Shown here one piece after another: positions 1 to 64,000 of a DNA stretch of 64,000 bases; positions within the stretch are counted from its first letter, which is position 1, and each line of letters starts with the position of its first letter. The DNA is from Treponema sp. (GTDB lineage Bacteria > Spirochaetota > Spirochaetia > Treponematales > Treponemataceae). Location: assembly GCA_024690865.1 (NCBI GenBank), contig JAILON010000089.1, positions 1 through 64,000 of the forward strand. The letters are read 5' to 3'. Made by a program: the position numbers and the translations under genes. Below the pieces are notes generated by a model. It was not told the DNA's origin, ran no database searches, and worked only from the letters and a program-made list of their open reading frames with translations.

Positions 1-1
1 C

Positions 2-220
2 AACATCGTTCCTGGAAGCAGCAGCTCCGCGCTGAACAACGGTGGGGCCAACATCGTTCCTGGAAGCAGCAGCTCCGCGCTGAACAACGGCGGTGCCAAC
101 GTCGTTCCTGGAAGCAGCAGCTCCGCGCTGAACAACGGCGGTGCCAACGTCGTTCCTGGAAGCAGCAGTTCCTCGCTGAACAACGGCGGTTCCAACAGCG
201 TTCCTGGAAGTAGCAGTTCT
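2..220 (+). repeat. 48-bp in-frame tandem repeat, 4.5 copies
   Basis: Units begin at 2, 50, 98, 146 and 194. Each is 48 bp, i.e. 16 codons, and the differences between copies are mostly at single positions. The array continues off the left edge, so the true copy number is unknown. Confidence 0.9.
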
Positions 221-247
221 GTAATCAACTGCACCTGCTGCCAGTAA
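2..247 (+). CDS. C-terminal end of a Ser/Asn/Gly repeat protein (5' truncated)
   Basis: This reading frame is open from the window edge to a TAA at 245-247, giving the last 81 codons of a longer protein. It consists of four perfect-length 16-residue repeats (NIVPGSSSSALNNGGA with I/V and S/A changes), a partial fifth, then a distinct tail ending in NCTCCQ with three cysteines. The composition suggests an exported or surface-exposed low-complexity protein, but no domain is visible. It is followed by a strong terminator at 269-292. The start and the function cannot be seen from here. Confidence 0.75.
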   Translation, partial: NIVPGSSSSALNNGGANIVPGSSSSALNNGGANVVPGSSSSALNNGGANVVPGSSSSSLNNGGSNSVPGSSSSVINCTCCQ

Positions 248-268
248 GCCGTATAGTGCGTGATGCAA

Positions 269-292
269 GGGGGAGCGCTGCTCCCCCTTTTC
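269..292 (+). terminator. Rho-independent terminator
   Basis: An 8-bp perfect stem (GGGGGAGC / GCTCCCCC) with a 3-nt loop is followed by a TTTT run. It ends the transcript of the repeat protein. Confidence 0.85.
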
Positions 293-385
293 TATTGCTT
301 TTTTCCAGTTCTGCATATATAATTTTTTTATTGATTTGTTGATGCTGTCATCGGCGCCACTATTTGATGAAAAGGAGGAGGAGCA

Positions 386-1513
386 ATGAAAGCGAAGTAT
401 TTTTTTGCCGTGCTTGTTGCGGCCGTGTCGGTTTACTTTGCCGCTTCTGAAAACGTGACCCTCATCGACTGTACGGGAGCCAAGGTCACGGTGGACCTGC
501 CGTCCGAGGTTGTAAAGATTATAAACGACAACTACGCCACCGTACAGAATGAACTTGTTGCCAACAATGTTTCGGCCGAAACCATACGGGACGTCTCTTC
601 CCGGGTTAACACTGCCTACGGCAAGCTTTCCGACTACGGGCTGAAGTCCCTTGCGCCTATAACGGACGCCCAGGATGCCTTGAACGAGCTGTGCGGTTCT
701 GTCGTGGATGTTGTTCCCGATTCCCAGATGCAGCAGAACGTCTGGGCCAAGGCCTGGATGGGCAAGGGCTTCCATATAGGCGGTGGCGTCAATGCGGGAA
801 TCTCCTTCATGAACATCAATAGCCTGCTGGATGCCGCCAACAGCTTGGGTATGGATACGAAAGGAATTCCCGGTTCCATCCCGTTCCCGACCGCGACCGC
901 CGACATCCGCGTCGCCATGCCCTTCTTCCCGATAGACATAGGGGCAACCATGTCCCTGTTTGACACGAGAAAAATATCCGGCAGTTCTGACATATTCGAC
1001 AAGTTTGCACTGGATTTCTTCAATTTTGGCTTTGACGTGCGCTATCCGATTATAAAGCGCGGCCCGCTCAATTCCGTCCTGTCCTTGGGCGGCGGCTACT
1101 ACTATTCAAAGGGTGGAGTTTCCATAACGGATGATGATGCTTCCGCATCCCTCAAATACAAGTCCTCGACCTTCAAGATCGACGCCCAGTATTCCTTGAA
1201 GCTTGCCGTCCTCGTTCCCTTCGTGGGGGCCAGGCTCGCCTTTACCCAGTCCAGTTCCGACTGGGAAATCGATATGGACTGGAAGGACATCTATTCCGGC
1301 GAGTCCAGCTACATCGCCATGGCCCAGGACTGGGGGGTCCTGCCGACCAAATTTTCCGGTGGTGCAAAGAGCAGCTTTACGGAAGGCATACGGCCCCAGC
1401 TGTACGGCGGTATCGGTCTGGACATCCTGTGTTTTGACTTGACGGCAAGCGCCTGCTTTGATATAACCTCGCGGATTCCGTCCGTGGCCTTCAGTGCGCG
1501 GATTTCCTTCTGA
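386..1513 (+). CDS. exported beta-barrel-like protein
   Basis: 375 aa. The start has a strong Shine-Dalgarno (AAAGGAGGAGGAG) and the N-terminus is a signal peptide (MKAKYFFAVLVAAVSVYFAAS). The first ~120 residues are helical or mixed. From about residue 125 the chain alternates short strands rich in Gly, aromatic and hydroxyl residues (GGGVNAGISF, VLSLGGGYYY) and ends in FSARISF, a terminal aromatic residue as in outer-membrane barrels. I infer an outer-membrane or periplasmic protein. I do not recognise a named family; similar hypothetical exported proteins are typical of treponemes. It stands alone between two terminators. Confidence 0.75.
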   Translation: MKAKYFFAVLVAAVSVYFAASENVTLIDCTGAKVTVDLPSEVVKIINDNYATVQNELVANNVSAETIRDVSSRVNTAYGKLSDYGLKSLAPITDAQDALNELCGSVVDVVPDSQMQQNVWAKAWMGKGFHIGGGVNAGISFMNINSLLDAANSLGMDTKGIPGSIPFPTATADIRVAMPFFPIDIGATMSLFDTRKISGSSDIFDKFALDFFNFGFDVRYPIIKRGPLNSVLSLGGGYYYSKGGVSITDDDASASLKYKSSTFKIDAQYSLKLAVLVPFVGARLAFTQSSSDWEIDMDWKDIYSGESSYIAMAQDWGVLPTKFSGGAKSSFTEGIRPQLYGGIGLDILCFDLTASACFDITSRIPSVAFSARISF

Positions 1514-1533
1514 CCTCGTGTTTTTTTGATGAA

Positions 1534-1572
1534 AAAGGGCGGATGCGAGCCTTGCCTTGCATCCGCCCTTTA
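1534..1572. terminator. bidirectional-looking terminator
   Basis: A 13-bp perfect stem (AAAGGGCGGATGC / GCATCCGCCCTTT) with a 12-nt loop and A/T tracts on both sides. It closes the transcript of the exported protein. Confidence 0.8.
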
Positions 1573-1581
1573 TGCTATACT
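1552..1581 (+). promoter_or_regulatory. possible promoter TTGCCT-18-TATACT, 9 nt before GTG
   Basis: TTGCCT at 1552-1557 and TATACT at 1576-1581 have 18 bp between them. The -35 lies in the loop of the preceding terminator. The start codon at 1591 would be at about +3. Confidence 0.4.
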
Positions 1582-1590
1582 TAAAAGACT

Positions 1591-2400
1591 GTGGACAACG
1601 AGAAGATAAAGGATATGCTGCTGGACATACAGGACTCCAAACTGGAGTTTTCCGTGGTGCAGTCCGGCAAGGAAAGCAAGAGGGTGAACGGCCTGTACAA
1701 GCCGGATACCCGCGAAATCCTCCTGCACAACAAGAATTTTAAGACCGACAACCAGTTGGTGTACACCGCTGTCCACGAATATGTCCATCACCTCGTTTTT
1801 GAAGAGCAGATTGCCCAGAATGGAGGCAGGGAGCCTCCCCACCAGGCCCGGAGCCATACCCGCTACTTCTGGGCGAAGTTCAATGCCCTGCTTGAAATTG
1901 CCGAACAAAAGGGCTACTACAGGATGCAGCTTTCCGATTCCCCGGAGCTGGAGGCCCTGACCAAGGAAATCAGAGAGAAGTACATAGCCCCGAACGGCCA
2001 TCTGATGATTGAATTCGGAAGGGCGCTCGTACGTGCGCAGGGCCTGTGCGAACAGGCGAACATCCGCTACGAGGACTACATAGACCGCGTCCTGCAGTTG
2101 CCCCGCACTGCCGCCAGGTCGATGCAGCAGGTCAGCGTGCTTCCCGATGCCGATGCGGACATGGGTTTTGAAAACATGAAGATTGTCGCGGGGACCCGCA
2201 AGGCCGACGAGCGTGCCAAAGTTACGGAGGCAATCAAGGCGGGGAAGAGCCCTGATTCTGTCATAGCGATGATGAAGAAAAAGTCGAGCGAAGTTGATCC
2301 AAAAGTCAAACTGGAAAAGGAGCGGGACCGTCTGACCAGGACGATCAGCGAACTTACAGCACGTCTTGAATATGTGGAGGAAAGTCTTGCGAGTTTATAA
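1591..2400 (+). CDS. putative zinc-dependent hydrolase-like protein (HEYVHH motif)
   Basis: 269 aa with a GTG start. Residues about 61-66 read HEYVHH inside a helix preceded by VYTAV, the HExxH zinc-binding signature of zincins. A downstream SHTRYFWAKF segment may supply a third ligand. The last ~40 residues (VKLEKERDRLTRTISEL) are a probable coiled coil. There is no signal peptide, so it is likely cytoplasmic. No Shine-Dalgarno precedes the GTG; a TATACT box ends 9 nt before it (see 1552-1581), so a near-leaderless message is possible. The zincin fold is inferred from the motif only. The following exported-protein gene starts inside its 3' end. Confidence 0.7.
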   Translation: MDNEKIKDMLLDIQDSKLEFSVVQSGKESKRVNGLYKPDTREILLHNKNFKTDNQLVYTAVHEYVHHLVFEEQIAQNGGREPPHQARSHTRYFWAKFNALLEIAEQKGYYRMQLSDSPELEALTKEIREKYIAPNGHLMIEFGRALVRAQGLCEQANIRYEDYIDRVLQLPRTAARSMQQVSVLPDADADMGFENMKIVAGTRKADERAKVTEAIKAGKSPDSVIAMMKKKSSEVDPKVKLEKERDRLTRTISELTARLEYVEESLASL

Positions 2401-3364
2401 TGCCGTTTCGTGTGCAGCACTGTGTTTATTGGTCGCGACCGCCGGAGTTGCGGACGACTCGCTGTGGAATATGTCCATGCCGACCATAGAGTCTCCTTCG
2501 TTGGGAACGGGTTTTTATACGCCGTCGGTGGGTCCCAGTCCCTTCATGTCCGGAAGGAGCAGCGGGGACAGTCCCGTGGGCGGAAGCGGCAGTTCCAGCA
2601 GTTCCAAGTCCGCCGGCCAGGCGCCGTCGCAGGCCTCTGAGACGGTGGCCGCCGTTTCCAGCCTTCCCCGGACATTCCGCAACAGCATTTCGGCCCGCGA
2701 TATGGAGGACATGGATTCCCTTGGGCTTCTGGGCGGACTTTCGGGAATACTTTCGGAAGGATATGGCTCTTCCCTGTATTCGCGCACTTCCTCGGCGGCC
2801 ACGGCGCTGGAACGGACGGAAGAGACGAACCGCCTTTTGAACCGCGTCCTTGAAAAGATGGAGGAGCTGAAGGAGAAGGGCGAGGCTTCCCGGCCCGCCT
2901 CCAGTTCCGCTCCCATGGCGACGCTGGTTTCGGATGAGGCGGACACTGCCTCCTCCCCGTCGGGAAATGGAACTGCCCCTTCTACGGTGCGGAACCGGTC
3001 CAGGATCCTGCGCTTTGCGGTGAACGGATACAATATCCTCCGTACCTGCCGGACGGTCTACATCTCCGATGTGCAGGACGATGGGACTTTCCTTGTGACG
3101 GGCGACAGGCGCTATATGAGCGACGGCCAGACGAGGAGCGAAACCTTCCACATTCTGTTCAGGACGAAGCTGGATGCTTCGGCATTGCGCGAGTACGATG
3201 CCGCCACCGCGGTGACCCAGGACAGCTACAATCCCAATTCCTTCGTCTATCAGCTTTCCAAGCGGAGCAACATGATGGCTTCCCGCACGGGCAATTTGGT
3301 TTCGATGCGGACGGAAGATCCCGACTGGAGGCTGGAGCTTTTGATCGACCTTGGTGAGAGGTAG
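2387..3364 (+). CDS. exported protein of unknown function
   Basis: About 325 aa from the TTG at 2387, chosen because GGAGG at 2376-2380 is correctly spaced before it; an in-frame ATG at 2372 has no such site. It overlaps the end of the zincin-like gene by 14 nt, so the two are probably translationally coupled. The N-terminus is a signal peptide (LRVYNAVSCAALCLLVATAG). A Ser/Pro/Gly-rich region spans ~45-90, a short helical segment with acidic and basic runs (LEKMEELKEKGEAS) follows, and the C-terminal ~130 residues form a compact, better-conserved-looking domain (RILRFAVNGYNILRTCRTVY onward). I cannot name the family; it resembles conserved treponemal hypotheticals. Confidence 0.7.
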   Translation: MRVYNAVSCAALCLLVATAGVADDSLWNMSMPTIESPSLGTGFYTPSVGPSPFMSGRSSGDSPVGGSGSSSSSKSAGQAPSQASETVAAVSSLPRTFRNSISARDMEDMDSLGLLGGLSGILSEGYGSSLYSRTSSAATALERTEETNRLLNRVLEKMEELKEKGEASRPASSSAPMATLVSDEADTASSPSGNGTAPSTVRNRSRILRFAVNGYNILRTCRTVYISDVQDDGTFLVTGDRRYMSDGQTRSETFHILFRTKLDASALREYDAATAVTQDSYNPNSFVYQLSKRSNMMASRTGNLVSMRTEDPDWRLELLIDLGER

Positions 3365-3369
3365 CCGGG

Positions 3370-4074
3370 GTGGAGGACAGGCTTTCTTCCGGACTGGAAA
3401 AACTGGGCCTTGCCGCCAGTGAACGGCAGCTTGCCCAGTTGCGCCAGTACGCCCGCATGGTCTTGGAATTCAACAAGGGATACAACTTGATGAAGGCCAA
3501 AGACGAGGACGAGATGGTCGTGAACCACCTGTTGGACAGCCTTGCCGCCCTGGGACACATCCGGGGCCTTGCGGATGGCCTTCCTTTATCACCTTCCCAG
3601 TCTCAGGGCCGTGCGGACTCGATTCCCGCCGCTACGGCGTCCATTGCCGACATTGGCAGCGGGGGTGGTTGCCCCGGGATTCCGCTTGCCATCATGCTTG
3701 ACGGCTACGGCTTCACGCTGGTGGAGCGGATGGAAAAGCGGGTGTTGTTTCTGGAAGACGTCCGCAGGCAGCTGGACTTGCAGAACGTCAGTATACTGCC
3801 CGTGCAGGCAGAGAAAGTTCCCCCCGAAAGTTTTGCCGTTACCGTTTTCCGCGCCTTCCATCCCTTTGACCGCAAGACCACACGGACGCTCCTTTCCCTT
3901 ACGAAGGAGGGGGGCTTCATAGCCGCCTACAAGGCCCGGTCCGAAAAGATTGCCGCCGAAATGGAGTCCGTGAAAGATTTGATTCCATCCTACCAGAAGA
4001 TATCCCTTTCTGTTCCATTCCTTGAAGACCACGAGCGCAACCTTGTGGTGCTGCAGAAGCTGCCGAAAAAATAG
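3370..4074 (+). CDS. rsmG: 16S rRNA (guanine-527-N7)-methyltransferase RsmG
   Basis: 234 aa with a GTG start, 5 nt after the previous stop. RsmG (GidB) methylates G527 of 16S rRNA with S-adenosylmethionine. The N-terminal helical part contains NKGYNLMKAKDEDEMVVNH and LLDSLAAL, matching the family's NLT..hHllDSL block. Residues 92-105 (IADIGSGGGCPGIP) are the SAM-binding motif I. A Pro/Ser/Ala-rich stretch at ~66-91 is longer than usual for the family and looks like a lineage insertion. It ends the gene group that begins at 1591. Confidence 0.93.
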   Translation: MEDRLSSGLEKLGLAASERQLAQLRQYARMVLEFNKGYNLMKAKDEDEMVVNHLLDSLAALGHIRGLADGLPLSPSQSQGRADSIPAATASIADIGSGGGCPGIPLAIMLDGYGFTLVERMEKRVLFLEDVRRQLDLQNVSILPVQAEKVPPESFAVTVFRAFHPFDRKTTRTLLSLTKEGGFIAAYKARSEKIAAEMESVKDLIPSYQKISLSVPFLEDHERNLVVLQKLPKK

Positions 4075-4174
4075 CCGGCGAGAGGGATGTGCAGGCGGCT
4101 GTCCCTTTTGAAATGCCTGTTTGAATTTTGGATATCTGCCGAAAATGAGGGTAACGAAAAAGGTTGTATAACGT

Positions 4175-5794
4175 ATGCCCAAAAAAAAGAATCAACAGGT
4201 CAATCAGCTGGAAACCGTAGGAGTGGATGACGTGCTCAATTTAACTTCTGTCAACGAGTCCTTCAATATGGACGAGCTTGACAACTGGACGACGACTGTC
4301 GGTTTGGTACAATCCATAGTGAAATTTGTAGAAAACGAAATACCCTCATGCTCGGTTCACCTGTTTTTTCATTCTGCGGAATTCCATGAGTACCGGGAAA
4401 TAGACAGGGAGGGGATAACCTCTTTCTCTGACGATTCCATCTTCATCGGCTGCCTTTCCATGGTGACTGAGCTTATCCCGTTGGAAAAGATGTTCCTGGA
4501 CTTCCAGATTGACGACCCCATGATAAACGAGGTCATGCGGGCCCTTTACAACGGCCGCTACCTGGTTCCGATTGTCCACGGCTTTGAGATGATTTCCTTC
4601 CTGCTCATCTGCGCCAAGGATCCGGCCCAGGAAGAGATCTTGACTGACGAAAACAAGGACATGCTGAACCGCCTGTCCACCAAGATCCAGATAAACCTCT
4701 ATGCGGCTTCGGTGGCAACGCGGGGACAGAAGGAGCTGCTGAGGATAGCCGAATATCCGTTCATCCTCCAGAAGCACGAGGATTTGAACGCCGTCAATAC
4801 GAGCCTGTTCAACGACATCAAGAAGGAAATTTCGTTCAACAAGGGCGTGGCCTACCGCTACATCGATGCGGCCCACAGCCTTTCTCCCTTTGCCTACTAT
4901 AAGGTTGACGAGGACAAGGTCCCCAACCTGCGCGTGGGGGAGGGCATTTCCGGCCAGGTCTTCCAGACTTGGAAGCCGATTTTCGTTCCCGACCGGAAGG
5001 GGCATCCTGCCTATTCCCTGATGAAGGAGGAATCCTTCTTGGACGATTCCATCATCAGCGTTCCCTTCGGCACCAACCAGGAGCGGCTGGGGGTCATCAC
5101 GATTTCACGGCGCAAGAGCAGCAACAAGGAGTCCTTCAGCCTGGAGCACCAGTACATGATGCAGATAGCCTCCTCGTTCTTTGCGGTGGAGACGATCAAC
5201 CGCAAGCTGTACCAGCAGCTGGAAAACAACGAGATGCGCTTCGTCAAGGGGCTTACCCATACCCTTGAGGAGAAGGACAAGTACACGCAGGGACATTCCG
5301 ATCGGGTTGCCAAGTACAGCGTTGCGATCGGTAAGCGGATGGGCTACGACCCCACCCGGCTCAAGCTGCTCAACTACGGAGCGCAGCTGCACGACATTGG
5401 CAAGATAGGAATTTCCGACGACATCATCAACAAGCCCGACAAGCTGTCCGACGAGGAGTTCAAGACCATAAAGAACCACACGGACTTGGGCTACAATATA
5501 CTTGCCGCCAATCCGTATTTTGACAAGGTGAAGGAATTCGTCCTGTACCACCATGAGACTTTGGACGGGAAGGGCTATCACCACATTATGGGCGACAAGA
5601 TACCTGAGGAGGCGATGGTCATAAGCTGCGCCGACATCTACGACGCGCTGACTTCCGACCGCTCCTACCGCAAGGCCCTTGAACGCAAGCAGGCCCTGCA
5701 GATTCTTGCGACGAACATCGGCACGCACTTTACGCAGGAAATCTACGACGCCTTTGTCCAGTACCTGAAGGATGATGCTCCGACCGAGGCGTAG
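4175..5794 (+). CDS. GAF and HD-GYP domain protein (putative c-di-GMP phosphodiesterase, GYH variant)
   Basis: 539 aa. Residues ~20-180 are an uncharacterised sensory region, ~190-345 resemble a GAF domain (LRVGEGISGQVF, ISVPFGTNQERLGVI), and ~350-520 are an HD-GYP domain. HDIGKIG near residue 406 provides the metal-binding HD, and GHSDRVAKY and DRSYRKAL are present. The diagnostic motif reads HHETLDGKGYHHIMGDKIP: the third residue of GYP is His and the following loop is altered. HD-GYP proteins hydrolyse c-di-GMP; whether this variant does is uncertain. No transmembrane segment is seen. Its stop codon lies inside a 15-bp hairpin. Confidence 0.88.
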   Translation: MPKKKNQQVNQLETVGVDDVLNLTSVNESFNMDELDNWTTTVGLVQSIVKFVENEIPSCSVHLFFHSAEFHEYREIDREGITSFSDDSIFIGCLSMVTELIPLEKMFLDFQIDDPMINEVMRALYNGRYLVPIVHGFEMISFLLICAKDPAQEEILTDENKDMLNRLSTKIQINLYAASVATRGQKELLRIAEYPFILQKHEDLNAVNTSLFNDIKKEISFNKGVAYRYIDAAHSLSPFAYYKVDEDKVPNLRVGEGISGQVFQTWKPIFVPDRKGHPAYSLMKEESFLDDSIISVPFGTNQERLGVITISRRKSSNKESFSLEHQYMMQIASSFFAVETINRKLYQQLENNEMRFVKGLTHTLEEKDKYTQGHSDRVAKYSVAIGKRMGYDPTRLKLLNYGAQLHDIGKIGISDDIINKPDKLSDEEFKTIKNHTDLGYNILAANPYFDKVKEFVLYHHETLDGKGYHHIMGDKIPEEAMVISCADIYDALTSDRSYRKALERKQALQILATNIGTHFTQEIYDAFVQYLKDDAPTEA

Positions 5795-5930
5795 CCCTTG
5801 AGGCTACGCCTCGGTCAATGAGCCCCCAAGACCCTTGCGGGACTTGGGGGCTCACGGTATAGGGCTTCTACACAAGGTCCTGTCGGGGACTTTGCACCTC
5901 GCGGGTAGCCCTTGAGGCTACGCCTCGGTC
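5782..5930. repeat. hairpins and a duplicated 26-bp palindromic element after the HD-GYP gene
   Basis: A 15-bp perfect hairpin (arms 5782-5796 and 5802-5816) contains the TAG stop of the upstream gene. A second hairpin has 12-bp arms at 5819-5830 and 5843-5854 (TGAGCCCCCAAG). The right part of the first hairpin, 26 bp at 5791-5816, recurs exactly at 5905-5930. Neither hairpin has a clear T run, so they look like REP-type elements that may also limit readthrough. Confidence 0.8.
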
Positions 5931-5960
5931 GGAGCACTTCCGTAGGGGTGCTGCCGCGGT

Positions 5961-6413
5961 TTAATAGCGCGAGTTGAGCAGGATTTTCTTGTGGGTGGCG
6001 TTTTTTACGAGGCGGAAGAGGATGTGGTTTAGGCAGATGATGAGCAGCATCCAGAGTATGTAGAAAAAAATGCACATGGGCAGGAAGAATACGCTGTCGC
6101 CCGGCATGAAGCCCCCCGTCAGCTTCAGGTAGACTATGAGCATGATGATGGGAATCAGGAATATCTCCAGCAGCCAGACGATCTTGCCCCGTTTGGTCAG
6201 CAGGTAGTCCAGTACCATCCGCTTGCCGTCTACGGAGAAGTAGCCCGTCACCAGCATTCCTATACAGCTTATGGGCTTGAGCGTGAACATGCTGGAAAAG
6301 AAGATACCCGTGCACAGCTTGCCGTCCGCAATCTTTTTCAGCCTGCCCACCACTTCTTCGGGGCTCTGGGGAAAAATCTCATATTCCTCGTGTTCGACCG
6401 GAAAGAACGTCAT
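5961..6413 (-). CDS. small membrane protein of unknown function
   Basis: 150 aa. Its ATG overlaps the stop of the GtrA-like gene by 4 nt (ATGA), so the two are co-translated. A soluble N-terminal ~40 residues is followed by hydrophobic stretches at ~40-60, ~83-100 (WLLEIFLIPIIMLIVYL) and ~108-130 (VFFLPMCIFFYILWMLLIIC), then a basic C-terminus. I do not recognise the family. Pairing with a GtrA protein suggests a role in membrane or glycolipid processes, which is inference. Confidence 0.7.
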   Translation of the reverse strand: MTFFPVEHEEYEIFPQSPEEVVGRLKKIADGKLCTGIFFSSMFTLKPISCIGMLVTGYFSVDGKRMVLDYLLTKRGKIVWLLEIFLIPIIMLIVYLKLTGGFMPGDSVFFLPMCIFFYILWMLLIICLNHILFRLVKNATHKKILLNSRY

Positions 6414-7000
6414 GCAGCCCCTTCCGCCTTCTTAAACACGAAGAGCTTGCTGATGACATAGTTCAGCACGATAATGACGAATTGGGCAAAGAGCTTGGCG
6501 ATGAGGTCCCACGATCCCCTGGTGAACACCGGCACGGTGGCGGGAATCCCCTCTCCGTCAGGCCCCGCGATAAGAATCTCTTTCAGAGGGGAGTAGGGGA
6601 GCAGGTCGTTGTAAATGCGGTCTCCCAGCCAGGTGATGAATACGAATACGATGGCCTCCTCCACGATGAGAGTGAAGACCCGTCCTCCAAAGAAAGCCGC
6701 CAGTTCCTTGACGAGGCCGGACGTGTTTTTGGTCTGCGACTGGAACACCCAGGTCTTGTTTGTGAAATACTGGAAAAGGACGCAGATTACCCAGCAGACT
6801 GCGGTTGCGAGTCCTTCCTGCATCCCCAGCTTGGTATGGGTCAGGAAGAAGAGCAGCATGTTCAGGAAAAATGCCAGTCCCCCGAAGAAGAGGTAGAGCA
6901 GGACTTCCCGGTGCTTGTCAAAGAAAGGCTGGAAAATCCGCAGGACGGGCAGCCCCATCAGCTTGTCGAATATGTCCTTCTTGTGTTCTGTCTCTGTCAT
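6410..7000 (-). CDS. GtrA-family membrane protein
   Basis: 196 aa with four predicted membrane segments. The first pair carries the GtrA signature (LLYLFFGGLAFFLNMLLFF and CWVICVLFQYFTNKTWVF, including the conserved N-K-x-W-x-F). GtrA proteins are small four-helix membrane proteins linked to flipping or transfer of lipid-linked sugars; the substrate cannot be inferred. There is an insertion between helices 3 and 4 (~135-165) and a final segment FAQFVIIVLNYVISKLFVF that fits the family end. It is divergently transcribed from the antiporter gene. Confidence 0.85.
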   Translation of the reverse strand: MTETEHKKDIFDKLMGLPVLRIFQPFFDKHREVLLYLFFGGLAFFLNMLLFFLTHTKLGMQEGLATAVCWVICVLFQYFTNKTWVFQSQTKNTSGLVKELAAFFGGRVFTLIVEEAIVFVFITWLGDRIYNDLLPYSPLKEILIAGPDGEGIPATVPVFTRGSWDLIAKLFAQFVIIVLNYVISKLFVFKKAEGAA

Positions 7001-7035
7001 ACCGTGTTATATCCTTCTATATCTTTCCATTATAA

Positions 7036-7064
7036 TTGAATTTGCCCATAAAAGTCTATATAAT
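7036..7064 (+). promoter_or_regulatory. promoter TTGAAT-17-TATAAT, 7 nt before ATG 7072
   Basis: TTGAAT at 7036-7041, a 17-bp spacer and TATAAT at 7059-7064. The usual initiation point, 7 nt past the -10, falls next to the ATG at 7072. No Shine-Dalgarno is present. An upstream ATG at 7063 overlaps the -10 box and so cannot be on this transcript. Confidence 0.7.
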
Positions 7065-7071
7065 GAGTGGC

Positions 7072-8286
7072 ATGGACACTTTGGATATACTCAGGCAGTT
7101 AGCCATAATCATCATATTCGCGAAGCTCTTCGGCCTTGTCGCCCGCAAGCTCCACGCCCCCCAGGTCGCGGGGGAAATCATCGCGGGGCTGGCCATAGGG
7201 CCAAGCCTGCTTGGCTGGGTGCAAAGCTCCGCCTTCCTTTCGGGCATGTCGGAAATCGGCGTCATCATGCTGATGTTCAATGCGGGCCTTGGAACCAACA
7301 TCAAGGACCTCAAGAAGTCCGGCGTCAAGGCGACCATCATCGCCTGCGTGGGGGTGGCCGTTCCCCTTGTGGCGGGAACCTTCCTCTTCATGTTCTTCTA
7401 CGGCTTTGACCAGCCGGGAACGGAGGAGTTCTACCGTGCCCTCTACATCGGCACGATCCTGACCGCGACTTCCGTCAGCATCACCGTCCAGACCCTCAAG
7501 GAGCTGGGCAAGCTGCAGAACTTCATCGGCACGACGGTGATGAGCGCGGCCATCATCGACGACGTCATCGGAATCATCGTCGTCACCCTCGTCATCGGCT
7601 TCAAGGATCCTTCCGCCGGGGTCGGCAAGGTAATCGTGCAGACCCTGCTTTTCTTCGCCTTCGCCCTCGTGTTCGGGGTTGCCTTTCACAAGGTCTTCAA
7701 GCTCTTTGAGAAGCGATACGTCCACACGCGGCGGATTCCCATCGTGGGACTGGCCCTCGCGTTCAGCCTGTCCTACATCGCCCAGCGCTTTTTCAGCGTC
7801 GCCGACATCACCGGGGCCTACATCGCCGGGGTCATCCTCTGCTCGACGAAAGATTCCAGCTACATCGCCCGCAAGATGGACATCAACTCCTACATGCTCT
7901 TCGGGCCTATCTTCTTTGCCTCGATCGGCTTGCAGACGAACATAAGGACGGTGGACTCGTCCGTCATCCTCTTCTCGCTTGCCTTCGTCGTCGTCGGCAT
8001 GCTGTCCAAGGTCATCGGCTGCGGGGGCATCTCGCGGCTTCTGGGATTCAACACGCTGGACAGCCTCAAAATCGGCTGCGGCATGATGACCCGCGGCGAG
8101 GTCGCCCTTATCGTCGCCCAGCGGGGGCTTGCGGCGGGACTTCTGGAGCACTCCTTCTTCACTGCGGTCATCCTGCTGATTATCGTCAGCTCCATCCTGA
8201 CCCCGGTCATCCTGAAGGCCGTCTACGCGTTGGACAAGGAAGCCCCGTCGGGCGGACCTGTTCCTGCTGGGGCGTTGCAAGCCTAG
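7072..8286 (+). CDS. CPA2-family cation/proton antiporter (Kef/NapA type)
   Basis: 404 aa from the ATG at 7072, preferred because the -10 box covers the ATG at 7063. The chain has about 12 membrane segments and lacks the RCK/TrkA-N C-terminal domain of full Kef proteins. Family landmarks are LHAPQVAGEIIAGLAIGPSLLG near the N-terminus, EIGVIMLMFNAGLGTNI, the TATSVSITVQTLKELG and AAIIDDVIGII helices with the ion-binding Asp pair, and GCGMMTRGEVALIVAQRGL near the end. It would exchange Na+ or K+ for protons across the inner membrane. The promoter suggests a leaderless mRNA. Confidence 0.9.
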   Translation: MDTLDILRQLAIIIIFAKLFGLVARKLHAPQVAGEIIAGLAIGPSLLGWVQSSAFLSGMSEIGVIMLMFNAGLGTNIKDLKKSGVKATIIACVGVAVPLVAGTFLFMFFYGFDQPGTEEFYRALYIGTILTATSVSITVQTLKELGKLQNFIGTTVMSAAIIDDVIGIIVVTLVIGFKDPSAGVGKVIVQTLLFFAFALVFGVAFHKVFKLFEKRYVHTRRIPIVGLALAFSLSYIAQRFFSVADITGAYIAGVILCSTKDSSYIARKMDINSYMLFGPIFFASIGLQTNIRTVDSSVILFSLAFVVVGMLSKVIGCGGISRLLGFNTLDSLKIGCGMMTRGEVALIVAQRGLAAGLLEHSFFTAVILLIIVSSILTPVILKAVYALDKEAPSGGPVPAGALQA

Positions 8287-8316
8287 CGGCATTTGTCCGG
8301 AAGACTTGCTCCGGAA

Positions 8317-8484
8317 TGCTACAAGGCTTGTAGAAGAATGTTGCAAAGCTTGTACAAGAATGTTGCAAGGCTTGTACAAGAGTGTTGCAAGGCTTGTAGA
8401 AGAATGTTGCAAAGCTTGTGCAAGAATGTTGCAAGGCTTGTACAAGAATGTTGCAAAGCTTATACAAGAATGCTGTAAGGCTTA
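8317..8484. repeat. 22-bp tandem array, 7 full copies
   Basis: Seven units of 22 bp start at 8317, 8339, 8361, 8383, 8405, 8427 and 8449, with a decayed eighth at 8471. The consensus is TGTTGCAAGGCTTGTACAAGaa. It contains the palindromes TTGCAA and CTTGTACAAG, the latter perfect in units 2, 3 and 6. The period is not a multiple of three, so it is non-coding. The units are contiguous without spacers, so it is not CRISPR. It lies between the antiporter stop and the second HD-GYP gene. Confidence 0.92.
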
Positions 8485-8530
8485 CGCCCACGACGCTACG
8501 CACCTGCTGGCGTCGTGTGTCGTAAGCCTT
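8477..8530. terminator. long imperfect hairpin at the end of the 22-bp array
   Basis: Outer arms AAGGCTTACG (8477-8486) and CGTAAGCCTT (8521-8530) enclose inner arms CACGACGC (8489-8496) and GCGTCGTG (8510-8517). No long T run follows, so termination is possible but not certain. Confidence 0.55.
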
Positions 8531-8576
8531 GCACGTGAAAGTAATAAAGTAATAAAGTACAGAGAGGGAACATTGC

Positions 8577-10811
8577 ATGGCTGCTGCAAAAAGAGTGTTT
8601 GAGCGTATCATGCGCTATATATTTGATTCCTCAATCAATATAAAGGAACGGTCGTTCATCGTCTTTTCGATTGCGGTCCTTATCGCCCTCTTTGCGGCGG
8701 TACCCTGCGGGCTTGCCATGCACGAGCCGCCCTTGGCCACGATATCCACCCTGGTAGGAGCCCTGTTCTTTACCGCCTACGTCATCATCTCGTTCAAACG
8801 GAAGACAATCGAGCGGGCAAAGATTGCCATTTCCATAATCATTTCGTTCATCTTCCTTCCTGCCATGTTCTTTACGAACGGCGGCGTTGAAGGCGGGACC
8901 CCCATCTGGCTCCTGCTCGGAACCATCTATATCTCGCTGATTCTGGAAGGCAAGCTCAAGGTCATCATGCTGGTATGCGAGGCGTGCGTCATAACCGCAT
9001 GCTGGCTCATCGGCTATGCGTTTCCCGAGCTTGTGACCGGCTATTCCCGGCGGGGCAACTACTTTGACAGCCTGGCGGCCCTGTTCATCGTCAGCGGCAT
9101 CATCTATACGATTATCTCCTTCCAGAACAGCCTGTACCGCAAGGAAGAGGAGCGCAAGAACGTGCAGCGGCTCTTCTCCCAGACTGCGACCGCCCTGGCG
9201 AACGCGATTGACGCGAAGGACAAGTACACGCACGGACACTCGTCCCGGGTCGCGGAATACTCAAAGAAAATTGCGGAGCTTGCCGGGAAGAGCCCGGAGG
9301 AATGTGACGAGATTTACTATGTCGCCCTCCTGCACGACGTGGGGAAGATCGGCGTCCCGGAGAAGATAATCAACAAGGAGGGCCGCCTGTCGCCCGAGGA
9401 GCTTGAATGCATCAAACAGCACCCGGCAATGGGGGCGCAGATCCTGAAGAGCATCACGGAATATCCCCGCCTGAGCGTTGGGGCGCATTTCCATCACGAG
9501 CGCTATGACGGCAAAGGCTATCCCGAGCGGCTCAAAGGCAGCGACATTCCAGAAGTTGCGCGGATAATCTCCGTCGCGGACTCATACGATGCCATGGCGT
9601 CCAAGCGGAGCTACCGGGATCCCCTGCCGCAGGACAAGGTCCGCGAGCAGTTGATAGAAGGATCGGGGACGCAGTTTGACCCGAAATTTGCCAACATCAT
9701 GCTCCACCTCATCGACCTGGATACGGACTACAGCATGAAGGAACGGAAAGACATACAGGAGCTTTCCGGCAGGAACGAGATGCTCGTGGAGGAACACCGG
9801 GAGGAGGTTTCCGAAGGCATCCTGCTTTCTTCGTGTTTGACGTGCATCGATATGAAGGTGTCGGCCGGAAAATCATCGGCCCGCACGCCGCGGGCATCCA
9901 TTGTCCTCTTTGACTCGCTGGACGGCCTTTTCCATGCCGACGAGCAGGGAAAGAAGGAACTGGTCTATTACGAATACTGCGAGATCCTGTTTGACGGGCA
10001 GTGCGTCAACGCCGGGGCGCGGAAAGTTGAGTCTCGCCCATGCGAAGAGAAAGGCCCTTCCCTGTCCGCGGGGGAATACCGTATAGAGGCTGTCAGGGTA
10101 AAGGATCATGCGCGAGTCAGGATATTTGGCGCGGACGGCGCACGGGAATATATTCTTGCCCTGCCGGATAGCTCGCGCTATGTGTACGTGGGCCTTACCG
10201 GGGCGCACTGCTGCATTAGCGATGTGAAAGTGGACAGGTCCGGGATACAGACCGGGGAAGACGCTATCCCGCGCATCGCCCCGAAAATCAGCTACATCAA
10301 CGAAGCTGCCGGGGATGTCCCGAACGTTCAGGTTGACGGCTACCGCACGGAATCAACGAAGGGGATCCCGGTGCGGGACGGCACGACGATTTCGTTCCAC
10401 AGCAAGAGCCTGCCCACGGCGCGGCTCGTCTGGCATTGCCCCTCGTATGTCGTTTTTACGTCCGACGATGGAACCGTGGGTGGCGGGAATTACAAGGAAT
10501 TTTCGCTCGTGCGGCTTGACGGCGAGAACTGGGAGTCCGGCGACGCTGCGGAGAACGAGCTTCTGGTGGACAGGCAGGACTTCAACGGCTGGGACGCATG
10601 GAAGCGCTTTAACAAGGAAGGCTTTGACAGTTACATCTCGTTCAGCAGGGAAGGGAATACCGTCATTTCCCAAACCAAGAACGCCGGCATCTCCATCAGG
10701 AACATCACCAAGATAAAGGTGAGGGCAGATGAGGTTTACGTGGCCCTCTCTGGCGACCAGTGCGCCCTCACCGGCATCAAAATCACGCAGATGGGAAGCA
10801 CCCAGACATGA
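8577..10811 (+). CDS. membrane HD-GYP phosphodiesterase with duplicated C-terminal domain
   Basis: 744 aa; AGAGAGGGAA precedes the ATG. Residues ~20-190 contain about six hydrophobic segments, a membrane sensor. An HD-GYP domain spans ~200-400 with HGHSSRVAEYS, HDVGKIGVPEKI (near 253) and a canonical HHERYDGKGYP (near 307), so c-di-GMP hydrolysis is expected. A short coiled region (~400-420) leads to two related beta-rich domains, ~425-555 and ~585-740. Their ends align (VYVGLTGAHCCISDVKV and VYVALSGDQCALTGIKI), indicating an internal duplication. I do not recognise these domains. The architecture suggests a membrane-sensed c-di-GMP enzyme whose cytoplasmic tail binds a ligand or partner. Confidence 0.88.
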   Translation: MAAAKRVFERIMRYIFDSSINIKERSFIVFSIAVLIALFAAVPCGLAMHEPPLATISTLVGALFFTAYVIISFKRKTIERAKIAISIIISFIFLPAMFFTNGGVEGGTPIWLLLGTIYISLILEGKLKVIMLVCEACVITACWLIGYAFPELVTGYSRRGNYFDSLAALFIVSGIIYTIISFQNSLYRKEEERKNVQRLFSQTATALANAIDAKDKYTHGHSSRVAEYSKKIAELAGKSPEECDEIYYVALLHDVGKIGVPEKIINKEGRLSPEELECIKQHPAMGAQILKSITEYPRLSVGAHFHHERYDGKGYPERLKGSDIPEVARIISVADSYDAMASKRSYRDPLPQDKVREQLIEGSGTQFDPKFANIMLHLIDLDTDYSMKERKDIQELSGRNEMLVEEHREEVSEGILLSSCLTCIDMKVSAGKSSARTPRASIVLFDSLDGLFHADEQGKKELVYYEYCEILFDGQCVNAGARKVESRPCEEKGPSLSAGEYRIEAVRVKDHARVRIFGADGAREYILALPDSSRYVYVGLTGAHCCISDVKVDRSGIQTGEDAIPRIAPKISYINEAAGDVPNVQVDGYRTESTKGIPVRDGTTISFHSKSLPTARLVWHCPSYVVFTSDDGTVGGGNYKEFSLVRLDGENWESGDAAENELLVDRQDFNGWDAWKRFNKEGFDSYISFSREGNTVISQTKNAGISIRNITKIKVRADEVYVALSGDQCALTGIKITQMGSTQT

Positions 10812-10907
10812 TGAGCCTGGTGTGCTACGCGTTCGTTTGACGACGGACTCGGTTCTGTAGTGGGCGCGAACGGTACGGCTTACGACTCGCACGGGGCGCG
10901 AATCAAT

Positions 10908-11264
10908 CTACCCGAACGTTGCCCGGATGCTGTCCGTCGCTTCCTCCGCGTCCTCGATGGTTTCCTTGAGGCCAAGGAAGTAGCCGCCCAGCCGGGATTC
11001 CGCCTGCTCGCAGCCGGTAAAGCTGATGTGCCAGGGCTCGTGTGCTTCGGTCAGGCAGTCATAGAGTGCGTCGAGGTTCCTGCCGTAGTAGTCCGGCAGG
11101 GGAAGGTTTTGGGCAAGCTTGTTGTGCAGGGCTTCCTTGTCATGTACGTCCGAGAGGTCAATCGTGTAGTATTCCGCGCCGTCTGGGCTGCCCGGGTCGT
11201 CCGCGCTGTCCTGTCCCTGTGTTTCTTCACTGAACATATTCGGTTCTTTCCCTTTCCCGCTCAT
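10908..11264 (-). CDS. barstar-family ribonuclease inhibitor
   Basis: 118 aa. After an acidic N-terminal extension of ~30 residues, the barstar fold is evident: YYTIDLSDVHDKEALHNKL, then LPLPDYYGRNLDALYDCLTE. The latter is the barnase-contacting helix; Asp65 and Asp69 correspond to barstar Asp35 and Asp39. Its start overlaps the barnase-like stop by 4 nt (ATGA), so inhibitor and enzyme are made from one transcript. It should protect the producer's cytoplasm from the upstream ribonuclease. It is about 28 residues longer than classic barstar because of the acidic leader. Confidence 0.93.
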   Translation of the reverse strand: MSGKGKEPNMFSEETQGQDSADDPGSPDGAEYYTIDLSDVHDKEALHNKLAQNLPLPDYYGRNLDALYDCLTEAHEPWHISFTGCEQAESRLGGYFLGLKETIEDAEEATDSIRATFG

Positions 11265-12067
11265 TCGCGTCCATATAGTAGCTCGAATGTCTCGTAGTGG
11301 TCGCCGGTGTAGTAGACGAGGCCGTCATTGGAGAACACGATTCTCTTTGCCCCGCGGGACTTCTTGCCCATCGTGCCGATGTCGCACTCGGTGTAGGTCC
11401 GGCCCTTCTTTTTGGGCAGCAGGCCCTCCCGGTTGCCGAATCGGTCGCCGCCGATGCTCTTGCCGGGGGCGGCATCGTCCACGCTGCCGAACGTGTCGCC
11501 CCAGCCCAGCTCCTTTGCTTCCGCCTTGGTAATGAAGTTATCCGGCAGGTGGCCGTAGGTGTGGATGTAGAGGGCGACATCGTCCTTGCTCGTATACCGG
11601 CCGTCCTCGGGCAGGGTAGGTGCGGGGGCACTGCTTGCGGGGCTGCTGGCTGTCGTCCCTGTGGCGGCTTGTAGCGTCCCTATGTCTGCCTGCGCCGTCC
11701 CGGTGTCGGTCTGTGGCGTGGAGGGGCTGCCGGCTGCCGTAGCATGACTGTCGATTGTTGCGGCTTCTTGTTCGGGGGCTGGCGGACTTGCGGTTTGTTC
11801 CGGGCTGTCGCTGTCGGACAGTATGGTGGCGGACGGACTGCTTGTGGCCGCTGATTCTGATTCTGCTGTCGCTACAGGCTCGTTCTCCTCGATGACCGTG
11901 ACCGCATTGCTTGCGGCCTGACCTGCCGTTCCTCCGTCAGCTCCGGCTCCCCGCGTCCATTTCCTGAACGCGACGATGGCGAGCAGGACCAGGCAGATTA
12001 TGGAAAGAATCTTCCTCGTCTTGTTCCAGTCCTTGCCGCCCTTCTTGTCTGTCGCCTTACGCTCCAT
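11261..12067 (-). CDS. membrane-anchored or secreted barnase-like guanyl-preferring ribonuclease
   Basis: 268 aa. A basic N-terminus and one hydrophobic segment (ILSIICLVLLAIVAF, 20-34) form a signal anchor. Residues ~45-155 are a Ser/Thr/Ala/Pro-rich linker. Residues 156-268 are a complete barnase domain: YGHLPDNFITKAEAKELGW, PGKSIGGDRFGNREGLLP, and the catalytic residues Glu227 (TECDI), Arg238, Arg242 and His257 (GDHYETF), corresponding to barnase Glu73, Arg83, Arg87 and His102. It would cleave RNA outside the cytoplasm or in competitors. Its ATG overlaps the pepF stop by 11 nt and the barstar gene follows directly. The long linker with an N-terminal anchor suggests surface display, which is inference. 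Confidence 0.93.
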   Translation of the reverse strand: MERKATDKKGGKDWNKTRKILSIICLVLLAIVAFRKWTRGAGADGGTAGQAASNAVTVIEENEPVATAESESAATSSPSATILSDSDSPEQTASPPAPEQEAATIDSHATAAGSPSTPQTDTGTAQADIGTLQAATGTTASSPASSAPAPTLPEDGRYTSKDDVALYIHTYGHLPDNFITKAEAKELGWGDTFGSVDDAAPGKSIGGDRFGNREGLLPKKKGRTYTECDIGTMGKKSRGAKRIVFSNDGLVYYTGDHYETFELLYGRE

Positions 12068-13964
12068 AGGCCCTCACCAGCGTCTCCACTTCCTCGGCGT
12101 ATACGTCTATGCCGCTCTTCCAAAAGGCCTTGTCACGGATGTCGAATCCCGCCTTGGCGCACAAGTCCTCGCAGGACATGTTGCCCGTGTCGGCAAGGAG
12201 CCGCTCGTAGCTTTCAGTGAACGCCTTCCCTTCCTTTCGGAAGCTGGCGTAGAGGGCTGCGGCGAAGAGCTGGCCGAACGCGTAGGGGAAGTTGTAGAAG
12301 TCCAGCTCCGTGCTGTAGTAGTGGCACTTGAGCGCCCACATGTATTCGTGCCGCTCGTCATCAAGGCCGGACCCGTAGCTTTTCTCCTGTGCCTCCGCCA
12401 TCAGGCGGCAGAAGTCGTCCGCGCCCAGCTCGCCTTTCTCCCGCGCCTCGAACACGGACTTCTCGAAGTAGAATCTGCTCAGGATGTCCACGAGGACCTG
12501 CGCCACGTCCTGCAGGTCAAGCTCGATGATGCGGCACTTGTCCGCCTCGGATGCGGTCGCAATCATGTCCTGCTTGACCAAGGTCTCCGCAAAGGTGGAG
12601 GCGGTCTCGGCGAGGGTCATGGGGTAGTCAAAGAAGAGGGGGCTTTTCCCCTTCATGCAGTGGAAGTGGAATGCGTGCCCCAGCTCGTGCGCCATCGTGA
12701 TGATGTCCGGGAACTTGCCGCTGAAGTTGCAGAGGATGCGGCTCTGGTGGCCTTTGGCGAAATCCTCGTCGTATGCCCCGCCGACCTTTCCGGGGCGGAT
12801 TTTGGCATCGACCCAGCCGGAGGAGAACGCCATGCGGGCAAAGTCCCCCATGTTCTTGGAGAAGGAGTCGTATTCCTGTATGACGTAGTCCTTTGCTTCG
12901 TCGAAGGTCCATTCCTTCTCGAACAAGGACTGGCCGCCTGTCCCTTCAGAGCCGCCCACCCCTTCAGAGCTGCCCGCTTTTTCGCCGCCGCTTTTCGCCG
13001 TCCGAGGGGCGGGCAGGGGAGCGAAGAGGTCGTAGAAGGCCAGCCCCCTCCCGTCCGTTCCTGCCCGGTCGCTCGCGGTCTGCCCGCTTTTGCGGAGTAT
13101 GGCTGCCTTGGTCTTGAAGTAGTTCCGCCAGACCGGCAGGGAGTCCTCGATTGCTCCGATGAGGGCGTCCAGGCTTTCTTTGCTCAGGCGGGAGGAGCTG
13201 AGCGCCCTGTCCAATGCGCTTTTCCAGTTGCGGCGGCCGTTCAGCATGACGGTCTCGCCCTTCAGGTTGTTCAGGCAGGCGGCGAGGGCGACGCGGTTGG
13301 ATCGCAGCAGCTCAAGTTCTTTTGCGTAGGCTTCCTTGCGCTCGTCCTTGTCCGCGCTGGAGGCAAGGCCCCGCAGCTCGTTGAACGTCCGCCCCTTCTC
13401 GTCCTGCAGGGTGCTGATTATCTGCTCCTGCAGGCGGCTCCAGGCCTCGCCGCCGGTCTTCTGCATGTCGGACGCGAGCTTTTCTTCCGCCGCGGACATC
13501 TGGTGGGCGCTGTCGTCCATCATCTCCGAGAGGATGTACTCGTAGTCCTTGTACTCCGGGAAGCGGGCGTAGAAGTCGTCCATGTATTTTTTGTGGGAGA
13601 CCAGGACGAGCGAGAGCTTCCGCTGGTATACGAGCAGGCTGTTCACAAGGTCGGTCGTCTCGTTCAGGCGGTTCAGCTTCGCGGGGTCCGTCGTGTCCGT
13701 GGAATAGGAGACGTATGCGTACTTGCAGAGCGTCCCGCTCATCGCGGCGCAGTTCTCGTATTCCTTCAGGAAGGGGGCAAGCCATGCCGCGAAGTCAAAG
13801 TTCTCGTTGCCCTGCTTGGTGAATTTGTCCGCGCTCTCCAAAAGGGAGGCGATGTTGCCTATCCGCTCCTTGCAGGAGGCAAGATATGCCGTATATTCGT
13901 CGCTGCCGGACTGGCCGAAGATGCCGTCCAGCTTCCATGTCGGGATGTTGTCTGATGTGTTCAT
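12057..13964 (-). CDS. pepF: oligoendopeptidase F (M3B metallopeptidase)
   Basis: 635 aa, usual length for M3B peptidases. The zinc site HELGHAFHFH lies near residue 425 and is followed by YPMTLAETASTFAETL, which contains the third ligand Glu. The N-terminal helical region (LESADKFTKQGNENFDFAAW) fits the family. A Gly/Ser/Glu-rich insert occurs at ~315-350. The enzyme hydrolyses short peptides in the cytoplasm. It is the first gene of an overlapping operon with barnase and barstar. The promoter CTGACA-17-TATAGT ends 6 nt before the ATG, suggesting a leaderless message. Confidence 0.93.
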   Translation of the reverse strand: MNTSDNIPTWKLDGIFGQSGSDEYTAYLASCKERIGNIASLLESADKFTKQGNENFDFAAWLAPFLKEYENCAAMSGTLCKYAYVSYSTDTTDPAKLNRLNETTDLVNSLLVYQRKLSLVLVSHKKYMDDFYARFPEYKDYEYILSEMMDDSAHQMSAAEEKLASDMQKTGGEAWSRLQEQIISTLQDEKGRTFNELRGLASSADKDERKEAYAKELELLRSNRVALAACLNNLKGETVMLNGRRNWKSALDRALSSSRLSKESLDALIGAIEDSLPVWRNYFKTKAAILRKSGQTASDRAGTDGRGLAFYDLFAPLPAPRTAKSGGEKAGSSEGVGGSEGTGGQSLFEKEWTFDEAKDYVIQEYDSFSKNMGDFARMAFSSGWVDAKIRPGKVGGAYDEDFAKGHQSRILCNFSGKFPDIITMAHELGHAFHFHCMKGKSPLFFDYPMTLAETASTFAETLVKQDMIATASEADKCRIIELDLQDVAQVLVDILSRFYFEKSVFEAREKGELGADDFCRLMAEAQEKSYGSGLDDERHEYMWALKCHYYSTELDFYNFPYAFGQLFAAALYASFRKEGKAFTESYERLLADTGNMSCEDLCAKAGFDIRDKAFWKSGIDVYAEEVETLVRAYGA

Positions 13965-13970
13965 GCCCCT

Positions 13971-13999
13971 ACTATACCAGATAGGAGGGAATGTGTCAG
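13971..13999 (-). promoter_or_regulatory. promoter of the pepF-barnase-barstar operon
   Basis: On the minus strand CTGACA (13999-13994), a 17-bp spacer, and TATAGT (13976-13971) end 6 nt before the pepF ATG at 13964. Transcription would begin at or next to the A of ATG. Confidence 0.7.
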
Positions 14000-14105
14000 T
14001 ATGGGCTTGTCGGTTCAGCCCTCTCCGTATTATACTTATTGTAAGGGGACGCTTGCGGATTCAGGCGGCTTGCCTCCGATTTCTCACGAATGAAGGAGGC
14101 TGTCT

Positions 14106-14183
14106 ATGACGGATTACGAAAGAGTTATGCTTGCCATAGCTATTGTCGGACTTGTGATAGACCTGCTCACCTTCCTGAAATAG
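14106..14183 (+). CDS. 25-aa holin-like toxin peptide (Hol_Tox-like)
   Basis: The peptide begins MTDYERVMLAIAIVGLVID and ends LLTFLK. A strong Shine-Dalgarno (AAGGAGG at 14093-14099) precedes the ATG and a terminator follows at 14204. Its sequence matches the pattern of the putative holin-like toxin family of Firmicutes: a short polar start M-T-x-Y-E, a single hydrophobic helix with an L-M/L-x-I core, and a Lys at the end. Such peptides are usually toxins of type I toxin-antitoxin systems controlled by an antisense RNA. No antisense promoter was confirmed here. The length, ribosome site and own terminator support a real gene; toxicity is inference. Confidence 0.72.
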   Translation: MTDYERVMLAIAIVGLVIDLLTFLK

Positions 14184-14203
14184 TTTAAGGAAAGAAGCTC
14201 AAA

Positions 14204-14242
14204 AAAAGCCCGCCCCATAGCTTCCAACTCTGGGCGGGTTTT
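14204..14242 (+). terminator. terminator of the small toxin-like gene
   Basis: CCCGCCC and GGGCGGG arms (7 bp plus A/T flanks) enclose a ~15-nt loop and are followed by TTTT. It ends a short transcript carrying only the 25-aa peptide. Confidence 0.8.
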
Positions 14243-14327
14243 AATACTTGCTTACGGAGGCGGTCGCTTGTCGCAAGCGTCCCCATATCTTCTAATATAT
14301 TATATTTTCTTCATAAAATCAAGCTTC

Positions 14328-15362
14328 CTACTCGTACTTTGCCGGATACACGCCGTTTTTGATGATGATGCCATAGAGCAGCAGTGCCAGACTCGTGTCC
14401 TCCAGAAGTGCGCCGCCAGAGCGTATGTCCATGTCCACCGCCGCTATGAGCGACAGGATCGAGGCGGCCGCTCCCGGTCCCCAAATCCGTGCGGCTCCCG
14501 CGTACTGGGTCCGCTTCTTTTTGCTTGCGAATCCTGCGGCCCGCAGCTGGCTTTCGGCAGGCTCGCCTTGGCCGGCGTGCAGTGCCTGCCATGTCCTGAG
14601 CTGCCTGAAGCAGTAGGCAAGTCCTGCCAGCAGTGCCGTTCCTGACGAATCCCGCGACAGGCGGATTTTTTGCAGTATCGCCATCGAGCCTTCCAGACGT
14701 TCCTTGGGGGAAGCAGACGGATTGGCCATGGCAGCGAAGAGGGTAAAGGCGTTTTCTTCCCTGTTGTGGGAAAGCATCTTGTCCACGTCTTCCGTAGTGA
14801 CCTGATGCCCCGCTTCAAAACAGTAGAAGAAACGGGAACATTCGGATTTCAAGGCCTCGGTGTTGTTTTCCACCATGTCCAGAATCTGTTCCACGGCCTC
14901 CATGTCTATCTGGAAACCGTTCTTTTGGAAATAGCGAACCAGCCACTGCGGCTTCTGGTTGTCGAACATCTCCCAGAATACCTTTTTGCGTGATGGGGGA
15001 AAAAGGTTCTCTAGGGATTTTTCAACGGAGTTTTCATCGGATTCCAGAATAAGGGTATTGGGGCTGTCCTGCGAACCCCTGATATAGGAAGATATGAGTG
15101 CTATGTCGTCCTTGCCTTTGATCAATTCGGCATTTTTAAGGACGACAAAAAGGGCAGAAGAAAAGAGGCTTACGTTTTCCAGCTGGGAAATCACGTCCAT
15201 GAGCCGCGTTTCGCCAGCGTAATAGCGGTAAAAATCTACCGCACCATTCTTTTTCTCGGAGGCAGCTTTCAGGTTGTCTACGGCATCATTCTTGTCGCCG
15301 TTCTCCGGGCCGGTGAACAGGTATACTTCCGATTCGACCGGCACCGCCTTTGCTGCGGACAT
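14328..15362 (-). CDS. holA: DNA polymerase III delta subunit
   Basis: 344 aa. HolA opens the sliding clamp within the clamp loader. The sequence shows the family pattern: EVYLFTGPENGDK near the start, a helical DVISQLENVSLFSSALFVVLKNAELI segment, LESDENSVEKSLENLFPPS, and FQIDMEAVEQILDMVENNTEALKSEC, matching the delta-subunit core I-N-x-L. The C-terminal helical domain (~215-344) also fits. The start follows AGGAG. It lies 8 nt after the HPr gene and is probably transcribed with it. Confidence 0.85.
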   Translation of the reverse strand: MSAAKAVPVESEVYLFTGPENGDKNDAVDNLKAASEKKNGAVDFYRYYAGETRLMDVISQLENVSLFSSALFVVLKNAELIKGKDDIALISSYIRGSQDSPNTLILESDENSVEKSLENLFPPSRKKVFWEMFDNQKPQWLVRYFQKNGFQIDMEAVEQILDMVENNTEALKSECSRFFYCFEAGHQVTTEDVDKMLSHNREENAFTLFAAMANPSASPKERLEGSMAILQKIRLSRDSSGTALLAGLAYCFRQLRTWQALHAGQGEPAESQLRAAGFASKKKRTQYAGAARIWGPGAAASILSLIAAVDMDIRSGGALLEDTSLALLLYGIIIKNGVYPAKYE

Positions 15363-15370
15363 GGAACGTC

Positions 15371-15637
15371 CTACTCCTCTTCGAATTTGGACTCGAACAG
15401 CTTTTCTATGGCTTCTGCCGCATCCTTTTCGTCCGACCCTTCCACCTTCAGGGTCAACGTCGTGTTGTAGCCTGCTGCCATCGTGATTACACCCATAATC
15501 GACTTTGCATTCACCGTCGTGGTGTTCTTTTCCATTATGATCTCGGCGGAAAACTTGTTCGCCGTCTGTGCAATGAGTGCCGCTGGACGCGCGTGTATAC
15601 CAGCCCTGTTGCGAACTGTCAGAATTTTTTCAATCAC
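15371..15637 (-). CDS. ptsH: HPr phosphocarrier protein
   Basis: 88 aa with a GTG start after CTTGGAG. His15 (NRAGIHARPAAL) is the enzyme-I phosphorylation site and Ser46 (AKSIMGV) is the HPr-kinase site; both are at standard positions. No PTS enzyme I or EII gene is in the window, and spirochetes often use HPr mainly as a regulatory protein phosphorylated by HprK. It follows hprK by 42 nt, forming a regulatory pair. The acidic tail KFEEE is unremarkable. Confidence 0.96.
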   Translation of the reverse strand: MIEKILTVRNRAGIHARPAALIAQTANKFSAEIIMEKNTTTVNAKSIMGVITMAAGYNTTLTLKVEGSDEKDAAEAIEKLFESKFEEE

Positions 15638-15679
15638 TTTGAAACTCCAAGAATAAGCGTAGATTTATATGCAAACATA

Positions 15680-16669
15680 TCAGTAGAAATCCTCCCTGCT
15701 GTAGTAGGCCGTCTTGGCATCCCCGGATTCAATCCACTTGAGTATGTTCTGGTCGAATTCCTTGGCCGAAAAGTAACCCATGCTCTTCAGCCTTTCGTTC
15801 ATCGCCGCCGACTCTATAATAATCGGCAAATTTCGTCCCGGTTTTACGGGCAATTCTATAGAAGGGACGCTGACCCCAAGCAGGTCAACCTTGCTGGCAT
15901 CCGTGCCCAGCCTGTCGTAGACCTTGTTCTGGTCCCAGGCTGAAAGGGTGACGACCAGCTGGACTTCCTTCTGCTCGCGTATTGCTCCGACTCCGTAGAG
16001 CTGGGAGATGTTGATGATTCCCAGACCCCTTATCTCCATGTGGTGGCTTATGTATTTGTTCGCGCCCCGGCCTACGAGGGTGTTTCCGTTTACGCAGGAC
16101 AGCTCCACTATGTCGTCGGCGACCAGACGGTGGCCCCGTTCCACAAGTTCCAATGCAGTCTCGCTCTTTCCGACGCCGCTTTCGCCCATGATGAGGATTC
16201 CAATGCCGTAGACTTCGACGAGGACACCGTGCAGGGTCTTCTTTGGGGCGAAGACGTTGGAAAAGACGCGGAGCAGCCTGGCCGAGAATTCCGAGGAGTC
16301 GAGGCTCGTCTGCAGGACAGGACAGCCCGAATTTTCGGCGAAATAGAGGAATACCCCGTCCGGAGTAAGGCTGTGGGTAAAGACTACGCAGGGAATTTCG
16401 TATTCGAAGAATCTCTTTATGCCTTCGGTGTTGCTGTCCCTCTGCATTTTCATGAGGTAGGCATACTCGCCCCGTCCAAACAGCTGGAGCCGCTCAAAGG
16501 CGAACGCATCGTAGAATCCCGCGAGTTCCAGCCCCGGGCGGTTTATGTCAGGGACTACTATAAGTCTGGTCAAGCCGCTCCTCCCCCCTATGCAGCGCAA
16601 GTCGAGGGAGTCGTGGCCGTGCAATTTCAAGTCTAGTAAATCCAGAACTGTAAAGTCCTTCTCAGGCAT
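15680..16669 (-). CDS. hprK: HPr kinase/phosphorylase
   Basis: 329 aa. The enzyme phosphorylates and dephosphorylates Ser46 of HPr in response to energy state. Walker A GESGVGKSE is at 162-170, followed by LVERGHRLVADD, and the HprK signature around MEIRGLGIINI and LIVVPDINRPGLELAGFY is clear. The promoter TTGATT-18-TATAAT ends 6 nt before the ATG, with no Shine-Dalgarno, suggesting a leaderless mRNA. The promoter lies at the end of the upstream esterase gene. Confidence 0.96.
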   Translation of the reverse strand: MPEKDFTVLDLLDLKLHGHDSLDLRCIGGRSGLTRLIVVPDINRPGLELAGFYDAFAFERLQLFGRGEYAYLMKMQRDSNTEGIKRFFEYEIPCVVFTHSLTPDGVFLYFAENSGCPVLQTSLDSSEFSARLLRVFSNVFAPKKTLHGVLVEVYGIGILIMGESGVGKSETALELVERGHRLVADDIVELSCVNGNTLVGRGANKYISHHMEIRGLGIINISQLYGVGAIREQKEVQLVVTLSAWDQNKVYDRLGTDASKVDLLGVSVPSIELPVKPGRNLPIIIESAAMNERLKSMGYFSAKEFDQNILKWIESGDAKTAYYSREDFY

Positions 16670-16675
16670 GGTACT

Positions 16676-16705
16676 ATTATACTATATAAACGCAGTTAAA
16701 ATCAA
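16676..16705 (-). promoter_or_regulatory. hprK promoter TTGATT-18-TATAAT
   Basis: On the minus strand the -35 is 16705-16700 and the -10 is 16681-16676. The ATG at 16669 is 6 nt beyond the -10, so initiation should occur at the start codon. Confidence 0.75.
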
Positions 16706-17676
16706 GGACGCGCATTGCAAAGGCCCTTGAAGAAGTTGCACTCCTCGTCGTTGCAGGCTGTGGCTTCCCTGCTCCGTATGTTCAGGTGGAACACGTGGTA
16801 CAACTTCTCCTCCCTTCCCTCGCTCGCGAAGAGGCGGAACGTGAACGGGACGTTCTTGTCGCAGAGGGCCCGTATCAGGATGGGGTTCTGGTATTTCAAG
16901 AAGTCGTCCGTCGAACTCATGACGTACAGGGGCGGCAGGCCGGAGCTCAGGTGGGATATGACCGACAGCTGCTCCTGTTCCGCACTGCTGCCTCCTCCGG
17001 GCATGAAGTCCTTCAGTATCTCCTGCATGTTGGGGTCCAGCTTGTAGGCCGCCACCGTGTCGTATATCCCGCAGTTCAGCGCGGCGGCCCGTATTGCGGG
17101 GCTGGTGCATGTTTCGAACGGCAGTGTCCCTGCGAAGTCCGGGTTTGACCGGGTGCAGAGGTAGAGGCCCAGAAGGTGCGCCCCTGCCGAATCCCCCACG
17201 GCGAACACCCGTCCGGTGTCAAGTCCGTATTCGGCGGCATGTTCCTGTATGAAGCGGAACACGAGGTCTATGTCTTCCAGGGGGGCGGGAAAGCGGAATT
17301 CCGGGCACAGGCGGTAGGTAAAGTTCACCACCGCGAAGCCCCTCCGTGCCAGGTCCATGCAGTAGAACTGGTAACGTTCCTTGTCGCCGTAGACCCAGGC
17401 CCCTCCGTGGACGCTGACGATGACCGGGAGTTTTCCCTCTACCGGGCCGGAAGTCCCAGCGGCGGCGCCGGAAATCCTTGCCACGGCTGTTCCTGCCATC
17501 GTGCCGGATGTTCCTGCATCCGTGGGCCGGTAGATGTCCAGCTTCTGCCACGTGCCGTCACTGCCATAACTCAGGTTGTCGTGGCGGAGGATGTTCTCCG
17601 AGGTCGTAAGGCCCGCATCGCGCTTGTCGTCGCTTTCCGACCAGCTTTTCCTAATTCTTTCTATTATACCTGCCAT
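16702..17676 (-). CDS. alpha/beta-hydrolase esterase (hormone-sensitive-lipase/BD-FAE type)
   Basis: 324 aa from the ATG at 17676, which has GAGGGAG upstream; the open frame extends further but only into a hairpin region. The oxyanion motif VHGGAWVYG and the nucleophile elbow VGDSAGAHL (catalytic Ser) are clear; an Asp in SSTDDF and a His in LYHVFHLN could complete the triad. There is no signal peptide. It would hydrolyse short-chain or carbohydrate esters. It lies between hpf and hprK, where its relation to HPr control is unclear. A second esterase of this type is at 57431. Confidence 0.88.
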   Translation of the reverse strand: MAGIIERIRKSWSESDDKRDAGLTTSENILRHDNLSYGSDGTWQKLDIYRPTDAGTSGTMAGTAVARISGAAAGTSGPVEGKLPVIVSVHGGAWVYGDKERYQFYCMDLARRGFAVVNFTYRLCPEFRFPAPLEDIDLVFRFIQEHAAEYGLDTGRVFAVGDSAGAHLLGLYLCTRSNPDFAGTLPFETCTSPAIRAAALNCGIYDTVAAYKLDPNMQEILKDFMPGGGSSAEQEQLSVISHLSSGLPPLYVMSSTDDFLKYQNPILIRALCDKNVPFTFRLFASEGREEKLYHVFHLNIRSREATACNDEECNFFKGLCNARP

Positions 17677-17707
17677 GTGGAGCTCCCTCTGTAGGAATGC
17701 GAATTGT

Positions 17708-17765
17708 GGAGCCAGTTTCAAGAAGTCCCCGCGGGTTTTCCGCACGGGGGCTCCGCACTGGCTCC
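17708..17765. repeat. inverted repeat containing an intergenic repeat also found at 24385
   Basis: GGAGCCAGT (17708-17716) and ACTGGCTCC (17757-17765) are perfect 9-bp arms with an inner CCCCG/CGGGG pair. Inside it CAGTTTCAAGAAGTCCC at 17713-17729, plus GCG four bases on, is identical to 24385-24405 apart from one base. It would form the 5' leader of the esterase mRNA. Confidence 0.7.
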
Positions 17766-17773
17766 GGGGAATG

Positions 17774-17795
17774 AAAAAGCCCGCCAAGGCGGGCT
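17774..17795 (-). terminator. terminator of hpf
   Basis: On the minus strand AGCCCGCC-TT-GGCGGGCT is followed by TTTTT. It separates hpf from the downstream esterase. Confidence 0.85.
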
Positions 17796-17817
17796 GTGGC
17801 CGTGTGTATACGGACCT

Positions 17818-18108
17818 CTATTTCTTTTCCTGAACCCGGTCCTTCTCTTTCTTGACCTTCTGGTCCAGTACGTCCATCATCTTGTTCAGCGCGGCGGCAA
17901 AGTCGTAGTCATCGCTCGTCACGTGGGCGTTGGCCCCCCAGCGGAAGTTCACCGTCGTGTCGAAGTAGTATTTCTTGTCCTCCTTCACGCGGAGAATCAG
18001 GTCCACTATCAGGCTGTCGGCATAGTCGATCCTCTTGAGCTTCTGGTTGATCAGCTCCGACTGATCCTTCTCCAACGTGAACCCCTGCGCTGATATTGAT
18101 TTTGTCAT
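17818..18108 (-). CDS. hpf: short-form ribosome hibernation-promoting factor
   Basis: 96 aa, the usual size of short HPF/RaiA proteins. It has the S30AE fold pattern: ISAQGFTLEKDQSELINQKLKRIDYADS, then ILRVKEDKKYYFDTTVNFRWGANAHV, and AALNKMMDVLDQKVKKEKDR. It binds the 30S decoding region and dimerises or silences ribosomes in starvation. AGAAGGAG precedes the ATG with a longer-than-usual 10-nt spacing. Proximity to hprK and ptsH is common in bacteria of this type. Confidence 0.92.
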   Translation of the reverse strand: MTKSISAQGFTLEKDQSELINQKLKRIDYADSLIVDLILRVKEDKKYYFDTTVNFRWGANAHVTSDDYDFAAALNKMMDVLDQKVKKEKDRVQEKK

Positions 18109-18247
18109 AGGCTATTTTCTCCTTCTTATAGTACGTTTTGGCGGGCAGCGCGGAAAACTTCCAGCGGAAAGCCTTGCTTCACCTGCCCTATCTTCAGTAT
18201 ACAACCATATAGGCAAAAAAGCAAAGTATTTTTACTGCGCCAATCCG

Positions 18248-18333
18248 GTCCGCGTCGTCGGGCTTCGTTAGTCCGCGTCGTCGGGCTTCGTTAGTCCGCG
18301 TCGTCGGGCCTCGTTAGTCCGCGTCGTCGGGCC
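18248..18333. repeat. 23-bp tandem duplication of the 3' end of the GGDEF-EAL gene
   Basis: Units begin at 18248, 18271, 18294 and 18317 (the last partial). Each contains the final codons and the TAA stop of the minus-strand gene, so three extra copies of the gene's end (PDDAD-stop) lie downstream of the functional one. Confidence 0.88.
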
Positions 18334-20062
18334 AGGGCGATCCCTGTCCGGCAGGCTGCTCCCTTGCCGGACCGCCGATTGCGAGCGGTTCGCTTCCAAT
18401 CCGGTCCAGCTGGGAGAGGTCCCCGGCAAGTACGGCATCGCAGCGTTCCTTCCGCATCGGCCTGCCCCTAAAGAAGCCCTGCAGGATGCGGCAGTTCATC
18501 TGCCGGAGGACCGCAACCTGCTCTTCCCGTTCTACACCTTCCGCAATGGTTTCCAGTCCCAGTTTGTTGCCCAGCGAGATGATGGATTCCGCAATGTTGG
18601 ATTCCAGGCTGGGCTGGTCGGTCAGGTTGGATATGAAGGCCTTGTCCACCTTCAGCGTATCTATCGGAAGGTACTGCAGGTAGCGGAACGACGAGTAGCC
18701 CGTCCCAAAGTCGTCCAGCGAGACAAGCACCCCCAGTTCCCGTATTTTGCGCAGGAGCGGCACTATGCGGTTCACGTCGTGGATGAAGATTCCTTCCGTT
18801 ATTTCCACTTCCAGCGTCCCCCTCTGCACCGCAAAGCTCCGTATGGCTTCCTCAAGGTCTGGAATGAATCCGATGGAAAGCAGCTGGCTGGGCGACACGT
18901 TCACCGACATAACGCCCTGGAAGCCGTATTTTTCCCGCCATTCCCGCAGCGTCGCGCAGGCCCTTTTGAGGACCCAGCTGCCCAGCTCGCAGATGACGTG
19001 GGTTTCCTCGGCAATGGGAATGAACTCTTCGGGGCTTATCATGCCGAGCGTGGGATCGTTCCACCGCAGCAGCGCCTCGAAACCCCGCAGCGTATTGTCC
19101 TGCAGGTTGAACTGGGGCTGGTAATACTGCTCGAAGCTGCCGTTCGCGGAGGTGATGATGAGCTTCTGCTGGAGCAGCGAGCGGTGCAGGAAATCGTCGT
19201 ACATCTTCTGTTCAAAGAAGACCATGTTGTTCTTGCCGTTTCTCTTGGCCCGCTTTACGGCCAGGTCCGCGAACTTGAGCAGGTCGGTCGAGTTGGAGCT
19301 GTCGTCCGGGCAGACTGCTATTCCGGCGGAAATCCTGATTCCGATGTTCTGGAAGCTGTCGAATATCACGTCGCTGACCGTGGCCAGCCTGTCCTTTGAC
19401 GGCAGCTTCGTGAACAGTACCAGGAATTCGTCGTCGCCATAGCGGAACGCAAGGCAGTCTTCCCCTGCGAAGCGGTCTATAAGGTGTGCGCTGCGGCGGA
19501 GGATGCTGTCCCCGGCGATGTGTCCCGAGCTGTCGTTTATGCTCTTCATGTTGTCTATATCTATGAGGACTATCCCGACCATCTGGCCGTCTATGACGGC
19601 CGTGTCGATGATGCCGTCGAAGGTCCTGTTGAAGAAACTCCGGTCCGGCAGTCCGGTCAGGGGATCCAGGCTGGGCTTGCTGCTCTCCTGCATTTCGGCG
19701 GGCCGTATCTTTTCCTCCCGGAGCAGGGTCATGACGTAGCCGCCGCCTTCGATGGCCCCCGTTTCTATCTTGAACCTGCTGTTGAGGACTTTGGAATCCA
19801 GTTCCATCTCAAAGGAAGGCTGGCCTCCCCCGGCTTCCATCGCCCTGCCGAACAGGGCGGGGAAGGCCTTGAGCTCCTGCCGGAAGAGGTCCGACTTGTT
19901 CCCGTCTACCGTCAGGCTCCTCATCATGTCCGTGTAGGCGGCATTCTCGCGCAGGACCTTTATCCTGCATACAGATCCCTTGTCATCGAATTCCGGGAAC
20001 ACGACCAAGGCGGGCTGAGGAAGCGTGTCAAAAACGTCCTTATAATCGAGCGGCTTATCCAT
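18314..20062 (-). CDS. GGDEF-EAL protein, likely c-di-GMP phosphodiesterase
   Basis: 582 aa from the ATG at 20062; the open frame extends 18 codons further but without a better start. Residues ~1-130 form a PAS-like sensory region (TLPQPALVVFPEFDD). A GGDEF domain (~135-295) has RYGDDEF in place of RYGGDEF, so cyclase activity is doubtful. The EAL domain (~310-560) keeps GFEALLRW, NVSPSQL, EVEITEG, SLDDFGTGYSS and AEGVE with QGFF, so phosphodiesterase activity is expected. No membrane segment is seen. It is the third c-di-GMP-turnover protein in the window. Confidence 0.92.
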   Translation of the reverse strand: MDKPLDYKDVFDTLPQPALVVFPEFDDKGSVCRIKVLRENAAYTDMMRSLTVDGNKSDLFRQELKAFPALFGRAMEAGGGQPSFEMELDSKVLNSRFKIETGAIEGGGYVMTLLREEKIRPAEMQESSKPSLDPLTGLPDRSFFNRTFDGIIDTAVIDGQMVGIVLIDIDNMKSINDSSGHIAGDSILRRSAHLIDRFAGEDCLAFRYGDDEFLVLFTKLPSKDRLATVSDVIFDSFQNIGIRISAGIAVCPDDSSNSTDLLKFADLAVKRAKRNGKNNMVFFEQKMYDDFLHRSLLQQKLIITSANGSFEQYYQPQFNLQDNTLRGFEALLRWNDPTLGMISPEEFIPIAEETHVICELGSWVLKRACATLREWREKYGFQGVMSVNVSPSQLLSIGFIPDLEEAIRSFAVQRGTLEVEITEGIFIHDVNRIVPLLRKIRELGVLVSLDDFGTGYSSFRYLQYLPIDTLKVDKAFISNLTDQPSLESNIAESIISLGNKLGLETIAEGVEREEQVAVLRQMNCRILQGFFRGRPMRKERCDAVLAGDLSQLDRIGSEPLAIGGPAREQPAGQGSPWPDDAD

Positions 20063-20223
20063 AAAACTTTCTATAATAATGCTTTTCGTATGATACGAAT
20101 ATTGATATTTTACCACCCTTTCCGCCTGCGGTCAACGAAAGTTTCCGCGGCCTGTTGCGGCTTGTTGCGGCTTGTTGCGGCGGCCCGTTGTGGCAGCCTG
20201 TGGCGGCTTGTTGTTGTGGCTTG

Positions 20224-20252
20224 TTGCGGCGGCCCGGCCTTTCCGCTACAAT
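20224..20252 (+). promoter_or_regulatory. possible promoter TTGCGG-17-TACAAT, 7 nt before ATG 20260
   Basis: The -10 box is 20247-20252 and overlaps the upstream ATG at 20251. The in-frame ATG at 20260 sits at the expected initiation point. The -35 is weak and lies in a TTGTTGCGG-rich repeat stretch (20145-20235). Confidence 0.5.
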
Positions 20253-20259
20253 GGTATCT

Positions 20260-20673
20260 ATGGAAAGATATGTTCATCGGGTGAATTATTACGAAACGGA
20301 CAAGATGGGAATAACCCACCATTCCAACTATATACGCTTCATGGAGGAGGCGAGGGTCTTTTTCTTGGACCAGATTGGATGGGGATATGCCAAGATGGAG
20401 GAGGATGGAATTGCTTCCCCCGTCCTTGCCGTGACCTGCGACTACAGGCATTCCACGACTTTTTCCGATGTAATCGAGGTTGAGGTTTCGGTCCTCAAGC
20501 TGTCCGCCGTCAAACTCCAGATAGGCTATACGATGAGCTGCAGGGGGCAGGTCGTCTGCAAGGGGACAAGCACCCATTGCTTCCTTGACAGGGAAGGGAG
20601 GCCGCTCGTCCTGCAGAAGGCCCTGCCTGACTTCTATTCCGCCCTCGCTGCCTTGATTCCGCCGTCGGCTTGA
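20260..20673 (+). CDS. 4HBT-family acyl-CoA thioesterase (YbgC/FadM type)
   Basis: 137 aa from the ATG at 20260; the ATG at 20251 overlaps the -10. The hotdog-fold signature is clear: HRVNYYETDKMGITHHSNYIRFMEEAR, with the catalytic Asp in YETDKMG and the conserved HHSNY. The enzyme would hydrolyse acyl-CoA or acyl thioesters in the cytoplasm. Its stop overlaps the TTGACA of the next promoter, so the following gene has its own promoter. Confidence 0.9.
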   Translation: MERYVHRVNYYETDKMGITHHSNYIRFMEEARVFFLDQIGWGYAKMEEDGIASPVLAVTCDYRHSTTFSDVIEVEVSVLKLSAVKLQIGYTMSCRGQVVCKGTSTHCFLDREGRPLVLQKALPDFYSALAALIPPSA

Positions 20674-20699
20674 CACTTGAGCCCCTTTCAGTAAATAAT
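20670..20699 (+). promoter_or_regulatory. promoter TTGACA-18-AATAAT, 9 nt before ATG 20709
   Basis: A perfect TTGACA at 20670-20675 overlaps the thioesterase stop codon. AATAAT is at 20694-20699. The VTC gene's ATG would be at about +3, with no Shine-Dalgarno. Confidence 0.6.
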
Positions 20700-20708
20700 G
20701 GCCCGCAA

Positions 20709-21425
20709 ATGTACAGGCATGAATACAAATATATTGCCCCTGAGCAGGTCCTCGCAATGCTTGAACGGAGGGCCCGGTCCGTCTTGACCTTGGATCCCCA
20801 TGCGTCGCGGAAGGGCTTTTACCATATCAGGAGCCTGTACTTCGACGACATGTACAATTCGTGCTACCGGGAGAACGAGGACGGAACCCAGCCCCGCGAG
20901 AAATTCCGCGTGAGGGTGTACGACTGCGATGCTTCCGTTATACAGCTGGAGCTTAAGCGGAAAGAAGGCGGCAAGACCTTGAAGCGTTCCTGCCCGCTCA
21001 GCCTGGACCGCTGCCGGACCCTGATGGAAGGGGGCATCCCGGACCTGCGCCCCGAAGATCCGCCCCTGTACAGGCGTTTCTGGGCCGCCATGCATTCCGT
21101 CGCCCTGCGGCCGGCCGTGCTGGTGGCATACGACAGAGTTCCCTATGTCTGGATGCAGTGCGGACGGGTGGTCCCCTCCTGCAACGTCCGGGTCACCTTC
21201 GACAGGAAGATCCGCAGTTCCTCTGATTTTTCACGTTTTCTGGAACCTTCCTTTGCCGCCCGTCCCATCCTTGGGCTGGGGGGCAGCCTTATGGAAGTAA
21301 AGTTCGATTCCTTCCTTCCTGATTTCATATATGAGCTGCTCCAGTGCGGTTCGCTGGGGGAGACTACGTTTTCAAAATACTACCTCTGCCGCAAGTTGAA
21401 TACGGGCGGGCAGAGGATTGCATGA
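20709..21425 (+). CDS. VTC-domain polyphosphate polymerase
   Basis: 238 aa from the ATG at 20709. The VTC/tunnel-metalloenzyme pattern is evident: YRHEYKYIAP at the start, SLYFDDMYNSCYRENEDG, EKFRVRVYDCDASVIQLELKRKEG, then AYDRVPYV and a C-terminal EVKFDSFLPDFI. These charged strands line the tunnel in which polyphosphate is made from nucleotide. Its stop is 10 nt before the DUF4956 start, a pairing common in bacteria where the two are thought to form a membrane-linked polyphosphate system. Confidence 0.88.
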   Translation: MYRHEYKYIAPEQVLAMLERRARSVLTLDPHASRKGFYHIRSLYFDDMYNSCYRENEDGTQPREKFRVRVYDCDASVIQLELKRKEGGKTLKRSCPLSLDRCRTLMEGGIPDLRPEDPPLYRRFWAAMHSVALRPAVLVAYDRVPYVWMQCGRVVPSCNVRVTFDRKIRSSSDFSRFLEPSFAARPILGLGGSLMEVKFDSFLPDFIYELLQCGSLGETTFSKYYLCRKLNTGGQRIA

Positions 21426-21435
21426 GGTTGCACGT

Positions 21436-22113
21436 ATGAGCACGTTCAAGGACATATTCAAAAAGTCATTCCTACAGGGCTTCTCCCGCTACGACAGCAG
21501 CCCGGAGAACATCATCATCGCCTTTGCCGTCGCCACGGTCTTTGCCCTCTACATCTTTTTTGCCTACAGGCTGTTGACCCGCAAGACCTTCTATTCCAAG
21601 AGCTTCAACATAGCCCTTGTGGCCCTTGCACTGATAACGACATCCGTCATCCTTGCCATCCAGTCGAACATCGTGATTTCGCTCGGCATGGTCGGTGCGC
21701 TTTCTATAGTCCGTTTCAGGACGGCCATAAAGGAACCGATGGACCTCGTGTTCCTCTTCTGGTCCATTGCGACGGGCATAATCTGCGGTGCCGGATTTGC
21801 GGAGATAGCCGCCGTGCTTGCCTTCGTCCTGACCCTGGCGCTGTTTTTCCTGGACCGCCTGCCCGTGGGACGCGCCCCGAAGATTCTGCTGGTTTCCGCG
21901 ACGGGCTATGATGCGGAAGGGGCCGTGCTGGAGCTGGTAAAGAAGCACTGCCGCTACTACGCGGTCAAGTCCCGCACCCTTTCCGGCGGGCAGATGGACC
22001 TGGTTCTGGAAGTTAGGACCGAAAGCGAGGGGCAGCTTGCCAAAGAGGTCGCCGCCCTGCAGGAGGTGATTTCCTCCAGTTTGCTTTCCCATGACGGCGA
22101 GGTGACATATTGA
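21436..22113 (+). CDS. DUF4956 membrane protein, partner of the VTC protein
   Basis: 225 aa from the ATG at 21436. Hydrophobic segments lie at ~30-50, ~60-80 and ~105-145. The DUF4956 hallmark SLGMVGALSIVRFRTAIKEP is intact and is followed by a soluble C-terminal ~75 residues. The function is unproven; genomic pairing with VTC polymerases suggests a membrane channel or anchor for polyphosphate. Confidence 0.88.
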   Translation: MSTFKDIFKKSFLQGFSRYDSSPENIIIAFAVATVFALYIFFAYRLLTRKTFYSKSFNIALVALALITTSVILAIQSNIVISLGMVGALSIVRFRTAIKEPMDLVFLFWSIATGIICGAGFAEIAAVLAFVLTLALFFLDRLPVGRAPKILLVSATGYDAEGAVLELVKKHCRYYAVKSRTLSGGQMDLVLEVRTESEGQLAKEVAALQEVISSSLLSHDGEVTY

Positions 22114-22230
22114 AAGACGGCTGCCTTGATGGCCGCCGTCTTGATGAAAAAAAGCTTGTGCCTGCCGACTTTTCCGTGTAGAATAAAAGCAGTGGGATTA
22201 CACTAATCTTTTTCTCTAGGCAGGCACATT
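22114..22230 (+). promoter_or_regulatory. intergenic region with terminator-like hairpin and inverted repeat near the next start
   Basis: A hairpin GACGGC...GCCGTC follows the DUF4956 gene at about 22118-22142. GTGCCTGCC at 22157-22165 and its complement GGCAGGCAC at 22219-22227 form a 9-bp inverted repeat spaced 53 nt. The right arm covers the AGGCAGG that would serve as ribosome site for the TTG start at 22231, so pairing could mask translation initiation. Confidence 0.45.
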
Positions 22231-24240
22231 TTGAATAGATCGTTCTGCATTGCGAAATCCGCTCCTGTGGCTTTTCTGTTACCTGCGGCATTGCTTATGG
22301 CCGTGTCATCCATCTTCGTTTCCTGCGGAAAGAAGAGCCAGCCTGTCCAGAATGAGGACGTCAAGCCCCGGAGCTACACCTACCGGACTACCGGTTCCTC
22401 TCCATCTTCCTGGAGTCCCACGGACTGCCAGACCACGAGCGACAGCTTCCCCATTACCTACACCGCCGATGCCCTGTTCGAGTTCAACCTGAATGAGACG
22501 AGGGACGGCTATGTCATTGAACCGGGAATGGCGACGGAGATGCCGGAGGACGTGACCCGTTCCTACGCGGGCCGCTATGGAGTTCCCGAAGATGCCACGG
22601 AAGGCTATGCCTGGAAGGTCCACCTGCGCGACGACCTGTGTTGGGACAACGGCGAGAAAATCGACGCGTCCAGCTTTGAGTATTCGGCCCAGCAGTTCCT
22701 GAACCCCAAGATGAAGAACTTCCGTGCCAGCACCTTTTATGAGGATTCCCTTCCTCTTGCCGGAGGAGAGGAGTACTACCAGGGAACCGGCGCATGGGAA
22801 GATGTCGGGTTCATCAAGGACGGGGACCTTGAGTTTACCCTGGTGCTCACGACGTCGCTGTCCCCCTTCATGTTCCTGTACAACAGCACCTCCTTCAACC
22901 TCATGCGGAAGGACCTGTACGAGGCGAACAAGAAGGAATCGGGCGACATCATCAAGAGCAGCTACGGAACCAGCGTGGAGACGTCCGCCTCCTACGGCCC
23001 CTATAAGATTTCCCAATTCCAGGCCGACAAGTCCATGACCTTCGTCCGCAACGAAAACTGGCGGGGCTACCGCGATTCCAAGTATGAAGGCCAGTACCAG
23101 ACGACGAGCATCTACATGCAGTACATCGTGGAGCATCAGACCGTCATTTCCCTTTTCCTCCAGGGCGAGCTGGACGACACGTCCCTGGATGCCAAGGATT
23201 TGGAGAAGTACGGGTCCAGCGAATACCGGCTCATAACTCCGCTTCCCTATACCTGGAAGTTCAGCTTCAACATGGACCGGGATTCGCTCATGAAGGAAAA
23301 TACCGACGGAGAGAACCACCTTGCCATTTCCAACATCAATTTCAGGAAGGGAGTTTCCCTTGCGCTGGACAGGCAGAAGTACTGCGATACCGTGACGATT
23401 GGAAGCACTCCCGGCTATGGGCTCATCAGCAATTCCTACGTCAGCAATCCCGACACGAACGAACTGTACCGCAACACCGCCGAGGCCAGGGCCGCCATGG
23501 TGGATTTCTATGGGGCGGACACATACGAGGACATCACCGGCTACGACATAGACGCAGCCCGCGACTGCTTCAAGAAGGCGTACGAGGAGCTCCGCACCGG
23601 AGGGGACGTGCGGCCCGGCGACCGCTTCTACATAGACTTCCATACCTTCAGCAACGACGACGTGTACATGCGGACGGTCGCATACATACAGGATGCGGTG
23701 GATTCCGCCGCCAAGGGAACGCCCTTTGAAGGCCGCGTGACGGTACGTCAGGTTACCGACCAGGACTACTACGACAACATGCGCAACGGGAACGTTGACC
23801 TTGCCATGACGGCTTGGGGCGGTGCGTCCTTTGACCCCTACGGAGTCCTGTGGTGCTACTGCACGAGCGATGCGTTGAACGAGTACGGCTTTGACCCCGT
23901 TGCCGAGGTGCATACCATCGAACTGAATGGCAACAGGGTGACCAAAAGCATGAACGCCTGGTACAAGGCCCTCTGTTCCGGGGAATATTCTTCCGCTCCC
24001 TATGCGGTGCGCAACAAGATCCTTGCGTCCTGCGAGGAGAAGCTCCTGTCCTACTACAATATGATTCCCCTCCGCTACCATAATTCCAATTCGATGATTT
24101 CGCAGCGCGTGGTGAACGGGGCCAACTTCTACATAAACGATCTGGTCAAGCGCGGCGGCATCCAGTACATGACCTACACCATGGACGACGACGAGTGGGC
24201 CGCCTACTGCGAGGAGAACAATAGGCAGCTGCGCTACTAG
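22231..24240 (+). CDS. OppA/DppA-like ABC-transporter substrate-binding lipoprotein
   Basis: 669 aa with a TTG start. The signal peptide ends in SSIFVSC, a relaxed spirochetal lipobox, followed by GKKSQ. The SBP_bac_5 pattern is present: YTADALFEFNLNETRDGYVIEPGMATEM near the start, WKVHLRDDLCWDNGEKIDA, YIVEHQTVISLFLQGELDD, FNMDRDSL and the INFRKGVSLALDRQKYC block, then GNVDLAMTAWGGASFDPYG. It would bind peptides or another solute in the periplasm. No permease or ATPase gene is adjacent, so it is an orphan binding protein. Confidence 0.9.
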   Translation: MNRSFCIAKSAPVAFLLPAALLMAVSSIFVSCGKKSQPVQNEDVKPRSYTYRTTGSSPSSWSPTDCQTTSDSFPITYTADALFEFNLNETRDGYVIEPGMATEMPEDVTRSYAGRYGVPEDATEGYAWKVHLRDDLCWDNGEKIDASSFEYSAQQFLNPKMKNFRASTFYEDSLPLAGGEEYYQGTGAWEDVGFIKDGDLEFTLVLTTSLSPFMFLYNSTSFNLMRKDLYEANKKESGDIIKSSYGTSVETSASYGPYKISQFQADKSMTFVRNENWRGYRDSKYEGQYQTTSIYMQYIVEHQTVISLFLQGELDDTSLDAKDLEKYGSSEYRLITPLPYTWKFSFNMDRDSLMKENTDGENHLAISNINFRKGVSLALDRQKYCDTVTIGSTPGYGLISNSYVSNPDTNELYRNTAEARAAMVDFYGADTYEDITGYDIDAARDCFKKAYEELRTGGDVRPGDRFYIDFHTFSNDDVYMRTVAYIQDAVDSAAKGTPFEGRVTVRQVTDQDYYDNMRNGNVDLAMTAWGGASFDPYGVLWCYCTSDALNEYGFDPVAEVHTIELNGNRVTKSMNAWYKALCSGEYSSAPYAVRNKILASCEEKLLSYYNMIPLRYHNSNSMISQRVVNGANFYINDLVKRGGIQYMTYTMDDDEWAAYCEENNRQLRY

Positions 24241-24491
24241 GGCCGGCCTGCCGGCTGCGGTCCTGTTTGCCGGCTGTGGCCCGGTCTGCGGCCTGCTGCT
24301 TGATTTGCTGGCTACGGCCCGGTCTGCGGATTGCCGCATGTAATTCTTGATAAAGATTTGTTTTACTTCTATCTTTGGGTGAGGCAGTTTCAAGAAGTCC
24401 CTGCGACGTCGTCGCAACGGGCGTTTGAAGCTGGACCAAATTCATTTTCGTATCGATTCGTATCGATTGTAAACCTATAAGGAGGTGCAAT
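24241..24491 (+). other. intergenic region with degenerate repeats and trxA promoter area
   Basis: 24241-24340 contains imperfect repeats of GCCGGCTG(C/T)GG and CCGGTCTGCGG. 24385-24405 repeats the element at 17713. A small hairpin TGCGAC-GTC-GTCGCA follows. TTCGTATCGA occurs twice in tandem at about 24447-24466, just upstream of trxA's AAGGAGG. No gene is seen. Confidence 0.6.
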
Positions 24492-24803
24492 ATGGCATTG
24501 GAACTCAACGAGTCAAACTTTACCCATGAGGTTCTGGAAAGCGACGTCCCGGTCCTGGTGGACTTCTGGGCGCCCTGGTGCGGACCGTGCAAGATGATGG
24601 GGCCGGTGCTGGAGGAGGTCGCTGCCGAAGTCTCCGGCAAGGCGAAAGTCGGCAAGGTCAATGTGGACGACAGTCCCGACCTTGCACAAAAGTACGGCAT
24701 CATGAGCATTCCGAATTTCATCGTGTTCAAGGGCGGGCAGAGCGCCGGACAGCAGGTGGGCGCGGTTCCCAAGGATGCCATCCTGAAGCTGCTTGGTGTG
24801 TGA
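24492..24803 (+). CDS. trxA: thioredoxin
   Basis: 103 aa. The redox site WCGPC (Cys30, Cys33) is canonical, with VLVDFWAPW before it and the cis-Pro loop SIPNF at ~76-80. It reduces protein disulfides in the cytoplasm. AAGGAGG precedes the ATG. The DTW-domain gene starts 3 nt after the stop. Confidence 0.95.
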   Translation: MALELNESNFTHEVLESDVPVLVDFWAPWCGPCKMMGPVLEEVAAEVSGKAKVGKVNVDDSPDLAQKYGIMSIPNFIVFKGGQSAGQQVGAVPKDAILKLLGV

Positions 24804-24806
24804 CCC

Positions 24807-25517
24807 ATGCGCGATTCACAGCCGGATGTCCCCTGCCGGGACATCTGCTACCGCTGCCTCCGTCCGCTTTCCTCCTGCTACTGCAAGTACATCAAGCCCT
24901 TTGACAGCGGCGTGAAGTTCGTCCTCCTCATGCATCCCAAGGAGGCAAAACGGCAGCGGACGGGCACGGGCCGCCTGGCCAGCCTGACGCTGGAGGGAAG
25001 CGAGATCCTGGTGGGCGTTGACTTTTCCAGCAATGCCCGCCTCAATGCCCTGCTTTCAGACCCCGGCTACTATCCCGTCCTCCTCTATCCGGGCCCGGAT
25101 GCCTGGACCGCCGGCAAGGAGGGCTTCAAAGAAAGCCTGGGCGGCAGAAAGCTGCTGGTCATCATCATCGATTCCACCTGGGCCTGTTCCAAGAAGATGA
25201 TAAAGCTTTCCAAGAACGTCCTCTCCCTGCCCAAATTTTCTTTTTCCGGCAGCTACCGGAGCATCTATACCTTCAAGCGGGAACCCAAGGAATACTGCGT
25301 TTCCAGCATAGAGTCCTGCTACTATCTGATAAAGGAACTGCAGGCCGCGTCCGTCGTTTCCGCCTCCGTTGACCCGGAGCCCCTGATGGACGTCTTTAAG
25401 GAACTGGTGAAGTTCCAGCTGGAAAAGGAGAACGAGCGGATTTCTTCCGGCGTTCCGGGAAGCCACGCCTACGACTGGAAGTACACCACGCTGAAGCAGG
25501 TCCCCGAATCCCTCTAG
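24807..25517 (+). CDS. DTW-domain protein, probable tRNA-uridine aminocarboxypropyltransferase
   Basis: 236 aa. A zinc-type Cys cluster CRDICYRCLRPLSSCYC is at ~10-26, followed by LLMHPKEAKRQRTGTGRL and the DTW-signature helix IIIDSTWACSKKM. DTW proteins (TapT/TuaA) transfer the aminocarboxypropyl group of SAM to uridine in tRNA. Here the motif reads D-S-T-W, within the accepted D-x-T-W pattern. It is probably translated with trxA from one mRNA. Confidence 0.85.
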   Translation: MRDSQPDVPCRDICYRCLRPLSSCYCKYIKPFDSGVKFVLLMHPKEAKRQRTGTGRLASLTLEGSEILVGVDFSSNARLNALLSDPGYYPVLLYPGPDAWTAGKEGFKESLGGRKLLVIIIDSTWACSKKMIKLSKNVLSLPKFSFSGSYRSIYTFKREPKEYCVSSIESCYYLIKELQAASVVSASVDPEPLMDVFKELVKFQLEKENERISSGVPGSHAYDWKYTTLKQVPESL

Positions 25518-25548
25518 CCGGGCCTCCCTCGCCCCGAATCCCTCTAGC
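25502..25548. repeat. 17-bp direct repeat duplicating the end of the DTW gene
   Basis: CCCCGAATCCCTCTAGC occurs at 25502-25518 and 25532-25548. The first copy includes the gene's stop codon; the second is downstream, a pattern also seen at 18248. Confidence 0.85.
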
Positions 25549-25639
25549 GGTCCCCCCTTGCGGGGCCGCCGCCCCCACCCCAGACTCCCCTTCTTTATAA
25601 GAGCTTTCTTACTTTTCTCTTAGTAGGGTTTAATGAAGC

Positions 25640-25862
25640 CCGACCTGCCATGCAGTATAGTGTGTATTGTAAGGTTGAGATGCGGCAAGTACAAGGGTGC
25701 TGACGAACGCCCAGCCTTCATGAACGAGACAACTACTTAAGGAGTTTCATATATATGGTGTTACCGCCAAAAAAGGGAGTTTTTTAGACGACTGCTGAAC
25801 GCCTTGAAAACAGTCGTGGCATGAAGCCGGCATTGGAGACGCTGGCTTCATGCCTTTTTTTT
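25640..25862 (+). ncRNA. possible structured transcript with mini-ORF and strong terminator
   Basis: No long ORF exists here. The region ends with a strong terminator: 11-bp arms GGCATGAAGCC (25818-25828) and GGCTTCATGCC (25844-25854) plus a T8 run. Just before it is another inverted repeat, ACGACTG (25788-25794) and CAGTCGT (25811-25817). A TATAGT sequence near 25658 could be a -10. A well-placed AAGGAG at 25739-25744 precedes the mini-ORF at 25755. The stretch therefore looks like a small RNA or a leader, but I recognise no RNA family. Confidence 0.4.
25755..25787 (+). CDS. 10-codon mini-ORF (MVLPPKKGVF)
   Basis: The ATG follows AAGGAG by 10 nt and the TAG at 25785 is followed by hairpins and a terminator. 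It could be a leader peptide, a small toxin remnant, or chance. The strong ribosome site is the only support for translation. Confidence 0.3.
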   Translation: MVLPPKKGVF

Positions 25863-25978
25863 CGTGCGGCGGCTTGGAATACCCGGGCGGCTTCAGAGCC
25901 CCTCTGGTGTGAACGGCCCGGTGCGCGGGTGCGGGGGGACAGCCGCCACCCCGTTGCCCCGCCGCCCTTTCGTGCCCG

Positions 25979-27238
25979 TCAGTCGCCTCCCCACTGGCTG
26001 TCCAGCCAGGCAAGCCGGGCACGCAGGTATTCCGTCATGTAGTCTATTTCCGACTGGTAGGTCTTCCTGTTCCGCCAGCCCCTGGGATTGGGCCACTGCC
26101 GGTGGCCGAACGACTTCCACACCCTGTCGTTCAATATGGCCGCATCCGTCAGACCGTCTGCCCAGCCCTGTATGAGGTCGATTGACCTTTCCAGCTCTTC
26201 CCGCTTCTCCTTCCAGCGACCTTTCAGGGCATCGGTGAAGATGTCGTCTTGGAGGAGATGGTCGTACCAGAAGGCCTGGTCCGTTATGTAGCCGTCCGCA
26301 TCGCTGCATCCCGACGCGTCGGTGTTGCCGGAGGACAGGTCGAAGTCCCAGACTGGCCCCATGTAGAATTTGCCCGTGGGACCGTCGTAGTGGATGAAGC
26401 AGGACCCCTGGAAGCGGGAATCGTGGTTCTTTGTGAACTCGTTCACGAGGTACCAGTCCACCAGCGAGTCCAGGTCAAAGTAGTGGGTCCAGTCTCCGGG
26501 GCTGCCTTTTTCTCCGTACAGGTACTCCTCCCGGTCGTTTACCAGGTCTTCGATTTCAAGGAACTCATCCCAGCTGTATTCCATGCCGTCGGCCTCGACG
26601 ATGTTGAATATGACCCCCTGATTGCTCGTAAAGCTGTACCGTGTGTTCCTGTGCTCGTCAATCTTCAGGAGTATGCTGCCCTGGGCCGGGTCTATGTCCA
26701 CCCGGCCGGGAGCTATCTCTATCTTCTCCTGGATTCCGTACAGCCCTATGTATTTCCCGTTGAGGACCATGTTGACGAATCTCTGCCGGGGAGTCCAGGC
26801 GAATCGGTTCCAGACTTCATGGGCCAGGTGGAAGGCGTATTCGTCGCGCAGGAAACTCTTGTCGGTTGCACTGGCCTTCAGGACCCAGCGCCTGGCGCTT
26901 CCCATTCCCAAGAGGCCCGCCTCTTCGTCCAGCTTGAGCAGGTATGGCTTCTTGCTGGTGTCTATGGTCCTCCAGGTGGAATTTCCCCGGCCTTTTATCT
27001 TGCATCCGCCTTCCCAGTGGCTGTCCCCGTCGTCCAGCGTATAGACCGCGTCCAGAAAGTTTTCCGTCGAGCTGACCTGCCTGCCGTAGGTATGCACGTT
27101 CAGGATGGGGAGGTCCAGATTCCGGTAGTCCTCTTCCCGGACGCCGGAATAGAAGCCTGCGAAGGCAAAAAAGGCCGAGCTGGCCAGGACGAGCGCAAGC
27201 ATGGCAATGCTGGCGGGACTGTGGCGGCGTATCCTCAT
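25979..27238 (-). CDS. CotH-kinase-family protein, membrane-anchored
   Basis: 419 aa from the ATG at 27238, which overlaps the upstream stop (ATGA). A basic start and one hydrophobic segment (ASIAMLALVLASSAFFAFAG) give an exported anchor. CotH-like landmarks follow: KIKGRGNSTWRTI, KKPYLLKLDEE, VNMVLNGKYIGLYGIQEKIE, then LVDWYLVNEFTKNHDS and GPVWDFDLSSGN. CotH kinases phosphorylate secreted proteins; relatives occur on bacterial surfaces and in cellulosomes. It is the last gene of the minus-strand operon from 32368. Confidence 0.88.
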   Translation of the reverse strand: MRIRRHSPASIAMLALVLASSAFFAFAGFYSGVREEDYRNLDLPILNVHTYGRQVSSTENFLDAVYTLDDGDSHWEGGCKIKGRGNSTWRTIDTSKKPYLLKLDEEAGLLGMGSARRWVLKASATDKSFLRDEYAFHLAHEVWNRFAWTPRQRFVNMVLNGKYIGLYGIQEKIEIAPGRVDIDPAQGSILLKIDEHRNTRYSFTSNQGVIFNIVEADGMEYSWDEFLEIEDLVNDREEYLYGEKGSPGDWTHYFDLDSLVDWYLVNEFTKNHDSRFQGSCFIHYDGPTGKFYMGPVWDFDLSSGNTDASGCSDADGYITDQAFWYDHLLQDDIFTDALKGRWKEKREELERSIDLIQGWADGLTDAAILNDRVWKSFGHRQWPNPRGWRNRKTYQSEIDYMTEYLRARLAWLDSQWGGD

Positions 27239-27798
27239 TCGGACTCGTATTCCCCGGTCGTCATAAGCTGGCAGTGCAGCGGGGAAAGCCCCTGCAGGAC
27301 AAGTTCCGTCGCCGCCTCCTTTTCTTTCGTAAAGCCGGAGCAGGCGTCCGTCAGGTAGACCAGCCTGCTTCCCAAGTCTATGAGGTCCAGGGCGGTGAAC
27401 AGCACGCAACATTCGGCCACGACCCCGGTCAGGACGACCCTTCCTGACTGTTGGGCAGCCTCCCTGAGGGCGGGAATCTTCATGGACGAATACACGCTCT
27501 TTGCATAGACCTTGTATTTTTGTGCCAAGGGCTTTATGTCGTCCACCAGTTCGTTCATCCAGACGTTTTCGTTTATGTCGGCATAGTGGACGTTGTAGTC
27601 CTTCCAGGTGCCGTGCGGGTCCGTGGGGGGGAGGAACACCGTGATGGCCGTCCGTACGTCCTTCCGGCAGGCTTCCGCCTTTTCACACAGGCCGGCAATC
27701 CTCCTGGCGACCCCCTCCGTGTCCAAACAGGCCCAGGGCTGGCCCGCCGTGTAGACATTCTGCATGTCGGTGATGAGAATCAGATCCCCGTCCTTCAT
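27235..27798 (-). CDS. isochorismatase-family cysteine hydrolase
   Basis: 187 aa from the ATG at 27798, which overlaps the mutase stop by 4 nt. The catalytic triad appears as Asp in LITDMQNVY, Lys in YAKSVYSSM and Cys in GVVAECCVLFTALD with the adjacent cis-peptide VVAE. The family includes nicotinamidases and isochorismatases; the substrate cannot be told. It is translationally coupled on both sides. Confidence 0.88.
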   Translation of the reverse strand: MKDGDLILITDMQNVYTAGQPWACLDTEGVARRIAGLCEKAEACRKDVRTAITVFLPPTDPHGTWKDYNVHYADINENVWMNELVDDIKPLAQKYKVYAKSVYSSMKIPALREAAQQSGRVVLTGVVAECCVLFTALDLIDLGSRLVYLTDACSGFTKEKEAATELVLQGLSPLHCQLMTTGEYESE

Positions 27799-29738
27799 AG
27801 TGCCATTCCCCTGGCCAGCTCGTCCGCCTTGCGCAGCATGCTGCTTTCCCAACGGAGCAGCGAGCGTTCCGCAGCCGGTTCGTCCCCCTTTACATCGCAC
27901 AGGATGCGGAACACCGGTTCCGTCCCGCTGGGCCGCATCCAGATGAAGGCCCTGGTCCAGCCGTCCTTGTCCAGGAAGCGCACTTTAAGCCCCCCCTTGC
28001 CGTTGTTCCAGTTGGAGACGTTCTTGACTTCTTCCGTTCCGTTCGTGGTGTCGGCCTCGTAGGAGCTGAAGGCATAGATGGCCTCCAGCTCATCGTTCTT
28101 TGCCTCCCATTCTTCGCGGAAGACCTTTTGGAAACATTCCTTGAGCAGGCCCATGTTTTTCGTGGTCACCTTCATGACGGCGCGGGGCTCGCTGACTCCC
28201 GTCGTCGTGTAGCGGGGCAGGGTCTCCAGCACGTCGGAAAGGGTAAAGTCGTCCGTGTAGCAGTATTCCTGTCCAGACCGTTCGCACCATATATGGAACA
28301 GGCCCTTCTTGAGCTTGCCGGATGCATCGGTCCTGTCCCGGATGCTCAGGAGCTTTATGATTGCGAACAGGGTCGCAAGGGGGTCGCGGACCCGCGAAGG
28401 ATGGGTGATGTTCCCCCCGTTGCTGCCTTCCCCAAGGATCCGCACTTCATAGCCTTCGTCCCGCTTCTTTTGGGCCAGCTGCACCACGTTGGCCTCGCCG
28501 ACTTCGGCACGGAACAGCCGTATGCCCAGCTTGTCGCAGATTTCGTCAATCCGCATGGACGTGGGACAGTTGACGGCGACGGCCGTCGGCTTGTTTTCGG
28601 TGTTTGCCGCCTTGCTTTCGGCGGCCGCGTCCGGCCCGCTGCCGGCGTCGTCGCCTTTCCCTTCCAGCATCGCCATGATTTTGCGGTACAGGCCGCCTGC
28701 GGAAAGGTTTTCCTTCTTCCAGATGCCGAACGTGCTTTCGGCCATGACGCAGAGGGCGAAGACCTCCTGGGCCGGAATGGGGCGGGCGACCTTTTCATCT
28801 TTGGTCAACCCCGCCTTTTCGTCCCAGAACACGATGTTGCCCCGGTCCCCGTCGCAGTCCGGCATGTAGCCCAGGATTACGCTCCTGTCGCCGGTTTCCT
28901 GCCACTGCGTCATCCGTTTTGCGCAGTGGACCAGGTTTTCCGGTTCCGGGATGATGGCGTGGGCAATCTGGCCCGGCTCGTCGTTGAATGCATCATAGCG
29001 TATGCCGAAGGAGTCCATCAGCTTTTTGTCGATGGAGCAGGTCCGTGCAGACCCGTTCATGTCGATGACGACGGTAAGGGGATGCTCCTTGAGGGACTGC
29101 CGTATGAGCGAGAACAGCTTTTCCTGTTCTCCCGGATTCGCGCTTCCTGCTATGATTTCCTTGATGAACGAATCGTATTCCTGCAGGGCCTCCTTCTTGT
29201 AGCGGGAGGAATCCAAAAAGGTGCTGTCCAAGTTTTTGTCGCTTACGCGGGAAAGGATTTTCCAGGCGTGGGCTTCGGTCTCAAGGGGGCTGCACTTCCG
29301 TTCAAACAGCTCGATGAGCCGTTTGCTTTCATCGGCGGGGAGCACCCCCCCGTCCGACATGCCGAACTTGATTCCGTTGTGCCCAATCGGGTTGTGGCTG
29401 GCGGAAATGTAGACGAAGGCGTCCGCCTTCTTTGCGTAGGCCATGATTTCCGGGGCCGCCACGATGCCGGTGTAGTGGACCGTGATTCCCGAATAGAGGA
29501 GGGACTTCATGAGGTCCTTCGCTATTTCCGCACCGGTCGGCCTGGTGTCCCGCCCCACGATGACGGTCGGCTTCTTGTCCCGGCTCCGTTCCAGCAGGTA
29601 CTCCGCGAAGGTCTCCCCGATCAAGATCGAAATGAGGGTGTTCGCCTTTCCGATGGACTTGCTGCTGTCTTCTTCATCGCCGCTTTCCGTGAAGATTTTG
29701 CGCCATCCAGAGGCCGAGAGGATCATGTTGTGGTGCAT
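27795..29738 (-). CDS. phosphoglucomutase/phosphomannomutase-family enzyme
   Basis: 647 aa. The phosphoserine loop YISASHNPIGHNGIKF, the metal loop MPDCDGDRGN and the phosphate-binding WMRPSGTEPVFRI are all present, so it should be active on a hexose phosphate. It is longer than typical (450-580 aa), with an insert around residues 340-370 rich in Gly/Ala/Asp. It starts 2 nt after the Sel1-protein gene ends. Confidence 0.93.
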   Translation of the reverse strand: MHHNMILSASGWRKIFTESGDEEDSSKSIGKANTLISILIGETFAEYLLERSRDKKPTVIVGRDTRPTGAEIAKDLMKSLLYSGITVHYTGIVAAPEIMAYAKKADAFVYISASHNPIGHNGIKFGMSDGGVLPADESKRLIELFERKCSPLETEAHAWKILSRVSDKNLDSTFLDSSRYKKEALQEYDSFIKEIIAGSANPGEQEKLFSLIRQSLKEHPLTVVIDMNGSARTCSIDKKLMDSFGIRYDAFNDEPGQIAHAIIPEPENLVHCAKRMTQWQETGDRSVILGYMPDCDGDRGNIVFWDEKAGLTKDEKVARPIPAQEVFALCVMAESTFGIWKKENLSAGGLYRKIMAMLEGKGDDAGSGPDAAAESKAANTENKPTAVAVNCPTSMRIDEICDKLGIRLFRAEVGEANVVQLAQKKRDEGYEVRILGEGSNGGNITHPSRVRDPLATLFAIIKLLSIRDRTDASGKLKKGLFHIWCERSGQEYCYTDDFTLSDVLETLPRYTTTGVSEPRAVMKVTTKNMGLLKECFQKVFREEWEAKNDELEAIYAFSSYEADTTNGTEEVKNVSNWNNGKGGLKVRFLDKDGWTRAFIWMRPSGTEPVFRILCDVKGDEPAAERSLLRWESSMLRKADELARGMAL

Positions 29739-29740
29739 GT

Positions 29741-32368
29741 CTATTCCTTGCTCCTGCTGTATGATTCCGGCAGTCCGTCAAAGCAGTTCAAAATTTTGAC
29801 GACCGGGGACGAAGGATGTATGCCGCTTTCGGTCCTGTAGTAGTCCAGGCCTTTTTCTACATTGCGCTCGCAGCCTTCGCCTTCTATGAGCATGGTGCCT
29901 ATAATGGCGTAGACGTTTTCATTCCCGTTCAATTCGGCGGCATTGTACCAGAGGAAGGCGCTGTCGTAGTTCTTGGGCACTCCCTTCCCATTGTAGTAGC
30001 AGCCGGCCATCTTTTCCATGGCCTCCACCTTGTTCAGCTTTGCCGCCATCAGGTAGTACTTTGCGGCCAGCTCGTCGGAGCCGTTCACGAGGGAACCGGC
30101 TTCCGTGTAGGCTTCCGCCAGGGTATAGAGCGCGTCGGCATTTTCCGCATTGGAGGAGACTTTCTTCTTCGCCTTGTTTATGGCCTCGTTCACGGTGTAT
30201 GCGGAAAGGGTCATCTTGTCGCTGTAGTATTTTTCGATGTAGAGCCTCTGGTCCTTCGCCGTGCTTATTCCGGCGGTTTCGGCAAACACCGCCAGCCGGT
30301 AGGCGTCGTCCAGGTTGCTGTAGTCGCCGTCGAAGGTGACGGAAACGTCCTGAATCCGCTGCTTTATGAGGGCCTCATAGGATTCGATGTAGCCGTACTT
30401 GACGGCGGCTATGAGGGATTCCTTTATGTCCGTCTGGCCCGGAAGCCAGATGAGGAACGAAAATGAGAGGTAGTAGCTGTATTCGTCGTCAACGGAACAG
30501 CCGTTCGTGATGAACTCCTTCTGTTCCGCCTGGTCCCTGGCCGTAACGGCAAGCCAGCCCCAGGCCTCGCTGTAGTTGAGGTTTGCGGCCGCCTCGAAGC
30601 TTTCCCGCGCGTCCTTTGCCTTCTTCCGGGTCCCGTAGCCGTTCTGCTGGCAACGGCCCTGGCACAGCAGGGCGGGGGCATATTCCGGGTCTTCCTTCAG
30701 CGCGTCCTGCACCAGCCCCCAGGCTGCGGCCACGTCCTTGTCGGGCCGTACGGAAGCCGCCTTCATATTGTACTTTGACGTGGCCTCGTTGTCCTCCAGC
30801 AGGAGCCATGCGTACCAGGTCTTTTCAAACTTTCCGCCGGATTCCGCCCTGGTCTTGAACCACTTCATCGCTTCCGTCTTTGTGGCAACCTTGAGCAGCT
30901 CGGTGTTCTTTTCGGTCTCCTTCTTTTCGATGAAATTCTTGTCGTCCATCGAATTCAACCAGTACTCCACGTCGTTCTTGAAGCGGATGCCCTGCAGGAC
31001 CTGCGCGTAGATGTTGTCCAGCTCGGACAGCGCCTTTGCCTGCCTGGACGCATTCAGCGGGAACTTGTTCGCGCTGTTTATGGACTGGCGGTAGAAGTTC
31101 AAGCTGCCCTGCTTGCCCCGGTAGCGTTCGCCCAGGACGAACATGCAGTAGGCGCTCCCCTTCTTTGCCCCTTCGTTCAGCCATGCCAGGCTGTCCTTCT
31201 CGCCGTCTTCTGTTTCGGCCTCCGTGTAGTACAGCCCCAGGTCCAGGCAGACGGTCTCGTCGCTGCCGTTTCCTTCATCCTCGTACCAGGCCCGCATCTG
31301 CTCCATCTTCTCCTGGTAGGCGAGCTTTTCATCGTAGAGCGCGTCTCGGTACTTGTAATAGTAGAAGGACGCCATGTTCTTGTCGGTCGTGCCGAAGTAG
31401 CCTTCCCGGTAGATGGCCGCCAGTGCCGCGAAGCCCCTTGCCTCGCCGTACATCGCGGCGTTCATGTAGTATTCTTCCGCCTTCTCCTGGTTGTGGAAGG
31501 GGTTGGACTGCTTGCGGCACAGGGGCGTGGAGTATTCGGTCTGTACGGGAATGAGCCCGGCGTAGAAGTCCCCCAGGAGCATCGCGCTCTTTGCGTGGAA
31601 CAGGGCTTCCGCCTCCTCCAGCAGGACCGAGGCCGTTTCCAGGAGCTCCGCCGCGCTGTCGTCCGTCACGTTCCCCACGCCCAGCGCGAGTATGTCCTGT
31701 GCCGCCAGGTAATATGCCTCGGCGACGTTGAACTTCATGGCCTTGTCCAGAAACTTCTTGCGGTCCGTGCCGCCCGTCCGCTTTGCAAGGCAGATGAAGC
31801 TTTCGGGAAATTCTTCCGACGCGGCGGAATCGTACAGCTTTTTGACGGACAGCTTTGCGGTTTCCTTGTCTGCCCAGCAGCCTTCTATCTCCTCTGCAAG
31901 CAGCAGGTTGCCGCCGGCGAAGCCAGCCTTGTATGCGCGTTCGGCAAATTCACGCGACTTGCTGTAGTTCTTTATTACGCCGCAGCCCGTCCTGAGGCAT
32001 TTTGCAATGACGTAGTTCGCATAGGGAATGAAGTCGGCATATTCGGGGTACAGGCCCCCCGCTATGTCCATGTACCAGAGGTAGGAGCTTTCCGCCGTGC
32101 CATACAGGTCCCTGAGTCCCGGCGCGTAGGTGTTTTGCAACAGCAGGTCGCTGTGCTTGGACAGGAGGAGTGCGAAGTACCAGCTGTCCAAGGGGTAGAA
32201 TTCTATGTCGGCCGACAGGGCGGCATCGTGCTTCTGCTTTTCAAGGAAAAAATCCTCGGCATTGGCGGAGTTTGCCGCGATGTTTACCGATGACCGGCCG
32301 AACGCCGGCGCAAGGGCCAGCAGGGCAACAGTCAGGATTATATATGCCTTTTTCCTGTTTTCTTTCAT
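29741..32368 (-). CDS. exported Sel1/TPR-repeat protein
   Basis: 875 aa with a signal peptide (KKAYIILTVALLALAPAFG). Many Sel1-like helical repeats are present (AKYYLMAAKLNKVEAMEKMAGCYYNGKGVPKNYDSAFLWY is the clearest, near 790-830; earlier copies at ~235, ~300 and ~400). The protein is likely a periplasmic scaffold. Its promoter TTGATT-17-TACAAT ends 8 nt before the ATG. It leads an operon with the mutase, hydrolase and CotH genes. Confidence 0.88.
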   Translation of the reverse strand: MKENRKKAYIILTVALLALAPAFGRSSVNIAANSANAEDFFLEKQKHDAALSADIEFYPLDSWYFALLLSKHSDLLLQNTYAPGLRDLYGTAESSYLWYMDIAGGLYPEYADFIPYANYVIAKCLRTGCGVIKNYSKSREFAERAYKAGFAGGNLLLAEEIEGCWADKETAKLSVKKLYDSAASEEFPESFICLAKRTGGTDRKKFLDKAMKFNVAEAYYLAAQDILALGVGNVTDDSAAELLETASVLLEEAEALFHAKSAMLLGDFYAGLIPVQTEYSTPLCRKQSNPFHNQEKAEEYYMNAAMYGEARGFAALAAIYREGYFGTTDKNMASFYYYKYRDALYDEKLAYQEKMEQMRAWYEDEGNGSDETVCLDLGLYYTEAETEDGEKDSLAWLNEGAKKGSAYCMFVLGERYRGKQGSLNFYRQSINSANKFPLNASRQAKALSELDNIYAQVLQGIRFKNDVEYWLNSMDDKNFIEKKETEKNTELLKVATKTEAMKWFKTRAESGGKFEKTWYAWLLLEDNEATSKYNMKAASVRPDKDVAAAWGLVQDALKEDPEYAPALLCQGRCQQNGYGTRKKAKDARESFEAAANLNYSEAWGWLAVTARDQAEQKEFITNGCSVDDEYSYYLSFSFLIWLPGQTDIKESLIAAVKYGYIESYEALIKQRIQDVSVTFDGDYSNLDDAYRLAVFAETAGISTAKDQRLYIEKYYSDKMTLSAYTVNEAINKAKKKVSSNAENADALYTLAEAYTEAGSLVNGSDELAAKYYLMAAKLNKVEAMEKMAGCYYNGKGVPKNYDSAFLWYNAAELNGNENVYAIIGTMLIEGEGCERNVEKGLDYYRTESGIHPSSPVVKILNCFDGLPESYSRSKE

Positions 32369-32376
32369 AGTTTCCT

Positions 32377-32405
32377 ATTGTAAGGCATAATTCCCATATA
32401 ATCAA
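32377..32405 (-). promoter_or_regulatory. promoter of the Sel1-mutase operon
   Basis: On the minus strand TTGATT is 32405-32400 and TACAAT 32382-32377, with a 17-bp spacer. The ATG at 32368 lies 8 nt past the -10. Confidence 0.7.
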
Positions 32406-32431
32406 GAATAACTCTCAAAACTGAGAAAAGG

Positions 32432-33187
32432 CTAGTTCTTGTTTATGACCTTCGTACTGACCTTCCCGCTTTCTATGTCCGTGAAGCGGACGTAGAGGGA
32501 AATCTTGTTCTCCGCGTTCAGGCTTTCCCAGACGGAACTGGCCAGGCTGTCCAGGTCCCCCTTCAGGCTGACGAGTTCCGGCTCCCCCTCGAAGCTGGGC
32601 AGCGGGTTCCCGTCCCCCATATAGGTGTGGATGTAGCGGCCTGTCCCGGCGGCGGGGCTTGCGTAGTCAAAGGTGTAGCGGAGCGTTCCCGGCTGATTGC
32701 CCGGCTGCTTGCCGGCCGTTCCTGCGGCGGGGAGCGTAGCGGGATCGCTTTTCAGGATTGAAAGGCTGAAGCTGTAGGTGCCCCCCTTGAACTTCTGGAT
32801 TCCAGAGATGCGGGGTGTGTAGTTGGGCGCGTCCGGCTCGAAGGTACGGCTTTCCAGCGAGCGCGGGAAGCTGGAGCCGTTCTTGAGCCCTTCGTATATG
32901 GTGTCGGTCTGGTCGCCGTTGGTGACGATGACGGTCGTCTTTCCCACTTCCGGCAGGACCCTGACCGGCGAGTAGATGATGAGGCTGGGGTCCTTCAGCT
33001 TGGACGGGTCGAACGCCTGCGTCCGCAGGCCGCCGTTTTCTTCTATAAATACCCTGTTCCTGCTGTTTTCGCTCCTGCCCATGATGAAGTAGAGTGCGAC
33101 GGCAGACTTCCCGTCCTCCGACTTGCCCAGGACAATTCCCCGTCCGGGATATACGTTCTCTTTCAGCTTCTTTTCCAGCGCGTCCAT
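32432..33187 (-). CDS. purO: IMP cyclohydrolase (PurO-like, single domain)
   Basis: 251 aa; AGGAGG precedes the ATG. The sequence matches the IMP cyclohydrolase family of anaerobes and archaea: PGRGIVLGKSEDGKSAVALY, FIMGRSENSRNRVF, TVIVTNGDQTDTIYEGL, FEPDAPNYTPRISGI and HTYMGDGNPLPSFEGEPE. It closes the inosine ring in the last step of purine synthesis, replacing the C-terminal half of PurH. A Gly/Pro-rich insert is present at ~155-170. Confidence 0.92.
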   Translation of the reverse strand: MDALEKKLKENVYPGRGIVLGKSEDGKSAVALYFIMGRSENSRNRVFIEENGGLRTQAFDPSKLKDPSLIIYSPVRVLPEVGKTTVIVTNGDQTDTIYEGLKNGSSFPRSLESRTFEPDAPNYTPRISGIQKFKGGTYSFSLSILKSDPATLPAAGTAGKQPGNQPGTLRYTFDYASPAAGTGRYIHTYMGDGNPLPSFEGEPELVSLKGDLDSLASSVWESLNAENKISLYVRFTDIESGKVSTKVINKN

Positions 33188-33272
33188 GATGGAGCCTCCT
33201 GTGTGCGTTTCAAGTGGGGCAACGGTGCCTGTCGCCCCTGTGTTTCCCTAGACTAGCACACAAACAGAAAAT

Positions 33273-33374
33273 TTGTAATATTGCAACAAAAAATTTACAA
33301 TATTGTAACGGAAAATTTACAATATTGTAACGGGAAAATTACAATATTGTAACGGAAAAATTTCAGTACTACAA
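33273..33374. promoter_or_regulatory. array of palindromic operator-like sites at 22-bp spacing
   Basis: TTACAATATTGTAA, a perfect 14-bp palindrome, occurs at 33295-33308, 33317-33330 and 33339-33352. A related TTGTAATATTGCAA is at 33273-33286 and a decayed copy at 33361-33374. All five centres are exactly 22 bp apart. The array lies between divergent purO and the WD40 gene in an AT-rich gap. It resembles a cooperative binding region for a dimeric regulator bound on one face of the helix. Confidence 0.75.
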
Positions 33375-33508
33375 AAAAAAATTTGCAGAAAAACAAAAAA
33401 ATGCAAAAAAAATGGCCAACGCACTAAAATTCTGTGCGTTGTACTCTAGTTTCGACTTTTGAATGACGCTATAATTCCCCCAGTTTTATAAAGTATAGGG
33501 CATGTAAG

Positions 33509-35290
33509 GTGTTTTCGTTTGGTTCTGCCGTTGGAGGTAAGCGGGGGCATGGCAGCGGCCTGCTCCTGGCTCTGAGCATTCTATTCTTTGTTTCTCGCCC
33601 CGGCTTTTCGGAAGGCCCCAGGCTGGTTATGACGGGCGACGTCCCTGTCCGCAGCTTGGTCTGGACGGACGGCGGCAGTTCCTTTGCCGTTGGCGAAGCG
33701 GACGGCATACGCATACGGGACCTGGACTCCGGGACTGTCCGCGCGTCCCTGCCGGTTCATGACGCGGGGGCGGTGGGCTTTGCCAAAGAATTCGGGCGCA
33801 GCGGCACCCTGTACGCCACCCTTTCCGACTCAGGGGAACTGTCCGTCTGGGACGTAGGGGAGGGGGAGGCCGTGCCCGCGGACATCGCTTTCATTGAAGA
33901 CCCCTTGGACGGAACCGTCGTTCCCATCGGCCAGCTCCGCTTTACGGCCCTGGCATTCAGCAGAAACAGCGACTGCATGGTGGCCGGAATGCAGGACGGC
34001 AGCCTGCGCCTCTTTTTCAAGCTGCGCTTTTCCAAGCAGTTCCTTATGCGCGAGACGGGCGGACAGACTGGCCGGATTACGGCCCTGGCATTCAGTCCCG
34101 ACGGTCGCTCCTTTGCCTCGGCCTCCGATGACGGCAGCGTCCTCCTGGTGAACGCGTTTTCCGTCAAACCGGTGGCCCGGCTTCCCTTTTACGCCGTAGA
34201 GGCCGATGGCCCCATCGATTTTGCCCCGGACGGAACCCTCGCGGCTGTCTTGGACAACCGGAGCGTGGTGTTCTACGGTAGGGATGGGGAACAGAAGGGC
34301 AGCCTCATCGTGGATTGCGACATACAGGCCGTCCGCTTTTGGGGCGGGGGCGACAGCCTGGCCGTGCAGGGGATGGACGGCAGCATATCCTTCTATAATA
34401 TAGCCTCAGGAGAGCGCTTTGCTTCGGTTCCCCCCGTCCAGGCTTCCACGCTCTGCTCCTTTGACTTCAGCGAGGACGGCCTGTCCCTGCTGGAAGGATA
34501 TGGGGACGGCACGGTGTACTGCTTTCCGCTGGCTGACTACCTGGCTCCGGCAGAACCGGAGGAGAATGCGGAGGACCCCGTGCAGACCGGCATTGCGGCT
34601 GCCCCAGAGGAGCCCCCGGCAGTCCCGGAGGAGGCACAGGTGGCTCCGGTGGCCGAGGAACCCCCGGCAGTCCCAGTGGCCGAGGAGCCTTTTGAGTACG
34701 ATGACTTTGAACCCTATGGTGAGGAAGAGGAAGATGTCGAGCCGCGGAAGCGGACATTCAAGGAAAACTTCACCAGCACGGGAAGGAACTCCATTTCACT
34801 CCAGGCGGGCGGAAGGCTGCTGCAGGACCCCTACGATGCGGCCGTGGAGCTGGACCTGTCCTTTCGGATGGGGACCCTGTTCCCGCCCTTCTATGTGGGG
34901 GCGGCCTTGAGCGGACAGCTGGGCAAATGCTTTGATGCGGACAATTACCCCAATTCATATACCTGGAAAGGGGAGGACCTTGCGCCGCCCCTGACGGAAG
35001 CCGCGACCCTCTACGTCCCGCTCGGCGTGGAGTTCGCCATACGGAATTCGGCGTTCAGCGTCTTCAGCGAGCTGCATGGAGGCGTGCGGGAAGTGATGCT
35101 CTGGCGGACCTGCGATGAAGGCCTGCTCCGGTCCAAGCCGCACTTTGTCCCCATGGCCGGCATCTATATGGGGGCACTGTTCCACGGCTTCATGCTCCAG
35201 GCCGGGGTGGACTTTGACCCGGTGCAACGATTTACGCCCGGCGTGCTGCTCGGATACAGCTTTACACTGCCGGGAGGAGGAAAGAATTGA
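33509..35290 (+). CDS. WD40 beta-propeller fused to an outer-membrane-like barrel domain
   Basis: 593 aa from a GTG; TAAGG lies directly before it with poor spacing, so the start is uncertain. A hydrophobic signal (GLLLALSILFFVSRPGFS) follows a basic N-terminus. Residues ~35-355 carry WD40-like repeats (ITALAFSPDGRSFASASDD, LRFTALAFSRN). A Pro/Glu/Ala-rich linker (~358-425) leads to a C-terminal ~165-residue domain (NSISLQAGGRLLQDPYDAAV) with Gly/aromatic strands ending GVLLGYSFTLPG. I infer a periplasmic propeller tethered to an outer-membrane barrel. The next gene's ATG overlaps the stop. Confidence 0.8.
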   Translation: MFSFGSAVGGKRGHGSGLLLALSILFFVSRPGFSEGPRLVMTGDVPVRSLVWTDGGSSFAVGEADGIRIRDLDSGTVRASLPVHDAGAVGFAKEFGRSGTLYATLSDSGELSVWDVGEGEAVPADIAFIEDPLDGTVVPIGQLRFTALAFSRNSDCMVAGMQDGSLRLFFKLRFSKQFLMRETGGQTGRITALAFSPDGRSFASASDDGSVLLVNAFSVKPVARLPFYAVEADGPIDFAPDGTLAAVLDNRSVVFYGRDGEQKGSLIVDCDIQAVRFWGGGDSLAVQGMDGSISFYNIASGERFASVPPVQASTLCSFDFSEDGLSLLEGYGDGTVYCFPLADYLAPAEPEENAEDPVQTGIAAAPEEPPAVPEEAQVAPVAEEPPAVPVAEEPFEYDDFEPYGEEEEDVEPRKRTFKENFTSTGRNSISLQAGGRLLQDPYDAAVELDLSFRMGTLFPPFYVGAALSGQLGKCFDADNYPNSYTWKGEDLAPPLTEAATLYVPLGVEFAIRNSAFSVFSELHGGVREVMLWRTCDEGLLRSKPHFVPMAGIYMGALFHGFMLQAGVDFDPVQRFTPGVLLGYSFTLPGGGKN

Positions 35291-35757
35291 TGTCCCGACA
35301 CGTTACGAGCATTGTGCTCGCCGTCGCAGGATGCCTTGCGGCCAGCTTTCTGGCGGCAGGCTGTTCCAACGGTACATACGACCCGCTGATTGAGGAATAC
35401 AACGAGAACTTCGTCACGATTGAAGATACCGACGGTTCGCAGTATTCCGTGAACGACGCGGACTTTGACGCTTCCCGGATGCTGCGCGACCTGTACTCGG
35501 TCTCCCGTCGCACGATGACGAATTTTGCCATCGTGGGCCCCCAGGATGGAGAAAGCTATGAGTGGAGCATCTGCGAGACGGTAAGCGGTGTGAGCGTGAA
35601 CCTTCCGGGCGTGGACATGGGGAGCAGGACCTTCTCGGTCTACCTGCCGAACACGACGCTCAAGGAACAGACGATGTACACCGTAAGCCTTTCCGTGACC
35701 AACAGGGCCGGCACGGTCTTTACGGATTCCGGACGGCTGTGGATAGAGGACGAGTAG
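35290..35757 (+). CDS. small lipoprotein of unknown function
   Basis: 155 aa from the ATG at 35290, overlapping the WD40 stop (TGATG), with GGAGGAAAG upstream. The signal peptide ends SFLAAGC, a good lipobox. The mature part is ~130 residues with beta-rich stretches (NFAIVGPQDGESYEWSICET) and looks like a single small domain. It is translationally coupled to the WD40/barrel protein, suggesting a joint envelope complex. Confidence 0.75.
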   Translation: MSRHVTSIVLAVAGCLAASFLAAGCSNGTYDPLIEEYNENFVTIEDTDGSQYSVNDADFDASRMLRDLYSVSRRTMTNFAIVGPQDGESYEWSICETVSGVSVNLPGVDMGSRTFSVYLPNTTLKEQTMYTVSLSVTNRAGTVFTDSGRLWIEDE

Positions 35758-35860
35758 GCTATAAACAAATAGGATATAAAAACAAGAAAAATAGACGTGA
35801 GCAGGTCCGGCTCCATTCGGGCAAAACAGAAAGTATGTTATTGTATAAAGGAGTTTTGGG

Positions 35861-37777
35861 ATGAAAAAAAGACTTTTTTCTTCATGCCTGAAGGCGGCAG
35901 CAGCCCTGCTGCTTGCTTTCGCAGTTGCCTCGTGCGCACAGTCTGCGGGCGGGGATGACGAAGGAACGGTGAGCGGCGGAACGGTAAGCAATGCCGCCAG
36001 CACCCGCAAGGTAAGCATCTCCGTCGGCGACAAGAATGCAAGTGGACCGTCGATGATGATCCTGCCGAGCGTTGGATCGGATTTGTTCGGGGACGACGGA
36101 ACAATCAAGTACAGCCCGATTATCCTGACGGGAACTTCCGCGAAGGGAACCCAGGTGGGCGGTTCCGCCGACGGAATCCATCTTGAAAGCGAGTTCGATC
36201 CCGCCACCAGCACGGCAAACGTGGATCTTGACGCGACCTACTGGGAGCTGACGCTGACTGCGTACGACAAGGTTTCCGGCAAGCCAGCCCTGCGGGGAGT
36301 GCGTGCGGTTGACCTGACGCATGGCGTCGCGGACGTCACGTTCACCCTGTCACCGGGAAAGCTTGATGACGGTGCGGGCGGCTTCTACAACGGAACGGTC
36401 CACATAGCGGGAACCTTCACTTCTAGTGCTGCCGACATCGTTACGAATGTCAATAGCTACAAGATTGGCCTGTATGAGCGGAACAAAAAGGAGCTGACGA
36501 CGGTTGCCGGTTATGAAGATACGAAACCTGTGACTGGATTGACCAGCCCTGCCTCCATCGCATTCGACTGGGACAAGAGCGACGCCTATAGCTGTCCTCC
36601 GGGAGAGTACCTCTTTGTCTTCCAGCTGCTTGACGTCAACGGTGCTGTCGTCACGCAGTACTCAGACCTGATAATCGTTGACTCCGGCCTGTGTACGGAA
36701 GCGACCCTCAACATTGAGGACGAAGATTCCGTTGATGCTCCTACGGATTTCATGGCGTATCTTGTTGATGACTCACAGGAGAATGGCAAATACCAGGTCA
36801 GGTTCACTTGGGATCCCACGCCTTCTTGGAATGCGACGCAGTTTGTCCTGCAGATTACGGACGTTGACTCTAGTGAGACCCAGACTCTTCCGAGCGAGCG
36901 TGCTGGAAGCGGTGAAGGAAACTTCGCGGCCTATGCTGACGGTTCCCTGATGGCAGGAGCAGAGTACTGCATCGTCAGCTTGCCGGCCAACCACCGCTAT
37001 GAGGCAACGATAAAGGCGAGGTCAGCCCGCGGACGTGAGTCTGCCGTGGTGAGCAGGGAAGCCGCCACCGGAACGGTGTCTGGCTGCACCGGCTTCGGCG
37101 CGGACTCTGTCAACCAGCTGATGAGGATATACGAGCTTGCCGGCGGCATCTACACGGACGGTGACGGCAACGAGCATTCACCCAGGTACATTGACTGGAA
37201 CACCTACACGGGCAGCGATGTTGACCTGCTTCCTGTGGGCAATGTGTCAAAGGTAATCGGTACCGGTACTTCGGCGACGTCTGTGGCCTGCACGAAATGG
37301 AAGCGGAACAACGCGGACGGAAGCGTGACCGTATTTGATCCGAACGATGCCTCCTATGTGCCTCCGGCCGGATTTGTCGACGGCACGTATACCGCGGTGT
37401 ATCTGTCTACGTCAATCGAGGCCATATTGGATCCCCATGAGCCGAAGGTCCTGGATGCGGGCGACGTGACCCTCACGGGCGGAAATCTGAACGGCACGAA
37501 GCTGAAGATTGCCACGAACGAGACCGTGGGTATTGACGTCACGGATTCTGCCATGGATGCAGACCATCCGACTCGCTTCATCGGCTACAAGATTATGGTC
37601 GGAAATACCGTCCTGTACTGCGAGGCGAACACAACTGGAAGCTTCAGCTATACGATACCTGCGAGCACCTTCGCACCCGGTTCCTATGACCTCCATGTCA
37701 TCGGTGTCGGAACGGACAACTACGACTACAGCTACACCGTCAAGCTGCTGGTCCATGCCGCAGGCGGCCATCCGTAA
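35861..37777 (+). CDS. large lipoprotein with repeated beta-domains
   Basis: 638 aa with AAGGAG before the ATG. The signal peptide ends AFAVASC. The mature region is beta-rich and Thr/Asp/Gly-rich with fibronectin-like stretches (RFTWDPTPSWNATQFVLQI at ~310 is the clearest) and no enzyme motif. The C-terminal ~90 residues (GYKIMVGNTVLYCEANTTG, YSYTVKLLVHAAG) resemble an Ig-like fold. It is probably a surface-exposed lipoprotein common in treponemes. Confidence 0.75.
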   Translation: MKKRLFSSCLKAAAALLLAFAVASCAQSAGGDDEGTVSGGTVSNAASTRKVSISVGDKNASGPSMMILPSVGSDLFGDDGTIKYSPIILTGTSAKGTQVGGSADGIHLESEFDPATSTANVDLDATYWELTLTAYDKVSGKPALRGVRAVDLTHGVADVTFTLSPGKLDDGAGGFYNGTVHIAGTFTSSAADIVTNVNSYKIGLYERNKKELTTVAGYEDTKPVTGLTSPASIAFDWDKSDAYSCPPGEYLFVFQLLDVNGAVVTQYSDLIIVDSGLCTEATLNIEDEDSVDAPTDFMAYLVDDSQENGKYQVRFTWDPTPSWNATQFVLQITDVDSSETQTLPSERAGSGEGNFAAYADGSLMAGAEYCIVSLPANHRYEATIKARSARGRESAVVSREAATGTVSGCTGFGADSVNQLMRIYELAGGIYTDGDGNEHSPRYIDWNTYTGSDVDLLPVGNVSKVIGTGTSATSVACTKWKRNNADGSVTVFDPNDASYVPPAGFVDGTYTAVYLSTSIEAILDPHEPKVLDAGDVTLTGGNLNGTKLKIATNETVGIDVTDSAMDADHPTRFIGYKIMVGNTVLYCEANTTGSFSYTIPASTFAPGSYDLHVIGVGTDNYDYSYTVKLLVHAAGGHP

Positions 37778-37860
37778 TCTCTACTAACATCCCGCGGGGC
37801 AGTCCTGCCCTGCGGTTGTCGGGCCCCTGCCTGTAACTGGGTACGGGGCTTCGAATCCTG

Positions 37861-37904
37861 CCCCGTCCAGGACTGAAACGCCCTGGACGGGGCTGGCTCT
37901 TTTG
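37861..37904 (+). terminator. terminator after the large lipoprotein
   Basis: Arms CCCCGTCCAGG (37861-37871) and CCTGGACGGGG (37882-37892) are followed by CTCTTTT. A second hairpin, CCGCAGGGCA-type, lies upstream at about 37791-37816. The intervening TTCGAATCC is not part of a tRNA. Confidence 0.75.
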
Positions 37905-37934
37905 TAGACAAAACACACGATTGCGTGGTATAAT
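37905..37934 (+). promoter_or_regulatory. promoter TAGACA-18-TATAAT for the Phd/RelE module
   Basis: The -10 TATAAT is 37929-37934. A normal leader of about 13 nt with AAGGAG (37943-37948) precedes the ATG at 37954, in contrast to the short-leader genes. Confidence 0.6.
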
Positions 37935-37953
37935 AATCCCATAAGGAGTTTGT

Positions 37954-38214
37954 ATGCCTCAGATTGTTCCGATTCGTGATTTGAAAAATACAACGGCCAT
38001 CTCCAATATGTGCCATGAAAACAAAGAGCCTATTTTTGTAACGAAAAACGGTTATGGCGATATGGTTATCATGAGCATGGAAACCTACGAGAAGAATCTT
38101 TTCCTTGCGGATGTTTACGGAAAGTTGGAAGAAGCAAAGCTGGACATGAAAAATGGCCGTTGTTCTTCCGTCGAGGATGCGGTCGCTCGGATAAGAAAGA
38201 GCCATGGCCTATGA
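37954..38214 (+). CDS. Phd/YefM-type antitoxin
   Basis: 86 aa. VPIRDLKNTTAISNMCHENKEPIFVTKNGYGDMVIMS is the Phd/YefM fold that binds operator DNA; the C-terminal helix (LEEAKLDMKNGRCSSVEDAV) neutralises the toxin. The gene overlaps the toxin by 11 nt. The leader hairpin upstream is the terminator of the preceding lipoprotein. Confidence 0.9.
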   Translation: MPQIVPIRDLKNTTAISNMCHENKEPIFVTKNGYGDMVIMSMETYEKNLFLADVYGKLEEAKLDMKNGRCSSVEDAVARIRKSHGL

Positions 38215-38518
38215 TGTCCGCATAGTGGAAAAGGCGGAGGCGGATTTGTCGGAAATCGTGACGTATATTTCCGATACGCTCTGCAATCCTAAGGCTGCGG
38301 AGGGGGTGCTTGAAGAGTTTTTGCAGGAGCGGGACAATATCGCTGACAATCCGTATATGTATCCCCTGAGTAATGATCCTGTGCTGCAAGCGGAAGGATA
38401 CCATCGGTTTCTTTTCAAGAAGAATTATATTGCTCTGTATCTGATTGATGATGCGGAAAAAGAAGTCTCTATCATGCGTATTTTTTACGCCAAAAGAGAC
38501 TATGGGAATTTGATATAA
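38204..38518 (+). CDS. RelE/ParE-family toxin
   Basis: 104 aa. AYDVRIVEKAEADLSEIVTYI, GYHRFLFKKNYIALYLI and VSIMRIFYAKRDYGNL match RelE/ParE toxins, which cleave mRNA at the ribosome or inhibit gyrase; which one cannot be told. The stop TAA overlaps the mnmA ATG by 1 nt, an unusual coupling of a toxin to a tRNA-modification gene. Confidence 0.9.
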   Translation: MAYDVRIVEKAEADLSEIVTYISDTLCNPKAAEGVLEEFLQERDNIADNPYMYPLSNDPVLQAEGYHRFLFKKNYIALYLIDDAEKEVSIMRIFYAKRDYGNLI

Positions 38519-39708
38519 TGGAATATGAAGAGCTTGAGTTGCCGCCGCCAGGGAGCCGCGTCGTCGTGGGAATGTCCGGCGGGGTGGACTCGACGCTGAC
38601 CGCCCTCCTCCTTAAGGAGCGGGGCTGCCAGGTTACCGGCGTGACGATGTCCATGTGGGCAGACGGAGACCTGCCGGACCTGGACGAGGCTGCGGCCCTG
38701 AAGCACGTGCACGACAGCTGCTACGGGCCGGGCGAAAAGCAGGATATAGACGAATGCCGCACCTTCTGCGCGGAGCAGGGCATCCCCTACCATGTCATTG
38801 ACGTGCGGGAGGCCTACAGGCGCGAGGTGCTCCAATACTTCAAGAATGAATATCGTGCGGGCAGAACCCCCAATCCCTGCATCAGGTGCAACCGCTTCAT
38901 CAAGTTTGGCGCCCTGCTTTCGGGGCTGCCGGCCGTGGGAATCGAATATGACTATTTCTGCACCGGGCACTATGCAAAGGTCGTCCGCGGCAGGGATTCC
39001 GTGGCATCCTCCTATGGGGAGTCCGCCTATGCTTCCTCCGAAGGGCAGGAGCGGCCGGCCCAGATTGCCGTGTCCAACGACAAGGGCAAGGACCAGGCAT
39101 ACTTCCTATGCAGAATCCCTTCCCCCGTACTTGAGAAGGTGAGGTTCCCCTTGGGGAGCTTTACCAAGAAGGACGTGTTCGCAATGGCCGGGGAACGGGG
39201 GCTTAAGGCTGCTTCCCGTGCGGAAAGCCAGGACTTCATTCCGCCGGAATATTTTGACGCGCTCTTTTCGGACGAGCCTTCCGTGCCGGGGAATTTCACC
39301 GACCTGGACGGCAATGTGCTGGGACGGCACAAGGGAATAGAACATTACACCGTGGGCCAGAGGCGGGGGCTTGGCATAAGCGCAAAGGATCCGCTGTACG
39401 TCGCCGCCATAAACAGGGAAAGCAACACCGTGGTGCTTGGCAAGGACTGCGACCTGTTCAGCTCCGCGCTGGAGGCCGTGGACATGGTGTGGCCCGCCTC
39501 ATACAATCCCCGCTGCTCGTTTGACGCGGAGGTAAAAATACGCCTTGCCTCGTCTCCCGTGAGGGCCCGCGTGACCGCACGTGCCGACGGTTCCTGCACC
39601 GTCATTTTTGAGCAGCGGCAGAGGGCCGTTGCCCCCGGCCAGTCGGTTGTTTTCTACCGGGATGGCGTCATAGCCGGTGGGGGCATTATAGACAGGGCGA
39701 TTCCGTAA
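38518..39708 (+). CDS. mnmA: tRNA-specific 2-thiouridylase MnmA
   Basis: 396 aa. MnmA makes the 2-thio group of wobble uridine in tRNAs for Lys, Glu and Gln. The PP-loop VVVGMSGGVDSTLTA near residue 18, catalytic NPCIRCN (near 120) and CTGHYAKVV, and KDQAYFLCRI are intact; a second catalytic Cys is expected near residue 200 (FLCRI). A low-complexity insert lies at ~155-180 (SSYGESAYASSEGQERPA). It starts on the toxin's stop codon without its own clear promoter. Confidence 0.93.
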   Translation: MEYEELELPPPGSRVVVGMSGGVDSTLTALLLKERGCQVTGVTMSMWADGDLPDLDEAAALKHVHDSCYGPGEKQDIDECRTFCAEQGIPYHVIDVREAYRREVLQYFKNEYRAGRTPNPCIRCNRFIKFGALLSGLPAVGIEYDYFCTGHYAKVVRGRDSVASSYGESAYASSEGQERPAQIAVSNDKGKDQAYFLCRIPSPVLEKVRFPLGSFTKKDVFAMAGERGLKAASRAESQDFIPPEYFDALFSDEPSVPGNFTDLDGNVLGRHKGIEHYTVGQRRGLGISAKDPLYVAAINRESNTVVLGKDCDLFSSALEAVDMVWPASYNPRCSFDAEVKIRLASSPVRARVTARADGSCTVIFEQRQRAVAPGQSVVFYRDGVIAGGGIIDRAIP

Positions 39709-39853
39709 GCCGGGTGGTCCGCAAAACATACTGCCGGTGGCGGAGGCCGTTCCGTAGGTCGGGCATGCTGCTGTATGCCGGGGCTGTTCCGCAAGGCGTG
39801 CTGTCGTTGGCGGGGCCGTATCGTAGCTAGGAGTGGCCGGGGAGGTGTGTCAA
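39709..39853 (+). other. intergenic region with imperfect repeats
   Basis: Two degenerate ~60-bp copies of a GC-rich segment (CCGGTGGCGGAGGCCGT-like and CGTTGGCGGGGCCGT-like) follow mnmA. The region ends in GGAGGT, the ribosome site of radA. Confidence 0.45.
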
Positions 39854-41206
39854 ATGAAAAAGAAAGGTTCTATCGTATACAAGTGCTCTTCATGCGGCTA
39901 CACGCAGCCGGCATGGCTTGGCCGCTGCCCGCAGTGCGGCGAGTGGAATTCCATGCAGGAGTGCATCAATGACCCCATGGCCGCAGGTCCCCGCCTTTCG
40001 TCAGACGGGACGGTGGCCAAGGTGAAGCCTGTTCCCCTCTCCCGTATAGAGATTGTGGACGAAGGCAGGATTGCGACTGGCGATGCTGAGTTCGACCGGG
40101 TGCTGGGCGGCGGGGCGACCAAGCGGAGCGCGGTCCTCATCGGCGGTGAACCGGGTATAGGTAAGTCCACCCTCCTGCTCCAGTGCGCGGCGGCGATACA
40201 GAAGGTGAATCCGTCGTTCCGCATCCTGTATGTTTCGGGCGAGGAGTCCGCCTCGCAGATAAAGGGGCGGGCCGTCCGCCTGTCGCTCGACGTGGGCAAG
40301 GTGGAAATCCTGCCGACCCTCCGTCTGGAGGATATACTGGACGCGCTTGACTCGCTCAATCCCACCGTTACGATAATCGATTCAATCCAGACCGTCTATT
40401 CGGTGCAGGCGGGGATAGTGCCCGGCACCGTGAGCCAGCTCAAGTATTGTTCCAACGAGCTCATCAGCTGGGTCAAGGAGCGGGACGCCGTTCTTTTTAT
40501 GACCGCGCACGTCACAAAGGAAGGGGACATCGCGGGGCCGAAAAGCCTTGAGCACATGGTGGACACGGTGATTTCGTTCGAGCGCAACCACAACGACGAC
40601 CTGCGCTTTCTGCATGCCTTGAAGAACCGCTTTGGTTCGGTCAACGAGCTGGGGATTTTCAAGATGGATTCGCTGGGCCTCAAGCCCGTGCCCGACCCCT
40701 CGTCGCTGTTCATCACCAAGCGGGCGGGCGGCCTCCCCGCCGGGGTATCCTGCGTGCCGGTCTTCGAGGGAACGAGGATTTTCATCGTGGAGATCCAGGC
40801 ACTGACCGTTCCCGCCAAGGGGGCGATGAGCCGGGTCTATTCCGACAGGGTGGACGGTGCGCGGGTCAGCCGTGTCGCAGCCGTGCTGGAAAAGCAGCTG
40901 GGCGTGAAGTTTTCGGAACAGGACATCTACATCAACGTCGCCGGTGGAATCCGCCTGGTGGACAGCGCGATAGACGCGGCCCTAGCTGCGGCCCTGTATT
41001 CGGCCCGGAGCGACCTGCCCCTCAAGGAAAGCACCGCCATAGTGGGCGAGCTTTCGCTGGCCGGTGAAATTCGCCCCGTCGCCAAGCTGAAGGACCGGGT
41101 CAAGGCCGCCCGCGAGCTGGGCTTTACGACCGTGTTTGCCCCGGAGAAGGTGGACGGGGCGAAAGCCGTCGCGCGTGTGAAGGATCTGGTCAAGGCCCTG
41201 TTCTAA
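39854..41206 (+). CDS. radA: DNA repair protein RadA
   Basis: 450 aa from the ATG at 39854, chosen for the GGAGGT 7 nt upstream. The N-terminal zinc finger YKCSSCGYTQPAWLGRCPQCG, Walker A GEPGIGKSTLLLQ and the RadA-specific KNRFGSVNELGIF are present, followed by the C-terminal Lon-like domain (~290-450). RadA promotes branch migration in recombination repair. It ends convergently with the XRE gene, overlapping 4 nt. Confidence 0.95.
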   Translation: MKKKGSIVYKCSSCGYTQPAWLGRCPQCGEWNSMQECINDPMAAGPRLSSDGTVAKVKPVPLSRIEIVDEGRIATGDAEFDRVLGGGATKRSAVLIGGEPGIGKSTLLLQCAAAIQKVNPSFRILYVSGEESASQIKGRAVRLSLDVGKVEILPTLRLEDILDALDSLNPTVTIIDSIQTVYSVQAGIVPGTVSQLKYCSNELISWVKERDAVLFMTAHVTKEGDIAGPKSLEHMVDTVISFERNHNDDLRFLHALKNRFGSVNELGIFKMDSLGLKPVPDPSSLFITKRAGGLPAGVSCVPVFEGTRIFIVEIQALTVPAKGAMSRVYSDRVDGARVSRVAAVLEKQLGVKFSEQDIYINVAGGIRLVDSAIDAALAAALYSARSDLPLKESTAIVGELSLAGEIRPVAKLKDRVKAARELGFTTVFAPEKVDGAKAVARVKDLVKALF

Positions 41207-41556
41207 CGGTTCTGGAGCAGCTGCTCCATCCTGTCCAGCCTGGACTCCAGGGCGGACATCCTGCCCTGGATGACGTTCTGCATCATTACTGCGATGGCGT
41301 TCACTTCCGCATAGTTGATGTCGTTCCTGCTGCCGCCGAAGAGCATTGCGGGCGAGACGTTCAGCTCCTTTGCGATTTTTCCGATGAGGCTGGCGGAGGC
41401 GAACTGGGTGCCTGTCTCCACGATGGACAGGTGCTTTTGGGAAATCTTCAACCGCTCCGAAAGCTGCTCCTGGGTCAAACCAACCTCTTTCCGGTATTTC
41501 TGCACGTTTTTCCCGAACAGTTGGGGAATGCTCTCTGTCTCTGCCTTTTCTTCCAT
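41203..41556 (-). CDS. XRE-family transcriptional regulator
   Basis: 117 aa. LFGKNVQKYRKEVGLTQEQLSERLKISQKHLSIVETG is a classic XRE helix-turn-helix at ~13-50, followed by SLIGKIAKELNV. The C-terminal helix (QNVIQGRMSALESRLDRMEQLLQ) is a probable coiled-coil dimer region. It marks the left edge of the accessory island and may regulate island promoters. Confidence 0.88.
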   Translation of the reverse strand: MEEKAETESIPQLFGKNVQKYRKEVGLTQEQLSERLKISQKHLSIVETGTQFASASLIGKIAKELNVSPAMLFGGSRNDINYAEVNAIAVMMQNVIQGRMSALESRLDRMEQLLQNR

Positions 41557-41662
41557 AGATGTTCCATTATCTACGGTAATTTCCTTCTAAAAAACCTGTT
41601 GCTTGGTAGTTAAATTCACTCCTATTGGTAATACGGACGTGTCTGCACGGGGAGATGCTGCC

Positions 41663-41764
41663 CGTGTGGCTGAATGCCGTCTGTGCGCGGCGGGGTGGTG
41701 CTGGGCTGGGCGGGGTGCTGCCCGTGTGGCGGGGTTCTGTCCGTGTGGCTGAATGCCGTCTGTG
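41663..41764. repeat. 28-bp direct repeat pair in the gap between the two XRE genes
   Basis: The 28 bp at 41663-41690 recur exactly at 41737-41764, with a partial third copy in between (CCCGTGTGG). No gene is seen in 41557-41807. Confidence 0.8.
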
Positions 41765-41807
41765 CGCGACGGGATGCTGCCGGGGCCGGGATGTTATCGA
41801 TGCCGGA

Positions 41808-41858
41808 AGACAAAAAAAGTCGCCTGACAGGCGACCTTTAAAACGCGGGCAGGTGCTA
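41808..41858 (+). promoter_or_regulatory. island hairpin-promoter module, copy A
   Basis: GTCGCC-TGACA-GGCGAC with A/T flanks (41808-41835) is followed 19 bp after its GGCGACCT by a TACACT -10 (41853-41858). The same layout occurs at 51671 and 54766. A GGAGGT ribosome site and ATG (41892) follow. Confidence 0.65.
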
Positions 41859-41891
41859 CACTGTGGACATCCTAAAGAACGGAGGTCAAAC

Positions 41892-41969
41892 ATGAGAGCG
41901 AATCCTACTGTCCGTGCGTCAGGGGCGGATACCGGGCCGGCGGCTAGAGCTTGTTCACGACGGAGCTGA
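41892..41969 (+). pseudogene. start of a truncated island gene
   Basis: A promoter module and a perfect GGAGGTCAAAC-ATG lead to an ORF of only 25 codons (MRANPTVRASGADTGP...). It runs into the 3' end of the convergent XRE gene. It looks like the 5' end of a gene lost by deletion rather than a functional product. Confidence 0.45.
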
Positions 41970-42264
41970 TGGCCTCGGTGACGCGGGAGCACAGCTCCTC
42001 CTGCAGCGACTTGCCGTAGGAGCTGCGGAACGAGTCCTTGATGTTCTCCGGTGAACCGCGCTCGTCAAAAAGCTGCGACGGGCGGACGTTCAGGGCACGG
42101 GCAATCTTGTCTATCGTCTCGGCGGACGGGAACCGCTCGCGGGCCTCCATGTCGCCGATGTAGGCAGTGCTCATGCCGATTGTCTCCGCAAGCCGTTCCT
42201 GGGTAAAGCCCGCTTGTTTGCGGTAGAACTTGAGGTTCTTTATGAAAACGCTTCTCACACCCAT
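41944..42264 (-). CDS. XRE-family transcriptional regulator
   Basis: 106 aa. SVFIKNLKFYRKQAGFTQERLAETIGMSTAYIGDMEA is the helix-turn-helix, and SAETIDKIARALNVRPSQLFDE the following helices. A TACAAT lies 9 nt before the ATG but the -35 is poor. It differs clearly from the other XRE protein. Confidence 0.88.
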   Translation of the reverse strand: MGVRSVFIKNLKFYRKQAGFTQERLAETIGMSTAYIGDMEARERFPSAETIDKIARALNVRPSQLFDERGSPENIKDSFRSSYGKSLQEELCSRVTEAISSVVNKL

Positions 42265-42330
42265 AGCCCCTTCATTGTAGGGGATTGGGAGGCGTTTATT
42301 ATCGGCTTAAACACAGAATTTCCAGCTAAA

Positions 42331-42430
42331 GCTTGATTTTCCTGTGTTTTGGTATATAATAACATGCCGTACATACCCGGCTGAAACACAGAATAGCCCC
42401 CTGAAAAGGCGCTTTCCTGTGCGGGAGGCG
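42331..42430 (+). repeat. ~100-bp repeated promoter element, copy 1
   Basis: It contains TTGATT-16-TATAAT (42333-42338, 42355-42360), then AAACACAGAA and, ~30 bp on, TTTCCTGTG, forming an inverted repeat. A similar element is at 51478-51573, and its promoter part at 48727-48754. An additional AAACACAG arm precedes this copy at about 42309. It drives the lipoprotein at 42462. Confidence 0.7.
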
Positions 42431-42461
42431 GGGAAAACGGCAAGATTTTACGGAGGAAATT

Positions 42462-43397
42462 GTGCGTAAAATAGGAAAAGGTATGGTAAAACTGAGGAAA
42501 CTCATTACGCTTATGGCCATGGCGGTGTCAATGGCAGCAATGCTCGCTTCGTGCGACTACTGGGACGAAGACTGGTACAAGGGCGGGAAAAGCGAAAGCA
42601 CGGCAGTTGCCGGATCGTCTGGCAGTTCCGGAAGTTCCAGTGGCAGCGGGGAAACTGCTGCGACGGAAGCGACGACGACTGTAGTCTACACCAGCTACGA
42701 CAGCAGGAACGGCTATCTGAACATAGACGGCGGCCAGTATCAGACCTGCACGCTCACCGGCAACTCCCAGGGTGGCACGATTACCCTGTCCGACGGCATC
42801 AAGGCCGACCTGACGGGAAGCTATGTCGCGATGGGCAGCACGGCGAATGCAGCAGCGAATCCCGTGGCCCTGTCTATGATTGAAATCAGCGGGTCAATAA
42901 TAGAAGGGAATTTCACGGTAACTTTTTTTGGCGGAATACTTACCAGTAAAGTTTTAGTGACCAAGGACTTCCTCATTGCAAAGTCCGTTGCCAGCGATGG
43001 AGCGACTTTTGTTTATGCGCTCGGAAAAGCCGCGAGGAATTATGAGGGTGCCGGGGGCGGTACCGGCATTGTCCCCGGCAGTGCGGAAGACCCGGTCAAC
43101 GGGACCAAGTGGAAGTATATCGGTTCATTATATTATGCATTTACGGATGGATATTTGAATAATGGCCCAGGTCCCTATACTGTCAGCAAAACCGATGACG
43201 GCTACAAAATCTGCTGGGGCTTTTGGGACAACTCGATGGGTGACGTAGCTTGGTTAACAGTGCACTACGAATTGATGATAGATAATTTCAATGCAACAGA
43301 AGGTTCTTTTAAGTTTGTTGCATCTGGTTGGGATAACATCCAAGGTTCTTGGAATAATATCGTTGACTATAGTCCACTCTATAAAATCACCGAGTAG
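42462..43397 (+). CDS. lipoprotein with Ser/Gly linker
   Basis: 311 aa from the GTG at 42462 (GGAGG before it); an ATG at 42483 is an alternative. The signal peptide ends AAMLASC, followed by a Ser/Gly/Thr-rich linker (~40-75). The mature part has a central beta-rich region and a C-terminal domain (NGTKWKYIGSLYYAFTDGY onward) resembling an independent carbohydrate-binding-like fold. The family is not recognised. Confidence 0.75.
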   Translation: MRKIGKGMVKLRKLITLMAMAVSMAAMLASCDYWDEDWYKGGKSESTAVAGSSGSSGSSSGSGETAATEATTTVVYTSYDSRNGYLNIDGGQYQTCTLTGNSQGGTITLSDGIKADLTGSYVAMGSTANAAANPVALSMIEISGSIIEGNFTVTFFGGILTSKVLVTKDFLIAKSVASDGATFVYALGKAARNYEGAGGGTGIVPGSAEDPVNGTKWKYIGSLYYAFTDGYLNNGPGPYTVSKTDDGYKICWGFWDNSMGDVAWLTVHYELMIDNFNATEGSFKFVASGWDNIQGSWNNIVDYSPLYKITE

Positions 43398-43410
43398 TTG
43401 TGTCCGGTGA

Positions 43411-43497
43411 ACTGTCAAGCAGGTCGCCCGTTGGCTCAGGGTCTGCCATCTGTACAAGGAGTATGACGACGGCATGATGTTCACCTACAAACGCTGA
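43411..43497 (+). pseudogene. C-terminal gene remnant
   Basis: Directly after a TGA, 28 codons (KQVARWLRVCHLYKEYDDG... to FTYKR-stop) have protein-like composition but no start codon or ribosome site. I read it as the tail of a deleted gene. Confidence 0.35.
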
Positions 43498-43655
43498 GGT
43501 TTGCAAGCCGGAGGCACGGCGGAACCATCTCTGGCCACCGTGTTTCCGGCGCAGGGCTGAGCAGGAGGGGTTTCTCATTCATCCCAACAGGAGCCACAGC
43601 TTGTGCTTGCAAAATCTGGGGTTAGGTGGACAATAAACAGGAGGAGATGAAACCT

Positions 43656-43781
43656 ATGACTGAAGAACAGATGTCAAACCTGATGAAGCTTGCGAATGAA
43701 GCCTATGAAAAGGAAGATTACAAGGAGGCGTTCGCCCTATACACAAGACTTGCCGAGCAGGGGGATGCCGATGCTCAGTGA
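43656..43781 (+). pseudogene. N-terminal fragment of a Sel1-repeat protein
   Basis: 41 codons with AGGAGGAG upstream encode MTEEQMSNLMKLANEAY and EAFALYTRLAEQGDADAQ, which is the beginning of a Sel1 repeat. The frame stops at exactly the point where the repeat should continue, so this is a truncated gene start. Confidence 0.6.
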
Positions 43782-43854
43782 CAACTACTTTGGAATATTA
43801 CAGTAAGCTTATAAAGGCAATACTGCATACATTAAACATATAAGGAGTTTTCTT

Positions 43855-44472
43855 ATGAAAGATGAAGAGATCAAGGCGCTGATGAACAAGTACACGGAAG
43901 CGATTAGTTTCAACACATTGGAAGGAATTCATTCTCCCGAAGATAGTGAAAAATTCAAACGCTATGAGAACATGGAAATGGAAGACTGTGTTGCCCTCAA
44001 ACGAAAAGAGGCCCATAAAATCGCCATCGAAGTGCTGGACCTGATTCTCACACCAGAGCTTAAAGTGTTCGTGAGGAACCTATGCCTTGACAGGCTGGGC
44101 TATCCTGATGACCCGGAGTTTTACAGAATCGTCGGAGACTACCCGCAGGTCGGGGACAAGATTAGCGTGGAATCCCTCGCAGAGAAAGGAATCACCAATT
44201 GGACACCAAATGATGATGAACTCTTGCTCCACGAAAATGTCTTTATAGATATAGAGAAGATAGATGGAAAAGACTATTACGTCATCAAAAGTATGAACGA
44301 GGCAAGTGAAGGTGATGCAGATGAAAAGGTAGAATGCCTAAGAAACAGCCAGATGGCCTCAGAAGTAAAGAGACTTCTTGCGAGGGAGAATAAATCCTTG
44401 GAACAGAAAGCGATGAATACTCTTGACAGGCTTGAGAAAGATGTACCTCTGATTGGTGGGTTGCATATATAG
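43855..44472 (+). CDS. island protein of unknown function
   Basis: 205 aa with AAGGAG before the ATG. The sequence is mostly helical and acidic, without signal peptide or membrane segment (EAHKIAIEVLDLILTPELKVFV, YPQVGDKISVESLAEKGIT). No motif is recognised. Lower GC than the core genes supports acquisition by transfer. Confidence 0.65.
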   Translation: MKDEEIKALMNKYTEAISFNTLEGIHSPEDSEKFKRYENMEMEDCVALKRKEAHKIAIEVLDLILTPELKVFVRNLCLDRLGYPDDPEFYRIVGDYPQVGDKISVESLAEKGITNWTPNDDELLLHENVFIDIEKIDGKDYYVIKSMNEASEGDADEKVECLRNSQMASEVKRLLARENKSLEQKAMNTLDRLEKDVPLIGGLHI

Positions 44473-44495
44473 AGTTTTTGGCTTCTTTATTATAG

Positions 44496-44574
44496 GACAT
44501 CTATGAAATCTACTTTTAGCAGATTTCATAGATGTCATGGAATTGTAAACCTCTGTAACTGGACTGTTTACAAT
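44496..44574. terminator. two perfect inverted repeats after the 43855 gene
   Basis: 16-bp arms (44496-44511 and 44521-44536) with a 9-nt loop form a strong hairpin. ATTGTAAAC (44542-44550) and GTTTACAAT (44566-44574) form a second inverted repeat. Neither has a long T run; the first may terminate, the second could be an operator for the downstream gene. Confidence 0.65.
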
Positions 44575-44677
44575 ATTACATTTTCAGAGTTATCTTGGAA
44601 AAAGTCAATCTATTGAGTTCCATATACTCTTGGATAGGTTTTTTATAATATATGCCTTCGCATATAAGGAGTACCAT

Positions 44678-46060
44678 TTGGGAAACGGTTTTAGCTTTGC
44701 TGGTGGTGATAAGCTTGGTAATATAGGAGCAACTTGGTTTGTTTCGTATTGTTATTACGATTGGATTGACATGTCGCATTTAAACTGGATGATGGTCGGT
44801 CATACATCTAGGAAAAGCGTATATGGTAGCACAAGGACATATCATCGTGGTTGGCTTAACGAAGTGTTAAAAATGGATGAAGACAGGCTGAATACAAATG
44901 CTATAAATCTTGATGCTCGTGATACAAAGAAGATGGCAAGGGGAATTTTGTCAAGACCAGAGTTTACGAATGCTTTTGAAAATTCTCTTGAAAAAGAATT
45001 GCTTAGAGCTATAAAAGAAAATAATACAGAGACAATCAAAAAGTTTATTGAAAAAAAGGACGAGAACGGTTTAACACCTCTTTTATTGGCAGTAAAAAAC
45101 AATGCTGTAGCGGTTGTAGGTGTGCTGGTCAATGCAGGTGCAGATACAAACGTATGGGATGATATCGGTTGGACTCCGCTGATGATTGCGGTTCAGAATG
45201 ATTCTATCGATATCTCTAGGTTGTTAATAAATGCAGGTGCAGATATAAACGCACTGGACAATGGCGGGCGGACTCCACTGATGATTGCGGTTCAGAATGA
45301 TTCTGTCGATATTGCCAGATTGTTGATGAATGCAGGTGCAGATATAAACGCAGTAGACAATGACGGTTGGAGCTCTCTTCATTTGGCTGCAAAAAGGAAT
45401 GTAACTGGTGTTACAAAATTGTTGCTTGATGCAAAAGTAAATATTGATTTGAAAGATAAGAAAAATTGCTGGATTCCACTGATAATTGCAATTCATAATA
45501 ATTCTGTTGATGTTGCCAAGTTGTTAATAGATGCAGGAACAGATATAAACTCAATGGATAAAAACGGATGGAGTCCTCTTCGGTGGGCTGCAAGAAATAA
45601 TGCTTCCGATATTGCAAAATTGTTGCTCGATGCAAAAGTAAATGTGGATTTGAGAAAGGGAAAAGACGGCTGGACGCCATTGATGACGGCTGCCCAGCAT
45701 AATTCTGTCGATGTCGCCAAGTTATTAATAGATGCAGGTGCAGATATTAATGTAAAAGACCATGACGGTTGGACACCTCTTATTTGTGCTGCGGTTAGAA
45801 ATTCAGTAGATGTTGCAAAAATTCTCCTAGAGGCAGGTGCCAACATAGAAGAAAAATCATTAAAAACAGAGTGGATAAATGAAAGAACAGCTGTTATGTG
45901 GGCTGTTTCAAATGATTCGAGGGATGTTGCTAAGCTGTTGTTTTATGCAGGCGCACGATTCGATATATCTTCAGACGATGGAAAGAAACTCTTAAAGATT
46001 GCGGAATTAGCAAGTCGTTTTGAAATAGCAAGTCTTATTCGCAGTGCCAAGAGTTATTAA
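44678..46060 (+). CDS. ankyrin-repeat protein
   Basis: 460 aa from the TTG at 44678, chosen because AAGGAG lies 6 nt upstream. The N-terminal ~115 residues (LGNGFSFAGGDKLGN...) have no recognised domain. From ~130 on there are about nine ankyrin repeats of 33 residues with TPLMIAVQNDS and LLINAGADIN cores. No signal peptide or membrane segment. The gene is markedly AT-rich compared with its neighbours, indicating horizontal origin. Confidence 0.85.
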   Translation: MGNGFSFAGGDKLGNIGATWFVSYCYYDWIDMSHLNWMMVGHTSRKSVYGSTRTYHRGWLNEVLKMDEDRLNTNAINLDARDTKKMARGILSRPEFTNAFENSLEKELLRAIKENNTETIKKFIEKKDENGLTPLLLAVKNNAVAVVGVLVNAGADTNVWDDIGWTPLMIAVQNDSIDISRLLINAGADINALDNGGRTPLMIAVQNDSVDIARLLMNAGADINAVDNDGWSSLHLAAKRNVTGVTKLLLDAKVNIDLKDKKNCWIPLIIAIHNNSVDVAKLLIDAGTDINSMDKNGWSPLRWAARNNASDIAKLLLDAKVNVDLRKGKDGWTPLMTAAQHNSVDVAKLLIDAGADINVKDHDGWTPLICAAVRNSVDVAKILLEAGANIEEKSLKTEWINERTAVMWAVSNDSRDVAKLLFYAGARFDISSDDGKKLLKIAELASRFEIASLIRSAKSY

Positions 46061-46099
46061 CAGACAAAAACTTAATATGCGCTTTATAGGAGGACACAC

Positions 46100-47068
46100 A
46101 TGAAAATCGAGATGGGCGAGTCCCTAATGCAGTCGTATCTGAAATACGAGAAAGGAAGCCTGATAACCCAGACGAACTGGAAGACGGCATCATCGTGGGC
46201 CATCGAGAACGAGGATTATGAGAAAGTTGAGTTCGTTTTCAACAAAATACAGAACCATGCGGACTTTTCCGACGTGTTCAAGAAAAGCTCCCTTGAGCAG
46301 GCCCTGAAACAGGCGGAGGTCGATGTCGTCGGGATTGACAAGGACAAAGTGTATCTGGTCTAAGTCGCCTTCCACGAGAACGGCCTGCAATACGGAGGAC
46401 GCCTTGAAACGAAGGACAGGGTCTGCAAGAAACTGCTCCGGGCATACTTGATTGGACTCGCATATTTTCCGAAGCACTCCTATGAGGTAATCTTCGCCTC
46501 GCCCAAAGTGAATCCCGCTACGGACGAGACCATACGCGAATATTTCACGGTGCTGAACCGGAATTTCTCGGACGAAGAGAAGGTGAAATTTGAATATGTT
46601 GCTAACGAAGAGTTCAAGAATTCCATCCTGATACCGACGCTCACGTCATCCTCCGCGGATGCCGATACCTCTGAGCTCTTCCTGAGAAGCGCGAATCTGC
46701 TGGACATATTCGGACTGCTAAAATTTGATGATACGGCATCATTCACCTCTGGCGGTTATGCTGTTGCACCTGTTAATACTTCAATTGAAACACAGGCAGC
46801 TACCGCAATCCCTCTGAAACCGATTTTTACAGGAAATACCACAATCGAATTTGTTCCCCCGAGCGAAGGCCAGTTCAGGCGGCTTCTGCTCCAGAAGAAG
46901 TGCGCCAAACGGACTTGGGTCTATCAAGACGGCAGGTCTCGGACGGAACTGTGGGATGCCCATAACTTTAGTGAATCCTCGAACCTGAGGGGAAACATCC
47001 AGTCAACCAACCATTGGCGAAACCGGAAAGAAACAGGTCTGGTAAAAGTAATACTTGAGATTATATAG
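46100..47068 (+). pseudogene. island gene broken by an in-frame TAA
   Basis: AGGAGG and an ATG at 46100 open a frame that stops at TAA 46361-46363, yet the same frame continues at once with good coding sequence (VAFHENGLQYGGRLETKDRV) to 47068. Without the stop it would be a ~322-aa protein. A single G-to-T change at the first base of a GAA codon would create it. The product is not recognised; the sequence RLETKDRVCKKLLRAYLIG and YEVIFASPKVNP suggest a conserved hypothetical. Either a nonsense pseudogene or a sequencing error. Confidence 0.75.
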
Positions 47069-47103
47069 CATCAATAGGCTGTCCACAATTCGCGACCAGC
47101 TGC

Positions 47104-47120
47104 CCGGCTGTTCTGGACAC
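47104..47120. repeat. 17-bp direct repeat, left copy
   Basis: CCGGCTGTTCTGGACAC here is identical to 48469-48485. The pair encloses the DUF4143 ATPase gene (1365 bp apart). Confidence 0.8.
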
Positions 47121-47172
47121 GCCGGGCGACCTATGGATACAAAACAAAACTGTGGTATAATGCACCGAGATG

Positions 47173-48378
47173 TCAAAATTCCAGGCGGAACTTTTCTTCT
47201 TCGTTCTTGAACAGAGGTGCCGTATTCCGGTAGTTCACGTACGGGCAACCGCAGAACGACGGGACATCGTCGCCGGAGTATATGACCGTCCCGGGCTTCT
47301 CCTTGTCTTCTATGAAATCCGGGAAGTGGGAGCAGAATTTTTTCATCCCGCCCGTATATTTTTTGTCGAGGCTCTTCCCGCTCTTTATCTCAAACAAATC
47401 TAGGAACGCGCCCCTCTTCCTGATGAGGTCAACCTCAAGGCCGTTGCTGTTCCGAAAGAAGGACAGGCCGCATTCCCGCCCCTCGTTGTAGGACTGCTTC
47501 ACGGCCTCCATCACGACCATGTTCTCGAACAGGCTGCCCAACAGCGGGTCCCGGGTCATCTGCGAGGGGGTCTCGATTCCCAGGAGGCTCGCGGCGATGC
47601 CCGTGTCGCAGAAGTAGACCTTCGGGGTCTTTACTATCTGGCTTGTCCGCGATGTGTACCAGGGCTGCAGCTTGTATATGATGTGGGATGCCTCAAGGAC
47701 AGACATCCATGCACCTATGGTCGTGCTGCTTACGCCAACATCCACGGAGAGGGCTGAATTGTTCACCAGCTGGCCGGTCCGTCCTGCGAGAAGTCTCAGG
47801 AAATGCGTGAATTTCGTCATGTCCTGGACGGCCTGTATCCCCGCCACGTCGCGCTCAAGGTAGGTGTCTATGTAGCTTTTGTAGAAGGTCTCCGGCGAGT
47901 GCCCCTTCTCCTTGAACAGGAATGGCATGCAGCCCGCGACGAGCTGGACGTCCCGCCCAAGGACGATTCCCGCGCCGGCGAGCTCCTGCAGGGAAAGCGG
48001 GAGCATGTGCAGTACCGCGGTCCTGCCCGCAAGCGACTGGGCAACGGCCTTCTTCAGCGGGATCTGCTGGCTCCCCGTAATCAGGTACTGCCCCGGCGTG
48101 TGCTGCTGGTCGATGTGCACCTGTACGGTGCTCAGCAGCTCCGGGACGCGCTGGATCTCGTCAATGATGACGGGCTCAGGGAATTTCACGAAGAATTCCT
48201 CCGGGTCGTTCTGTGCCAGGAGCCGCGTCTGCGTCTCTTCCAGGTTCGCGTAGGAATAACCGGGAAACAGAGCCTGCGCCAGCGTGGTCTTCCCGCACTG
48301 GCGGGGGCCGTAGAGCGTCACGGCCGGGTACTCCTCCATGCATCTCCGTAATTCCGAAGCGATTGTCCTCTCTATCAT
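47173..48378 (-). CDS. AAA ATPase of the DUF4143 family
   Basis: 401 aa from the ATG at 48378, preferred because a promoter ends 6 nt upstream of it. Walker A LYGPRQCGKTTLAQ, Walker B PVIIDEIQRVPELL, and the ITGSQQ sensor are in the AAA_14 domain; the C-terminal DUF4143 domain has YFCDTGIAASLLG, FFRNSNGLEVDLI and FEIKSGKSL, the nuclease-like PD-(D/E)XK-type core. Such proteins are common, poorly understood accessory genes. It sits between two 17-bp direct repeats, like a single-gene cassette. Confidence 0.9.
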   Translation of the reverse strand: MIERTIASELRRCMEEYPAVTLYGPRQCGKTTLAQALFPGYSYANLEETQTRLLAQNDPEEFFVKFPEPVIIDEIQRVPELLSTVQVHIDQQHTPGQYLITGSQQIPLKKAVAQSLAGRTAVLHMLPLSLQELAGAGIVLGRDVQLVAGCMPFLFKEKGHSPETFYKSYIDTYLERDVAGIQAVQDMTKFTHFLRLLAGRTGQLVNNSALSVDVGVSSTTIGAWMSVLEASHIIYKLQPWYTSRTSQIVKTPKVYFCDTGIAASLLGIETPSQMTRDPLLGSLFENMVVMEAVKQSYNEGRECGLSFFRNSNGLEVDLIRKRGAFLDLFEIKSGKSLDKKYTGGMKKFCSHFPDFIEDKEKPGTVIYSGDDVPSFCGCPYVNYRNTAPLFKNEEEKFRLEF

Positions 48379-48384
48379 GCCCCG

Positions 48385-48413
48385 ATGATAGCAAAAAAGT
48401 ACGGAGGTTTCAA
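48385..48413 (-). promoter_or_regulatory. promoter TTGAAA-17-TATCAT of the ATPase gene
   Basis: On the minus strand the -35 is 48413-48408, the -10 48390-48385, and the ATG is at 48378, 6 nt on. Initiation would be at the start codon. Confidence 0.7.
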
Positions 48414-48468
48414 GTCTCACTTCAAAACGCCGTAGTTTTTAAGCAGAAAGATTTGGTTACCTGTCCGA

Positions 48469-48485
48469 CCGGCTGTTCTGGACAC
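48469..48485. repeat. 17-bp direct repeat, right copy
   Basis: Identical to 47104-47120. It is followed directly by the 22-bp tandem array. Confidence 0.8.
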
Positions 48486-48490
48486 ACCTG

Positions 48491-48710
48491 AACAGCTGTT
48501 ACGTGTGAGCCGAACAGCCGTTACGCGCATCCATAACAGCCGTTACGCGCGAGCCGAACAGCCGTTACGCGCATCCATAACAGCCGTTACGCGCGTCTAT
48601 AACAGCCGTTACGCGCGTCCATAACAGCCGTTACGCGCGTCCATAACAGCCGTTACGCGTGTCCATAACAGCCGTTACGTGCGAGCCGAACAGCCGTTAC
48701 GCGCGTCCAG
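48491..48710. repeat. 22-bp tandem array, ten copies
   Basis: Ten contiguous units start every 22 bp from 48491. The core is AACAGCCGTTACG with two tail versions (GCGAGCCG or GC(A/G)TCCAT). The first unit has the perfect palindrome AACAGCTGTT. There are no spacers, so it is not CRISPR. It lies between the divergent ATPase gene and the ferredoxin gene. Confidence 0.93.
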
Positions 48711-48726
48711 AATCCGGCACGTTTGC

Positions 48727-48754
48727 TTGATTTTCCTGTGTTTTGGTATATACT
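48727..48754 (+). promoter_or_regulatory. repeated island promoter, copy 2 (TTGATT-16-TATACT)
   Basis: The 26 bp around it are nearly identical to 42331-42356, but the downstream half of the ~100-bp element is missing here. Confidence 0.65.
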
Positions 48755-48775
48755 TGTATGTCGCAGGGGAAATCA

Positions 48776-48850
48776 ATGGGCATAGCGTTTGACAAATCCA
48801 AGAAGTCTCCCGAGGAGCGGGTTCTTAACCGTGGCAAGGAGCATATATGA
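48776..48850 (+). CDS. 24-aa leader ORF overlapping the NapH-like gene
   Basis: AGGGGAAATCA precedes the ATG at 48776 (MGIAFDKSKKSPEERVLNRG). An upstream in-frame ATG at 48758 is too close to the -10. The stop TGA overlaps the next gene's ATG (ATATGA), so its translation would be coupled to that gene, and its last codons carry the next gene's AAGGAG. It may be a leader peptide. Confidence 0.45.
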   Translation: MGIAFDKSKKSPEERVLNRGKEHI

Positions 48851-49665
48851 AACAGTACAGGTTGCCAATATTGATGCTGGTGGTATTCGAGGCGGTGGCC
48901 ATAACCCTGTGGCTGACAAAGGACAACAGGTTCTATCTGTTCAACTTCAGTTATATAGGCTTAGCCATATCGCTGGGAATGCTGCTTTTCATAAGGAAGT
49001 ATACACATGCCAGACGGGTAGTGCAACTGCTTGTCGGCTTGTATATGCTGGTGTATCTCGGCCTTGTCTGCCAGGAAAACATGCAGATTGAGGGCTTCTG
49101 GTATTATCTCTTTACGGGTGCCTTTGAGGCCGCGACCATACATTATGCCGTCGCAAAGATATTCGGCCCTCTCATCTTTGGGCAGGGCTGGTGCGGATAT
49201 GCCTGCTGGACAGCCATGCTGCTGGATTTCCTCCCGTTCAAGGAATCAAATGGCCCCAGGAGAAAACTGGGCTGGATCCGCTATTTCACGTTTGCCGCCT
49301 CGCTGATATTCGTGTTTGCACTGTTCCTTGCAAAAGCCGGAAATATCGAACGCATCATGTTCTGGGCATTCGTAATCGGAAACATAGCATACTACGGTAT
49401 CGGCATTGTGCTGGCGTTCGTCTTCAAGGACAACAGGGCATTTTGCAAATACATCTGCCCGATAACCGTCTTCCTGAAGCCGATGAGTTACTTTTCGCTG
49501 ATACGGATAAAATGCGACAAGGAGAAATGCATATCCTGCGGGAAGTGCAGGCGGGTATGCCCGATGAACGTGGACATGACGGACAATTCACGGAAGCGTG
49601 AGAACGGGATGGAATGCATCCTGTGCATGGAGTGCAAACGGAACTGCCCCAAGGACGCGCTGTGA
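48847..49665 (+). CDS. NapH-like 4Fe-4S ferredoxin membrane protein
   Basis: 272 aa with about five membrane helices. The signature WCGYACWTAMLLDFLPF, FCKYICPITVFLKP and two C-terminal 4Fe-4S motifs (CISCGKCRRVCP, CILCMECKRNCP) match NapH/CcoG-type membrane iron-sulfur proteins that relay electrons from quinol or ferredoxin. No periplasmic reductase gene is adjacent, so its partner is unknown. Confidence 0.88.
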   Translation: MKQYRLPILMLVVFEAVAITLWLTKDNRFYLFNFSYIGLAISLGMLLFIRKYTHARRVVQLLVGLYMLVYLGLVCQENMQIEGFWYYLFTGAFEAATIHYAVAKIFGPLIFGQGWCGYACWTAMLLDFLPFKESNGPRRKLGWIRYFTFAASLIFVFALFLAKAGNIERIMFWAFVIGNIAYYGIGIVLAFVFKDNRAFCKYICPITVFLKPMSYFSLIRIKCDKEKCISCGKCRRVCPMNVDMTDNSRKRENGMECILCMECKRNCPKDAL

Positions 49666-49670
49666 ATGCA

Positions 49671-49693
49671 AAAAGTCGCCTGACAGGCGACCT
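49671..49693. repeat. island hairpin, copy B (no promoter)
   Basis: The 23 bp are identical to the hairpin at 41811-41833, but there is no -10 box at the usual distance. It acts at most as a terminator for the ferredoxin gene or the convergent antitoxin. Confidence 0.75.
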
Positions 49694-49736
49694 CCCCGTC
49701 CGGGGGTGACAAGCCTGACAACTAATATCCCCGCCT

Positions 49737-49883
49737 TCACAGGTCAAGTTCCTTATAGACATCCTCAGCGGGAATGGTCTCTTCCTTTCCACTGCGTATG
49801 TCGGCAAGAACTTTCTCTGCAAGATAAATATCATCCAAGTCATCGAGGTAATTCTCCAAAAACTGGTTATCATTATCTTCCAT
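49737..49883 (-). CDS. orphan C-terminal half of a RelB-type antitoxin
   Basis: 48 codons: after a short MEDNDNQFLENY, the sequence LDDLDDIYLAEKVLADIRSG and EETIPAEDVYKELDL matches the toxin-binding half of RHH-type RelB antitoxins; the DNA-binding ribbon-helix-helix half is absent. It starts 13 nt after the AlbA gene stop with GAGAGGATG upstream. No toxin gene is nearby. It may be a free-standing antidote or a remnant. Confidence 0.65.
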   Translation of the reverse strand: MEDNDNQFLENYLDDLDDIYLAEKVLADIRSGKEETIPAEDVYKELDL

Positions 49884-49896
49884 AAAAAACATCCTC

Positions 49897-51393
49897 TCAC
49901 TCTTCCGGCAGCTTATATATCCGTCCTTTATTCTCGCCTTCGCTTACAAGGAGCCCGAAATTCTCTGCCTTAATCAAAAGCCTCTGGGCCGTCTTGTCTT
50001 CTACCTGCAAAATTTCTGCGGCCACCGATTTAGTAATCGTGCCGTTTTTGTACAGATAGTCCAATACAACCTTCATCCGGCTGGAATCCTTATTGGACAT
50101 TTTATTGGACATTTTATTGGACATTTTATTGGACATTTCATCATCCGATGAAGTTTCAGTGCCCCTGCCCGTGTCTTTCTCCACAGTTTTTTGGACATTC
50201 TGACCGAGAGTTACGTCCTCGTTCCCCGCGAACAGGGCCGCCGTGTCCTTGCGGTAGAGCGTGCAGAGCACCCCGCCGGAGTTATGCTCGAAAACAGGTT
50301 CCGCGAAGCCCTTCGCCGTGAATCCGTCGCAGATTTTGTCAATGCCCCGACCCCAGCTTTCTATGAACCCCGCTTTGTAGAACACGTTCGCTATGCAGCG
50401 ATTCCGAGGCTTGGAGGAATGCGCCTGCTTCAGGCTCTCAATTGTCTGACCGAAGGGAAGCTCGCCGTCATTCCACAGCTCAATGCGGTCATCCCACACG
50501 CGCATCTGAATCTGTGCCCCCGTATAATCACGGTGAATTATCGCGTTCAAAATTGCCTCTCGCAGGGCCTTTTCCGGCAGCTCCAGTTCCTCCACGCGGA
50601 GCAAGCCCTCATAATGAATGGGATTCCTGAGGTACTTCGATTTCAGAATATCGATGACGCGGTCCGCCATCTGAATCAAATTCCCTTCCACCATATCCTG
50701 AAACATCAGGTCGCTCTGCCTCGCGCCGAACCTGCCTATCTTAAACTCTGTCGAGACGAAATACCGTGAAGGACGCTTGCCGAAGCACAGTATCGCGGCG
50801 TTCTTAAGTTTCCCGTCATCGGCGAACAAATCAAGGTTCTCCAGAACAGTCCTTACGTCGGAGCCTTCAAACTCAGCGGGAAGCCGCCCGCTCGAAATCG
50901 CCTTTCGCAAAAAGTATGCGATTGCATTGGGGTCAATGCAGTCTATCGTGGCATTCGTATAAGATGCGCCGTCCCACGTAAGCCCCATCTTCCTGAACAG
51001 GAAGTCCTGCAGCGCGACACCGCCAAGCTCCTGTTTCGTGCTGCCCGAACGGTAATGGTACACGCCCTTGTATGCAATCGGTACCTTGTACGGCGGAACG
51101 TCAATACAGACATACTCTTTGCCGTCTTTGGACAGAAGATTCACGTCACAGACTATGCCCAAGAGGCTGACGATTTTGTTGGGGATGTCCTCCAGAAGTT
51201 TTTTCGCGTCAGTCACACCGCACACATCGCCATTGTCATTAATGCCGACATACAGCTTGCCGCCCTGAGCGTTCGCGAAACCGCAGATCCATTTCAGGTA
51301 TTCATCACGCCAAGATTCCTTGTATTCTACGTTCTGGCTCTCCATTCCGGCCCCCTCCGGCTTAGGTACAGCGTCTTCCTTTTTATCTGCCAT
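49897..51393 (-). CDS. AlbA_2/Schlafen-like DNA-binding protein with HATPase_c_4 and winged helix
   Basis: 498 aa. NVEYKESWRDEYLKWICGFANAQGGKLYVGI is the AlbA_2 domain (~20-130). Residues ~260-380 carry the RecG-like HATPase_c_4 region (REAILNAIIHRDYTG, GSWGRGI-like ESWGRGIDKI). A 12-bp repeat encodes MSNK four times (~425-440), and the last ~55 residues form a winged helix (GTITKSVAAEILQVEDKTAQ). The family is commonly a transcription regulator in accessory or defence regions. Confidence 0.88.
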   Translation of the reverse strand: MADKKEDAVPKPEGAGMESQNVEYKESWRDEYLKWICGFANAQGGKLYVGINDNGDVCGVTDAKKLLEDIPNKIVSLLGIVCDVNLLSKDGKEYVCIDVPPYKVPIAYKGVYHYRSGSTKQELGGVALQDFLFRKMGLTWDGASYTNATIDCIDPNAIAYFLRKAISSGRLPAEFEGSDVRTVLENLDLFADDGKLKNAAILCFGKRPSRYFVSTEFKIGRFGARQSDLMFQDMVEGNLIQMADRVIDILKSKYLRNPIHYEGLLRVEELELPEKALREAILNAIIHRDYTGAQIQMRVWDDRIELWNDGELPFGQTIESLKQAHSSKPRNRCIANVFYKAGFIESWGRGIDKICDGFTAKGFAEPVFEHNSGGVLCTLYRKDTAALFAGNEDVTLGQNVQKTVEKDTGRGTETSSDDEMSNKMSNKMSNKMSNKDSSRMKVVLDYLYKNGTITKSVAAEILQVEDKTAQRLLIKAENFGLLVSEGENKGRIYKLPEE

Positions 51394-51477
51394 TGTTCCA
51401 TTCTACCATAAAGCAGATGACTTGCTCAACAAACACCGAACTCCGGGAACCGCCCCGCCCCAGCCCCCCACGTTTTT

Positions 51478-51573
51478 GCTTGTGTTTCCTATGGTTTGAT
51501 ATATAATAACAAGTTGTGATATATGCCGAAACACAGAAGATGCTCCATAGCAGGCGGATTCCTGTGCCAGAGG
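51478..51573 (+). repeat. ~100-bp repeated promoter element, copy 3
   Basis: TTGTGT-16-TATAAT (51480-51485, 51502-51507), then AAACACAGAAGA and GATTCCTGTGCCAGAGGCG, matching copy 1 at 42331. No gene with a good ribosome site follows within 150 bp, so it may yield a small RNA ending in the GC-rich hairpins at 51580-51650. Confidence 0.65.
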
Positions 51574-51670
51574 CGATAAAAGCCCGGGCACGGGCTTGGT
51601 GCCAGATTGCAAACCGCCCGGTTGACGGCCTGCAAACCGGGCAGCCTGATGTCTGCTCCCCGAAAGCCCC

Positions 51671-51718
51671 AAAAGTCGCCTAAAAGGCGACCTCTCCGGC
51701 GGGGAATGGCGTTATAAT
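51671..51718 (+). promoter_or_regulatory. island hairpin-promoter module, copy C
   Basis: GTCGCC-TAAAA-GGCGAC (51675-51691), then 19 bp after the CCT a TATAAT at 51713-51718. The start codon of the next operon is 30 nt downstream, with AGGAGG. Layout is the same as copies A and D. Confidence 0.75.
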
Positions 51719-51748
51719 AGAAGAAACTCAAGACCAGGAGGAATACGG

Positions 51749-52180
51749 ATGTTTGAGCTGATGAACACCTTCCACAATGACATTGACGGCACCTACTGCT
51801 TCGGGATGCTCCAGTACGTCGGCACGGAATATGGTAGCCGCGGGCAAATCTGCGTGTACCGCTGCTCGCAGTGCGGCATGGAGATACGGAACTTGGAGGA
51901 CAGCTTCGCCACCCCGCGCGACCGCCCGCATGGCGGGATGCAACACGGAAAAGGCCGCAGTGACCGGGGCTTCGGCGGCGGATTCGGGTCTGCGTTCGGC
52001 ACGGGCCTCAATTCCGGCTTTAATCCCGGCCCCAGCACGGGCCTTGGTTTCGGTTCGGGCTTTGGACTCAACCCAGGCTTTGGCTTCGGCTCAGGGCAGG
52101 ATGACGGTGTCGATGACGACCGCCGTCCCGGCTACGATGACGGGTTCGGCTCTGACAACGACGAAGGGGGCTTCTGGTGA
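51749..52180 (+). CDS. Cys-motif protein with Gly/Phe-rich tail
   Basis: 143 aa with AGGAGGAATACGG before the ATG. The N-terminal ~50 residues contain C17 and C35-x3-C39-x2-C42 (CVYRCSQCG), a possible metal site. Residues ~68-143 are Gly/Phe/Ser-rich with FGSG and GFN repeats and an acidic end. No signal peptide. Its TGA overlaps the GTG of the next gene (GTGA). The low-complexity tail resembles phase-separating or assembly-prone segments, which is speculation. Confidence 0.7.
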   Translation: MFELMNTFHNDIDGTYCFGMLQYVGTEYGSRGQICVYRCSQCGMEIRNLEDSFATPRDRPHGGMQHGKGRSDRGFGGGFGSAFGTGLNSGFNPGPSTGLGFGSGFGLNPGFGFGSGQDDGVDDDRRPGYDDGFGSDNDEGGFW

Positions 52181-53226
52181 TACGCGTAACGCTCAAGCCC
52201 TCCATCGCAGGCATTATCCTTGCGGTATCCGCGCTCCTTTCCGCCCATGCGGCCGGGGCGGGAATGCCCATGCCGTCAAAGAACGATTTCTCATCCAAGG
52301 CATACAGTTACCGGACGGGCAGCCCCGAGCCCGAGATGCAGTCGCTCGTCGCGTCCGGTATGCCGGCAGCCCGGCGCACAGACGGACTCGCCTACGTCAG
52401 GTCGGTCGTCTCCACGATTCGGGCGGCAACGGGCGACGAGTTCATGCAGGTAAAGATGGCGCACGACTTCATCGCGCTCACGATAGAGTATGACGGCCCG
52501 GCATACCTGAGCGGAAACATACCCCCGCAGGATTTCATCTCCGTCCTCCGCAGGGAAACCGCAGTCTGTGAGGGATTCGCCAACACATTCAAGACGTTCT
52601 GTGACGAGCTCGGCGTGAAGTGTAAGGTAGTCCACGGATACTCTCGGGGCAAAGGCTTCAGCCTGGAGTCAGAGGGCGGCAGCAAGCCCAGCTCGAACCA
52701 CGCGTGGAACATCGTCAGCATAAAAGGCAAGAAGTACCTCGTGGACTGCACTTGGGACGAGGGGTATATGAACGGAAGCACGACGACGCGCGACTACAAG
52801 ACCGAATGGCTCTTCGCCGCACCGGAGACATTCATCTACAGCCACTACCCGACGGACTCGAGGAGCGACCAGCTGCTCGCCAACAAAGTCTCGTGGAAAG
52901 AGTTCGTTTCCCTGCCTTCGCTCCGCCCCAGCTTCTTCGATGCCGTGCGCAAGTGCCATCCCAAGCTCGGACGGCTGAACAAGTGCAAAGGCAAACTGGG
53001 GCTTGAGCTGAAGCTCGCAGAGTCATACTCCATGAGTGTTTCTGTAACGAACTCATCCACGGGCGAAAACGTACGCGGCTGCTACGCCATCAAGACAGAC
53101 GGCGACAAGACGATGCTGACTTTCATCTTCCCCCAGCCAGGGACGTATAAGGTCACGTTCTTCCCGTACAAGCTCGGTGCAAGCAAATCCACAAGCTGCG
53201 GGGAGTTCTTGGTCAGGAGGGAGTGA
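52177..53226 (+). CDS. exported transglutaminase-like protein
   Basis: 349 aa with a GTG start overlapping the previous stop. A signal peptide (IAGIILAVSALLSAHAAG) is followed by a transglutaminase-like domain, with the catalytic Cys131 (ETAVCEGFANTF), His175 (SSNHAWNIV) and Asp190 (YLVDCTWDEGY). Members act as peptidases or crosslinkers in the periplasm. The C-terminal ~130 residues (WLFAAPETFIYSHYP onward) form an extra beta-domain. It is coupled to the genes on both sides by 4-nt overlaps. Confidence 0.88.
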   Translation: MIRVTLKPSIAGIILAVSALLSAHAAGAGMPMPSKNDFSSKAYSYRTGSPEPEMQSLVASGMPAARRTDGLAYVRSVVSTIRAATGDEFMQVKMAHDFIALTIEYDGPAYLSGNIPPQDFISVLRRETAVCEGFANTFKTFCDELGVKCKVVHGYSRGKGFSLESEGGSKPSSNHAWNIVSIKGKKYLVDCTWDEGYMNGSTTTRDYKTEWLFAAPETFIYSHYPTDSRSDQLLANKVSWKEFVSLPSLRPSFFDAVRKCHPKLGRLNKCKGKLGLELKLAESYSMSVSVTNSSTGENVRGCYAIKTDGDKTMLTFIFPQPGTYKVTFFPYKLGASKSTSCGEFLVRRE

Positions 53227-54767
53227 AGGGGAGGAAAGCCGTGGAAGTGGACGGGAAGAACATGCCGATGGGAATCACCCCGCTGATGTTGGCGGCGAAC
53301 GAGACCGGTAGCGGAGACAAGATACGCCAGCTCCTTGCGGACGGGAATGGAGCGAACGTAAACGCACGGGACAAGAACGGTCAGACGGCCCTCATGTACA
53401 CGACATTCAACGACAGCGCGGATGCCACTGAAGCCCTGCTTTCCGCCCCGGGCCTTGACCTCGAGGCAAAGGACATCACCGGCTCAACCGCTCTGATGAA
53501 GGCCGTCGCATACAAGGCGGAGGGGGTATGCACCCTGCTCGCAGGAGCGGGGGCGGATGTGAACTGCTCCAATTACTTCGGCGAGACCGCGCTCATACGG
53601 AGCATCATAAACAAATCCGCAGGAATCACCGAGCGGCTGATACAGGCCGGAGCAGACGTGAACCGTTCCGACAACACGGGACGAACGCCCCTCATCGTCG
53701 CGGCTTGCTATAACGACACGGATATCGTCAAACGGCTGATAAACGCCGGGGCGGAAACAAACCTGCGTGACAAGGCGGGAAACGACGTTGCCCTCGCAGC
53801 CGCTGGGAAAGACTCGCGGGATGTCCTTTCCTTCCTGCTGAAGTCGAATCTCCTTTCTGAAAAGGACACGGAAGCCGCATTGATAAAGGCCGCGATGCAC
53901 GGCTTCACAGGCAGCACGGCTACGATTCTTTCCCTCTGCAAAAATCCGGTACGTCTGTCGTATGCCGCGCTCGTCGCTGCCAGCCTTAAGGACAAGCCTG
54001 CCTTGGTGCCTGTTTGTATGGATTTCCACTGCGACATCAATGGCCGCATCTTCTTCGGCATGACACCGCTTATGATTGCAAGCTACTGCGGTTCCGCAAA
54101 AACTGCATCCCAGCTCATATCGTATGGTGCGGACGTGAACCTGACGGACGATGACGGTTTTGCCGCCCTGATGTATGGGGCTATGAAGAATATCCCTGAC
54201 ATCATCTTTCTTCTTTTGCGGAACGGTGCCGATAAAGACTTTCGGAACAAGGAAGGAAAATGCTTCGAGGACTACACAAAGGACCTAGACACGCGGACAT
54301 TCTCCCGGATGCTTGTCGACAGGCTGCGGGAACGGCTCCCCGGCATGGCACAGGAACGCGCCGACGAAATCCCGGAAGGTCACCAGTCGTTCGGCGACCG
54401 GTTCGAATGGTACAGGAAGAAATATTTCGAGCGCTATCCAGAGAACAAGAACTCCGACATATACCGGGGAGCGGGAATCACCAAGCAGACTTTCTCCAAG
54501 ATATTCAGCAAAAAGACACCCGACTCCCGCCCCAAGAAGGACACGGTCATCGCGCTCTCGCTCGGCCTCAGGCTGACCATGAACGAATGCGAGGACCTCC
54601 TGCAGTGCGCGGGCTACACGTTCCAGACGACGGACAGGAAGGACGTGGAGGCGAGGAAGCTTTTCAGTGAGGAGAACTACGACCTCTTTGACTGGAACGA
54701 CAAGATGTATGCGAGCACGGGCAAGATTTTCTTCAGGACGCTCGTGAAGGATGACGGGGAACCATAA
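53223..54767 (+). CDS. ankyrin repeats with C-terminal HTH-like domain
   Basis: 514 aa with a GTG start overlapping the TGase stop (GTGA); a Met at codon 15 is an alternative. Residues ~18-390 contain 9-10 ankyrin repeats (TPLMLAANETG, LLAGAGADVNCSNYFGETAL). The C-terminal ~130 residues (SFGDRFEWYRKKYFERYP, GITKQTFSKIFSK, DTVIALSLGLRLTMNECEDL) match a helical XRE-like domain seen in many accessory proteins of Firmicutes with macro, SLOG or vWA domains. No signal peptide, so it is cytoplasmic. Confidence 0.85.
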   Translation: MKGRKAVEVDGKNMPMGITPLMLAANETGSGDKIRQLLADGNGANVNARDKNGQTALMYTTFNDSADATEALLSAPGLDLEAKDITGSTALMKAVAYKAEGVCTLLAGAGADVNCSNYFGETALIRSIINKSAGITERLIQAGADVNRSDNTGRTPLIVAACYNDTDIVKRLINAGAETNLRDKAGNDVALAAAGKDSRDVLSFLLKSNLLSEKDTEAALIKAAMHGFTGSTATILSLCKNPVRLSYAALVAASLKDKPALVPVCMDFHCDINGRIFFGMTPLMIASYCGSAKTASQLISYGADVNLTDDDGFAALMYGAMKNIPDIIFLLLRNGADKDFRNKEGKCFEDYTKDLDTRTFSRMLVDRLRERLPGMAQERADEIPEGHQSFGDRFEWYRKKYFERYPENKNSDIYRGAGITKQTFSKIFSKKTPDSRPKKDTVIALSLGLRLTMNECEDLLQCAGYTFQTTDRKDVEARKLFSEENYDLFDWNDKMYASTGKIFFRTLVKDDGEP

Positions 54768-54814
54768 AAAAGTCGCCCGAAAAGCGACCTTTTTGACCGG
54801 AGATGGTGTATAAT
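54766..54814 (+). promoter_or_regulatory. island hairpin-promoter module, copy D
   Basis: AAGTCGC-CCGAAAA-GCGACCTTTTT (54769-54795) also serves as terminator of the ankyrin gene. TATAAT follows at 54809-54814, 18 bp after CCT. The ATG at 54844 is 29 nt on, after AAGGAGG. Confidence 0.75.
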
Positions 54815-54843
54815 GGAGTCAACTTGCCACAAGGAGGAAGGAA

Positions 54844-55323
54844 ATGTTCCGTCAGATGAACTTGAACGCCATGCAGCTCAAGAGGCTTTCCGCCGCCGCA
54901 ATCATTGCCGTCATCGCGCTTGTATCGGCGGCGGCCAATGAGGTGTCGCTGTTCAACCAGCGGGGGGAGCCCGTCGCCTACATCGATACGTCGGATGATT
55001 ATACGATTTACCTGTGGAGCGGGGAGCCGGCGGCATACCTGACTGACTCAAGCGCATACGGATCGCTCGCCATATACGGCTTCAACGGAAGGCTACTGGG
55101 CTGGTGCGTGGACGGGGCCATATATGACAGGAACGGCGGCGTGTCGGGATTCGTAAAAGGATGTTGCCCAATCTATGAGCCTTATGCGCAATACGAGCCG
55201 TACAAGGGGTACAAACGCTACAAGCCCTATAAAAGCTACCGCGAGTACGAGAGCTATCAGCCATATCTCCGCCGCCAGTGGGGGCAGGATTTGTCCCTGC
55301 TCCTCCGCACGGGAAGCAGGTAG
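54844..55323 (+). CDS. exported 4-fold beta-flower protein with Tyr/Lys-rich tail
   Basis: 159 aa with AAGGAGGAAGG before the ATG. A signal segment (AAAIIAVIALVSAAANE) precedes a beta-flower domain (~32-105): SLFNQRGEPVAYIDTSDDY, IYLWSGEPAAYL and YGFNGRLLGWCVDG. The tail (~115-145) repeats Y-x-x-Y units (YEPYKGYKRYKPY), which could be crosslinked or bind polyanions. It is controlled by the same promoter module as the 51749 operon. Confidence 0.78.
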   Translation: MFRQMNLNAMQLKRLSAAAIIAVIALVSAAANEVSLFNQRGEPVAYIDTSDDYTIYLWSGEPAAYLTDSSAYGSLAIYGFNGRLLGWCVDGAIYDRNGGVSGFVKGCCPIYEPYAQYEPYKGYKRYKPYKSYREYESYQPYLRRQWGQDLSLLLRTGSR

Positions 55324-55507
55324 GCAGAAGGCTTCGCGCTGGGTGGATCGATTGTGCCGCGAGGCGCAAAAACGAGCTCTTTTGTTGTCCACCTTTCTTT
55401 TTTTCGGATTTTATGGTATAGTGGGGCTGTTCGGAACCTGTCTTGCTCGCGTGGATTGCAGACGGTTTCCAAACAGCGCTATTCTAGAAGGATGAAAGGT
55501 TGTTCGC
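55324..55507 (+). other. intergenic region before the response regulator
   Basis: No ORF with a ribosome site. A TATAGT near 55419 with a T-rich tract upstream may be the regulator's promoter. No repeat of the island type is present, marking the island's right edge. Confidence 0.45.
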
Positions 55508-56881
55508 ATGAAGTTTACCCTTTTGATTATAGATGACGAAAAGAATATTCGCGAGGGGCTGGCCGCCAACTTCGAGATGGAGGACTACAACGTAAAGACA
55601 GCCTCCAACGGAGCGGACGGCCTCAAACTTTTGGAGAAGGGGGACATAGACCTTGTCATAACTGACCTTAGGATGCCTGGCTTGTCGGGAGAGCAGGTTC
55701 TTGCCAAGGTGACTGCCGAAACTCCTGGCATACCGGTCATCATCCTGACCGGCCACGGTTCCATCGACAGCGCGGTGGACGCGATGCGGCATGGGGCCTA
55801 TGACTTTCTGACCAAGCCGCTGAATCTGGACCAGTTGGGGATGATTGTCAAGCGTGCCTTGGAAAGCCGCGAGATGAAGGTCCAGCACGAACAGCTCAAG
55901 CAGGAGCTTGCCGACTCGTCTTCCTTGAAAGAGATGATAGGCAAGTCTGCTGCAATGCAGAAGGTGCAGGAGATGATACGCAAGGTAGCTCCGAGCAGGG
56001 CGAGCGTCCTGATTACTGGTGAGAGCGGTGTGGGCAAGGAGCTGGTTGCCAATGCGGTTCACAATCTGTCCCCCCGCAAGGACAAGGGCTTCATAAAAGT
56101 CCACTGTGCCGCTCTGAGTGAGACACTGCTTGAAAGCGAATTGTTCGGACACGAAAAGGGAGCCTTCACCGGTGCCGAAAAGATGCAGAAGGGGCGTTTT
56201 GAGCTGGCCCACGGGGGAACGATTTTCTTGGATGAAATCGGTGAAATAAATCCCAGCGTCCAGATAAAGATACTCCGTGTCCTGCAGGAGAAGAAGTTTG
56301 AGCGGGTGGGGGGAGAGCAGACTATCGAGGTCGATGTACGGATTGTTGCCGCCACAAACCGGAATCTTGAGGAGGAGGTGCGTGCGGGCCGCTTCCGGGA
56401 GGATTTGTATTACAGGTTGAATGTCGTCCATATACAGGTTCCGCCCTTGCGCGAGCGAAAGGACGACATACCTCTGCTTATGTCCAGTTTCCTCAAGGAG
56501 TTCAATGAGGAGAACCAAAGGAACATAAAGGGACTGGACGGCAAGGCCAAGGCCGCCATGTTTCGATATGCTTGGCCGGGCAACATCCGGGAGCTGCGCA
56601 ACTGCATGGAGAGTGCTGTGGTCATGTGTTCCGGTGATGAGATTTCCCTTCAGGATTTGCCGCCGTCGGTTTCTGCCGGGGCAGGAGGCGTAGGAGTGGC
56701 TGGCGAAAGCATCAGCGTTCCCCTTGGGGTAACCCTTGACGAGGCGGATCGTCTTGTGATAGAGGCGAACCTTGCGGCCAACAAGGGAAATAAAAGCAGG
56801 ACTGCCGAAGTTCTTGGGATTGGTCGCAAAACCCTGCAGCGCAAGCTTGCCGAGTGGGGAAGCGCTGGGGCAGATGATTGA
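55508..56881 (+). CDS. NtrC-family sigma-54 response regulator
   Basis: 457 aa. Receiver domain ~1-120 with phospho-Asp in LVITDLRMPGLSG; AAA+ domain ~145-375 with Walker A GESGVGKE, the sigma-54-contact loop GAFTGA, Walker B FLDEIGE and arginine finger FREDLYYRLNV; and a Fis-type helix-turn-helix at ~415-450 (NKSRTAEVLGIGRKTLQRKL). It activates sigma-54 promoters when phosphorylated. No histidine kinase gene is adjacent. AAAGG precedes the ATG. Confidence 0.95.
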   Translation: MKFTLLIIDDEKNIREGLAANFEMEDYNVKTASNGADGLKLLEKGDIDLVITDLRMPGLSGEQVLAKVTAETPGIPVIILTGHGSIDSAVDAMRHGAYDFLTKPLNLDQLGMIVKRALESREMKVQHEQLKQELADSSSLKEMIGKSAAMQKVQEMIRKVAPSRASVLITGESGVGKELVANAVHNLSPRKDKGFIKVHCAALSETLLESELFGHEKGAFTGAEKMQKGRFELAHGGTIFLDEIGEINPSVQIKILRVLQEKKFERVGGEQTIEVDVRIVAATNRNLEEEVRAGRFREDLYYRLNVVHIQVPPLRERKDDIPLLMSSFLKEFNEENQRNIKGLDGKAKAAMFRYAWPGNIRELRNCMESAVVMCSGDEISLQDLPPSVSAGAGGVGVAGESISVPLGVTLDEADRLVIEANLAANKGNKSRTAEVLGIGRKTLQRKLAEWGSAGADD

Positions 56882-56913
56882 GCGTCATGGTTGTTTGTTG
56901 ACGGGAGTCTTAT

Positions 56914-57429
56914 ATGGCGGGAATGTATGAGAAATTGGGAGACCTCCTTAACGAAACCCTTGAGGCTGGCCGTGTCAAGTTTGTCCATATAGAACGGGAA
57001 GAACCGACAGGGGAGGCAGAAGGGGGGACGGAAGGCAGTCGTGCTGAGGGGCAGGCTGCGGAAGAAGGACATACAGGGACTGACGAAGCCTTTTCTCGGC
57101 AAAAGGAAGCCGACTTTTCCGACTCCTTCTACCGGGCCGAAACCGAGGCTGAAAAGCGTTATTTTAAAACCAGCCGTAGCAGCGAAGCTGGGGAGTCCAG
57201 AAGTCGCCGCGTCATCTACCGGCGGATTACCCCGGAGCTTGAGAAGGCATTCTCCCTGCTCGGACTTGAAAGCACGACGGACAAGGATGCCGTCAAGAAA
57301 GCCTATAAGGAGAAGCTCCTCTACTATCATCCCGACCGATATGCTGGCAAGGAAGTCATGGAAAAGGTGGCCAACGACAAGACGAGGGAAGTCGTTGCCG
57401 CTTACCGGCTGATAATGGAGACTATTTGA
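56914..57429 (+). CDS. J-domain protein
   Basis: 171 aa. The N-terminal ~100 residues are acidic and low-complexity. The C-terminal J domain (AFSLLGLESTTDKDAVKKAY, YYHPDRYAG) carries the HPD motif that stimulates DnaK ATPase. No Gly/Phe or zinc region is present, so it is a type III J protein. The following hydrolase starts 1 nt after its stop. Confidence 0.9.
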   Translation: MAGMYEKLGDLLNETLEAGRVKFVHIEREEPTGEAEGGTEGSRAEGQAAEEGHTGTDEAFSRQKEADFSDSFYRAETEAEKRYFKTSRSSEAGESRSRRVIYRRITPELEKAFSLLGLESTTDKDAVKKAYKEKLLYYHPDRYAGKEVMEKVANDKTREVVAAYRLIMETI

Positions 57430-57430
57430 T

Positions 57431-58282
57431 ATGAATGATTTTACGAGGGAAAACCTGAGCTACTTTGGCCTGTACGCAAAGATGCTCCGGGCACAGAAGA
57501 AGCTCGTGCCAGAATACCTGTCCTTTGGGCAGGACAAGGACCAGTACCTCCTGTACTATGCGCCGGAGAAACCGGTTGGAGCTGACGCCGCTGTGAGCGA
57601 CAAGACTGTCATTTGGGTTCACGGCGGTGGTTGGAACGCGGGCTCGCCCAGGTTCTTCGATTTTGTCGGCCAGTGCATCGCAGGGGCAGGATACCCCTTT
57701 GTCTCTCTCAGCTACCGGCTTTCTCCCAAGAACAAATACCCCATCCAGATATCTGATGTCTGCGCGGGCTACAGGGCCGCCCTTGAGTTTCTGAAAACGA
57801 AGGAGACTGCCTCTCCCCGGATCGTGGTTACGGGCTCCTCTGCAGGTGCCCACCTGTCTTCCATATTGTGCTACAGCCCGAAGGTCCAGGCCGACTATGG
57901 CGTTGACATTTCCCATATAATCGGCTACATCGGAATTGGCGGCCCCTACTGCTTTCTGGAAGGACAGGGCTGGGTTTTGCGGACGCTCCTAAAGCAGCTC
58001 TTTGAGAAGGACTACGACAGGATGCAGGGAGAGCCGTGTGCGCTCATGGGAAAAAGTAGCATTCCGATGCTTTTGATTCAGAGCGAGCATGACGGACTTA
58101 TAGATTATTCGTGTGCCACACGGATGGCAGAAAAAGCCACATCTCTCGGAAACAGATGTGAGCTTTACCCAGTCGTAGGGAAGAGGAACACGCACTCTTG
58201 GTATACCGCGGGGGTGTTCCTCGAGCCGAGAAAAGAAAATGCGACGCTTGACAAATTTTTCAATTGGATAGAAGGACTGTGA
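57431..58282 (+). CDS. alpha/beta-hydrolase esterase
   Basis: 283 aa. WVHGGGWNAG is the oxyanion motif, VTGSSAGAHLSS the nucleophile elbow (Ser), with Asp in SEHDGLIDY and His in KRNTHSWY. There is no signal peptide. It belongs to the same broad family as the enzyme at 16702 but is not a close copy. Confidence 0.9.
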   Translation: MNDFTRENLSYFGLYAKMLRAQKKLVPEYLSFGQDKDQYLLYYAPEKPVGADAAVSDKTVIWVHGGGWNAGSPRFFDFVGQCIAGAGYPFVSLSYRLSPKNKYPIQISDVCAGYRAALEFLKTKETASPRIVVTGSSAGAHLSSILCYSPKVQADYGVDISHIIGYIGIGGPYCFLEGQGWVLRTLLKQLFEKDYDRMQGEPCALMGKSSIPMLLIQSEHDGLIDYSCATRMAEKATSLGNRCELYPVVGKRNTHSWYTAGVFLEPRKENATLDKFFNWIEGL

Positions 58283-58304
58283 TGTATGGCGGAAATTTCT
58301 TCTT

Positions 58305-59171
58305 TTAGGCCGGGGGCTTTTCAAGAAATGCCTGAAGTTTTGGAAGGGCTTCTGTCGCGACCCTCCTGCCCTCGTCGTAGACGCGCTGTAGTTCATCGGG
58401 ATTCTTTTCCGTCCTGCTGATTCCCAACGGCTTTTCGGGACAGATGACGAAGACTTCTCCTCGGTCGACCTTTGCAAAGACATCCTCTGTCTCTTCGTTG
58501 TAAACAAGCGGGCGTTTCCTCATCGCCTCTACAGCCATCGGGTATTTGCGGAGTGAGATTCTTACCAGCCACATGAGGCTTGTCGGTTTTTTATGGAACT
58601 CTCTTGGTTGCGTCAGAATGACGACGTTTCGGTTGTATCCGAGTCCTTCAAAAAAACGGAGTGGAACGGAGTCCGTCATGCCGCCGTCCAGAAGCTCGTA
58701 GCCGTCAACCTTGACGACCCGGCTTGCAATCGGCATGGAGGCACTGGCACGCATCCAGATAAGATCCTGCCCGTCGCAGGTCTCTAGCTTTTTGTAGACT
58801 GGCTTTCCAGTGTTGCAGTCGGAAGCGACGCAGTAGAATTCCATGGGGTTGGTGCGGTATGCCTCAAGGTCAAAGACGTCAAGTTTGTTTGGAAGCGTGT
58901 CGTAGCAAAAGTCCGCTCCATAAAGGTCTCCGGTAAGAATCAGGGAACGGAATGAACAGTATCGCCAGTTGTACGAATATTTTTTGTTGTAGCGGATTGC
59001 CCGTCCTATCTGGTGTGACTTGAAGTTGCATCCGAATGTTGCGCCTGCGGAAACTCCGACTGCCCCGTCGAATTCAATGCTGTTCTCAAGGAAAACATCA
59101 AGTACGCCCGAGGAGAACATGCCTCGCATTGCCCCGCCTTCAAGCACAAGTCCTTTTTTCACGATACTCAC
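58305..59171 (-). CDS. patatin-like phospholipase
   Basis: 288 aa with a GTG start after AAGGAG. EGGAMRGMFSSGV forms the oxyanion hole, GVSAGATFG the Ser nucleophile and DGGMTDSVP the Asp of the Ser-Asp dyad. It would hydrolyse phospholipids or other lipids. No signal peptide is seen, so it is cytoplasmic or exported by another route. Confidence 0.92.
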   Translation of the reverse strand: MSIVKKGLVLEGGAMRGMFSSGVLDVFLENSIEFDGAVGVSAGATFGCNFKSHQIGRAIRYNKKYSYNWRYCSFRSLILTGDLYGADFCYDTLPNKLDVFDLEAYRTNPMEFYCVASDCNTGKPVYKKLETCDGQDLIWMRASASMPIASRVVKVDGYELLDGGMTDSVPLRFFEGLGYNRNVVILTQPREFHKKPTSLMWLVRISLRKYPMAVEAMRKRPLVYNEETEDVFAKVDRGEVFVICPEKPLGISRTEKNPDELQRVYDEGRRVATEALPKLQAFLEKPPA

Positions 59172-59276
59172 CGATACGCTCCTTGCCCCACCAATCCTTG
59201 TCTGTGGTTATTCTTGTATAAAACTGGCCGGATGTCAAGCTTGTCCGCTGGAAAATTCGCACGTTCTCTGTTGCCA

Positions 59277-59305
59277 TTGCATGGAGGTGGCCTGTGTGAT
59301 ATACT
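59277..59305 (+). promoter_or_regulatory. promoter TTGCAT-17-TATACT, 9 nt before ATG
   Basis: The -35 is 59277-59282 and the -10 59300-59305. The ATG at 59315 would lie at about +3. No Shine-Dalgarno is present. Confidence 0.6.
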
Positions 59306-59314
59306 TGAATCGCT

Positions 59315-60049
59315 ATGAGGTATACAGTTGTTGTTTTTGACCTTGGCGAAACCCTCATGGAATACAAGGGAATGCAGCTGAGCTGGGATGGATATTACCA
59401 GAAGGCGTTCGAGTATGTGAATGAAAAGCTTGCCCTTGCGCTTACTCCTGAGCAGATTGCCGGTTCTGTTGAGCTTTTGAAATCATACAACTCGCGGGTG
59501 AAGGCGCGCGAGCAGGAAATCGCAGCAGAGACGATTTTTTCGGATGTCGTGTCACGCTGGGATGTGAAGGAGCTTCCGCTTGGAAAGGTCATCGCGAGTT
59601 TTTTTGAGTCGCTGAAACTGGAGCCGGTGATTTACGAGGATTCAATCCCGACATTGAAACGGATTCGTGAGGCGGGTATAAAGACGGCGGCCATGACGGA
59701 TGTTGCGAGCGCGATGCCTGACGAGTTTCACAAGCAGTATGTCTCCCCGCTGCTTCCCTATTTTGACCTTTATGTCTCTTCCGTCAGCTGTGGCTGGCGA
59801 AAGCCAAACCCTAAAGGGCTTTCCGACATCGCACGCCATTTCAGTGCGGCTCCGACGGAGATGGTGATGATCGGCGACACGCAGCGCGACGTTCAGGCTG
59901 CAAAAAACTTCGGCTGTGCGTCCGTTTTAATCTGCCGGAAGTCGAACGGAACGGACAGCCTGCCCGACTTTGGACAGGATTACACAGTCCGCTCCGCACG
60001 GGAAGTCGGGGAGCTTGTGGCAAGCAGGGCTGACGGCTGGAGTCTGTAG
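59315..60049 (+). CDS. HAD-superfamily phosphatase
   Basis: 244 aa. Motif I VVFDLGETLME, motif II around AAMTDVASA, motif III Lys in RKPNPKGLSD and motif IV MIGDTQRDVQAA are present. The nucleophile Asp lies in FDLGET. A helical cap at ~18-90 makes it a C1-type HAD. The substrate is unknown. Confidence 0.9.
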   Translation: MRYTVVVFDLGETLMEYKGMQLSWDGYYQKAFEYVNEKLALALTPEQIAGSVELLKSYNSRVKAREQEIAAETIFSDVVSRWDVKELPLGKVIASFFESLKLEPVIYEDSIPTLKRIREAGIKTAAMTDVASAMPDEFHKQYVSPLLPYFDLYVSSVSCGWRKPNPKGLSDIARHFSAAPTEMVMIGDTQRDVQAAKNFGCASVLICRKSNGTDSLPDFGQDYTVRSAREVGELVASRADGWSL

Positions 60050-60055
60050 GCTGGC

Positions 60056-60811
60056 CTATGAGGCCAACGAACTGCGAATCTGGGCGAGCATGAAACTGGC
60101 GTATTCCTGCAAATGCTCGCCGGAGTAGTCCGCCTTCCGGTCGGATGCGTATTCGGTCAGCGTGAGCCGCACAAGGGGGCGGTAGGACTCCGGCAGGATG
60201 GCAAGCCCCCATTCGCCGCCTTCCTTCTTTGAGAGGACGGCATCTTCTTTTATGAAGGCCAGGACGCGCAGCAGGTTCAGGACGATGTATGCCGTGTTCG
60301 TCTGTATGTCCTCCTCAGCGTCCGAAACGTCGCAGAGGATGCTGTCAAGGTATGCCTCCCTGCCGACTTCCCCGAACAGTTCGGCTATCTGCGTTCCGTA
60401 GAGGCACTTGCCCTTCCGCCGTATCACTTCGAAATATGCCGCAAGGTCCTTGTTTACGCCATTCATCTTCTGGATGTAGGCCGTGGAATTCGTCCGGTAC
60501 CAGTCCAGGTGCTTGATGGAAAAGTGGAGCTCAAAAGGCGTGGGGTATACGAAGTGCCTGCACACGTCCGACCGAACCATGTCCATCTCGATTCCTTTTT
60601 CGGGAGCTTCTCCGTTCAGCTCTACGACCATGTCCATGAATGCGGTTTTGCTGACATCCGGTACGGTATCCTTCACCACGACGAGCAGGTCGATGTCGCT
60701 CTTCTTTGGATTGAAGCATCCCATCACCGAGGACCCATGCAGATAGATTCCCTCAAGCCTGTCGCCGAGAATTTTTTTGCTCTGCGAAACAAAGCTGTCC
60801 GTCAATTCCAT
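60056..60811 (-). CDS. aminoglycoside-nucleotidyltransferase-like protein (AadA/DUF4111)
   Basis: About 251 aa from the ATG at 60811, which has GGAAAG upstream; ATGs at 60853 and 60862 are alternatives. The nucleotidyltransferase core GIYLHGSSVMGCFNPKKSDIDLLVVV and the C-terminal DUF4111 region (YIVLNLLRVLAFIKED, KEGGEWGLAILPESYRPLV) are clear. Relatives adenylylate streptomycin and spectinomycin, but many have other roles; resistance is not shown. It follows the GNAT gene. Confidence 0.88.
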   Translation of the reverse strand: MELTDSFVSQSKKILGDRLEGIYLHGSSVMGCFNPKKSDIDLLVVVKDTVPDVSKTAFMDMVVELNGEAPEKGIEMDMVRSDVCRHFVYPTPFELHFSIKHLDWYRTNSTAYIQKMNGVNKDLAAYFEVIRRKGKCLYGTQIAELFGEVGREAYLDSILCDVSDAEEDIQTNTAYIVLNLLRVLAFIKEDAVLSKKEGGEWGLAILPESYRPLVRLTLTEYASDRKADYSGEHLQEYASFMLAQIRSSLAS

Positions 60812-60839
60812 ACGCTTTCCATCACCGCCATGATTCTTT

Positions 60840-61319
60840 TCAGTTCTTTTCATAAAACACAAGGTCCATCCGTTCGTTTATGTTCATAACGTTGCCCGTC
60901 CGATGGTAGCCGAGCTTTTCATACAGGTGGCAGTTGCCCTTTTCCTGCAGGATCGTGGCCAGGCTCCAGTTGTCCGGGCCAAAGATTTTTTCAACGGCAT
61001 GGATTGCCGCCTGGGCATATCCCCTGCCGCGAAACTCCTTCATAATCCAAATCGGGGAAATACGCTTTTTGCTTTCGCCCTCTTTGACAACGATGCGGAT
61101 GGCACCGACTTTTTGTCCGTCAGCCATGATAAAATAGTAATGCGTCCATGGCTGCTGGTATCGTGCCATAACTTTGTCCAAGCCTTCGGCTCCGGGGCTT
61201 ATGTCGTAGTCCTGATATTTCTGCAGGAGTTCCGAAAAAGCTTCAACCTGCATTTCCCATAGGGTCTGTATATCTTCGCTTGTTACCGGCTGTAGCTCAA
61301 TCGTGGCTGTCATGTCCAT
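60840..61319 (-). CDS. GNAT-family N-acetyltransferase
   Basis: About 159 aa from the ATG at 61319 (another ATG at 61313). The GNAT core is seen: ISPIWIMKEFRGRGYAQAAIHAVEKIF with the acetyl-CoA loop RGRGYA, and the C-terminal LYEKLGYHRTGNVMNI. Its stop overlaps the longer starts of the nucleotidyltransferase gene. No Shine-Dalgarno precedes either ATG. Confidence 0.88.
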   Translation of the reverse strand: MDMTATIELQPVTSEDIQTLWEMQVEAFSELLQKYQDYDISPGAEGLDKVMARYQQPWTHYYFIMADGQKVGAIRIVVKEGESKKRISPIWIMKEFRGRGYAQAAIHAVEKIFGPDNWSLATILQEKGNCHLYEKLGYHRTGNVMNINERMDLVFYEKN

Positions 61320-61407
61320 TATGCTTGCATTTTTTTGCAGGATAGTCAAGCAAACTGGCTGAAAAGTGCAGGCTGCAAAGTCTTTGGAGGCTTTTGCACT
61401 TGCTTGC

Positions 61408-61436
61408 TTGAGAAAATGAAATGCATCTTGTATAAT
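61408..61436 (+). promoter_or_regulatory. promoter TTGAGA-17-TATAAT, 10 nt before ATG
   Basis: The -35 is 61408-61413 and the -10 61431-61436. The ATG at 61447 would be at about +4. Confidence 0.6.
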
Positions 61437-61446
61437 CAGAGTGACT

Positions 61447-62241
61447 ATGATTCATTTTGACAATCCCACAATACAACTGCTCGCAATGGAGCAGTCGGCG
61501 CACGATTCAAACTGCACGGCAGATGATTTCCTCCTTGCAGAAAACGTCTTCTGTGAGTCGGTTCAAAATCCAAAGGCCCACCGGTATCTGGAGCTGCCGC
61601 TCGTGTGCGACCTTACCTCATACGGGAGCAACGTCGTGGTTTCTGCCCGCAAGGACCTTTTGCCACAGCTACGGGAACTAATAAATTCCCAGCCGATGTA
61701 CAAGTGGTTTGAGACTCCTTTTGTATATAGGTTGAACGACCTGCTTGCAGAATCTGCTTCCCGCGTCTGCTTTATGGCGGAGTATTTCCTTCCTGATGTG
61801 GATAAAATCTTTGAATCCGCAAAGGCCCTGGAGAATGGCATCCCCTATGAGCTTAAGCTGCTTTGCCAGTCTGATTTCGAAAGCCTGTATAGTGGGCTGT
61901 GGGGCAATGCCCTGTGCGAGGCGAGGCGCGAGCTTGACGTTCTGGGCGTTGGCGCGTATGACGGTGGCAGGCTCATTGCCCTTGCAGGCAGCTCCGCCGA
62001 TGCAGAGAATTTCTGGCAGATTGGCGTGGACGTCCTTCCTGAATATCGGCACAAAGGAATCGCCTCTGCCATAACAAACCGCCTTGCCCGAGAGGTTTTT
62101 AATCATGGAAAGATACCCTTTTACTGTGCTGCCTGGTCCAACATCAAATCCGTGCGCAATGCCCTGCGCTCCGGCTTTAAGCCCGGTTGGATGCAGCTTT
62201 CTGCAAAATCGAATGAGTATATAGAAGGAATGCTGCGGTAA
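61447..62241 (+). CDS. GNAT-family acetyltransferase with N-terminal extension
   Basis: 264 aa from the ATG at 61447 (GTG at 61441 is an alternative). The N-terminal ~140 residues have no recognised domain. The C-terminal GNAT core has WQIGVDVLPEYRHKGIASAITNRLAREV with the RHKGIA acetyl-CoA loop and a following WSNIKSVRNALRSGF. The substrate is unknown. Confidence 0.85.
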   Translation: MIHFDNPTIQLLAMEQSAHDSNCTADDFLLAENVFCESVQNPKAHRYLELPLVCDLTSYGSNVVVSARKDLLPQLRELINSQPMYKWFETPFVYRLNDLLAESASRVCFMAEYFLPDVDKIFESAKALENGIPYELKLLCQSDFESLYSGLWGNALCEARRELDVLGVGAYDGGRLIALAGSSADAENFWQIGVDVLPEYRHKGIASAITNRLAREVFNHGKIPFYCAAWSNIKSVRNALRSGFKPGWMQLSAKSNEYIEGMLR

Positions 62242-62301
62242 TGCAGTCCACAGTGGCTGGACGCTTGGAAAAATAAGAATCTTCTTATGTAATTATCCCG
62301 G

Positions 62302-62325
62302 CCTCGCCTTGTTCTATAGGCGAGG
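62302..62325 (+). promoter_or_regulatory. hairpin overlapping the VIT/VWA gene ribosome site
   Basis: CCTCGCC (62302-62308) and GGCGAGG (62319-62325) form a 7-bp stem. The right arm contains the GGCGAGG that serves as Shine-Dalgarno for the ATG at 62332, so the structure could limit translation, or act as a weak terminator of the preceding gene. Confidence 0.45.
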
Positions 62326-62331
62326 TTTGCT

Positions 62332-64000
62332 ATGAATAGGTTCGCTATGCTTTTTTCGTTTCTTGTTCCGTCCATGTTCGCGGCCGGGCAGCTTGTCGCC
62401 CAGACTGCAGTTCCGGCGGCTCCGTCCATATCGATGAAGGTCTCCGGCTCCGACCCGAACAAGGCTAGCCCTGTCCGCCTGAGCACGCTCGGAGCGAACG
62501 TGGAGGTCATGGGCAACATCGCGACGACGACGCTCGACATGACGTTCGTCAACGAGACTGACCGCATTCTTGAGGGGGAATTCGAATTTCCCCTCGGCGA
62601 GGGCGAGTCCGTCACCGGCTATGCGCTCGACATAAACGGCAAGATGCGGCAGGGCGTCGTCGTGGAAAAGGACAAGGGGCGGCAGGTCTTTGAGGCCGTC
62701 GTCCGGCAGGGCATTGACCCCGGGCTTGTTGAGATGACGGCGGGGAACAACTTCAAGGCCCGCGTCTATCCGATTCCCGCAAAGGGAAGCCGCCACGTGC
62801 AGGTGACCTATCAGAGCGAGCTTCGTGAATCCGCTTCTGCCGGGAGGGTATACTCGTTCTCCGCATTGCCGCAGGGCAAGCTGGACTCCTTTGACTTCAA
62901 GATAACCGTTCTGGATACCGCGTCTCCTTCAGCCCCGGCTGGCGACGACTTTGGACTGGGGCCGATCACCTTCGACCAGATGCGGTCGGGCTACAGCGCG
63001 AGCATTTCCAAGAAGGACTTCACGCTGACAAAGCCCGTCAAGTTCGCCATTCCCTCGCAGCTGGACAACGGCAAGGGCAAGGTCTTTACGCAGGACATCG
63101 GCAAGGATACCTTCTTCTATTACTGGCAGCCTTTCCAGACGGAAACCGTCGCCAAGAAACTGCCCAAGAGCCTTGTCGTCTACTATGACATCTCTGACAG
63201 CATGAAACGGCGGGATTCCAATGCGGAATTCAAGCTGCTCGCCGCGTATCTTTCCAAGCTGGACAACCCTAGCGTCACTCTTGTCCCCTTTAGCAACGAA
63301 GTGCATGGGGAAAAGGTCTTCACGGGCAGCGTGGACAAGATTGTGGCAGACATCCAGGCATACGTGAAGCCGCTCGGCTTTGACGGGGCGACGAATCTTG
63401 GCTATGATTTTGCATCCCTCTTCCCCGCCGACGAGGTGCTTGTCATGACGGACGGACTGGGCAACTGGGACGATTCGCTTGCCGCGGGAAAGACTGCGGC
63501 AAAGCGTCCCGTACAACCCCGCGTCTATACGATAAATTCCTCTGCAAGCGCAAACCACGGCTGGCTTGAGAGAACCGCACGGCTGAACGGCGGCCAGTAC
63601 GTCAACCTCTGCGCAAAGGATGAGGGACTGGCCCTCGATATGCTGACGAGCGACCCCCTCCGCCTCATCACGGCTTCCTATGACACGAACGCGGTCAGCG
63701 ATGTATACCCCGTGGACGGCAGCATCGTCAGCGGCGATTTTTCCCTTTCGGGCAAGCTTCGCCGCAAGAGCGCGGACATCACGCTCCAGTTTGGCCACGG
63801 CAATACGGTGGAAAAATCCGTCACGGTTTCCGTCAGCGCGATTGACGGCCTTCGCTCGGACAACGTGGTGTACCAGTGGGCGGTGAAGAAAGTCGCTGCG
63901 CTGGGCACTGACTACGAGGCCAACAAGGACGAGATTCTTGAGACTGCCAAGAAGTACACTGTCGTCACCGAGGGAACGTCGCTCATCGTGCTTGACAGCG
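62332..64000 (+). CDS. exported VIT and VWA domain protein (3' truncated by window)
   Basis: The frame is open from 62332 to the window end (about 556 codons). A signal peptide (FAMLFSFLVPSMFAAG) is followed by a VIT domain (~40-200; VTGYALDINGKMRQGVVVEK) and a VWA domain (~275-430) with MIDAS residues in VVYYDISDSM and VLVMTDGLG. Such proteins are similar to inter-alpha-trypsin-inhibitor-like and marine sortase-target proteins and often bind metal and ligands on the surface. The C-terminus is outside the window. Confidence 0.88.
   Translation, partial: MNRFAMLFSFLVPSMFAAGQLVAQTAVPAAPSISMKVSGSDPNKASPVRLSTLGANVEVMGNIATTTLDMTFVNETDRILEGEFEFPLGEGESVTGYALDINGKMRQGVVVEKDKGRQVFEAVVRQGIDPGLVEMTAGNNFKARVYPIPAKGSRHVQVTYQSELRESASAGRVYSFSALPQGKLDSFDFKITVLDTASPSAPAGDDFGLGPITFDQMRSGYSASISKKDFTLTKPVKFAIPSQLDNGKGKVFTQDIGKDTFFYYWQPFQTETVAKKLPKSLVVYYDISDSMKRRDSNAEFKLLAAYLSKLDNPSVTLVPFSNEVHGEKVFTGSVDKIVADIQAYVKPLGFDGATNLGYDFASLFPADEVLVMTDGLGNWDDSLAAGKTAAKRPVQPRVYTINSSASANHGWLERTARLNGGQYVNLCAKDEGLALDMLTSDPLRLITASYDTNAVSDVYPVDGSIVSGDFSLSGKLRRKSADITLQFGHGNTVEKSVTVSVSAIDGLRSDNVVYQWAVKKVAALGTDYEANKDEILETAKKYTVVTEGTSLIVLDS

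Follow-up and report, generated by a model that had tools for sequence, protein, structure and literature searches.

The gap between a purO-like gene and the gene for a WD40-repeat protein in this Treponema genome holds five palindromic sites at a regular 22-bp spacing. Is such an array an operator for its two neighbors, a site for partitioning or organizing the chromosome, or one copy of something more widespread? The locus was analyzed within a window of 64,000 nucleotides (the whole stretch of DNA examined around it), in the rest of its own genome, and in related genomes.

The array and its setting

The features of the purO/WD40 gap and its borders are as follows.

32432 to 33187, minus strand: purO-like IMP cyclohydrolase (PF07826, E value of 5e-60), left neighbor, running leftwards from 33187
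33265 to 33374, plus strand: whole array, five dyad sites with 22-bp spacing, orientation set by the spacer C-RRR-AAAT
33273 to 33286, plus strand: site 1, TTGTAATATTGCAA, three mismatches, right half GCAA, a typical first site of the family
33295 to 33308, no strand assigned: site 2, perfect palindrome TTACAATATTGTAA by sequence match
33317 to 33330, no strand assigned: site 3, perfect palindrome TTACAATATTGTAA by sequence match
33339 to 33352, no strand assigned: site 4, perfect palindrome TTACAATATTGTAA by sequence match
33361 to 33374, plus strand: site 5, terminal and decayed, TTTCAGTACTACAA, five mismatches by sequence match
33414 to 33469, plus strand: dispersed hairpin repeat AACGCAC...GTGCGTT with the tail GTACTCTAGTTTCGACTTTT, recognized by sequence, adjoining the array and separate from it
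33509 to 35290, plus strand: WD40-repeat protein, right neighbor, start at 33509 (GTG) or 33629 (ATG)

The preliminary description of this locus had reported five palindromes at exact 22-bp spacing in a divergent, noncoding gap. All five were found where described, with center-to-center distances of 22, 22, 22, and 22 bp, and comprise three perfect copies of TTACAATATTGTAA, one variant, and one decayed copy. The gap is indeed divergent, with purO reading leftwards from 33187 and the WD40 gene rightwards from 33509 or 33629, and the noncoding character of the array is likewise supported. Seven matches to the palindrome with three or fewer mismatches were observed in the window compared to 0.83 expected, and none of the shuffles of the window reached seven. 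GC content is ∼50 to 60% in most 2-kb bins of the window.

The repeats could conceivably act as tandem bidirectional promoters, in which a −35-like TTTACA is joined with the −10-like TACAAT of the next repeat. Five of the six promoter-like matches around the purO/WD40 gap fall in the array, compared to 0.8 expected in the whole region. However, these matches come from a consensus scan only, AT-rich repeats yield such matches, and GC-rich sister satellites of the same period do not have such hexamers in their units, which makes this reading very improbable. Two further candidates, a known RNA and a phage origin, were rejected: Rfam gave no match near threshold for the array, only matches at chance level, and viral contigs contained no exact two-site match.

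Dispersed copies and their neighbors

A genome scan had been proposed to find out whether the motif is present only in the purO/WD40 gap, and this proved false. The genome is a draft metagenome-assembled genome of 3.85 Mb in 194 contigs with an estimated contamination of 7.65%, in which contig ends cut close to some of the arrays. A Borrelia P83/100-family protein and the presence of a Treponema metagenome-assembled genome among the named purO relatives point to a Treponema-like spirochete as the probable host. It contains 52 palindrome sites with at most one mismatch, grouped in 16 arrays on 16 contigs, while the reversed control pattern gave 0 sites. A module search added a single-module copy on contig C101. 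Masking the core as N in a further search brought in diverged copies on C83, C142:59392, and C183 as well as a variant-core array on C143. Counting about four single or diverged copies in addition to the 16 arrays, the family totals ∼20 dispersed copies. The core-masked search returned almost exclusively CAATATTG cores, indicating that the conservation of the palindrome is not merely a product of seeding the search with it. Every array checked sits between called genes and none lies inside a gene. With tandem intergenic repeats at several loci and a species-restricted distribution, these copies constitute a satellite family.

The genes that flank the arrays are unrelated from one array to the next. 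They encode phosphoglycerate mutase (gpmI), a ketoacyl synthase (fabF), a class I glutamine amidotransferase (hisH), a branched-chain permease, QueH (queH), a STAS protein with fucose isomerase, seryl-tRNA synthetase (serS), SSB (ssb) with a chemotaxis receptor, a sugar kinase, FtsJ, and an ABC-F protein, among others. For the 15 arrays with both neighbors called, by a simple gene caller written for this analysis, 11 gaps are divergent, 2 are convergent, and 2 are codirectional. Divergent gaps are enriched relative to all gaps of at least 200 bp (P = 0.0016), but only marginally so relative to other satellites (P = 0.048).

The location of the purO-gap array between both gene starts in a divergent gap is what would be expected of a dedicated operator of purO, the WD40 gene, or both, as had been suggested. 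This reading is largely refuted, and we regard it as hardly tenable, because ∼20 dispersed copies of the same array lie beside other, unrelated genes, two of them in convergent gaps. Alternatively, the arrays could be cooperative operators through which one lineage-specific transcription factor controls a regulon of ∼20 mostly divergent promoters. The conserved palindrome, the exact phasing, and the divergent setting of 11 of the 15 arrays are all consistent with a regulon. However, the unrelated neighbors and the two convergent gaps do not amount to a coherent downstream gene set, the distance from array to gene start ranges from ∼65 to 335 bp, and orthologous gaps in a related genome carry no array. 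We consider a regulon unlikely on this evidence.

Module layout, phase, and constraint

Written in a common orientation, all arrays read (T)TATTGYAAC-RRRAAAT-TTACAATA, repeating with 2-bp overlaps, and they start and stop in the register of the spacer-spanning inverted repeat TATTGYAAC-RRRAAAT-TTACAATA. In the first and last palindromes of an array, the outer halves are degenerate and the spacer-spanning inverted repeat is complete. This indicates that the natural module is the spacer-centered inverted repeat, with each perfect palindrome marking where two overlapping modules meet. The right half GCAA occurs in 12 of 15 first sites compared to 13 of 70 later sites (P = 1e−5), and the array ends often read GTATTG and CAATAC where the inner equivalents read ATATTG and CAATAT. 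Together, these signatures define a polar layout of a start unit, n middle units, and an end unit.

Substitutions are unevenly distributed within the inner units. Only 32 of 770 palindrome positions (4%) are off consensus, compared to 100 of 440 spacer positions (23%), so that the 14-bp palindrome is ∼5-fold less variable than the 8-bp spacer, in the same direction in all 15 arrays. Spacer positions 16 to 18 show mainly A/G variation. Interval length was 22 bp in 70 of 70 measured intervals, and no out-of-phase near-sites were found among the arrays measured. The palindrome thus looks constrained as judged from its variation among copies, and neutral decay should spare neither palindrome nor spacing. 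With palindrome and phase apparently held and the spacer drifting, the family can be used to test directly if bacterial satellites are protein bound or neutral.

A neutral satellite would arise by slippage duplication of a hairpin-prone unit and chance dispersal, with no protein involved. Several observations fit this: the genome is rich in 22- to 24-bp satellites of many sequences, copy number changes by whole units, and the strand folds better than shuffled sequences (z = −3.9). Against it, such a process should produce equal decay of palindrome and spacer together with indels, whereas the observed values are 4% versus 23% with zero phase breaks, and the start and end units are polar. A purely neutral origin seems to us quite unlikely, but palindrome conservation could partly reflect a copying mechanism rather than binding.

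The pattern suggests instead that the arrays are recognized by a DNA-binding protein and are not merely a switch for two neighboring genes, and the modules are probably bound cooperatively and in phase by a sequence-specific protein. The idea of a cooperative operator therefore survives in part: phased, possibly cooperative binding fits the conserved palindrome and the 70 of 70 intervals, but a local purO/WD40 operator does not fit ∼20 copies beside unrelated genes. Phage repressor operators and ArgR boxes have palindromes about two helical turns apart, which places adjacent dimers on one face of the helix. The palindromes of the array are spaced in the same way, but the family has up to nine sites per array, ∼20 loci, no coherent gene set, and no known regulator. 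LytTR boxes, which also have 22-bp spacing, were rejected by reasoning only, as they are asymmetric direct repeats, in contrast to the strong dyad found here.

The closest parallels are with repeat families. The BOX elements of Streptococcus pneumoniae, boxA-boxB(n)-boxC, are short, dispersed, intergenic sequences that are thought to be nonautonomous mobile elements and can affect neighboring genes (PMC3049150). The array family resembles them in its dispersal over many intergenic places of one genome and in having distinct start and end units, between which the tandem middle modules vary in number. The likeness proposed is one of layout. The modules here are 22 bp long, overlapping, dyad symmetric, and rotationally phased, and no mobilizing transposase was identified for the family. 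Dispersed long-repeat noncoding satellite families are described as rare in prokaryotes, being reported only from Leptospira interrogans, where the repeats are 37 to 69 nt long, and Methanocella conradii (PMC6749651). As in L. interrogans, several families of intergenic tandem repeats are scattered in one genome and are largely species specific, but the repeats here measure 22 to 23 bp, and their palindromes are conserved while their spacers vary. The evidence is best explained by a BOX-like, lineage-specific dispersed satellite that belongs to this rare class of noncoding prokaryotic satellite families. No described 22-bp family in Treponema was found in the literature.

We consider it fairly likely that the purO-gap array is one copy of such a lineage-specific, dispersed, BOX-like satellite, with modules bound by a putative protein. 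The copies (∼20) with their polar layout, exact phasing, and variable copy number, and the gain, loss, or replacement of arrays at orthologous gaps, are observed. Each element opens with a start unit, continues with 1 to about 8 middle modules, and closes with an end unit. Every module is an inverted repeat GTATTGYAAC-RRRAAAT-TTACAATAC whose overlap with the next creates the 14-bp palindrome at each junction and the fixed 22-bp repeat. In the proposed mechanism, the element would have spread by copying into gaps, mainly divergent ones, where insertion may be least harmful, and its copy number would shift by whole-unit slippage or recombination. Dimers of a sequence-specific protein would bind the modules on one helix face, two turns apart, and could form a short nucleoprotein filament. 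Such binding would preserve both palindrome and phase, and the promoters on either side may be insulated or modulated by it.

Orthologous gaps and other repeats

The family was sought in 200 genomes of the genus, the array's own included. Clear relatives were found in one of the 199 others, G211, which is 61% complete and in which the purO array extends to the contig end. Hits in G084, G125, G136, G190, and G194 were discounted as chance level, since the counts were matched by those of the reversed control or the hit consisted of a lone AT-rich pair, and the family was found in none of 23 genomes from other families of the order. In its purO gap, G211 carries the 22-bp array TTTACACCAGTGAAACGAAAGA in place of TTTACAATATTGTAACGGAAAA, with the same frame but a different core (CACCAGTG versus CAATATTG). 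The C101 locus has one module in the array's own genome and two in G211, where the same divergent gap is exactly 22 bp longer. An unrelated 23-bp array occupies the STAS/fucI gap of G211, whose gaps orthologous to L014, L025, and L021 contain no such array. Conservation of spacing in relatives, the lack of which the preliminary description had named as a ground for refutation, is therefore partial: two G211 gaps, that of purO and one more, retain the 22-bp spacing, yet in this genome either the core of the motif or the entire array is often different or missing. Orthologous gaps with differing arrays provide a natural series for array origin, core change, and loss. Clean empty sites were sought in G211 and G077 and none was found, as alignments break outside the arrays, nor was a target-site duplication found for the family; for this reason, it is the distribution alone that suggests mobility.

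This distribution also bears on whether the array is a partition site, as had been raised, or a chromosome-organizing site (of the parS or matS type). Dispersed, phased palindromes could by their anatomy nucleate a protein complex, as parS does with ParB. However, the array sequence is distinct from the parS consensus, and a canonical parS, TGTTTCACGTGAAACA, is clustered elsewhere, on contig C146, in three perfect copies and one near-perfect copy. Systems of the parS and matS type are normally conserved, and the array motif is lineage restricted and absent from nearly the whole genus. A partition role is thus most improbable.

A broader extension of the BOX-like satellite reading is a fast-evolving, chromosome-wide nucleoprotein system, in which a lineage-specific protein would occupy phased arrays at transcription unit boundaries, and sister species would differ in the recognition core but share the 22-bp frame and spacer. 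We offer this as a speculative and rather improbable proposal. If it were true, arrays and protein would coevolve, and the other 22- to 23-bp satellites would be arrays of sister proteins with different specificity.

Such satellites are numerous. In 1.18 Mb of sequence from the genome, a sample that is enriched for the purO-gap family but includes 31 arrays from other families, phased arrays peak sharply at a period of 22 bp (48 arrays after removal of masked contigs), followed by 23 bp (16 arrays) and 24 bp (13 arrays). The remaining periods from 13 to 43 bp have about 0 to 9 arrays each, and a second peak at 44 bp is twice 22. G067, another member of the genus, has just one period-22 array in 200 kb. 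The 23-bp family CTGGTGYYRCCACGATGRRCTAT is found at well over 10 loci in the genome (L091, L096, L339, L351, L359, and others), varies mostly by transitions, and is shared with G077, whereas no copy was found in G211. Conversely, the 23-bp family of G211 was not found in the array's own genome or in G077.

A REP/RAYT element was rejected as an identity for the array, since no single-copy Y1 transposase dedicated to the repeat and flanked by it was found. The genome contains two IS200-like elements with a Y1 transposase, 93% identical, in L359 (C121) and L360 (C35); neither copy is flanked by the array family, and no link to the family was found. The C121 copy lies ∼130 bp from a 23-bp array.

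Family arrays neighbor other dispersed repeats. The hairpin repeat at 33414 to 33469 has more copies in the genome and in G077 and G211, and a 46-bp dispersed repeat, GGGAACCGCCTCGCCCGTTGGGCCGTAGCGTCAAGGCTATACGTTT (L014:4852-4897, L025:7043-7088, and L351:18598-18643), adjoins family arrays in L014 and L025. The window itself holds further repeats. At 8314 to 8483 is an intergenic 22-bp tandem array of GAATGTTGCAAGGCTTGTACAA (7.7 copies), after which the dispersed hairpin repeat GCCCACGACGCTACGCACCTGCTGGCGTCGTG begins at 8486. A 23-bp tandem array of GTCCGCGTCGTCGGGCTTCGTTA lies at 18248 to 18332 (3.7 copies, 98% matches), and GC-rich 22-bp units of AACAGCCGTTACGCGCGTCCAT (∼10 copies) occupy a divergent gap at 48491 to 48709, with a relative on contig C4 (L074). 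Ankyrin-like coding tandem repeats of 99 and 201 bp at 45131 to 45820 fall in a stretch of lower GC content (∼40%).
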